Positions 1 to 38,939 of a DNA stretch of 38,939 nucleotides are shown piece after piece. The notes below the pieces were generated by a model. The model saw nothing but the letters and a program-made list of their open reading frames with translations, was not told the origin of the DNA and searched no databases. Made by a program: the position numbers and the translations under genes. This DNA comes from Desulfobacterales bacterium (GTDB lineage Bacteria; Desulfobacterota; Desulfobulbia; Desulfobulbales; VMSU01): NCBI GenBank assembly GCA_011330685.1, contig DRPV01000112.1:1-38939 (forward strand). Reading direction: 5' to 3'. Within the stretch, counting starts at the first letter, position 1. Every line of letters starts with the position of its first letter.

Positions 1-45
1 ACCGCCGGAGTAGGCGAGAACTATTTTGTTGATTTCTGTTGTCAT
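1..45 (-). CDS. argG: Argininosuccinate synthase, N-terminal fragment (cut by window edge)
   Basis: Reverse complement of 1-45 reads MTTEINKIVLAYSGG, the ATP-pyrophosphatase N-terminus; its ATG overlaps the argF TGA (ATGA). Confidence 0.8.
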   Translation of the reverse strand, partial: MTTEINKIVLAYSGG

Positions 46-953
46 TTGATAAGGGTTTCCAGAATTGATTTATGAATATGGAGTTTATTTTCGGCCTGAT
101 CAAAGGCCACGCATTGCGGCCCCTCCAGCACCTCTTCGGTGATCTCTTCACCCCGGTGAGCCGGCAGGCAATGGAGGACGATGGCATCAGGTGCCGCGGC
201 GCTCAAGAGTTCGTTATTAACCTGATAGGGTTGAAAGACCCGCATGCGGGCCTCGGCCTCATCTTCCTGGCCCATACTGGCCCAGACATCGACGTTGATT
301 ACATCGGCTCCTGCCACGGCCTGGGCCGGATCAGACATCAGGGTTATGGGTTTAGAGGACGCTGCTTTGGCCTCGTTCAGGATATGGGCATCGGGTTCGT
401 AACCCGCGGGACAGGCCAGGGTCAGACGGAAACCGAGACGGGAGGCGGCGTGAATCCAGGAGTTGGCCATATTATTACCATCGCCGACCCAGGTTATATG
501 GAGATCGCGGATGTCCCCCTTTTTCTCAATCACCGTCATAATATCGCTTAAAATCTGGCAGGGATGGTGAAGGTCGGTGAGGGCGTTAATGACCGGGATG
601 GTGGCGAAGGCGGCCAGTTCATCCACTATATTCTGGCCGAAGGTACGTACCACCAGGCCGTTAACGTAACGGGACATAACCCTGGCCATATCCTTTAATG
701 GTTCGTGGCGTGACAATTGGGTATCCCGGCCCGGAAGGTAGATGACCTGACCCCCCATGCCGTACATGGCGGCCTCAAAGGAGACCCTGGTGCGGGTGGA
801 TGGTTTCTCAAATATCAGGCCGATGGTTCTGCCGGTCAATGATTTATGGTGAATACCTTGTTGGGACTCGGCTTTGAGCTGTCGGGCCCGGTCGATAAAG
901 TCCTGTAACTGCCGCTGGTCAAAATTCCATAGAGATGTCAGATGCGTGGTCAT
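42..953 (-). CDS. argF: Ornithine carbamoyltransferase
   Basis: STRTR, HPCQ and HCLPAHRGEEI motifs; start placed at MTTHLTSLWNF rather than the longer ORF start at 1016. Confidence 0.95.
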   Translation of the reverse strand: MTTHLTSLWNFDQRQLQDFIDRARQLKAESQQGIHHKSLTGRTIGLIFEKPSTRTRVSFEAAMYGMGGQVIYLPGRDTQLSRHEPLKDMARVMSRYVNGLVVRTFGQNIVDELAAFATIPVINALTDLHHPCQILSDIMTVIEKKGDIRDLHITWVGDGNNMANSWIHAASRLGFRLTLACPAGYEPDAHILNEAKAASSKPITLMSDPAQAVAGADVINVDVWASMGQEDEAEARMRVFQPYQVNNELLSAAAPDAIVLHCLPAHRGEEITEEVLEGPQCVAFDQAENKLHIHKSILETLIK

Positions 954-1133
954 GATTATTACCCGCTTCCCCGTCAAGAACGGTTTGGGGGAGAGCCTTA
1001 AAAAATTCAGGCCCAATCATAATCAGGGCAACCGTTGCCTTGCTGATTGAGCCAAACTTCAATCAATACAAAAAAAAAAGTTTTTTGCAAACCTTTTCTG
1101 CCCGAAGCACTTAAAAACCTGTTTTTGGGAGCT

Positions 1134-1181
1134 GGGGACAGAATAATTTTCGCCAAAAACGCGAAAAAAAATTCTGTCCCC
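1134..1181. repeat. Palindromic repeat GGGGACAGAATAATTTTCGC-caaaaac-GCGAAAAAAAATTCTGTCCCC
   Basis: ~20-bp inverted arms in the argD-argF gap; a near-identical half arm recurs at 18371-18390. Confidence 0.8.
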
Positions 1182-1195
1182 TTGTGGGAGAGGAA

Positions 1196-2398
1196 TTAAT
1201 CCGTCTTTGTTTCTTTGAGAACCTGGTTTAATACGGTCAGCATTTTATCTATTTCAGCTTCGGAAACAATAAGGGGCGGAATAAAACGCAGCACCCGGCT
1301 GCCGGCAAAATTGGCCAGAACCCCCCGCCTGAAAAGTTTATTTACCATATCCACCCCCTGTTCACAGCCGGCGGGGGTTAAAATGAGGGCCTGAATCAAA
1401 CCGGCTCCCCGAACTCCGGCGGCGAGATGGGGGAATTGTTCCGTTAGGGCGGTTAGGCCCGTGCTCAGGTATTTTCCGGTTTTATTTACCTGGTCAAAAA
1501 AACCGGGTTTCAGCATGGTCTCCATAATCGCTACTCCGGCGGCACAGGCCACTGGATTGCCGCCAAAGGTGGAGGCATGGCTGCCGGGGGTGAAGGCGGC
1601 GGCTATTTTATTGGTGGTCAGCATGGCACCGAGGGGCAGGCCATTGCCAATGGCCTTGGCCAGGGTCATGATATCGGGAGTCACGCCCAATTGCTCATAG
1701 GCGAAGAGGCTGCCGGTGCGGCCCATGCCCACCTGAATCTCGTCAAAGATGAGGAGCAGGTGGTGCTGGTCGCAGAGCTGGCGGATTCCCCTCAGGTATT
1801 CCCGGCGCAGGGGCCGGACGCCGCTTTCGCCCTGTAGTGGTTCACAGAGAATGGCGCAGGTGGCCGGGGTTATTGCCTTCTCCAGGGCCTCAAGGTCGGC
1901 AAAGGGGGCGGTGACAAAGCCCTCCGGCATGGGCTCAAAACCCTCCTGGAATTTAGCCTGGCCGGTGGCGGCGATGGTAGCAAGAGTACGGCCGTGAAAG
2001 GAGCCTTCCAGGCTGATAATCTCATAACGGCCCGGGGCCGAAAATTTACGGGCTAACTTTATAGCCGCCTCATTGGCCTCTGCCCCGGAGTTGGCAAAAA
2101 ATACCTTGTCGGCAAAGGAGTTATCCACCAGCAGGCGGGCCAGTCTGCTCTGGGGGGCGGTGTAAAAGAGGTTGGAGACATGAAGAAGCCGCCCGGCCTG
2201 TTCGCAGACAGCCCTGGTTACCGCCGGATGGGCATGGCCCAGGGCGCAGACCGCGATACCGGAGAGAAAGTCTAAATATTCACGACCGTCGGCATCGGTG
2301 AGCCGGCAGCCATTGCCCTCGACCATAACGGCCGGAAAGCGGTTGTAAGTGCCGATAAAGACCTCGGCGCTGTCGTCTATTATTTCCTGGTTGTTCAT
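1196..2398 (-). CDS. argD: Acetylornithine/succinylornithine aminotransferase (class III PLP)
   Basis: Class III aminotransferase motifs (NSGAEANEAAIKLAR, LIFDEIQVGMGRTG, STFGGNPVACAAG); start at MNNQEIID, overlapping the argB stop. Confidence 0.93.
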   Translation of the reverse strand: MNNQEIIDDSAEVFIGTYNRFPAVMVEGNGCRLTDADGREYLDFLSGIAVCALGHAHPAVTRAVCEQAGRLLHVSNLFYTAPQSRLARLLVDNSFADKVFFANSGAEANEAAIKLARKFSAPGRYEIISLEGSFHGRTLATIAATGQAKFQEGFEPMPEGFVTAPFADLEALEKAITPATCAILCEPLQGESGVRPLRREYLRGIRQLCDQHHLLLIFDEIQVGMGRTGSLFAYEQLGVTPDIMTLAKAIGNGLPLGAMLTTNKIAAAFTPGSHASTFGGNPVACAAGVAIMETMLKPGFFDQVNKTGKYLSTGLTALTEQFPHLAAGVRGAGLIQALILTPAGCEQGVDMVNKLFRRGVLANFAGSRVLRFIPPLIVSEAEIDKMLTVLNQVLKETKTD

Positions 2399-3273
2399 TT
2401 GGTGATCTCCGTGCCGGTACCCTGGCGGGTGAATATTTCCAGTAAGAGGGAGTGTTCCTGGCGGCCGTCGATGATATGGGCCTTGCCCACCCCCTTTTTT
2501 ACCACCTCCTGGCAGCATTTGACCTTGGGGATCATGCCGCCGCCAATGAGACCGCTCTTGATATGATCATCCGTCTCGGCGCAGCTCATGGAGGGGATCA
2601 GGCGGCCCTTATCATCCTTTACACCTTCAACGTCGGTGAGTAGAACCAGCTTTTCGGCCTTGAGCTGGGCGGCAACGGCCCCGGCGACGAGATCGGCGTT
2701 GATATTATACGATTTGCCGTCTTCGCCGACCCCCACCGGGGCAATGACCGGGATAAAATTCTGGCGGTCCAAGGTAACCAGAACCTCGGGGTTGACCTCG
2801 GTTACCTCCCCCACCCGTCCCAGGTCAATCAGTTCCGGCGGCGCGTCCTTGACATTGATACTCAAGCTCATCTTGCGGGCCTTGATCATATCGCCGTCCC
2901 GGCCGGAAAGTCCCACGGCCCGGCCGCCATGGAAGTTGATAAGGCTGACAATCTCCTTATTGACCTTACCCACGAGAACCATTTCCACCACGTCCATGGT
3001 CTCACCGTCCGTTATCCGCATCCCTTGAATATAATTGGATTTTATATTCATCTTCTTAAGAAAGGTGTTAATCTGGGGGCCGCCGCCATGCACCACCACC
3101 GGATTGATACCGATATATTTAAGGAGGATGATGTCTAAGGCGAAATTCTTTTTCAACTCCTCATCCACCATGGCGTGGCCGCCGTATTTTATAACCACGG
3201 TCTTATGGGCGAATTTCTTTATATAGGGCAGAGATTCAATAAGAATCTTGGCCTTTTCCATCCCTTTGTTCAT
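2395..3273 (-). CDS. argB: Acetylglutamate kinase
   Basis: VVIKYGGHAMVD, VVHGGGPQIN and GGGMIPKV motifs. Confidence 0.95.
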   Translation of the reverse strand: MNKGMEKAKILIESLPYIKKFAHKTVVIKYGGHAMVDEELKKNFALDIILLKYIGINPVVVHGGGPQINTFLKKMNIKSNYIQGMRITDGETMDVVEMVLVGKVNKEIVSLINFHGGRAVGLSGRDGDMIKARKMSLSINVKDAPPELIDLGRVGEVTEVNPEVLVTLDRQNFIPVIAPVGVGEDGKSYNINADLVAGAVAAQLKAEKLVLLTDVEGVKDDKGRLIPSMSCAETDDHIKSGLIGGGMIPKVKCCQEVVKKGVGKAHIIDGRQEHSLLLEIFTRQGTGTEITK

Positions 3274-3345
3274 GGATGCTCCCTGGTTTATGTTTTTTAT
3301 ATGAAAGTAGTTATAGAAAATTATCAGTTGTCAGCAGTCAGGCTT

Positions 3346-4713
3346 TCATGTGTTACAAACATCCCAATATCCGCCTTTGGCCGGGCCAACCCTCTTTAAG
3401 AGATTTTTTAACCGCAGTTTGGCAATTTGTTTTTCAACCGCCCTGGTACTCAACCCAAGTTCTTGCGCTAACTGCGGGATAGTCATTTGAGGATTATCTG
3501 TCAGTAATGTTAAAATTTTTCCCGAACTTTTTCCCGAACTTTTTCCCGAACTTTTTTGGCTAATTCGATGCACTGTTACGATAAAAATGGCTCCGTCCCG
3601 GTCATCCTGGAAATCAATTTCCGGCCAATTTTCCAAGGCTCTTCTAATACCGGAGCCTATTTCTCTGTATGGCAACAGCCCTTTGGTGATATAAGAGACC
3701 AGTATAGGATTGCGAATATTGGAGTTACCGGTTCGTATTTTATCTACGGTCAGGTTATTAGGTAGAGAACCAGGGCTGATGATTTCAATGCGATTATCAA
3801 AAACAAACAAGCGGATTGGGGCGCTGATCAGGTAGTCACGGTGAACCAAGGCATTAACCAGGAGCTCTTCAAAAACGGATATGGGAATTTCAGGGGTGCC
3901 GGGAGCATTCACCCCGTGTCCGGCCTGTACTTTATGAAGATTCCGCATGATAAAGGCAAGCGAATCGGCAAATATTTTTTCCAGTGGGCCGGAGAAATCT
4001 TCCGTATCCAGATATTTTGTGGAGTGAATGTCGTTGCCGGGATAACGAATTGCCTTGACGATGAATTGCGGTTTAATCCATTCCGGCTTCTCGGTAAACA
4101 GCAACACACCGGCAAGGTTCAGCTCGCCCGTGTCGGTGGCAAGGTTCATATTCTGCAAAAGTGTAAGCAGCTCGCTTGGATCGCTGGGGAATTCCTGTTG
4201 ATAAGTATCACGCAGAAAGTCCCTGAAGCGCAATTTGTCCAGTTTGTCGATACCTGCCTTGGCAGGCAGCTCATCGGCATGGAATTGATCCACACTTTGA
4301 AAGAGACGACGTAGTTCTTCTTTGGAGTTTACCCGCCGTTTATCCGAACCGATTTTCAGCCAGATAACGCCGTTTTTGTCAAAATATGGCTTATCAATTC
4401 CCTTGGGAATGATCAAGACGATAACAAGCCGCTTATTGCCCGCAGCAATATTTTCGGTCTGAACCGTCAAGGGACTCCGTATATGTTGGCTGGCAGCATT
4501 GCTGATCAGTTGATTAATACGGCTAACATCAGAATTTGATAAACCGGGGACAGAGCCATCATCGGCAACACCGATAAAAATATTACCGCCTTCGCCGTTG
4601 GCAAAGGCCGCCATTTCGGCTGCCAGAGAATCGACATTATGCACATCAGCCTTGAATTGACGTTTGCTGTCTTCTCCGAGGGATATCTGTTGATTAAGAT
4701 CTTTTTTATTCAT
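3346..4713 (-). CDS. AlbA_2/Schlafen-like ATP-binding transcriptional regulator with C-terminal winged HTH
   Basis: N-terminal EDSKRQFKADVHNVDSLAAEMAAFANGEGGNIFIGVADDG; ELLVNALVHRDYL and HATPase-like GSGIRRALE; C-terminal TIPQLAQELGLSTRAVEKQIAKLRLKNLL HTH. Confidence 0.85.
   Translation of the reverse strand: MNKKDLNQQISLGEDSKRQFKADVHNVDSLAAEMAAFANGEGGNIFIGVADDGSVPGLSNSDVSRINQLISNAASQHIRSPLTVQTENIAAGNKRLVIVLIIPKGIDKPYFDKNGVIWLKIGSDKRRVNSKEELRRLFQSVDQFHADELPAKAGIDKLDKLRFRDFLRDTYQQEFPSDPSELLTLLQNMNLATDTGELNLAGVLLFTEKPEWIKPQFIVKAIRYPGNDIHSTKYLDTEDFSGPLEKIFADSLAFIMRNLHKVQAGHGVNAPGTPEIPISVFEELLVNALVHRDYLISAPIRLFVFDNRIEIISPGSLPNNLTVDKIRTGNSNIRNPILVSYITKGLLPYREIGSGIRRALENWPEIDFQDDRDGAIFIVTVHRISQKSSGKSSGKSSGKILTLLTDNPQMTIPQLAQELGLSTRAVEKQIAKLRLKNLLKRVGPAKGGYWDVCNT
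3521..3556. repeat. 12-bp tandem repeat (CCCGAACTTTTT) x3 inside the AlbA_2 gene, encoding KSSG repeats
   Basis: Three exact consecutive 12-mers; protein reads QKSSGKSSGKSSGKILTLL. Confidence 0.95.
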
Positions 4714-4790
4714 ATTTAAGAGCAAATCAGAAAGTTGTCACTCACCCCCCCCAATAAGCAATCTGACTACCAGGTATCTTTATTAGAGAA

Positions 4791-6371
4791 TTAAATAATA
4801 AAAAGCAGATTTACCAGCCCGATAAGGCCGCCGAGGAGGGCGCCGAAGAGATTGATATATTTGAATTGCTCTTCCATAATGGATAGAAGCAGGTTCTCAA
4901 GCTGAAGGAGATCTAAGCCGTCCACCTTTTTGCTTACCATCTGCTCCAGATTCAGGGAATCCAAAAGCCCCGGCACCTCGCGGGCCATGAGGAGGTTGCT
5001 TTGCTCGATAATATATTCCGCCAGGCTGCTTTGCACCGCTTTAGGCAGGAAATTATGCAGCGGGCCGATGGGACGGCGGAAAAGTTCCCGTTCCAGCAGA
5101 CCGCCTAACAGATGGTCGAGAACCTGTTTAACCTCACGGGAACGAAACATGGTTATCAACTCCCTCGCGGCCCAATCCTTGCCGCGCCCCATACCATCAC
5201 TGCCGAATAAACGGACGATTACCTCCTGAATTGGTGAGTCGGAGAGCTCTTTCAATGCCTCGCCTAACAGATTGATAACCATGGCGGTTAAACGGGGCTC
5301 CCGCAGGGCGCGGGCGGTCTGCGCCGCCAGTTCCCGTTGGATATGTTTTAGTTTTTCCTCCTCAATATTGGTCAGCAATTCACAGAGGGGCTGATCCAGA
5401 AGGTTATTTATCCAGCCGTTTAAAATATCCCGCAGGCGTTCCCGTACCTCCTCGCCCTGCAGCCAGGCGGAGAGTTCAGCACCGTGTTCATTTAGATACT
5501 CCCTGACCTTGCCCTCAATAAGTTCCGGGGAGATGAAGCCGGCGGCGAGGGCGGCCATGGGGCCTAAGCCGGCAATGAAATTATTAATAGCGGCGCAGAT
5601 GGCCCTGACTATTTTATCCCGGCTGCCGGGCTCTTCTGCTATTCGGGCCGCCTTGGCCAGCAGGGCAGGGGTTTCTCGCTCAACAAAGCCTATAATAAAA
5701 TCAGGGACACCGGCGGGCAGCAACTGGCGCGGGGTACGTTCCGAGGTCATTATCTCCCCCAGCTTCTGCTCAATATAATTACTTAGCCACTCTTCTGTTT
5801 TAGGGCTGGCTAACATATTACGCGCCGCCTGTTCGAGGACGTCAAGCATCCGGGCCTGGGCCGCAGCGGGCAGAACTGTTGTGAGAGGTTTGGCGGCGGT
5901 CTCCTCAATATGGTTGGCAATGATTACTGCCATCTCCTGGGCAAAGGTATCACCGGCGAGATGATTATGAACAATCTTCAGGCCGCGCCAGCGCAGAATC
6001 TTTAAGCCCGCCTCAAGATAGGAGCTGAAACGCTTGGGGACAATAGTGTTCAGCGGCCCCAGGTCCCGATTCAAAAGTCCCTGTACCTTACTGTCAATAA
6101 CCAGAGCTAACTGCTTTTTGAAGGCTGTGCCGTTTAAAGCCTTGGTTATATCTCTGCTCGTCAGCAGATGGCGGCCCACCATCCGGCCCATATTAATGGC
6201 CAGTTCATGGCGTTTGGATGGAATAACCCCTGGAGTCATGGGCAGCCGCCAACCAAAAATCCGCCAGGGTTTAAGGGGGCGAAACAGCATGCGAATGGCA
6301 ATATAATTGGTCATATAACCAATAAAGGCCCCTATTAGCGGCGGGATTAGATAGATAAAAAACTGGTGCAT
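4791..6371 (-). CDS. DUF445 family membrane protein
   Basis: N-terminal PLIGAFIGYMTNYIAIRMLFRPLKPWRIFGWRLPMTPGVIPSKRHELA and C-terminal GALLGGLIGLVNLL are typical of DUF445/YheB-like proteins. Confidence 0.85.
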   Translation of the reverse strand: MHQFFIYLIPPLIGAFIGYMTNYIAIRMLFRPLKPWRIFGWRLPMTPGVIPSKRHELAINMGRMVGRHLLTSRDITKALNGTAFKKQLALVIDSKVQGLLNRDLGPLNTIVPKRFSSYLEAGLKILRWRGLKIVHNHLAGDTFAQEMAVIIANHIEETAAKPLTTVLPAAAQARMLDVLEQAARNMLASPKTEEWLSNYIEQKLGEIMTSERTPRQLLPAGVPDFIIGFVERETPALLAKAARIAEEPGSRDKIVRAICAAINNFIAGLGPMAALAAGFISPELIEGKVREYLNEHGAELSAWLQGEEVRERLRDILNGWINNLLDQPLCELLTNIEEEKLKHIQRELAAQTARALREPRLTAMVINLLGEALKELSDSPIQEVIVRLFGSDGMGRGKDWAARELITMFRSREVKQVLDHLLGGLLERELFRRPIGPLHNFLPKAVQSSLAEYIIEQSNLLMAREVPGLLDSLNLEQMVSKKVDGLDLLQLENLLLSIMEEQFKYINLFGALLGGLIGLVNLLFII

Positions 6372-6460
6372 GATATTTATTAGAGAGGTCGTTGAAATTT
6401 CAGGTTAAAAGGTTTTTTTGCAGGGGATTACCCTCATTCGCATTGAACTGTTCCGGTTCT

Positions 6461-6490
6461 GGTAAGCGTAGAGTACGAGATGGGGTGCAT
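6461..6490 (-). repeat. Degenerate core of the GTAACCGTTCAG-bounded repeat family
   Basis: Reverse strand ATGCACCCCATCTCGTACTCTACGCTTACC shares TGCACCCCAT and TCTACGCTTACC blocks, in the same order, with 18237-18275. Confidence 0.55.
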
Positions 6491-6504
6491 CCAGAGTCTA
6501 CTCG

Positions 6505-8181
6505 TTATTTTCGCAGCATTCGGCCCAGAGTCTGATCCACGGCCAGGGCCTGTTCCATTCGGTCTGTTAGAAAATCCTCGGAAAAATAGGCCCGGTTGTC
6601 TTTGATGACAGCCTTTAGTTGATTCATATTCCGGGCAGTGGCCATCTGCATAACTTTGGTTAAATTTTGCTGGAAAGAATCCACTATCTGGTTACCGGCC
6701 CCGCCGGCGATGAGGATTTCAGCGTAGGTGGCTGGATTCTGGGCGTGAACACGGGCCATGCCTAAAATCCCGTAGAGCGAGGTCAGCGTTGAGTGGCTGG
6801 CGATGTCATCCGGGGCGATCCGGTTGTCCTTCAGGGCCATGGCCATGGCGAGAGAGACGGCGGTGGGCAGTTTCTGGCTCACTCCCATGAGCAGATCATG
6901 ACGGGCCGGGTTGTCCTGGAAGATATCGGCCCCGTGTTTATAGAGGAAGGCCTCAAATTCACCGCAGAAACGACCGCTGCGGCTGGTGCGAACCACAACG
7001 GCATTCTTGTCCTTCATGGCGGCGGCCTTGGGTCCCCAGAGATTATGTACCAGCATAACCTCCACCTCCGGCAGGGTGGAGTCCAGGGCGGTCTTAATGG
7101 TCTCTTCCGCCGCTCCCACGAGGAGAATAAGGGCCTGGCCCGGCCGCAGCAGGGGGCCGTATTCCCTGATTGTGGCCGGGGCGGCGCTGATGGGCACACA
7201 GATAATTACCACATCCACCTCTGAAATCATCTCGGCCGGCCGCTTTTTGGTGGAACGGCCGCAGAGGGTGGTCTGATAACCCTCATTGCGTAACTTGTCG
7301 GCAAACCAGCGGCCCATGGCCCCGGTGCCGATAAAACCAAAGGATTTAATAAATTTTCGGCGCATATCAACCCGGGGAAAGGAGCCCAGGGTTTTGATGG
7401 CGTGTGGTTCCTGAATAATCTGGTTCTGCAGGCAGGTTAAAACCTCTTCAAGGGCCGGGTCGTCCCGGTGGCCCTCGACCTCGATGTAAATCTTCAGTTT
7501 CTGGGTCTTGATATCGTTTTCAGACTGCAGATCAATGATATTGATACCGCGCCGGGTAAATTCGCCAAGAATATCGTAGAGCAGGCCAACCCGGTCATTA
7601 AGGGGAATGGTAAGAAAGGCGGTGGCATCATAGCCGGTGGGTATCGTCATTTCAGGGCCCAGAACGGCAAATCTTGTCCGGTTATGGGGGGCGACATCGA
7701 GATGGCGGATAATCAGCCCCTGTTCTTTCAGGAGTTCAGAGGTCTCAATAATACCGTAACCGGTTTTTTTCTTCGCCCTGATATCGGCAACGGCCTCCTG
7801 GAGATCATGGACGGCAAGCAGGGCGGCATCCGGGTATTTTTCAGCAATGAACTCCTCGCATTGCTTGAGGACAGACATGGTACCCATGAGGATTTTAACC
7901 GGCTCCGTCCGCTCCAGGCTGCCGAGGGAGAGCTGAATGGGCAGGACAATATTGTCAATCCAATATCCCTGCCGCAGACGCTCAAGGGCCTGGATATCCT
8001 TAATGCCACCTTCTCTGGTATTATAAATGGGCAGAATGGCGAAATCTGTTTCACCCTGCGCCAGGGCGTCAATAACCTCGTTCATGCCCGGATAGAGAAC
8101 GATCTCCGCCTGGGGGAGATAGCTGCCGGCCGCCTGCCAGGTCTGGGCTTTCTCCGGGCCCACTGCCGCGACTTTAACCAT
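6505..8181 (-). CDS. Fusion protein: prephenate dehydratase-like (PDT) domain, ACT domain, prephenate dehydrogenase (TyrA) domain
   Basis: PDT-like start with NRTRFAVLG; ACT segment (LTIPLNDRVGLLYDILGEFTRRGINIIDLQS); Rossmann FGFIGTGAMG and TyrA-like HNLWGPKAA and MARVHAQNPATYAEI. Confidence 0.85.
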   Translation of the reverse strand: MVKVAAVGPEKAQTWQAAGSYLPQAEIVLYPGMNEVIDALAQGETDFAILPIYNTREGGIKDIQALERLRQGYWIDNIVLPIQLSLGSLERTEPVKILMGTMSVLKQCEEFIAEKYPDAALLAVHDLQEAVADIRAKKKTGYGIIETSELLKEQGLIIRHLDVAPHNRTRFAVLGPEMTIPTGYDATAFLTIPLNDRVGLLYDILGEFTRRGINIIDLQSENDIKTQKLKIYIEVEGHRDDPALEEVLTCLQNQIIQEPHAIKTLGSFPRVDMRRKFIKSFGFIGTGAMGRWFADKLRNEGYQTTLCGRSTKKRPAEMISEVDVVIICVPISAAPATIREYGPLLRPGQALILLVGAAEETIKTALDSTLPEVEVMLVHNLWGPKAAAMKDKNAVVVRTSRSGRFCGEFEAFLYKHGADIFQDNPARHDLLMGVSQKLPTAVSLAMAMALKDNRIAPDDIASHSTLTSLYGILGMARVHAQNPATYAEILIAGGAGNQIVDSFQQNLTKVMQMATARNMNQLKAVIKDNRAYFSEDFLTDRMEQALAVDQTLGRMLRK

Positions 8182-8189
8182 AATTTTGT

Positions 8190-8393
8190 TTACCCCTCAT
8201 CGTGGCAGCCACAGCCGCAGCCATCATGGTGGGTGTGGCCGGCTGGGCTGTGCCGTATGATGCCCCGTAGTTGCTCCTTTAAATCGTCGGGGGCGTACTC
8301 CAGGCAGTAGAGGAGCGCCTCGTCCTGTTCCTTGCTGCCTTCCCCGGCATTCATACAGATATTTAAGGCTTCCTCAAAAGAGCTAAATGACAT
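8190..8393 (-). CDS. Small protein with His/Cys-rich C-terminus (HTHHDGCGCGCHDEG)
   Basis: 67-aa ORF immediately upstream of the fusion gene on the same strand, with a plausible metal-binding tail. Confidence 0.6.
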   Translation of the reverse strand: MSFSSFEEALNICMNAGEGSKEQDEALLYCLEYAPDDLKEQLRGIIRHSPAGHTHHDGCGCGCHDEG

Positions 8394-8479
8394 TTTCCAT
8401 TCTCCTCAGTTTAAAGCGGAATATTTTTGTGTTCGGTGTTTGTTTTTGGGATATTCAATTTGGGGATTAAAGTTCGTAA

Positions 8480-9688
8480 TCAAGTGCTTAAAATCGGCAG
8501 ACTGATGGTAAAGGCGCAACCCAGACCAGGAGATGACTCGCAGTCAATGGTACCGTTTAGTTCACTGATAATACCGTAGATAATTGAGAGCCCCAGGCCG
8601 GTACCGCGGCCGGTCTCCTTGGTGCTGAAAAATGGCTCGAAGACCTTTTCCCGTATATCCGGAGGCATTCCCATGCCATTATCGATAAACCGGGTAATCA
8701 ACTGCCCGTCCCGCTGCTGAAAAGCAACCTCTATGCGACCGTTATCCACATCTTCCAGGGCATCCATACTGTTTTGGATCAGATTGGTAAATACCTGCTC
8801 TAATTTGGAAATGTTGGCATACACCAAGGGCTGGTTGTCGGCCCCGGTAATTCGCAGTTCCACACCGCCGGCCTTGATCTTCTGTTTAAATAAAATCAGG
8901 GCGCTGTCCAGGGCCTCAGGCATATTTACCGGATTCAGTTCATCACTGTTGTTACGGCCAAAGGTGCGCAGATGATCTATAATCAGGGTGATCCGGCGGA
9001 TCTGTTTTTGCGATTCATTAATATCTTCCAGCAGTTCATCGAAGTTAAGGGTTTGATTTTCGATATCGCGGGCTGTGGATTCCAGAGCAATTTTAATAAA
9101 GGTCAGGGGTTGATTTATTTCATGGGCAATACCAGTGGCTATCTGGCCCAGCGAGGCCATTTTGGCCTGTGACATCATCTTGATTTCATTCTCACGATTC
9201 TGGCGCTCAAGTTGGGCCTGGAGTTCAATATCGGCGATTAATTGCTGGTTGGCCGCCTGCAGGGCCTCATTTTTTTCGGCCAGAACCTTGAGCAGGCGTT
9301 TGTTTTCCTTGGTCAGCTGATATTTATCAATGGCCTGGAGCAGAATACTCCGCACCTGGTCTATATTCCATGGCTTATTGATATATTGATGAATATGGCC
9401 CTGATTAATGGCCAGAATAATATCCTGCGGATTGATATAACCAGTGAGAATAATGCGGATGGGATCGGGGTTCATCTCGTAAATTCTGGTCAGCATCTCT
9501 ACGCCGCTCATGCCGGGCATACGCTGATCAGCGACAATCACGGCTATATCGTTATCGGCCTTAAAAATTTCCAAGCCCTCATTACCGGAAATAGCTGGTA
9601 TAACCTCAAATTCATCCTTAAAGGAGGCGGCAAAATTACTTAGATTAATCTTTTCGTCGTCTATATAGAGTATTTTTGCCTTTGCCAT
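8480..9688 (-). CDS. Response regulator receiver-histidine kinase protein
   Basis: N-terminal REC ([32 protein letters not shown]), then [11 protein letters not shown]-box, N-box and [16 protein letters not shown]-box. Confidence 0.92.
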
Positions 9689-9703
9689 TCTATTTTCCGG
9701 CCC

Positions 9704-10297
9704 TTAACCGTCTAAACGGTAGAATTCCTCAAGACGAATGATTAAATCATCTTTACCCTCACCGGTTTTGGCCGAGAATAACAGCCGCTCATCCGGTGAG
9801 ATACCAAGTCCGGCGTCCAGAGCCGCGGCGTGACGCAGACGTTGGCCCCGGGGAATTTTATCAATTTTGGTATAAACCGGCAGGGCCTGGACATTAATTT
9901 CCCGGAGCCAGGAGAGCAGTTCAAAATCCAGAGTCTTCAGGGGGTGGCGAATATCAAGAATAACCACTACACAGCGCAGAGAGCGCCTGGTTTCTATATA
10001 ATCGGCGATTAATTGCTGCCAGAGGCCCTTCATGCTGTGGGGAACCTTGGCATAGCCGTAACCGGGAAGATCAACAAGATAGGCCGTTTCGTCCACGAGG
10101 AAAAAATTAAGGCTCTGGGTCTTGCCCGGCCGGGAGCTGACCTTTACCAGTTTACGCTGGTTGACCAGTTTATTGATGAGACTGGATTTTCCGACATTGG
10201 AGCGCCCGGCAAAGGCGACCTCCGGCAGGGTGTCCTCGGGAAGCTGCTTCATGTTAAAGGCACTGGCTAAAAATTTAATCCTGGCGTAATTAAGCAT
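9704..10297 (-). CDS. engB: Ribosome biogenesis GTP-binding protein YsxC/EngB
   Basis: PEVAFAGRSNVGKSSLINKL, SSRPGKTQSLNFF and DLPGYGYAKV motifs. Confidence 0.95.
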   Translation of the reverse strand: MLNYARIKFLASAFNMKQLPEDTLPEVAFAGRSNVGKSSLINKLVNQRKLVKVSSRPGKTQSLNFFLVDETAYLVDLPGYGYAKVPHSMKGLWQQLIADYIETRRSLRCVVVILDIRHPLKTLDFELLSWLREINVQALPVYTKIDKIPRGQRLRHAAALDAGLGISPDERLLFSAKTGEGKDDLIIRLEEFYRLDG

Positions 10298-10394
10298 AGT
10301 TATCCAATTTAGTTTTTAACCTGGCAGACAGCAATCCCTAAAATAACGATAGCGATCAATTAACAACAACCCAACTCCATATAGCCCCATAACT

Positions 10395-10501
10395 GTAAGC
10401 GTTTCAGGGGTACCGCCATGTGCACGTTCCAACCCCCGCGACTACAACGGTATATCGCAGGGGTTGAACCGTGTGCAGGACGGTGTTCATGGAGCGCTTA
10501 C
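10395..10501. repeat. Hairpin element family 1, copy A (GTAAGCG...CGCTTAC)
   Basis: 107-bp imperfect palindrome sharing flanks, stem and loop (TACAaCGGTAT) with 18706-18807; abuts the hisG stop codon. Confidence 0.9.
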
Positions 10502-11373
10502 TAAATAACCTTGGAGAGGGGATACTCTATAATACCCTCAGCCCCGGCCTTTATAAGACGGGGGATAATATCACGCACCTCATGCTCCGAAATAACTGTT
10601 TCCACAGAACACCAGTCTTTGTTATAGAGGTGAGCGATGGTGGGGGCGTTCATACTGGGCATCAGAGAAATAACCTCTTTCAGGTTGTCGTTGGCCACGT
10701 TCAGTTTCAGTCCCACGATGTTGTCGGCCTTCAGGGCACCCTGCAGGAGCATGGCTATATTCTCAATCTTCTCCCGCTTCCAGGGATCATCCCATGATTT
10801 TTTGTTGGCAATAAACTGGGTGTTTGATTCCAGCATTTCATAAATTACCTTCAGGCCGTGGGCGCGGATTGTAGTCTCGGTCTCTGTGACCTCAACAATG
10901 GCATCGGCCAGCTTCGAGACCACCTTGGCCTCGGTTGCCCCCCAGGAAAATTCTATCTCAACATTGATATTTTTATTTTTAAAAAAATTCCTGGTATAAT
11001 TCACCAGCTCTGTGGAAATCTTTTTGCCCTCCAGATCAGCAAGACAGTTAATGTCCGAATCTCCCGGCACCGCCACTACCCAGCGGGTTGGTTTGCGGCT
11101 GACCTTGGAGTAGACCAGATCCGCCACCACCACGATATCGGATTCATTTTCCAGGGTCCAGTCCTTGCCGGTAATACCAGCATCCAGAATCCCATCTTCT
11201 ATGTACCGGGACATCTCCTGGGGCCGGCAGATGGAGCAGGAAAGCTCAGGGTCATCAATTTCGGGGAAATAATTGCGGGAGACGGTTTTGATCTTCCAGC
11301 CGGATTTGTCGAATAACTCAATGGTCGCCTTTTCCAGGCTGCCCTTGGGGATACCAAGTTTTAACAACTTCAT
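10501..11373 (-). CDS. hisG: ATP phosphoribosyltransferase (long form)
   Basis: [32 protein letters not shown] and C-terminal regulatory domain (VKLNV-like [20 protein letters not shown]). Confidence 0.93.
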
Positions 11374-11747
11374 TTTTTATAAACCTCCGCCGGATCAAAT
11401 ACCGGCTCATCTTTAATTTCAAAATCATCATCCCGCAGGCGGCGGAAGAAACAGCTGCGATAGCCTTTATGGCAGGCGGCGCCGCCCTTTTGCTCCACGA
11501 GATAAATTACCGTGTCCTCATCGCAGTCCAGCAGTATTTCCTTGATTATCTGGTAATGTCTGGATGATTCACCCTTTAACCACAGTTTGCCCCGGGAACG
11601 GCTCCAGAAATGGGCCTTGCCGGTGGCAATGGTCTGTTCCCAGGCCTCTTTATTAATATAGGCCAGCATCAGGACTTCACGGCTTGTATAATCCTGGACA
11701 ATTACCGGCAGCAGGCCGCCGCCTTTTTTAAAATTTAATTCGGTCAT
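11370..11747 (-). CDS. hisI: Phosphoribosyl-AMP cyclohydrolase
   Basis: [38 protein letters not shown] and [29 protein letters not shown]; 4-bp overlap with hisG. Confidence 0.93.
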
Positions 11748-11788
11748 CTTTGTCTCCCTGTCCGCCGTTTTCATCGGCCTGTGAGCTT

Positions 11789-11905
11789 GGAATATTGATG
11801 CTATCGTAAAAAGTCGAAAGATCTAATTCTGCCCCTAATGATTTCAAGGGGTTACCTATGGTAAAATTGCCAAATGTGGACTTTTTACCAGAGCATCAAT
11901 ATTGG
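11789..11905. repeat. 117-bp inverted-repeat element with 27-bp arms
   Basis: GGAATATTGATGCTATCGTAAAAAGTC versus GACTTTTTACCAGAGCATCAATATTGG; internal small hairpins CCCCT/AGGGG and TTACC-TAT-GGTAA. Confidence 0.85.
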
Positions 11906-12191
11906 TACCATTTTCCCGGCCGATAAAATATGCTATGCAGGAGGTACGGAATTTACAGTACTCTTCTGCGTGTCGGCAGTGGGCCTGAGCGGTGGACATT
12001 TCCTCTTTGTATTTTTCGCAGATTAATTCCACAATCGTGGTAGAATATGTCCATCAGGAATATTTGTCAAGGGTCGGTAAAGCGCCAAGAGCTGGAATCC
12101 GTTGAGGATGGATTAAATTTTTATTTAAAATTAATCCAAGCTTGGGTAATATAGCCCTTTTTGTAATTTTCTTCCACTCTAAACGCCATTT

Positions 12192-13628
12192 ATGACCGCT
12201 GACAGTCTGCAACAAAGTAAAGATATTCTTACCAATATCCGTGAATATCTGCGCGTGGAGAAGGAGGCACTCTTTAATTTACTGCAAGATCCCCGGATTA
12301 CCGTATGGAAAAACATTGATATCATTGCCATAGAGGGTAACTTAAAGGTGATGGGAATTTCCTCCCAGGAGTTGCAGAAGGCCCTGCAGGGCTATCCGCG
12401 CCAGGCCAAGGGGGCTGCCGTTCACATTAAATTATGTAATAACGAAGTCAGCAATCAATTGGCTGATTTGATTGACTGTCGTAATCCTGAGTCCGCTTTA
12501 CAGGCTGCCCTTCAACTCAAGAAAAAATCCAGGCAGCTTGCCGCTTTGCTGTCTTCGCTGCATCAGCTGACAGATAAGTTCTTCAGCGCTGACCAGAAAA
12601 TTCGCCGGCTCCTTAGTTTTGAAAACATTCTGCCTCTCGCCAGACATATAACCAGTCAACAGCCCCATATATTTAAAGAAGGTCTGGAGGTTTACCGGCT
12701 GCTGACCGTGAGCGCGGAAACCAAGGATGACGGCCCACCCGGTATCGCGGCCTTAAGCAGTCAGGCAGCTCAGCTACAATCCCGTTTTCAGCATGTTGAT
12801 ATTCTTAATTTCCCCCGGCCGGTGGAAGAGATTCTTTATCATTATCTTGAGTTAGGCAGCAAGACTATAGAACAATTGCTGATCTTCAATAACAAAACGG
12901 CGGGTATATTATCCGTGGATCAAGAGAGTATAAAGACTCTTAATCGTCGGTTTCCAGAACTTGCCGCCCTGGAAAATACCGAGGAGTTATTAAATGGAGT
13001 GTTACAGCAGGCTGCCGCTGTTTACCGGTTGTTAAGTGATTTATACCACAAGCGCGAGACGGTTAAGACCTGCGCTAAAATTGCTGAAAGTCTCGAATTC
13101 CTGAATATCTATCACTTGACTCTCAAAAATAAGATTATTCCGGCTCTCCAGGATGAAATCAAAAAAAATAATTCGCCGGTGAACCCTGCTACTTTGAGCA
13201 GCAAAAAGACCAGAGATTTTTTTACCGGCCCTAAGGGTATTATTCGCTCCATGAAACTAATGGTGACCTCACTTAAGGGACATCATGCTCTGAACCAGGT
13301 TGAATTACAGATAATTTTAGAAAAGGCGGTTAACAGCTGTAAAATAACCCACGTCAGCTCAAATAAAGAGGGGCGTGAACTGCGAGATTTTATTGACAGT
13401 TTTATTAACCATTTTTCCAGGCCGTTTCCCTATGATGTAATATTTACATTGGTGAAGCAGACAATTACGGCCTACGGCCAGGCCGCCGAAAAAATGGTTA
13501 AAGACTACGGGGTTAAAAAAAATCTCCAGGATATTGCCTCGGTCAAACTGCCGGCTAGTTTTGAAAAACTGGCGCTGTTGTTAGAAAAAAAGCAAAAATC
13601 TTTTATGAAAGCCAATCAGGGGGGATGA
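12192..13628 (+). CDS. Hypothetical protein, predicted largely alpha-helical
   Basis: 478-aa ORF, first gene of a coupled operon; 4-bp overlap with the FKBP gene. Confidence 0.75.
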   Translation: MTADSLQQSKDILTNIREYLRVEKEALFNLLQDPRITVWKNIDIIAIEGNLKVMGISSQELQKALQGYPRQAKGAAVHIKLCNNEVSNQLADLIDCRNPESALQAALQLKKKSRQLAALLSSLHQLTDKFFSADQKIRRLLSFENILPLARHITSQQPHIFKEGLEVYRLLTVSAETKDDGPPGIAALSSQAAQLQSRFQHVDILNFPRPVEEILYHYLELGSKTIEQLLIFNNKTAGILSVDQESIKTLNRRFPELAALENTEELLNGVLQQAAAVYRLLSDLYHKRETVKTCAKIAESLEFLNIYHLTLKNKIIPALQDEIKKNNSPVNPATLSSKKTRDFFTGPKGIIRSMKLMVTSLKGHHALNQVELQIILEKAVNSCKITHVSSNKEGRELRDFIDSFINHFSRPFPYDVIFTLVKQTITAYGQAAEKMVKDYGVKKNLQDIASVKLPASFEKLALLLEKKQKSFMKANQGG

Positions 13629-14089
13629 AAAAAATAATGAAAGCAGGAATCGGGGATAAGGTCGTTGTGGTCTATGATGGTTTTTTGGAAAATGGCGAGG
13701 TCTTTGAATCTTCAGAGGCCAGCGGGCCGCTGGAGTTTAAAATTGGTATCGGGGAGGTGCTGCCGGCCTTTGAGGAGGCAGTGATTAATATGGAGGTTGG
13801 AGCGACTAAAACCTTTATTATTAAGGCGGCACAGGCCCATGGCCCCGTTAAACCGGAGCTTATTCACCGCATGGAACGTAGTACGCTTCCCGACCACCAG
13901 AACCTGCGCCCAGGTATGGTGTTGGGCATGAAAATTGATCATGAGGGTAATAAACATGAGATTCCGGCCCTGCTCACTGCCTTAGACGAAGAATTTGCCA
14001 CTCTTGATTTTAATCACCCCCTCGCCGGCAAGGATCTAAAATACAAGCTGACCCTGCGGGAGATTAAATCTGCCGCTGCCGGTGGCTGA
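13625..14089 (+). CDS. FKBP-type peptidyl-prolyl cis-trans isomerase, SlyD-like
   Basis: VVVVYDGFLENGEVFESSEASGPLEFKIGIGEVLPAFEEAVINMEVGATKTF and DFNHPLAGKDLKYKLTL. ATG at 13637 is an alternative start. Confidence 0.9.
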   Translation: MKKIMKAGIGDKVVVVYDGFLENGEVFESSEASGPLEFKIGIGEVLPAFEEAVINMEVGATKTFIIKAAQAHGPVKPELIHRMERSTLPDHQNLRPGMVLGMKIDHEGNKHEIPALLTALDEEFATLDFNHPLAGKDLKYKLTLREIKSAAAGG

Positions 14090-14915
14090 CTGTCTGGCGC
14101 AGACGGTTTTGAGCATTGCCGGTTCTGATCCCTCCGGGGGGGCTGGAATTCAGGCTGATCTCAAGACCTTTACCCGCCTCGGAGTCTATGGGGCCGCCGC
14201 CATAACCTGTCTCACGGCCCAGAACACGCTGGGCGTTACAGCCGTGTATGCCCTGGCCCCGGAAATTGTCGCTGAGCAGGTGCGGGTTGTCCTCGCTGAC
14301 CTGCAGGTAAGTCATATCAAAATTGGCATGATTGGCTCGGCGTTGATTGCCTCGGCGGTTAATCAGGTTCTGGATGACTTCCAGGGTGAAATAATCTATG
14401 ATCCGGTTCTGACATCAACCAGTGGTATGCCGTTGTTGGTTTCTGCTGCCGATCTGCCGGATTTAGACGGTCTAATCAGCCGGGTTACGGTATTAACTCC
14501 TAATCTTGTTGAACTGCGGCAGATAAGTGGTGAAGATTGTCTGTCTGCCCAGGATTCTTTGAGCGCGGCGCGGGGGCTTTTGGGGCGCTATCCCCGCCTT
14601 CAGGCCATTGTGATAAAGGGGGGGCATTTTGCCGCTCGCAGTGAGGTGGATAATTATCTGCTCCTTGCCACGGAGCCGCAAGCGCCAATTAAGATCAGTA
14701 TGCCTCGTTTAGCGGTCAAAAATTCTCATGGCACTGGCTGCACCTTTGCCTCTGCTTTTGCGGCTTATCGGCTGTTAGGGGCAGATTACGAACTGGCCTG
14801 CCGCCAGAGCAGCTCCTTTGTCTGGCGCTTGCTGCGGGCGGGTATGAATGTGAATTACGGGCACGGTAGCAGCGGTCTGCCACATCATCTTTTAAAGGCG
14901 GAATCTGGGAGATGA
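14082..14915 (+). CDS. thiD: Hydroxymethylpyrimidine/phosphomethylpyrimidine kinase (GTG start)
   Basis: SIAGSDPSGGAGIQADLKTF, IKIGMIGS and SHGTGCTFASA motifs. Confidence 0.92.
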   Translation: MADCLAQTVLSIAGSDPSGGAGIQADLKTFTRLGVYGAAAITCLTAQNTLGVTAVYALAPEIVAEQVRVVLADLQVSHIKIGMIGSALIASAVNQVLDDFQGEIIYDPVLTSTSGMPLLVSAADLPDLDGLISRVTVLTPNLVELRQISGEDCLSAQDSLSAARGLLGRYPRLQAIVIKGGHFAARSEVDNYLLLATEPQAPIKISMPRLAVKNSHGTGCTFASAFAAYRLLGADYELACRQSSSFVWRLLRAGMNVNYGHGSSGLPHHLLKAESGR

Positions 14916-15118
14916 GCAAAGAAAAAAGATCATACAGTCAGCGGCGGCGGGGCGGCAAAAATTTTGTCTGCCATTGCTGCCGCCGGGAGCTGCCTTTCTG
15001 TTGGAACTGCCCCTGTGGCTTCCAGATCTGCCCAGAGTGTTTTACGGAAAACAAATGGGGACTCACCAACGGCCCCACCTGGGTGTGCCCTGATTGCGGC
15101 CGGATCCGCATGATGTGA
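14912..15118 (+). CDS. Cys-rich zinc-ribbon small protein
   Basis: 68 aa with 10 Cys (VCHCC...FCWNCPCGFQICPEC...WVCPDCG); ATGA overlap with thiD. Confidence 0.75.
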   Translation: MSKEKRSYSQRRRGGKNFVCHCCRRELPFCWNCPCGFQICPECFTENKWGLTNGPTWVCPDCGRIRMM

Positions 15119-15125
15119 GAGAAAA

Positions 15126-15893
15126 ATGCTGCTAACCATTGACATAGGAAACAGTCATACCGTTGTTGGACTCTTCGCGGCGGAAGGTCTGCTTTACAAC
15201 TGGCGTATCCAGACCAATCACCGGGCCACGGCTGATGAAATAGCTGCCTGCCTGCATGGCCTGTTCTCCATGCGGGGTATACATTTTACCGCTCTCACCG
15301 GCATGGTAATAGCCAATGTTGTGCCACCCCTCGAAGAGAGTTGGCTGAATTTTGCCCGTCAGCTTTCACTCACCCCCCTGATGGTGACTAACAGGCTTGA
15401 TCTTGGCATACCAATTTGCACCGCTGACCCTTCGGAAGTGGGGGCGGACAGGCTGGTAAATGCCGTGGCCGGTTTTCATAAATTCAGTCAGGCCCTGATT
15501 ATTGTTGATTTCGGCACTGCCACCACCTTTGATTGTGTCTCTGAGCGGGGGGAGTATCTTGGCGGTGCCATTGCCCCAGGTCTTGCCATTTCTTTAGAAG
15601 CCCTCGGAGTCAGGACTGCGCGTCTTCCTCAGGTACACCTCAAGCCGCCTGAAGCTGCCATTGGCCGCGACACGGTAAGTGCCATTCAATCAGGAGTCAT
15701 GTTTGGTTACAGCGGTCTCATTGAGGGGCTGATAAAACGCTTAAGCTCCGAGTTCACAGGCGGCCAGCCGTTGGTTATGGCCACCGGCGGCATTGCCCGT
15801 CTCATCGCTCCTTTAACCCCGGCTGTCAAACATATTGAGCCTCTGCTTACTCTCGAGGGGCTGAAACTGATTTATGAACGCTGCGCCTCTTAA
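15126..15893 (+). CDS. coaX: Type III pantothenate kinase
   Basis: LLTIDIGNSHTVVGLF, GADRLVNAVAGF, VDFGTATTFD and GGAIAPGL motifs. Confidence 0.95.
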   Translation: MLLTIDIGNSHTVVGLFAAEGLLYNWRIQTNHRATADEIAACLHGLFSMRGIHFTALTGMVIANVVPPLEESWLNFARQLSLTPLMVTNRLDLGIPICTADPSEVGADRLVNAVAGFHKFSQALIIVDFGTATTFDCVSERGEYLGGAIAPGLAISLEALGVRTARLPQVHLKPPEAAIGRDTVSAIQSGVMFGYSGLIEGLIKRLSSEFTGGQPLVMATGGIARLIAPLTPAVKHIEPLLTLEGLKLIYERCAS

Positions 15894-16800
15894 AACTATT
15901 ATCCCTCCGGCCCTGCGGCGGGGCGACCATGTTGCCCTTATCGCTCCTTCCGGGCCGCTTAACGCCGATATAAACATCGGGATGCAATGGTTGACAGATG
16001 CCGGTCTGCGGGTGGTTTGTGCCGCGGACATCAGGCGGCGGCACAATTATCTTGCTGGAGTAGACAGCAGGCGTTTACAGGAACTGCATGGCTGCTTTAG
16101 CGATACCAATATCAAGGCTGTTATGGCGGTTCGGGGTGGCTTTGGCTCTGCCCGTCTTCTGCCTTTTGTTGACTTTGAACTAATTGCGGAAAATCCTAAA
16201 ATCCTGCTTGGTTTTTCCGATCTCACCGCCCTCTTGAACGCCATAACCTTTAAAACCGGCCTGATTACCTGGCACGGCCCTATGCTGTCAACCATTATGC
16301 GGACTGGGCGCCCGGCTCTGGACAGCTCTCTCGTGGTTCTCGGCTCTTGCCGTCCCTCCCCGCTAAAGGTAAAGGGGCTGGAGATTATCCGCCCCGGCCA
16401 GGCGGCAGGCCGTCTCATGGGCGGTAATCTCACCACCCTTGTTCATCTTCTCGCGACCCCCTATGAACCAAACTGGCAACAGACAATCCTCTTTATTGAG
16501 GATATCAATGAGCCGCCCTATCGGGTTGACCGCCTGTTGACTCATCTCCAGCAGGCGGGGCGGCTTGAGCAGGTGGCCGGGGTGATAGTGGGCGGTTTTT
16601 TGAATAGTGATCTGCGAACGCTGGCCGATATTGAATTAATCTGGCAGCGGGTCTTGGAGCTTACTGGAGAGGGGGTGCCGGTCTGGGCCAATTTCCCGGT
16701 CAGTCATGGGATTGATAATGTCATGCTGCCGGTTGGAGCGTCTGTTTTAATGGACTCCGGGGCCGGAGTGCTGCGTTTTCAGGAAGATTGTCTAACTTGA
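15874..16800 (+). CDS. LD-carboxypeptidase (S66 family)
   Basis: ALIAPSGPL, AVRGGFGSARLLPFVDFELI, ILLGFSDLTALLNA and GNLTTLVHLLATPYEP motifs. Confidence 0.92.
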   Translation: MNAAPLKTIIPPALRRGDHVALIAPSGPLNADINIGMQWLTDAGLRVVCAADIRRRHNYLAGVDSRRLQELHGCFSDTNIKAVMAVRGGFGSARLLPFVDFELIAENPKILLGFSDLTALLNAITFKTGLITWHGPMLSTIMRTGRPALDSSLVVLGSCRPSPLKVKGLEIIRPGQAAGRLMGGNLTTLVHLLATPYEPNWQQTILFIEDINEPPYRVDRLLTHLQQAGRLEQVAGVIVGGFLNSDLRTLADIELIWQRVLELTGEGVPVWANFPVSHGIDNVMLPVGASVLMDSGAGVLRFQEDCLT

Positions 16801-17165
16801 TCCGAGGTGATTTCCCGTTTTTTTATCGGCCCGGCTTTGACTCGATCCAAAAGCCCGGCCAGAGCCGCCTTGACATTCTCGCGAATATCACCTGCTACCA
16901 CTAAAAAGAGCAGATCATCACCGGGGGCGAAGGTTCCAGTCAGGGCCTCTACTTTAATATCAAAAATTCCCGGCCACTTAAGAAACTCCTGCCGGATTTC
17001 CTCGATCTTTTTCTGATCAGGACTAACCTCAAGGGCAATTACTCCCTGCCGATCCTGTCGTGACCAGCCCCGTACCGTGCCGTTATGTATCAAAATCATA
17101 CCAACATTCTCCGCAAAGCCCGGCTGCCGCTTCAGATCCGCGATTGTCTGTGAAATATCCATCAC
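16779..17165 (-). CDS. MoaE-like molybdopterin biosynthesis protein
   Basis: VGMILIHNGTVRGWSRQ...VVAGDIRENVKAALAGLLDRVK resembles MoaE-family proteins; convergent 22-bp overlap with the S66 gene. Confidence 0.65.
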   Translation of the reverse strand: MMDISQTIADLKRQPGFAENVGMILIHNGTVRGWSRQDRQGVIALEVSPDQKKIEEIRQEFLKWPGIFDIKVEALTGTFAPGDDLLFLVVAGDIRENVKAALAGLLDRVKAGPIKKREITSDQVRQSS

Positions 17166-17304
17166 CCCTCCTTTGAGTACAAACCTCGTGAAAATTTGTT
17201 TGTCAATTGTGTGTAAACGTACTATCCATGGGCTATTTGGTTATGATTGTACATACCGCCCTGCGGGCGAGAATAAACGGCGAGCTTCACCATACATTTT
17301 CTTT

Positions 17305-17384
17305 GAACCGCAGAATATCGAACAAGGAATGTCGAAGTTCGAAGTTTTTAACTTTTGCGGTTCAATATTCCTTGTTCGATATTC
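17305..17384. repeat. Interleaved inverted-repeat element (A B A' B')
   Basis: GAACCGCA (17305-17312)/TGCGGTTC (17356-17363) and GAATATCGAACAAGGAAT (17313-17330)/ATTCCTTGTTCGATATTC (17367-17384). Confidence 0.85.
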
Positions 17385-17475
17385 GATATTTAACGGCTGT
17401 AAGAGATTTCCTGTGAAGCAAACAATAAAAATTTTGATTTTCCGATACATGGCCATAGTTCGGTCTAAGTTGTCC

Positions 17476-18192
17476 TCAGGCTTGCCCCTTTTCCATTAGA
17501 GCGGCCACCTCATCGTGCAGGCGGCGGGCCAGCTCCTGCTTGTCGCTGACCTTAAAATTACTGGTGGCAATGGGGCGGCCCACATTGATAGTGACTCGTC
17601 CCGGACGGGCTAATAATTTGCCCTTGGGTAATATGTCGTGAGTACCGCAAATGGCTACCGGCACTATGGGAACCCCGGATTTAATCGCTAAAACCATGCC
17701 GCCGGTTTTGAATTCCTGCAACTTGCCGTTCGGGCTCCTCGTCCCTTCTGGGAAGATAATAACCGAGGCCCCGGCGGCAATACGTTCCGCTGCCGCGTAC
17801 AGGCTTTTAATCGCCTCCCGGCCTCGCGAACGGTCAATGGGGATATAACCCGCCTGCCGCATACCAAGACCGAAAACAGGGATCTCAAATAATTCTTTTT
17901 TGGCCAGCCAGCGGAAATCAATATTCAAATATCCCTGCAGGGCAAATATATCAAATTGACTCTGGTGATTGGCGGCCAGAATATGAGGCTGGCCGGCAGT
18001 TAGGTTCTCACCCCCGCGCAGCGTTACCCGCATGCCGGCCAGCCGAGAAATAATTCTGGCCCAATAACGGGGTAAAAATTGTACCCTGGCACAGGATACC
18101 CGAAAGATGATTGTGGCGATGATGGCTATGATACAGGCCACAACCGTCAAAACCGGGGTCATTATAAGGGTAATTACTCCTCTGATATTCAC
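17476..18192 (-). CDS. plsC: 1-acyl-sn-glycerol-3-phosphate acyltransferase
   Basis: NHQSQFDIFAL (NHxxxxD), FPEGTRSPNG and VPIVPVAI motifs. Confidence 0.92.
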   Translation of the reverse strand: MNIRGVITLIMTPVLTVVACIIAIIATIIFRVSCARVQFLPRYWARIISRLAGMRVTLRGGENLTAGQPHILAANHQSQFDIFALQGYLNIDFRWLAKKELFEIPVFGLGMRQAGYIPIDRSRGREAIKSLYAAAERIAAGASVIIFPEGTRSPNGKLQEFKTGGMVLAIKSGVPIVPVAICGTHDILPKGKLLARPGRVTINVGRPIATSNFKVSDKQELARRLHDEVAALMEKGQA

Positions 18193-18223
18193 TGTGTCTC
18201 CATATTAACATGAGGGTTTTGTG

Positions 18224-18330
18224 GTAACCGTTCAGCTGCACCCCATTTTCGTCTGTTTCGGAGTCTACGCTTACCTGGACGGTTACAGCTCACAGTTAAG
18301 GGCAATTTGTTGCCTTGGCTGAACGGTTAC
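18224..18330. repeat. Family 2 element (GTAACCGTTCAG...CTGAACGGTTAC), short copy
   Basis: Near-identical flanks to 27718-27887 but missing the right half of the internal hairpin; same 44-bp tail (CTGgACGGTTAC-32 bp-CTGAACGGTTAC). Confidence 0.9.
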
Positions 18331-18370
18331 GTTTTGTGTTTAAGAGTGAAGAGCAGTTGACGCGTTGTTT

Positions 18371-18390
18371 GCGAAAATTATTCTGCCCCC
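18371..18390. repeat. Half copy of the GGGGACAGAATAATTTTCGC palindrome arm
   Basis: GCGAAAATTATTCTGCCCCC matches the reverse complement of the 1134 left arm at 19/20 positions. Confidence 0.65.
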
Positions 18391-18552
18391 GAATTGCAAG
18401 AGTCCTCTTCGGTTAGAGTTTTTAATTGCTTTTTTAAAAAAAGCCAAGTCGTTTTCTACGATCGTTGGTTTTGTTCCCAAAAACTCATTACCAAGCCGGT
18501 GAAGAGATAGTGGGGATTTTTTGCTATTTTCGTCTAAAATTAAAGCGGTAAA

Positions 18553-18570
18553 ATGTTTCACGTGAAACAT
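18553..18570. promoter_or_regulatory. parS: parS centromere site
   Basis: ATGTTTCACGTGAAACAT, a perfect 18-bp palindrome containing canonical TGTTTCACGTGAAACA, ~265 bp upstream of parA. Confidence 0.95.
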
Positions 18571-18656
18571 CCGTTCTTGACATGCTCTTTGCGCTGTGTT
18601 TCTTTATCCATACTCTTAGTTTACAGTTATGCGTTTAGGGGAGTTTATTGCTCCTG

Positions 18657-18668
18657 CTGAACGGTTAC
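18657..18668. repeat. Solo family 2 end CTGAACGGTTAC
   Basis: Exact 12-mer match to the family 2 terminal repeat. Confidence 0.7.
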
Positions 18669-18705
18669 GTTTGCGGTAAACGAATAATAAAACACCCCCC
18701 GAGGT

Positions 18706-18807
18706 GTAAGCGTTTAACTGCCGCCATGTGCACGTTCCAATCCCGCGATTACATCGGTATATCGCGGGATTGGAACGTGTGCAGGGTGGTGTTCATGGAG
18801 CGCTTAC
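18706..18807. repeat. Hairpin element family 1, copy B
   Basis: Perfect 19-bp stem CACGTTCCAATCCCGCGAT/ATCGCGGGATTGGAACGTG with 11-nt loop, plus outer 7-bp GTAAGCG/CGCTTAC. Confidence 0.92.
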
Positions 18808-18834
18808 CCGATAAGTGACTGGAGAAGTTAACAG

Positions 18835-19638
18835 ATGGGACAGAAAAAAAACGCTAAGGTGTTCGCCATGGCCAATCAAAAGGGCGGGGTGGGAAAGACC
18901 ACGACTACGGTAAACCTGGCCTCCGCCCTTGCTCTTCTTGGCCTTAAGGTGCTGGTAATTGATTCAGACCCTCAGGGTAATGCCTCAAGCGGTCTGGGGA
19001 TAAACGCCCAACAGATGGAGCATCATCTTTATCACTGCTTTACCAACGAGGCTGATGCCGGGCAGGCTATAAGACAGGTGGACAAAGAGGGGAACCTGTT
19101 TATTCTTCCCACTCATGTCGATCTCATCGGCATCGAGGTGGAGTTGATGTCGGCGGTAAAGAGAGAGCGCTTCCTCTCCGACCTCCTGGCTCCGCTCTTG
19201 GGGTCATATGAAATAATTCTCATTGACTGCCCGCCATCCCTGGGCTTATTGACCATTAATGCCTTAACGGCGGCCGATGCCATAATTATTCCCCTTCAAT
19301 GTGAATATTACGCCCTGGAGGGGTTGAGTCAATTGGTACGTACCATCAGGCTGGTAAAAAATTCATATAACCATAAACTCTTTATTGAAGGGATTGTGCT
19401 CACTATGTATGACAGGCGTAACCGCCTTACCCATCAGGTTGCCAAAGAGGTAAAACAGCATTTTAAAACGCAGGTATATGATACGGTAATTCCAAGAAAT
19501 GTTCGTCTTAGCGAATGCCCCAGTCATGGGCTGCCGATTCATCAATACGATAAGCATTCTACCGGGGCCTTAAGCTATATGAATCTCGGTAAAGAGTTTA
19601 TTGAACGTTTAAGGGAGAGAAATCATGGCAACTCATAG
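18835..19638 (+). CDS. parA: Chromosome partitioning ATPase ParA/Soj
   Basis: MANQKGGVGKTTTTVNLASALA, DSDPQGNASSGLG and IDCPPSLGLLTINAL. Confidence 0.97.
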   Translation: MGQKKNAKVFAMANQKGGVGKTTTTVNLASALALLGLKVLVIDSDPQGNASSGLGINAQQMEHHLYHCFTNEADAGQAIRQVDKEGNLFILPTHVDLIGIEVELMSAVKRERFLSDLLAPLLGSYEIILIDCPPSLGLLTINALTAADAIIIPLQCEYYALEGLSQLVRTIRLVKNSYNHKLFIEGIVLTMYDRRNRLTHQVAKEVKQHFKTQVYDTVIPRNVRLSECPSHGLPIHQYDKHSTGALSYMNLGKEFIERLRERNHGNS

Positions 19639-20539
19639 ACTGGGAAGGGGGTTGAACGCGCTTCTTCCCGCCTCGGATAATGATGATCTCAATGCCGATT
19701 GGGGTGGAGTTGGAGAAACAAATGAGGGGCGGGGGCCATATTTTCTCTGTCCCCTGGATTTCATAATTCCCAACCCCTATCAGCCCCGCACTAATTTTAA
19801 GGAAGCGGAACTGGCCGGTCTCAGTGCCTCTATCAAGGAAAAGGGGGTCTTACAGCCCTTAATTGTGCGCCGTCTGGCAGATAATAAATATGAACTGATT
19901 GCGGGTGAGAGACGGTGGCGGGCGGCCCGTCTGGCCGAGCTTGAAAAGGTGCCGGTGTTAATTAAAGATATCTCGATATCTGACCGCCTGGAATTGGCCC
20001 TTATTGAAAATATCCAGCGCGAAGGACTAAACCCGCTTGAAGAGGCCAAGGCCTACGGCCAGTTAGTCGAGGAGTTTGGCCTTACCCAGGAAGTAGTCGC
20101 CCGGCGGGTTGGGAAGAGCCGTTCAACAATTACCAACAGTCTCAGGATATTGCAGCTTCCGGAGTATGCCAGGCAGAGTCTGGCCAATGGTGATATATCG
20201 GCTGGTCATGGCCGGGTGCTGTTAAGTCTGGAAAATGAAGCGGATATCCTTGCCCTGCATGACAGAATTATCAAAGAGAGTTTGTCTGTTCGCGAAACCG
20301 AAAAATTAGGGCGTGAGATTAAAAATAACGGTGCTAAACTTCATCAACCAGCCGCAAGGTTGAAAAAACCGGGGGCTATCCCTAACCATCATTGCCGGCG
20401 ATTTACCCAAAGCCTCAAGAATTTTTTGGGAGCAAAAAGTAAAATCGTCCAGAAGGGTAATACCGGTCGCATAGAGATTGAATATTCGTCACCAGAGGAG
20501 CTTGAGCGTTTATTGGGGCTCATCGTTAAACAAAAATGA
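19625..20539 (+). CDS. parB: Chromosome partitioning protein ParB/Spo0J
   Basis: RLGRGLNALLP, PNPYQPR, LQPLIVRR, GERRWRAARLA, IENIQREGLNPLEEA and HTH VARRVGKSRSTITNSLRILQLP. Confidence 0.97.
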   Translation: MATHRLGRGLNALLPASDNDDLNADWGGVGETNEGRGPYFLCPLDFIIPNPYQPRTNFKEAELAGLSASIKEKGVLQPLIVRRLADNKYELIAGERRWRAARLAELEKVPVLIKDISISDRLELALIENIQREGLNPLEEAKAYGQLVEEFGLTQEVVARRVGKSRSTITNSLRILQLPEYARQSLANGDISAGHGRVLLSLENEADILALHDRIIKESLSVRETEKLGREIKNNGAKLHQPAARLKKPGAIPNHHCRRFTQSLKNFLGAKSKIVQKGNTGRIEIEYSSPEELERLLGLIVKQK

Positions 20540-21324
20540 TACAAGTAAAAAGACAAATAATCCTGAACGAAAGCCTGGGAGCGGATATATACCGTTTGAG
20601 TATACAAGCGCCGGAAATTGCCGCTGCCGCCCAGGCGGGTCAGTTTATAATGGTGAAGGCCGGTATGGGATTTGATCCCTTGCTCCGCCGCCCCTTCTCT
20701 ATTCATCAGGTCGAGGGCGATGAAATCCGGATTCTCTTTAAAAGACTGGGTAAAGGAACCGCTCTCCTGAGTAAACTTAACGCGGGAGAACGATTGGATA
20801 TTCTTGGGCCGCTGGGTAATGCCTTCACCCTGAAGCAACCCCCATGCTGCCTTATTGGCGGCGGCATGGGGGTTGCTCCGCTCCTATTTCTCGCCCAAAC
20901 TATGCTGAGCAGGGGTATAACTCCCCATATTCTGTTAGGGGCAAGAAATAAAGAGGAATTAATGGCATTTCTGCCCGCTTTTCAGGCCCTGGGCTGTCCG
21001 CTGCAATATGCCACCGATGATGGAAGTATGGGGCAGCGGGGCTTTATTATTGAAGCTCTGCCGCCGCTGCTTGCGAAAGACAACAAGGTCAAATGGCAGG
21101 TGTACTCCTGTGGTCCCTACCCGATGATGCGGGCCGTGGCCGCCATTTGCCATTCCAAATGGCCCTGCCAGGTCTCCATGGAAACCATGATGGCCTGCGG
21201 TATATCCGCCTGCTTAGGCTGCACAGTCACCGCCCGAAATACTAACGAGAAAGGGGGGCAATATCTCCATGTCTGCCAGGATGGGCCTGTCTTTGCGGCT
21301 GACCGGATTGAGTGGAAATCATGA
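20536..21324 (+). CDS. pyrK: Dihydroorotate dehydrogenase electron transfer subunit
   Basis: [25 protein letters not shown], and [13 protein letters not shown] Fe-S ligand region. Confidence 0.92.
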
Positions 21325-22280
21325 ATAACAAAAACAACAAAAATGATAAGAATGACAGGATGCAAGATTTAAGGGTAGATATTGGTGGTGGTCTGCAACT
21401 GAAGAATCCGGTTATGACCGCCTCTGGTACCTTTGGTTATGGCCGGGAATTTGAGTCCTTTGCCGACCTTGATAATCTTGGAGCCATAGTAGTCAAGGGA
21501 ATATCGCTCAGACCCCGGCCCGGTAATCCCCCGCCCAGAATTGTAGAGACGGCCTGCGGTATGCTGAATGCCATCGGTTTGGAGAATGTCGGCTTAGAGG
21601 CCTTTATAAAAGACAAACTGCCATACCTTAAAGGTCACAAATGCCCTCTCATCGTCAATGTCCTGGGAGATAGTATTGAAGAATATCGTCATCTCGCTGC
21701 CGGCCTTGATCAGGAAGAGGGGATCAGTGCTCTTGAGCTGAATATTTCCTGCCCCAATGTCAAAAAGGGCGGTGTGGCCTTTGGCTCTCAGCCCGGCTTG
21801 GCAGAGGAATTAACCAGCACTGTACGTCAGGCAACCTCTCTGCCTCTGATTGTTAAACTATCCCCCAATGTCAGCGATATTGGAGCCATGGCCAGGGCGG
21901 CCGAGGCTGGCGGGGCAAATGCTGTTTCCTTAATCAATACCCTTATTGGCATGGCCATAGATATCAGGCTTAGAAGGCCGGTATTGGCTAATATCACCGG
22001 CGGCCTCTCCGGGCCGGCAATTAAACCGGTTGCGCTGCGCATGGTATGGCAGGCGGCGGATGCAGTTCGTATTCCTGTAATAGGTATTGGCGGCATAAGT
22101 ACATGGCAGGATGCCATGGAGTTTATCCTGGCTGGGGCCAGTGCGATCCAGGTTGGAACGGCGAATTTTTTCAACCCGGCAAGCGTTGATGAAATTCAAG
22201 CCGGTATAAGGCGTTATATGCGGGAAAATAATATTGACCAGCTCCAGAATCTCATTGGAGCCGCGAAGGGCGGAAAATGA
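21321..22280 (+). CDS. pyrD: Dihydroorotate dehydrogenase, class 1B
   Basis: [35 protein letters not shown] and [32 protein letters not shown] start overlapping the pyrK stop. Confidence 0.94.
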
Positions 22281-22284
22281 GAGG

Positions 22285-22992
22285 ATGAATAAAAAAATGA
22301 TTTTGGACTGGTCGGAGGTTGAAACAGTACTCCTTGATATGGATGGTACTCTGCTTGATAAACATTATGATGATTATTTCTGGGAGGAATATGTACCGCG
22401 GATATTTGCGGCCCAAAATAACCTGTCCGATATGGAAGCGAGGAAGGTGTTACTGCAAACTTACAAGGCCAAAGAGGGAACACTGGATTGGACTGATCTT
22501 GATTACTGGTCGGAACAATTAAGGCTGGATATTCCCGCTTTGAAGGTAAAAATCGACCATTTAATTAAAATTCATCCCTATGTGGTTGATTTTCTTAAGT
22601 TTTTGAAAAGGGCGCGAAAACGGGTGTTTTTGGTGACAAATGCCCACAACAAGACCTTAGGCATTAAAATGAAAAAGACCGCCTTAAACGGCTATTTTGA
22701 CCGCATAATATGCGCTGAAGAGATTGGTTGCCCAAAAGAGGATCAGGACTTCTGGGAAGGACTGCGGCAGGTAATTAAATTTGACAAATCAACCACCATG
22801 CTGGCGGAGGACACCGAAAAAATTCTGCAGTCCGCCCAGCGATACGGCATTAAGCATCTTATATATGTTGCTAAGCCCAGCAGTAAACTGGCCGTCAAAA
22901 AATCTACCGAATTCAGATCAATAATTTATTTCAACGAACTGCTGGAAGAAGAGAGAGACGAATTAGGAAGGGAAAGACTCGTAAAGAAGTAA
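22285..22992 (+). CDS. HAD hydrolase, YrfG-like GMP/IMP nucleotidase
   Basis: VETVLLDMDGTLLDKHYDDYFWEEYVPRIFA and HAD motif II (VFLVTNAHNKTL) and motif IV (AEDTEKIL). Confidence 0.85.
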   Translation: MNKKMILDWSEVETVLLDMDGTLLDKHYDDYFWEEYVPRIFAAQNNLSDMEARKVLLQTYKAKEGTLDWTDLDYWSEQLRLDIPALKVKIDHLIKIHPYVVDFLKFLKRARKRVFLVTNAHNKTLGIKMKKTALNGYFDRIICAEEIGCPKEDQDFWEGLRQVIKFDKSTTMLAEDTEKILQSAQRYGIKHLIYVAKPSSKLAVKKSTEFRSIIYFNELLEEERDELGRERLVKK

Positions 22993-23024
22993 AAATAACC
23001 ACTGTACCGCAATTATCAGCAGGA

Positions 23025-23771
23025 TTAGAAGCTCATGTTGAGTTGATGCTTAACTACATAGGCGCTGCCGCCGCCGTCTAAATTAGCAGCTTGCCCCTTG
23101 GTGAAAATATCGCCGCCATCCATGTAACCAAAATTAATACTATAGGTCATATTGTGACTGAAACGAATGGCCCCGCCCAGATCCAATTGCCAGTTTGTTT
23201 TTTTCGCGCTGTCGCCGGCAACAAGCAAACCATTATCATTAAGTGATTGTTTGGTAATCGTCGATTGGGCAACGAGAAAGGCGCCATTTATCTGCAGATT
23301 AGGACTCAGGAGGTAAGCGCCGTGGATGCTAAGCCCCTTCTTCCCGGTTGAATCAAGGGGGTGGAGACTGGTATATAAATCGAGATATTCGCAGGGTAAA
23401 ATAAATACAGGCCGCAGGCCAAGATCAACCTCGGAAGTAGAGTGATACCAACCTGAGAAAACATTATTTTCTACGGCGGAGCCAGTTAAATAGGAAAGTC
23501 CGCCGCGTATATGTTTGCTACTGACAGTAGTAACAGCCTTCAGCCCCGAACTCTTTAATGAAACAACTCCCTGCCGGGCCAGAGAATTATGGCTAAACGA
23601 GGAGCCTGTCAAGGTGTTGGTGTTCTTGACCGGTAAGAGAGAAAAAGAAAAGCGCAATTCTTCCATTCCGGCTCCAGAACCTGAATTACCGGCATAGGCG
23701 TTAACGGCACACAGAGACAAAGCCGTTAGAATTGTAATAAGGGATAATTTCATACTTGCAACAGAAAACAT
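23025..23771 (-). CDS. Putative outer-membrane beta-barrel/secreted protein
   Basis: Signal-peptide-like N-terminus (MKLSLITILTALSLCAVNAYAG), alternating strand pattern, terminal Phe (HQLNMSF). Confidence 0.65.
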   Translation of the reverse strand: MFSVASMKLSLITILTALSLCAVNAYAGNSGSGAGMEELRFSFSLLPVKNTNTLTGSSFSHNSLARQGVVSLKSSGLKAVTTVSSKHIRGGLSYLTGSAVENNVFSGWYHSTSEVDLGLRPVFILPCEYLDLYTSLHPLDSTGKKGLSIHGAYLLSPNLQINGAFLVAQSTITKQSLNDNGLLVAGDSAKKTNWQLDLGGAIRFSHNMTYSINFGYMDGGDIFTKGQAANLDGGGSAYVVKHQLNMSF

Positions 23772-23907
23772 TGTAGTAAAATTAATAACTGGTAACTATC
23801 CGGCCTGATGTATAGAAGCAACTATACGGCAACATCTATGCAGAATAATTAAACCCTAACTTTTAATGTATAATATGAAGCTTATTATTGTCAAGCAGAA
23901 AAGTTGA

Positions 23908-24603
23908 TTATGGCTGCCAGCCTTGTTGGCCAATGAGGCGGACAAAGCGCACATCTTCGATGTCTTCTTCGGTAACGACTCCATCACGTTTTCGAACTAC
24001 CATTAATTTTTGACTCTGCCGATTGCCCACCGGGATAACCATTGTTCCCGGATCAGCCAGTTGAGTAAGAAGAGCGGAGGGTAAAACCGGCCCGGCAGCC
24101 GTGACAATTATCGCGTTAAAAGGGGCATAGGCCGGCCAGCCAATGGTACCATCATCTAATTTACACACCACATTTAAATAATGGAGTTGATCAAATAATC
24201 GGCGGGCCTTAACGAAGAGGGGCTTCAGGCGCTCAACTGTATAAACCTTGGCGCAAAGCTGTGAGAGAACAGCCGTCTGATAACCGCTGCCCGTACCTAT
24301 CTCCAGGACAATATGCTCCGGACGCAGATTAAGAGCCTCAGTCATCAGCCCGACGATATAGGGTTGTGATATTGTCTGGCCGGAACCGATGGGCAGAGCA
24401 TAATCGCCATAGGCCTGAGACTGCAGAGCATCTTCAACAAATAAATGGCGGGGCACCTTACCCATGGCTGTGAGAACTTGACTATCGGTCACTCCCCTGG
24501 GGATAAGCTGTTCCTCAAGCATTCGAGCCCGGGCGGTGGCGTAATTATTTCTTTTCAACGGCCTTGAGCTTATTCTTTTTAAATTGCTTGAATTGGCGCT
24601 CAT
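23908..24603 (-). CDS. pcm: Protein-L-isoaspartate O-methyltransferase
   Basis: ARMLEEQLIPRGV, LPIGSGQTISQPYIVGLM and VLEIGTGSGYQTAVLSQL; start uncertain (24633 or 24603) and overlaps the upstream lipoprotein gene. Confidence 0.92.
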   Translation of the reverse strand: MSANSSNLKRISSRPLKRNNYATARARMLEEQLIPRGVTDSQVLTAMGKVPRHLFVEDALQSQAYGDYALPIGSGQTISQPYIVGLMTEALNLRPEHIVLEIGTGSGYQTAVLSQLCAKVYTVERLKPLFVKARRLFDQLHYLNVVCKLDDGTIGWPAYAPFNAIIVTAAGPVLPSALLTQLADPGTMVIPVGNRQSQKLMVVRKRDGVVTEEDIEDVRFVRLIGQQGWQP

Positions 24604-24934
24604 TAAAGAGACGATAAACCCGGCTTTGAACAACGTTGTTTTTCAAGAAAATCTCCAGTAAATCATAATCCTCCCGCCCAAACCTATAGCCTATATAAGG
24701 GGTTTTGCGCAGCAGAGACTTATTTCCCTGAAAATAAATCCACTCCCTGCCGTCAGCAAGTTTAAGCTGATAATCAGGCGGCCCTAAATAATTCAACACC
24801 TCTTTACTGGTAGTCTGAAGAGGAATAATAAGTGAGGCGTCAGATGCCAAATGCCGCACATAGGTGGTGGAGGAACAGGCGGCAAGCATTATTCCAACAA
24901 AAACGATAAGAAATAATCTACGAACAGAATACAT
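24545..24934 (-). CDS. Small lipoprotein
   Basis: Signal sequence with LAAC lipobox (MYSVRRLFLIVFVGIMLAACSSTTYV). Confidence 0.75.
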   Translation of the reverse strand: MYSVRRLFLIVFVGIMLAACSSTTYVRHLASDASLIIPLQTTSKEVLNYLGPPDYQLKLADGREWIYFQGNKSLLRKTPYIGYRFGREDYDLLEIFLKNNVVQSRVYRLFNERQFKQFKKNKLKAVEKK

Positions 24935-25056
24935 TGATATCCTATAGCTGAATTAGTAAGACTTAATTTATAACTTATTATCCTGATCCGCACTATTTTG
25001 CAACAATTTGCGACTCAGGCTTGACCTGAAGATATTTTCTGCTTTAAGATAATTAT

Positions 25057-25107
25057 ATGAAAGTCACTTTGGCCCTGCCTGAATTTTCATGTTGCATTGT
25101 GCCTGGG
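25057..25107 (+). repeat. Family 3 element (ATGAAAGTCAC...TTTTCATGTTGCATTGTGCCTGGG)
   Basis: Aligns, with one internal gap, to the minus strand of ~38520-38582. Confidence 0.7.
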
Positions 25108-25110
25108 CAG

Positions 25111-25123
25111 CTGAACGGTTTAC
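25111..25123. repeat. Solo family 2 end variant CTGAACGGTTTAC
   Basis: Family 2 terminal 12-mer with one inserted T, directly after the family 3 element. Confidence 0.55.
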
Positions 25124-25153
25124 GTTACTTAATTACTCAAAAAGGATTCTGCC

Positions 25154-26143
25154 ATGCTTTGTCCAAAATGCGGCTATATATCATTTGACAGTCTTGATTC
25201 CTGCCCGAGCTGCAATCAAGATCTTGCTGCAACCAGGAAGACATTAAACGGCACTGCCATCATGGTAGAAGAGCAATATTTTTTAGGCTCTATTTATGGT
25301 GATAATGACCAGACAATCCAGCAGTCTACGCCCCCGGAGGAGGAGTATGATGAGCAGTCCGCGGCAGAATCCACGCCGGAAAGTGATGAATCAACTCCGC
25401 TTGATGATGCTCAGGATGAGATTTCATTTGACCTCGGGGAAATGCCTCCCCTTGACCAATCAAGCCTGGATTTGAGCGCTGACCCGGACAGCGATGACTG
25501 GCAAAAGGCTGAAGGGTCGGCGGCTCTCATGGATAATCCCTCCAATGAAGAACTAAGCCCGGCAGAGCCCGAGTCCGGCATCAGTCTTGAACCAGAACCT
25601 GCGGCTCTGAATGGGGATGATGAGGAGTTGCCGCCTGAAAACATCTCTGGCGAGGATGTGGATGCCGAGTCGATAATATCAGAAAGCCCCTTGCCTGAAA
25701 CTAAAGACGAAGACAAGAATGATGACCAGCTTACCCTTGATATAGACTCGCTCTCCCTGGAAATTGACGATATTCCTTTAGAAGAAGCGGCAGAACCGGC
25801 GGCAGAGGCGGCAGGCTCGGAGGCTATGTCTCTTGACCTGGAACAAATAGACCTCTCTGATTTGGTTCATGCCCCGCAACCTGCCTCTTCAGGCGGGGAG
25901 AATTCCGCCATCCCCCAGGCCGATGAGTCTCTTGACATAGAGGATGTCAAGATTGACGAGCAGGAATTAACCCTGGAGAGTCTGGAACCGGAGAGCGGAG
26001 CACTGGAGCTGGAATTTGATCAAGATAACCAGGAGGTGGAAAAAGCCTCTCTGGAACCGATAGATCTTAGTTTAGATATAGAATCGGCACCAGAGGAGCT
26101 TGATTTATCCCTGGATGAAATTGTAGCTACTGAAGAAAAATAA
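25154..26143 (+). CDS. Zinc-ribbon protein with long, highly acidic repetitive C-terminal region
   Basis: MLCPKCGYISFDSLDSCPSCNQDL followed by ~300 aa rich in D/E with recurring LDLS/LSLD/LTLD motifs. Confidence 0.8.
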   Translation: MLCPKCGYISFDSLDSCPSCNQDLAATRKTLNGTAIMVEEQYFLGSIYGDNDQTIQQSTPPEEEYDEQSAAESTPESDESTPLDDAQDEISFDLGEMPPLDQSSLDLSADPDSDDWQKAEGSAALMDNPSNEELSPAEPESGISLEPEPAALNGDDEELPPENISGEDVDAESIISESPLPETKDEDKNDDQLTLDIDSLSLEIDDIPLEEAAEPAAEAAGSEAMSLDLEQIDLSDLVHAPQPASSGGENSAIPQADESLDIEDVKIDEQELTLESLEPESGALELEFDQDNQEVEKASLEPIDLSLDIESAPEELDLSLDEIVATEEK

Positions 26144-26185
26144 TCGTCAGCACCCCTGAAACGTTTACCTTACCGGAGTATGGGG

Positions 26186-27592
26186 TTATTGCTCTTCAGA
26201 ATCAAACCGACCCTCACGCAAATCCCGCCCCTCAATGAAACGCTTAATGGACTCCGCTGCCATACGGCCCTGATGGACAGCCTTAGCGGCGGTCTGCGGC
26301 CCTAAAACGGCATCGCCGCCGGCAAATAACCACTCAATGTTGGTTTGCAGAGTATCGGGATCAACATCAAATGTCCCCCATTTGGTCATTGCCACATTTT
26401 CTCCGGCACCGGCGGTGGGATCTACCTTTTGGCTCACCGCCGGGATTACGGCATCGGCCTTGATCATGAAATTAGATCCCTCAATGGGTACTGGCCGGCA
26501 ACGGCCCGAGGCATCACATTCACCAAGGCGCATCTTGATGCACTCTATCTTGGATAAGCGGCCGTTGACGCCATGAATTTTAACCGGAGCCGCTAAAAAT
26601 TCAATCTTAACCCCCTCTTCCCGCAGGTGATGAATCTCCGCTTTGGCGGCAGGCATTTCGGCCATGGTACGCCGGTAAAGAATAAATACCTTGTCAGAGC
26701 CTGTACGCAGGGCTGTGCGGGCTACATCAATGGCTACATTACCGCCGCCAACCACAACCACCTCTTTGCCGAGATGGATATCTTTGCCAAGGTTGACATC
26801 ACGCAGGTAATCAACCCCGTGAATAACGCCCTCTAAATCCTCCCCCTCAATACCAAGTTTACGACTGGCATGGGCGCCGGGGCTTAAAAATACCGCCTTA
26901 AATCCCTCCTGCCGTAAGTCATCAATGGTCTTATCTATACCGATCTTGATATTATTTATTATTTCAACTCCGCAGTGTTTGAGGGCGTCAAACTCGGCAT
27001 TGATGATATGGCGGGGCAGGCGGTAAGCGGGAATACCGACACTGAGCATGCCGCCAAGAACCGGCAGAGCCTCAAATATGGTACAATGATAACCCTCATG
27101 GGCAAGGTAATAGGCTACTGCCATGCCGGCCGGGCCGGAGCCAACAATGGCGACCCGTTCCTCTTTTGGTAAAGCGCAGGTCTTGGTCATATTCATATTG
27201 TTGAGAACCATCCAGTCAACAATATAGCGTTCAAGCATGCCGATAGCCACCGGTTCGCCCTTTTTGCCGCGAATACATGACCCCTCGCACTGAAACTCAT
27301 GGGGACAGACTCTGGAACAGACTGCCGGCATCGTACTGGTCTCACGGATAACCCAGTAGGCCTCTTCAATCCGTCCCTCACGTAACAGGCGAATAAATTC
27401 CGGGATATTATTATGAATTGGGCAGCCTGTACGGCATTTAGGTTTCTTGCACTGCAGGCAGCGCTCGGCCTCCAGCATAGCGGTCTTCTCATCAAAATTA
27501 AGGGTAACCTCATCAAAATTTTTTATGCGCTCGGCTGGCGGCAATTCAACGGCCTTTTGGCGCATAATCGCAAGTCTTTCCTTTGGTTTCAT
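26186..27592 (-). CDS. gltA: NADPH-dependent glutamate synthase (homotetrameric type)/GltD-like oxidoreductase
   Basis: CLQCKKPKCRTGCPIHNNIPEFIRLL, VAIVGSGPAGMAVAYYLA and VVVVGGGNVAIDVARTALR; start at MKPKERLAIM. Confidence 0.9.
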   Translation of the reverse strand: MKPKERLAIMRQKAVELPPAERIKNFDEVTLNFDEKTAMLEAERCLQCKKPKCRTGCPIHNNIPEFIRLLREGRIEEAYWVIRETSTMPAVCSRVCPHEFQCEGSCIRGKKGEPVAIGMLERYIVDWMVLNNMNMTKTCALPKEERVAIVGSGPAGMAVAYYLAHEGYHCTIFEALPVLGGMLSVGIPAYRLPRHIINAEFDALKHCGVEIINNIKIGIDKTIDDLRQEGFKAVFLSPGAHASRKLGIEGEDLEGVIHGVDYLRDVNLGKDIHLGKEVVVVGGGNVAIDVARTALRTGSDKVFILYRRTMAEMPAAKAEIHHLREEGVKIEFLAAPVKIHGVNGRLSKIECIKMRLGECDASGRCRPVPIEGSNFMIKADAVIPAVSQKVDPTAGAGENVAMTKWGTFDVDPDTLQTNIEWLFAGGDAVLGPQTAAKAVHQGRMAAESIKRFIEGRDLREGRFDSEEQ

Positions 27593-27717
27593 CTCCACCT
27601 CCAATAAAAAAGTTTTAGTACTGGACAATTATTTTTTTTTTATATAGCCTGAATTATAAGCTGTAACTGTTCTCCCGGCACCCAACAACACGATTTTGGT
27701 GGCTGAACAAATTATCT

Positions 27718-27887
27718 GTAACCGTTCAGCTGCACCCCATTTTCGTCCGTTTCGGAGTCTTCGCTTTCCTGTCCACCTCACGTACGGGGTGTACAGACTC
27801 GGTGGCCAAAACGAACGAACCTGGAGCACATCTGAACGGTTACAGCTCATAGTTAAGGGCAATTTGTTGCCTTGGCTGAACGGTTAC
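27718..27887. repeat. Family 2 element, long copy
   Basis: Perfect 12-bp inverted ends GTAACCGTTCAG (27718-27729)/CTGAACGGTTAC (27832-27843) enclosing further inverted blocks TTCGTCCGTTT/AAACGAACGAA and GAGTC/GACTC, then a 44-bp tail ending in a second CTGAACGGTTAC. Confidence 0.92.
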
Positions 27888-27921
27888 AATTATCTTAATC
27901 CTGGAGCCCAAAAAGCTAACC

Positions 27922-28401
27922 ATGAAGGCAGAATTTATCAATCCTTTTCTGGTTTCAACCAAGAATGTGTTGGAAACCATGTGTCAGACCAAAGTTACCG
28001 CCAACAGCCCATTATTAAAAGAGGGTAATTGTTCCTACGGCGAAATTACCGGACTTATAGGGATGGCCTCGAAAACTATTCAAGGCTGTATGATTCTGAG
28101 CTTTTCCAAATCCTGCATTTTACAGATCGTTGCCAATATGCTTTTTGAGGAACCGCAGACGACCATCAATGATGATATAGTTGACGCGGTTGGTGAATTA
28201 ACCAATATGATCTGCGGGGGGGCCAAGGCCACTCTCTCCAAACTTAACCATAAATTTGATCTCGCGACCCCGACCATGGTGGTGGGCAAGGGGATAGAAA
28301 TTTCCTATTACACCGATTTTCCCACCATCGTTATTCCCTTCAGCACCGAACATGGAGATTTTGTCATTGAGGCAAACTTAGGTTACAAGAAGGAAGAATA
28401 G
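27922..28401 (+). CDS. cheX: Chemotaxis protein CheX
   Basis: INDDIVDAVGELTNMICGGAKATL (CheX/CheC helix) and overall 159-aa CheX-like layout. Confidence 0.85.
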   Translation: MKAEFINPFLVSTKNVLETMCQTKVTANSPLLKEGNCSYGEITGLIGMASKTIQGCMILSFSKSCILQIVANMLFEEPQTTINDDIVDAVGELTNMICGGAKATLSKLNHKFDLATPTMVVGKGIEISYYTDFPTIVIPFSTEHGDFVIEANLGYKKEE

Positions 28402-28403
28402 AT

Positions 28404-28450
28404 AAAAAAAAGGCCGCTATCTACTATAAATAGATAAGCGGCCTTTTTTT
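28404..28450. terminator. Bidirectional rho-independent terminator
   Basis: AAAAAAAAGGCCGC-TATCTA...TAGATAAGCGGCCTTTTTTT between convergent cheX and the atp operon. Confidence 0.92.
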
Positions 28451-28540
28451 ATAAAAAAAAAAATTGATTCACTGCTACAGGCTGGGGCTTTAAACTGCCC
28501 ATAGCTCAGAATATCAGGCACCAGATTAGGAAATGCAAAA

Positions 28541-28957
28541 TCAGGATTTTTTCTCACCAACCTTCAAACGGGCTATAGCCCGCTGCAGGGCAGCCTCAGC
28601 CCTGGCAACATCGAATGCTTCCTGCTGACGCTGGGCTTCGGCCAGTCTCTTTTCGGCCCGTTCTTTGGCCCGCAGAGCTCGTTCAGTATCAATATCCTCA
28701 CCGCGCTCCGCTGACTCAACAAGAAAGGTAATTTTATTATTAGACACCTCACAGAAACCGCCATTTACCATAATGGTCTGGGTCTGATTATCGTTTTTAT
28801 ACTCTAAGTTGCCTATCTTAATCGTGCTAAGTAACGGTGCGTGACCTGCCAGCACCCCGAAGTCACCATCAGTACCGGGAGCAGTGACAATATCAACCGC
28901 TTCACTGACTACCGCACCGGTGGGAGTAACGATTTCAAGCTGAATTTTCTCCGCCAT
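28541..28957 (-). CDS. atpC: F1Fo ATP synthase epsilon subunit
   Basis: [38 protein letters not shown]. Confidence 0.95.
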
Positions 28958-28968
28958 TGCGCCCTTCC

Positions 28969-30426
<1,458 letters not shown>

Positions 30427-30579
30427 TTAAATTTCAAAACGAGTAGAAACTGCGAATTGTAAATATTCAGAGTAAAACTTAACAAAAAACGGCCCTGAAT
30501 ATCTACTCCTCAACTGTCTTGTATTCAATCAAGCTGGTTCGTAGAAACACCAGCCACAATTTATAATTGCCACAACTTA

Positions 30580-31479
30580 TTACTTCAGAGCCTCGGCACC
30601 GCCGACAATATCCATCAATTCAGAAGTAATACTGCCCTGGCGTACTTTGTTATAAACCAGAGTCAGGTCATGAACTATATCATGACAGGCCTTGGTGGCG
30701 TTATCCATTGAAGTCATGCGCGCGGCATGCTCCCCGGCCCCGGTCTCTAACATGGCGTGATAAACCATTACATTCAGATAGAGGGGCTGAAGGACAGTCA
30801 TGATCTCCTCGGAACCCGGCTCATAGATATAGGCCACGGCTTCAGCACCATCTTCATTCTTCTCTGTTGACTTGGTCTTGGCTTTGGCATCTTCAGCCGC
30901 CACCGGCTGAACCGGTAGAAAGGGCATAAGCTTGGGTTTCTGTACCCCGACGCTGATGAACTCCGGGTAGAGGAGTAAAACCTCATCCGCGTTACCGTCA
31001 ATGAAGTTATCCGCCACATCCTGCGCAATGGCCCGAGCGTTATACATCTCAAACTTGGCCATTATATCAACATGATTTTTGCGCACCAGACCGCTGTGGC
31101 GCAGTTTCTGGTAACCCTTTTTGCCGATGCAGACAATGCTGACCTTCTTACCCTCTTTCTGCTTTTCGGCAATCAGTTTTAATACCATGTTAATCACATT
31201 GGAATTAAAACTGCCGCACAGACCACGATCAGAGGTAACTACCACCAGCTCTACGGTTTGCACTTCACGGGCCTCCATGAGAGGAAACTGCCCGGACTGC
31301 ATACCAGAGGAGAGATTACCCATGGCGGAATTGAACTTCTCGGCATAGTCCCGGAAGCTTTCCATTTTTTCCTGGGCACCACGCAGCTTGGCCGCTGCCA
31401 CCATGTTCATGGCGCTGGTGATCTGCGAGGTCTTTTTAACCCCGCCTATTTTCTGCTTAACGTCTTTAAGACTCGCCAT
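30580..31479 (-). CDS. atpG: F1Fo ATP synthase gamma subunit
   Basis: MASLKDVKQKIGGVKKTSQITSAMNMVAAAKL and DRGLCGSFN. Confidence 0.97.
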   Translation of the reverse strand: MASLKDVKQKIGGVKKTSQITSAMNMVAAAKLRGAQEKMESFRDYAEKFNSAMGNLSSGMQSGQFPLMEAREVQTVELVVVTSDRGLCGSFNSNVINMVLKLIAEKQKEGKKVSIVCIGKKGYQKLRHSGLVRKNHVDIMAKFEMYNARAIAQDVADNFIDGNADEVLLLYPEFISVGVQKPKLMPFLPVQPVAAEDAKAKTKSTEKNEDGAEAVAYIYEPGSEEIMTVLQPLYLNVMVYHAMLETGAGEHAARMTSMDNATKACHDIVHDLTLVYNKVRQGSITSELMDIVGGAEALK

Positions 31480-31500
31480 AATAGATTCCCAACCCGATTA

Positions 31501-33024
31501 TCAGTTAATGCCCTTAGCGCTCTTAAACTCGGCGGTAAAAGCGGTTATGGCCTTTTTCATACGACCATCGAGGTCATCATCAATTGCCTCTTTTTCACGC
31601 AGATCATTGAAAATGTCCGGGGCGCTGCGATCAATATAATCATAAAGCTCGGCCTCGTACGCGGCCAGCGTATTAACCGGCAGAGTATCAAGATGACCCT
31701 TGGTACCGGCATAGAGAATTGTTACCTGCTTCTCCATGGACAGAGGCTTGTACTGGGGCTGCTTGAGAATTTCAACCAGTCTCTCACCTCTGGTTAGCTG
31801 GGCCTGGGTGGCGGCATCAAGGTCGGAACCAAACTGAGCAAAGGCAGCCAGCTCACGATACTGAGCCAGGTCAAGCCGCAGGGTACCGGCGACCTGCTTC
31901 ATGGCCTTAACCTGGGCGGCGCCGCCGACCCTGGATACTGAGAGGCCGACATTAATGGAGGGCCGAACCCCGGCAAAGAAGAGGTTAGGCTCAAGATAAA
32001 CCTGACCATCGGTAATGGAAATAACATTGGTCGGAATATAGGCTGAAACGTCACCGGCCTGAGTCTCAATAATCGGCAGGGCGGTTAGGGAACCGGCTCC
32101 CAGTTCATCGCTGACCTTGGCGGCCCGCTCCAACAGACGGGAGTGGTTAAAAAAGATATCTCCGGGATAGGCCTCACGTCCTGGCGGACGGCGGAGAAGA
32201 AGTGATAACTGACGGTAGGCTACAGCCTGTTTGGAAAGATCATCATAGATGATCAGGGCGTGCTGGCCGTTATCACGAAAATACTCGCCCATGGCGCAGC
32301 CGGCATAAGCGGCTACGTACTGCAGAGGCGCGGGATCAGAGGCACAGGCCGCTACAACCGTGGTGTATTCCATTGCCCCGTGCTTACGCAGGGCCTCAAC
32401 AATGAGGGCCACGGTGGACTTTTTCTGGCCAATGGCTACATAAATACAATGAACGCCGGTGTGCTTCTGGGCGATAATGGCATCAACACCAACGGCAGTC
32501 TTACCAATCTGCCGATCACCGATGATCAACTCACGCTGCCCCTTACCAACCGGGGTCATGGCGTCAATGGCCTTTAAACCCGTGTAGCATGGTTCATGAA
32601 CACCCTTTCTGGCGATAACACCAGGGGCTATAACCTCAATCTTTCTTGATTCCTTGGCGGTTATGGGGCCCTGGCCGTCGATGGGAGCGCCAACGCCGTC
32701 TACAACCCGGCCTTCCATCTCAGGGCCGACGGGAACCTCGGCAATCTTACCGGTTCGTTTTACGGTATCACCTTCCTTGATACCGGTAACTGCACCAAGA
32801 ACCGCGCAGCCCACATTATCGGCCTCTAAGTTCAGGGCCAGGCCAAGAACGCCATTATTGAATTCCAAGAGCTCCATGGCCATGCAGTTTTCAACGCCAT
32901 GGATACGGGCGATACCATCACCAACGGAGAGGACAGTACCAGTCTCGCTCAAATCGACTTTCTTGTCATAATCCTTGATCTGCCCCTTGATAATTTGACT
33001 GATCTCTTCAGCTTTAATCTGCAT
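31501..33024 (-). CDS. atpA: F1Fo ATP synthase alpha subunit
   Basis: [15 protein letters not shown] and [28 protein letters not shown]; start at MQIKAEEIS. Confidence 0.98.
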
Positions 33025-33025
33025 T

Positions 33026-33574
33026 TTAATTATTAACTCCCTTAATTGATTCTTTGAGGCCAAGCAGCTGGCTCTTCAGGCTGCCATCCAATACCAGATC
33101 GCCAACTTTGGCTATAATACCGCCGATAATGGCCGGGTCGACCGCCGTTGACAAAATAACCTTTTTATCGGTTATCTTTTCCAGGGTTGCCTGCACCTTA
33201 TCTTTCAGATCCGCGCTTAAGGCCATGGCCGAGACCACGGTTCCCTGACAAACATTCCTTCTTTCATCCACCAGGCCCTGAAAGGCCTCAGCGATATCAG
33301 GCAACACTGCCGCCCGTTTCTTCTGAACTACTAAATTTAAGAAATTCTTGATAACCCCGGAAACTCCCATCTTCTCGACAAGATAATCCATAACCTTCTC
33401 GCGGACATCAAGGGGATAAACCGGATTAGTAAGGCCATCACGAACCTCAGCACTGGCTTTAAACGTCTCCGCAAAATCCTTTAAGGCCTTGCTGTATTCA
33501 TCAAAGGCATCCACTTCATCGGCAACTGAGAACAGCGCCTTGGCATACCTCTTCGCTAAAATGGTATTTTTCAT
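33026..33574 (-). CDS. atpH: F1Fo ATP synthase delta subunit
   Basis: [14 protein letters not shown] and [20 protein letters not shown]. Confidence 0.95.
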
Positions 33575-34167
33575 GCCATCGCCCCCACCTGACCGAGATA
33601 ATCCTCAACCAGTTTTGTCTGGTCAGTCTCGGTAAAATTCTTCTTGATAATCTCCTCTGCCATAATCGCGGCCTGTTCCGCCACTTCATCACGCAGGGCC
33701 TTGCGGGCCTTGCTTAATTCATTTTGTACTGAAACAGCCGCCTTGCGCTTGATATCTTCGGCCGTCCGCTCGGCATCACTGATGATTCTCGCCTTCTCGT
33801 TCTCGGCCTGGGTAACGGCGATATTCAAGATTGATTCAATCTCTTCATCAATATGGCTGAGTTTGGTCTCGTAGTCCTTATAGGTGGTCTCAACCTCGCC
33901 CCGCTTTTCCCGCAATTCACTAAATTGCTCGGTAATCTTCGTTCGCCGGTCGGAAAGCGCTTTGCCGATGGGCGGGACGACATATTTAATCAGAATGACC
34001 ATGAGAACCGCAAAGTTCATACAACGCAGACCAAAATCCACTAACTGTCCGTGGGTGATTAAGGGCCGGGCATCGCCGGTTTCACCAGCCCAGGCTGCTG
34101 TTGCTACTGCCAGGACGGTAAGAGCTATGGTCAGTGTCAATTTAATTTTACCATTTGCAACCTTCAT
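33571..34167 (-). CDS. atpF: F1Fo ATP synthase subunit b
   Basis: N-terminal hydrophobic segment(s) then charged helix; located between atpF' and atpH. Confidence 0.92.
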   Translation of the reverse strand: MKVANGKIKLTLTIALTVLAVATAAWAGETGDARPLITHGQLVDFGLRCMNFAVLMVILIKYVVPPIGKALSDRRTKITEQFSELREKRGEVETTYKDYETKLSHIDEEIESILNIAVTQAENEKARIISDAERTAEDIKRKAAVSVQNELSKARKALRDEVAEQAAIMAEEIIKKNFTETDQTKLVEDYLGQVGAMA

Positions 34168-34169
34168 TA

Positions 34170-34595
34170 TTACGCGGCCCTCCCTAAGATCTTATTAGCC
34201 ATTTCTTTACCAAAACCCTCAATCTGATTCTGCAGTTCAGACTTGGCCTTCTCGAACTGGCCGGCCAAATCAGCCAGTCCAGCACTTTTCTCCTGATCAG
34301 CCTCTTTGCGAATGGCGGCAATCTTTTCAGAACTGACCGCCATGGCCTCGCTACGTACAACATCGTATTTTTCTTTTGCCTTAGCCCGGGCGGCGGCTAA
34401 TTTCTGGTCGAATTCCTCGAGACGCAGTTCAGCATTTTTTTCAAAGGTCTCGATATCCGTCTCTAAGGTAGCGACCTCTTTTTTACGTTCCTTTAAAATG
34501 GCCCGCACCGGCCGGTATAAAACGGCGTTCATGACGGCAATCATAATCAAAATGTTAACGATGTGAACCCACATCGTCATATCTAAGGTGATCAT
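34170..34595 (-). CDS. atpF': F1Fo ATP synthase subunit b' (second b)
   Basis: MITLDMTMWVHIVNILIMIAVMNAVLYRPVRAILKER; b/b' pair upstream of atpH. Confidence 0.9.
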   Translation of the reverse strand: MITLDMTMWVHIVNILIMIAVMNAVLYRPVRAILKERKKEVATLETDIETFEKNAELRLEEFDQKLAAARAKAKEKYDVVRSEAMAVSSEKIAAIRKEADQEKSAGLADLAGQFEKAKSELQNQIEGFGKEMANKILGRAA

Positions 34596-34778
34596 CTTTT
34601 TTTGCTCCTTAAGCTGTCGTTCGCTGGTACAGGATTTAGGCCTCTGCCGACGAATTAATGAATAGTGATTCAGCCAAATGGAATTTCTTTAGCAGATATA
34701 AATCAGGCTGTCAAGGCCTATGGGTTATAAAATTGACAATAAATTCTGGTGGTATGGGTAATTATACTTGGTAAACAA

Positions 34779-37418
34779 TCAATCAATTCGGGCCGCTACA
34801 ATGTCATAAACCCGTTCCAGGGCCTCGGGAAGTTTGTCCACCATGGTGCCTCCGGCCTGGGCCATATCGGGACGGCCGCCGCCGCCGCCGCCCACGAGAG
34901 CCGCCGTCTCTTTGACAATTTCGCCGGCCCGCAGACGGGGAATTAAGTCCTTGCTGACTATGGTCAGGAGAGCCACCTTGCCTTTGAGTTCACCGCCAAG
35001 CACCAAAACACCGCTGCCCATTTTATCGCGCATGCGGTCACCGATCTCACGCAGAGTTTTTGCTGAATCCAGGGGTACCTGAGCGGCCGTTACCCGTATC
35101 CCCTTGATATCACGGCCGCTCTCCAGTAGATTGTCAATATTGCTCAGTGATAATTGGGCCGTCAGGGCCGCTACTTCCTTCTCCAGGGCCTTTTCGTGAT
35201 TTAACAGGTTTTTAACCCGTTCCGGCAGCTCTGGGGCGCCGGCCGCTTTCAGTGTTGCCGCCAAGGAGGCCGTGAGAGCGCTGAGCCGCTGATAATCCAG
35301 CATGGCGGCTCGGCCGGTAATGGCCGTTATACGCCGCACGCCGGCGGAAATTCCGCCTTCGCTGACAATCTTGAAAAGGCCGATTTCTCCGCTGGCAGCC
35401 ACATGGGTGCCGCCGCAGAATTCCATGCTTAATTCGCCAAAACGCACTACCCTGACTTTATCGCCATATTTTTCGCCAAAGAGGGCGGTGGCCCCGGATT
35501 TTCGGGCCTCATCCAGCGCCATTACCCTGGTATAATTGGTGATGTTTCTCCTGATTTCAGTATTAACCATATTCTCAATCGTGGTTAATTCGTCGGGCGT
35601 GAGGGGAGAAAAATGGGTAAAATCAAAGCGCAGGCGGTGGGCGTCCACCAGGGAACCGGACTGCTTGACGTGCCCCCCCAACACCTGACGCAGCACGGCC
35701 TGTAGAAGGTGGGTCGCCGTGTGGTTGGCGGCAATATCATGACGGCGGCCGGCGGTTACCATGAGTTTCACCTCGTCGCCGGTTGCCAGTTTTCCCTCTT
35801 GAATCCGCAGCCGATGGAGAAATACCCCATCGCCGGTCTTTACCGTGTCCATTACCCGGCCCCGGCCTGTTTTCCAGGTAACCTCGCCCTGATCTCCGGT
35901 CTGACCACCGGATTCGGCGTAAAATGGTGTTTGATCGCAGGCCATCAACACCTCTGCCGGCCCGCTTGTGGTAACGGCTTCGCCGTTTTCGGCAATCAGG
36001 GCCTTGACTTTGGCCGTGGCAATCAGGTCGTCGTAGCCGAGAAATTCCGTCCGGCCTGTTTTAAGGGCCAGGTCACGCAGGCCAGGGGCGGTTGTTGGTA
36101 CCCCGCCCTTCCACGACTCCTGCGACTGGCGGCGCTGTCTATCCATGGCCCGCTCAAATCCGGCCACATCCACGCTCAGGCCCTTTTCCAGGGCCATGTC
36201 ACGGACAATATCCACCGGAAAACCAAAGGTGTCATAGAGCTTAAAGATAAAATCACCGTCAATAGCCTTGTCAGCACCCTGCAGGCGCTGCATTTCCTCA
36301 CGCAGCATGCTTAAACCCTTGTCAATGGTCTCAAGGAAGCGTTTTTCCTCGTTAACCACCACCTGGGCCAGCAGCTCTGCCGCCGCCGTCAAATGGGGAT
36401 AAGAGCCTGCCATGCGGGTTGCCACCTCAGTGGTTATGCCCCGCATAAAGGGCTTGGTGAGCCCCAGACTGCGGCCGTAACGAATGGCTCGGCGCATGAT
36501 CCGCCGGAGGACATAGCCCCGCCCTTCATTGGCGGGTAATACCCCGTCCGCCACCAGAAATGTCGTGGATCTGGCGTGATCGGCAATAACCCTTAAGGCG
36601 GTGTCTGTCTTGGCATCCTGGCCGTATTTTACCCCGGCAGTCCCGGCGATGGCGCTGATAAGCCCGCTGAAGATATCGGAATCATAATTGGTTTTTTTAC
36701 CCTGGAGTACAGCGGCTATTCTTTCCAGGCCCATGCCGGTATCAATACTGGGGCTGGGCAGGGGGTGCAGTTTGCCGTTTTCGTCACGCTCATACTGCAT
36801 GAAGACCAGGTTCCATAACTCCAGGAAGCGGTCACAGTCGCAGCCCAGGGCGCATTCCGGGCGGCCGCAGCCCGCCTCCGGGCCTTGGTCGTAATGAATC
36901 TCGGAGCAGGGGCCGCAGGGACCGGTATCGCCCATGGCCCAGAAATTGTCCTTCTCGCCGAGACGGACAATACGGCCCTCAAGAAGGCCTGGTGCCTTCT
37001 CCCAGAGGGCGGCAGCCTCATCATCATCGTCAAATACTGTTATCCACAGTTTATCTTTGGGAACCCGCAAGACCTCGGTTAAAAATTCCCAGGCCTGTTT
37101 GATGGCCTCTTCCTTGAAATAATCGCCAAAGGAAAAATTACCCAGCATCTCAAAAAAGGTATGATGACGGGCGGTATAGCCGACATTCTCCAAGTCATTG
37201 TGTTTGCCGCCGGCCCGCACGCAGCGCTGACAGCTCACCGCCCGCTTATAAGGCCGTTTTTCCTCGCCGGTGAAGACCTTTTTAAACTGTACCATGCCGG
37301 CGTTTACAAAGAGCAGGCTGGGGTCGTCATGGGGTACCAGTGATGAACTTTCCACCAGTTCGTGGCCGCGGCTGGTAAAATAAGCTAAAAATTTTTCACG
37401 GATCTCATTGCCTTTCAC
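34779..37418 (-). CDS. alaS: Alanyl-tRNA synthetase
   Basis: [53 protein letters not shown] and FCGGTHV. Confidence 0.98.
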
Positions 37419-38458
37419 GACTTCTTACCACCCTCCGCCTTTTTCCCGGCCTCAGCGCCGGGAACATCAAGGCCAAAGCCCATTCTTACCCGGCGCTCAA
37501 TCTCGGCCATCATCTCCTTGTGTTCCTTGAGAAAGGTCTTGGCGTTCTCCCGGCCCTGGCCGATACGCTCGCCGTTAAAGGAATACCAGGCTCCGCTTTT
37601 ATCAACAATATCCTGCTCCACGGCGAGATCCAGCAGATCACCTTCCTTGGATATGCCTTCGCCGTAAACAATATCAAATTCAACATTCTTGAAGGGCGGG
37701 GCCAGTTTGTTTTTGACCACCTTTACCCTGGTGCGATTACCAACGACCTCGGCCCCATCCTTGATGGCACCAATCCGGCGGATATCAAGACGCAGAGAGG
37801 AATAAAATTTCAGGGCGTTACCGCCGGTGGTGGTCTCCGGGCTGCCGTACATTACCCCGATCTTCATGCGAATCTGGTTGATAAAGATGAGGGCGGTATT
37901 GGTGCGGTTTAAAATTCCAGCCAGTTTACGCATGGCCTGTGACATAAGCCGGGCCTGCAGTCCGACGTGGGAATCGCCGATATTACCGTCAATCTCGGCC
38001 TTGGGTACCAGGGCGGCGACGGAATCGATAACAATAATGTCCACGCTGCCGCTTCGCACCAGGATTTCAGCAATTTCCAGGGCCTGCTCACCGAAATCAG
38101 GCTGGGAAACCAGAAGATCATCTATATTGACGCCAAGACGGGCGGCGTATTGGATATCCAAGGCGTGTTCAGCGTCAATGAAGGCCGCCACCCCGCCCTT
38201 CTTCTGGGCCTCGGCAATGGCATGCAGGGAGAGGGTGGTTTTGCCGGAAGACTCCGGGCCGTAGATTTCCGTCACCCGGCCAGTGGGAATGCCGCCGATA
38301 CCGGTGGCAATATCCAGGCTCAGGGCGCTGGTGGATATACAGGGCCAGGGCTCCACCGGCCCCGAGCCCATACGCATAATAGAGCCTTTACCAAATTGTT
38401 TCTGAATCTGGAGGACTGCCGAATCCAGGGTCTTTTTCCGCTCATCGGACATTGCCAT
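37415..38458 (-). CDS. recA: Recombinase A
   Basis: [45 protein letters not shown] and [32 protein letters not shown]; start at MAMSDERKK. Confidence 0.98.
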
Positions 38459-38519
38459 ATTTATTTCCTCGTCTTTAGTTATTTTTGAGCAACTGTTCAA
38501 GTAACGCCTATGCCCGGTC

Positions 38520-38582
38520 ACCCGGGTACAACGAAACATGAAAGCCACGGCAAGGCCAACACCCTTGGCAGGTGACTTTCAT
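38520..38582 (-). repeat. Family 3 element, second copy, with hairpin
   Basis: Minus strand ATGAAAGTCACCTGCCAAGGGTGTTGGCCTTGCCGTGGCTTTCATGTTTCGTTGTACCCGGG; hairpin ATGAAAG/CTTTCAT with inner GCCAAGG/CCTTGC; related to 25057-25107. Confidence 0.7.
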
Positions 38583-38587
38583 ATAAA

Positions 38588-38938
38588 TTATTCCGCAGGT
38601 TCCTGCCGCAAGAGCGGATAGCCCATATTCTTACGCTGGGTGGTATATTTTTGGGCTGTCAGCCTGACCAGGGCCCTAATGCGGCCGATATATCTGGTTC
38701 TTTCCGCCACACTGATGGCCTTACGGGCATCAAGAAGGTTAAAGGTATGTGAACATTTGAGGGCGTAATCATAGGCGGGGAGAATCAGCTCCTTAGTCAG
38801 CAGACGTTTGGACTCCGCCTCACAGGTGTTGAAAAAATCCACCAGGGCCGGGACATTGGCCTCCTCATAATTAAAAGCGGAAAATTCCCGTTCGGCCTGC
38901 TGGAAGATGGCCCCGTAAGAGACCTCACTGTTCCACAT
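38588..38938 (-). CDS. glyQ: Glycyl-tRNA synthetase alpha chain, C-terminal part (cut by window edge)
   Basis: YGAIFQQAEREFSAFNYEEANV and LILPAYDYALKCSHTFNLLDARKAISVAERTRYIGRIR. Confidence 0.93.
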   Translation of the reverse strand: MWNSEVSYGAIFQQAEREFSAFNYEEANVPALVDFFNTCEAESKRLLTKELILPAYDYALKCSHTFNLLDARKAISVAERTRYIGRIRALVRLTAQKYTTQRKNMGYPLLRQEPAE

Positions 38939-38939
38939 A

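Follow-up and report, generated by a model that had tools for sequence, protein, structure and literature searches.

The enterobacterial ERIC sequence is an imperfect palindrome similar in size to the element described here and occurs in many intergenic copies, and the Correia element (NEMIS) of Neisseria has TA as its target duplication. In the passages of a review considered here (PMC10969869), ERIC is described as inserting at the 3' ends of genes and affecting mRNA levels, and Correia as a MITE of ~100-150 bp whose hairpin is present in transcripts and processed by RNase III; both are precedents there for MITE hairpins acting in mRNA. The same review passages present QMITE2 of Coxiella burnetii as a MITE with 7-9 bp duplications, 23-29 bp terminal inverted repeats (TIRs) and a strongly folding transcript, and mention for it no covarying core across many genera. 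For the IS66 family, a published TIR begins GTAAGCGTCCGGCGAAC and another end is GTAACCGTCCGGGCA (PMC12888890). The element that we characterize here differs from ERIC, as compared by description, in having 8-bp duplications and IS66-type ends and in having only its right end in the hairpin; from Correia in its ends and target duplication; and from QMITE2 in its host group. Like the REP/BIME sequences with RAYT, it places a hairpin behind stop codons, but it is longer, carries target duplications and has no link to Y1 genes. It resembles IS66 in its 8-bp target duplication, in ends that start with GTAAGCG or GTAACCG and in a terminal 24 bp identical at up to 19 of 24 positions, whereas it is 150 bp long without tnpA/B/C genes, compared with ~2.4 kb, and the IS66 copies scanned lack its hairpin core. 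MITEs are a known kind, within which we regard this element as new because of its order-wide covarying core, its one-sided hairpin and its oriented docking; no IS66-linked MITE of this kind was found in the open-access papers searched, ISfinder lying outside that search.

The window, the whole stretch of 38,939 nucleotides analysed here (contig C112 of a draft genome of 2.89 Mb), holds two copies of the element, A and B. An earlier note on this DNA had described two hairpins of ~105 bp at 10395-10501 and 18706-18807, with particular shared ends, a compensatory stem change, an insertion matched in both arms of copy A and an outer stem rich in G-U pairs on the + strand. Both hairpins and all of these features are real, but the proposed unit was too short on the left. 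When copies are aligned with their flanks, a conserved left extension of 46-47 bp, consisting of GTAAGCGATCAATTAACCACACCC and a variable spacer, precedes the GTAAGCG at which the hairpin begins, and the distance from this outer end to the inner GTAAGCG is 45-48 bp in 96 of the 105 copies measured. The hairpin is therefore the right two thirds of an element of ~154 bp and is one-sided, in that the right end forms one arm and the opposite arm begins with the inner GTAAGCG. The two true ends of the element, its TIRs, are identical at 19 of 24 bases. As the duplications lie at the outer ends and the extension is on the left, copy A spans 10348-10501 on the + strand (154 bp) and is complete, with outer left end (TIR at 10348-10371, + strand, family consensus GTAAGCGATCAATTAACCACACCC), spacer, inner GTAAGCG, hairpin (10395-10501, + strand) and right end (TIR at 10478-10501, - strand, family consensus read inwards GTAAGCGCTCCATGAACACCACCC); it matches the covariance model over its full length (model 1-153). 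Copy B (18676-18807, + strand, 132 bp, with its hairpin at 18706-18807) is a shortened relic of an older subfamily.

An exact 8-bp duplication flanks 61 of 106 copies, and a duplication with at most one mismatch flanks 76 of 106 (13 genomes), compared with an expectation of 1.2 when the flanks of different copies are paired. Exact duplications are 8 bp long in 61 copies, 7 bp in 3 and 9 bp in 1, and the 8-bp targets are AT-rich in the middle. When the inner GTAAGCG is taken as the end, none of the 106 copies has flanks agreeing within two mismatches, which rules out the 105-bp hairpin as the transposing unit. Copy A lies between AAAATAAC (10340-10347) and TAAATAAC (10502-10509), which differ at one position, and in a congener (G002) the orthologous gap between the hisG and GTPase genes lacks the element and holds a single TAAATAAC, the empty site for copy A. 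Copy B has no recognisable target duplication in its flanks. We also considered whether the target is the loop of a pre-existing terminator or palindrome; this idea was rejected, as complementarity between the flanks was not above the shuffled expectation.

Copies of the element are numerous. Sequence searches found at least 40 in its own genome (copy B as query gave 55 matches at ~40 distinct places), and 21 of the 258 genomes from the order contain its right-end 20-mer with up to two mismatches. The own genome has 91 matches to this 20-mer and G251 more than 250; these matches include truncated ends and 80-bp hairpin-less derivatives as well as full copies, and the reversed 20-mer gave no match in the listed genomes. 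The hairpins are therefore not due to chance. The further copies that the earlier note called for were also recovered by a covariance-model search, which identified full members in G001-G004, G010, G014, G020, G102, G149, G165, G244, G250 and G251. Relatives gave up to more than 140 model matches, some of them reverse-strand duplicates; because a weak match (E ~1e-12 or above) may be the same hairpin read on the reverse strand, raw match counts are not copy numbers. The family occurs in many genomes of Desulfobulbales type and spans several families of one order: among 395 genomes drawn across the phylum, matches were confined to G000 (the own genome) and G020, both within the order, and a plasmid collection gave no match.

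The earlier note had recognised neither a known RNA family nor a transposase. The former judgement holds, as Rfam yielded no gathering-level match and, at a relaxed E-value, only sub-threshold matches to microRNA hairpins; what the note did not see is that this is a transposable element with 8-bp duplications and IS66-type ends. IS66 loci of the order (PF03050) have 8-bp duplications, exact at L301, L302, L303, L308, L309, L313, L314 and L323, and TIRs such as GTAAGCGCTCAATGAACCCC and GTAAGCGCTACGTTAACCACACC. Element ends (GTAAGCG...) and full IS66-family termini agree within the same order: the family consensus ends are identical to the order's IS66 termini at 15-19 of 24 positions (best 19), while 100000 random 24-mers reach at most 15 of 24 against the element ends. 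When the covariance model was run over the IS66 loci, it gave only four matches at E<=1 (0.006-0.6), two of which start exactly at IS66 termini mapped together with their duplications (L314:3714 and L303:2565); a third, L316:2566, begins GTAAGCGCCATGTAAACCACAC, an IS66-type GTAAGCG end at which no TIR pair was resolved. The hairpin itself was absent from the IS66 copies scanned in this way, so none of these copies could have given rise to the element by simple internal deletion. Among the IS66 loci of the order, we found no autonomous IS66 with identical ends, and the IS66 transposase domain (PF03050) was detected neither in the own genome nor in the high-copy genomes G004, G010, G014 and G251, all draft MAGs, in which the IS66 source may be extinct or unassembled. 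As no resident enzyme was found, the IS66 link is based on the ends and the duplication length, and with these it is well supported. The element is a MITE: it is short and multicopy, lacks coding capacity, and has TIRs, a target duplication of fixed length and an empty site. Its IS66-type ends and the shared 8-bp duplication suggest that it is probably moved by IS66 transposases; judged from these sequence features, its class is IS66-type by ends and duplication, which is not the same as a proven IS66 derivative.

Insertions show an orientation bias with respect to genes. Among 112 unique sites, with genes called as longest ORFs, 52 have a stop codon no more than 30 bp from the right end, compared with 13 for the left end (p = 1.2e-6). 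In tandem contexts, both genes read right to left through the element in 49 cases and the other way in 14, and the median gap from right end to stop codon in the right-to-left contexts is 4 bp. Because the right end sits against the stop codon, transcription from the neighbouring gene mostly reads the minus strand, on which the fold is weaker. At copy A, the HisG gene (10501-11373, - strand; ORF with Pfam HisG and HisG_C) ends in a stop codon (10501-10503) created at the junction with the right end of copy A, and a GTPase gene (9704-10297) lies on the other side. Copy B ends 28 bp before the start of parA (18835-19638, + strand; ORF and Pfam) and is therefore probably within the parA leader. 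A perfect parS-like site, TGTTTCACGTGAAACA, is located upstream of parA at 18554-18569, placing copy B between parS and parA; a related MAG (L038) has the same parS-like site upstream of parA and lacks copy B. The nearest named relative of this ParA is from a Desulfurivibrionaceae MAG.

Copies A and B are more stable than dinucleotide shuffles on the + strand (z = -6.6 and -11.3) and on the - strand (z = -6.4 and -7.9), and in 106 distinct copies 95.2% of the cells in 42 pairs are standard pairs. Pairing persists through two-sided changes: there are 490 doubly changed paired cells, compared with 153 in shuffles, which retain relatedness on an alignment fitted to the model. The covariation score for the same 106 copies is 0.365, compared with 0.174 for shuffles with relatedness retained and 0.04-0.08 for slid structures; covariation is thus strong, as a comparison rather than a formal test. 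With RNA parameters, all 106 copies fold more stably on the + strand (mean -69.5 kcal/mol, compared with -48.4 on the - strand), and with DNA parameters 104/106 do so; the outer pair of helices and the middle helix together contain 696 G-U cells but 31 A-C cells. The expected + strand preference of the fold is therefore present; the expectation of an RNA read from that strand agrees poorly with neighbours that usually transcribe the minus strand. Single-stranded DNA, or constraints on the sequence of the two arms, could also account for the bias.

We estimate at roughly 78% the probability that the element is a MITE moved by IS66 transposases, docking behind stop codons and keeping its fold. 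An IS66-type DDE transposase made elsewhere would recognise the outer left GTAAGCGATCAATTAACCACACCC and right GTAAGCGCTCCATGAACACCACCC and insert the element into AT-rich 8-bp targets, which would then be duplicated, in keeping with the duplications and the similarity of the ends; the inner GTAAGCG serves as the start of the opposite hairpin arm and, as its flanks indicate, never as an end. Most elements are found immediately after a stop codon, their right end facing the gene. They might build up at such sites if, in this orientation, the mRNA tolerates a folded 3' tail or benefits from it; insertions in the opposite orientation might be removed because the + fold, being much more stable, interferes with transcription of the gene that follows. 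By analogy with ERIC, Correia and REP repeats, this account of accumulation is the one that we find most likely, although the odds are somewhat against it. For the orientation bias itself, which may stem from target choice or from later selection, we favour selection against a + fold transcribed into the downstream gene, whereas the minus fold may be tolerated as an mRNA 3' tail; we infer from this arrangement that the element might have a role in mRNA 3' ends.

The strand preference would also be expected if the element encoded a functional RNA on the + strand, either small or cis-acting, with selection on its fold and spread by transposition. Strong covariation, the better + fold in every copy, the G-U excess in the outer and middle helices and an ATTATAC..GTATAT loop region conserved in very different members all agree with such an RNA. 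However, it is usually the minus strand that is transcribed from the neighbouring gene; a candidate conserved promoter in the left spacer was rejected, none being evident by eye in an alignment in which the spacer is variable; hairpin-less 80-bp derivatives with perfect duplications exist; and recent within-genome changes are only mildly biased (86 G-U compared with 52 A-C). We therefore consider this RNA rather improbable. Matched changes could also arise without selection if, during replication, one hairpin arm serves as the template on which the other is repaired (quasipalindrome correction), with recombination between copies. The insertion matched in both arms of copy A, copies with one arm from each variant and hence C-C and G-G mismatches (for example, L003 and L012), and the near balance of 80 G-U and 55 A-C cells in the inner stem agree with such correction, and the matched changes of the inner stem could have this origin. 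As an account of the whole element it is unlikely, as it leaves unexplained why the G-U pairs of the outer stem are kept rather than corrected to Watson-Crick pairs, their ratio of 472:25 to A-C, and the fact that members whose ends differ still have the fold.

In another reading, the element is a REP-type palindrome that travels in single-stranded form, mobilised by a Y1 (RAYT) transposase needing the + hairpin. This would be compatible with the + preference under DNA parameters, the 3'-end location typical of REPs and the occurrence of Y1 transposases in the genus. Nevertheless, 8-bp target duplications are not a Y1 product, G004 and G010 are rich in copies without a Y1 gene, and the element does not flank Y1 genes at 8/10 loci checked; we rejected this reading, which has very little chance of being correct. 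A further variant retains the MITE and its DDE transposase but supposes that one end must fold strand-specifically for propagation or tolerance. We hold this to be quite unlikely; if true, the covarying core, which is found across families within the order and in members whose IS66-type ends differ, would act as a structural 'passport' for docking behind stop codons in a single orientation. For the IS66-moved MITE that we prefer, the family is a large natural data set with which selection on a folded transposon end might be told apart from selection on the 3' tails of host mRNAs, and it explains a class of hairpins that would otherwise be mistaken for non-coding RNA genes.

Diverged members carry other ends (GTAACTGATCACGGG, GTAACCGTTCACCAG) but keep the order of parts, and several of them (L204, L207 and L217) have exact 8-bp duplications at the ends predicted by the model. 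The hairpin-less 80-bp derivatives include L295, with the perfect duplication TTTCGTTG, and L151, with CTTTTTGT. In L295 (G000:C83, ending at locus position 1064), L151 and L149, from three genomes, the deletion is at nearly the same place (GTTTCAGGG/GTGTTCATGG), and two of the three have perfect 8-bp duplications. A 183-bp version, L028 (G000:C152), has a longer, different left end, GTAAACGCTCCATAAA, and a perfect duplication, AAATCAGC, which suggests left-end exchange.

The window contains other repeats. A second family, with ends GTAACCGTTCAG / CTGAACGGTTAC, occurs at 18224-18330, 18613-18668 and 27711-27887; its ends are similar to IS66 ends of the GTAACCG type, and in the congener G003 (L328) the site of copy A holds sequence similar to this family. 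Two near-perfect inverted repeats, 17313-17336 / 17361-17384 (GAATATCGAACAAGGAAT...) and 11791-11815 / 11879-11903 (AATATTGATGCT...), lie outside the MITE family. A 12-bp tandem repeat, AACTTTTTCCCG, is present in three copies at 3513-3556. Elsewhere in the genome, at L341:220-312 (G000:C310), a 31-bp direct repeat lies close to a Y1 transposase gene, with its three tandem copies identical.
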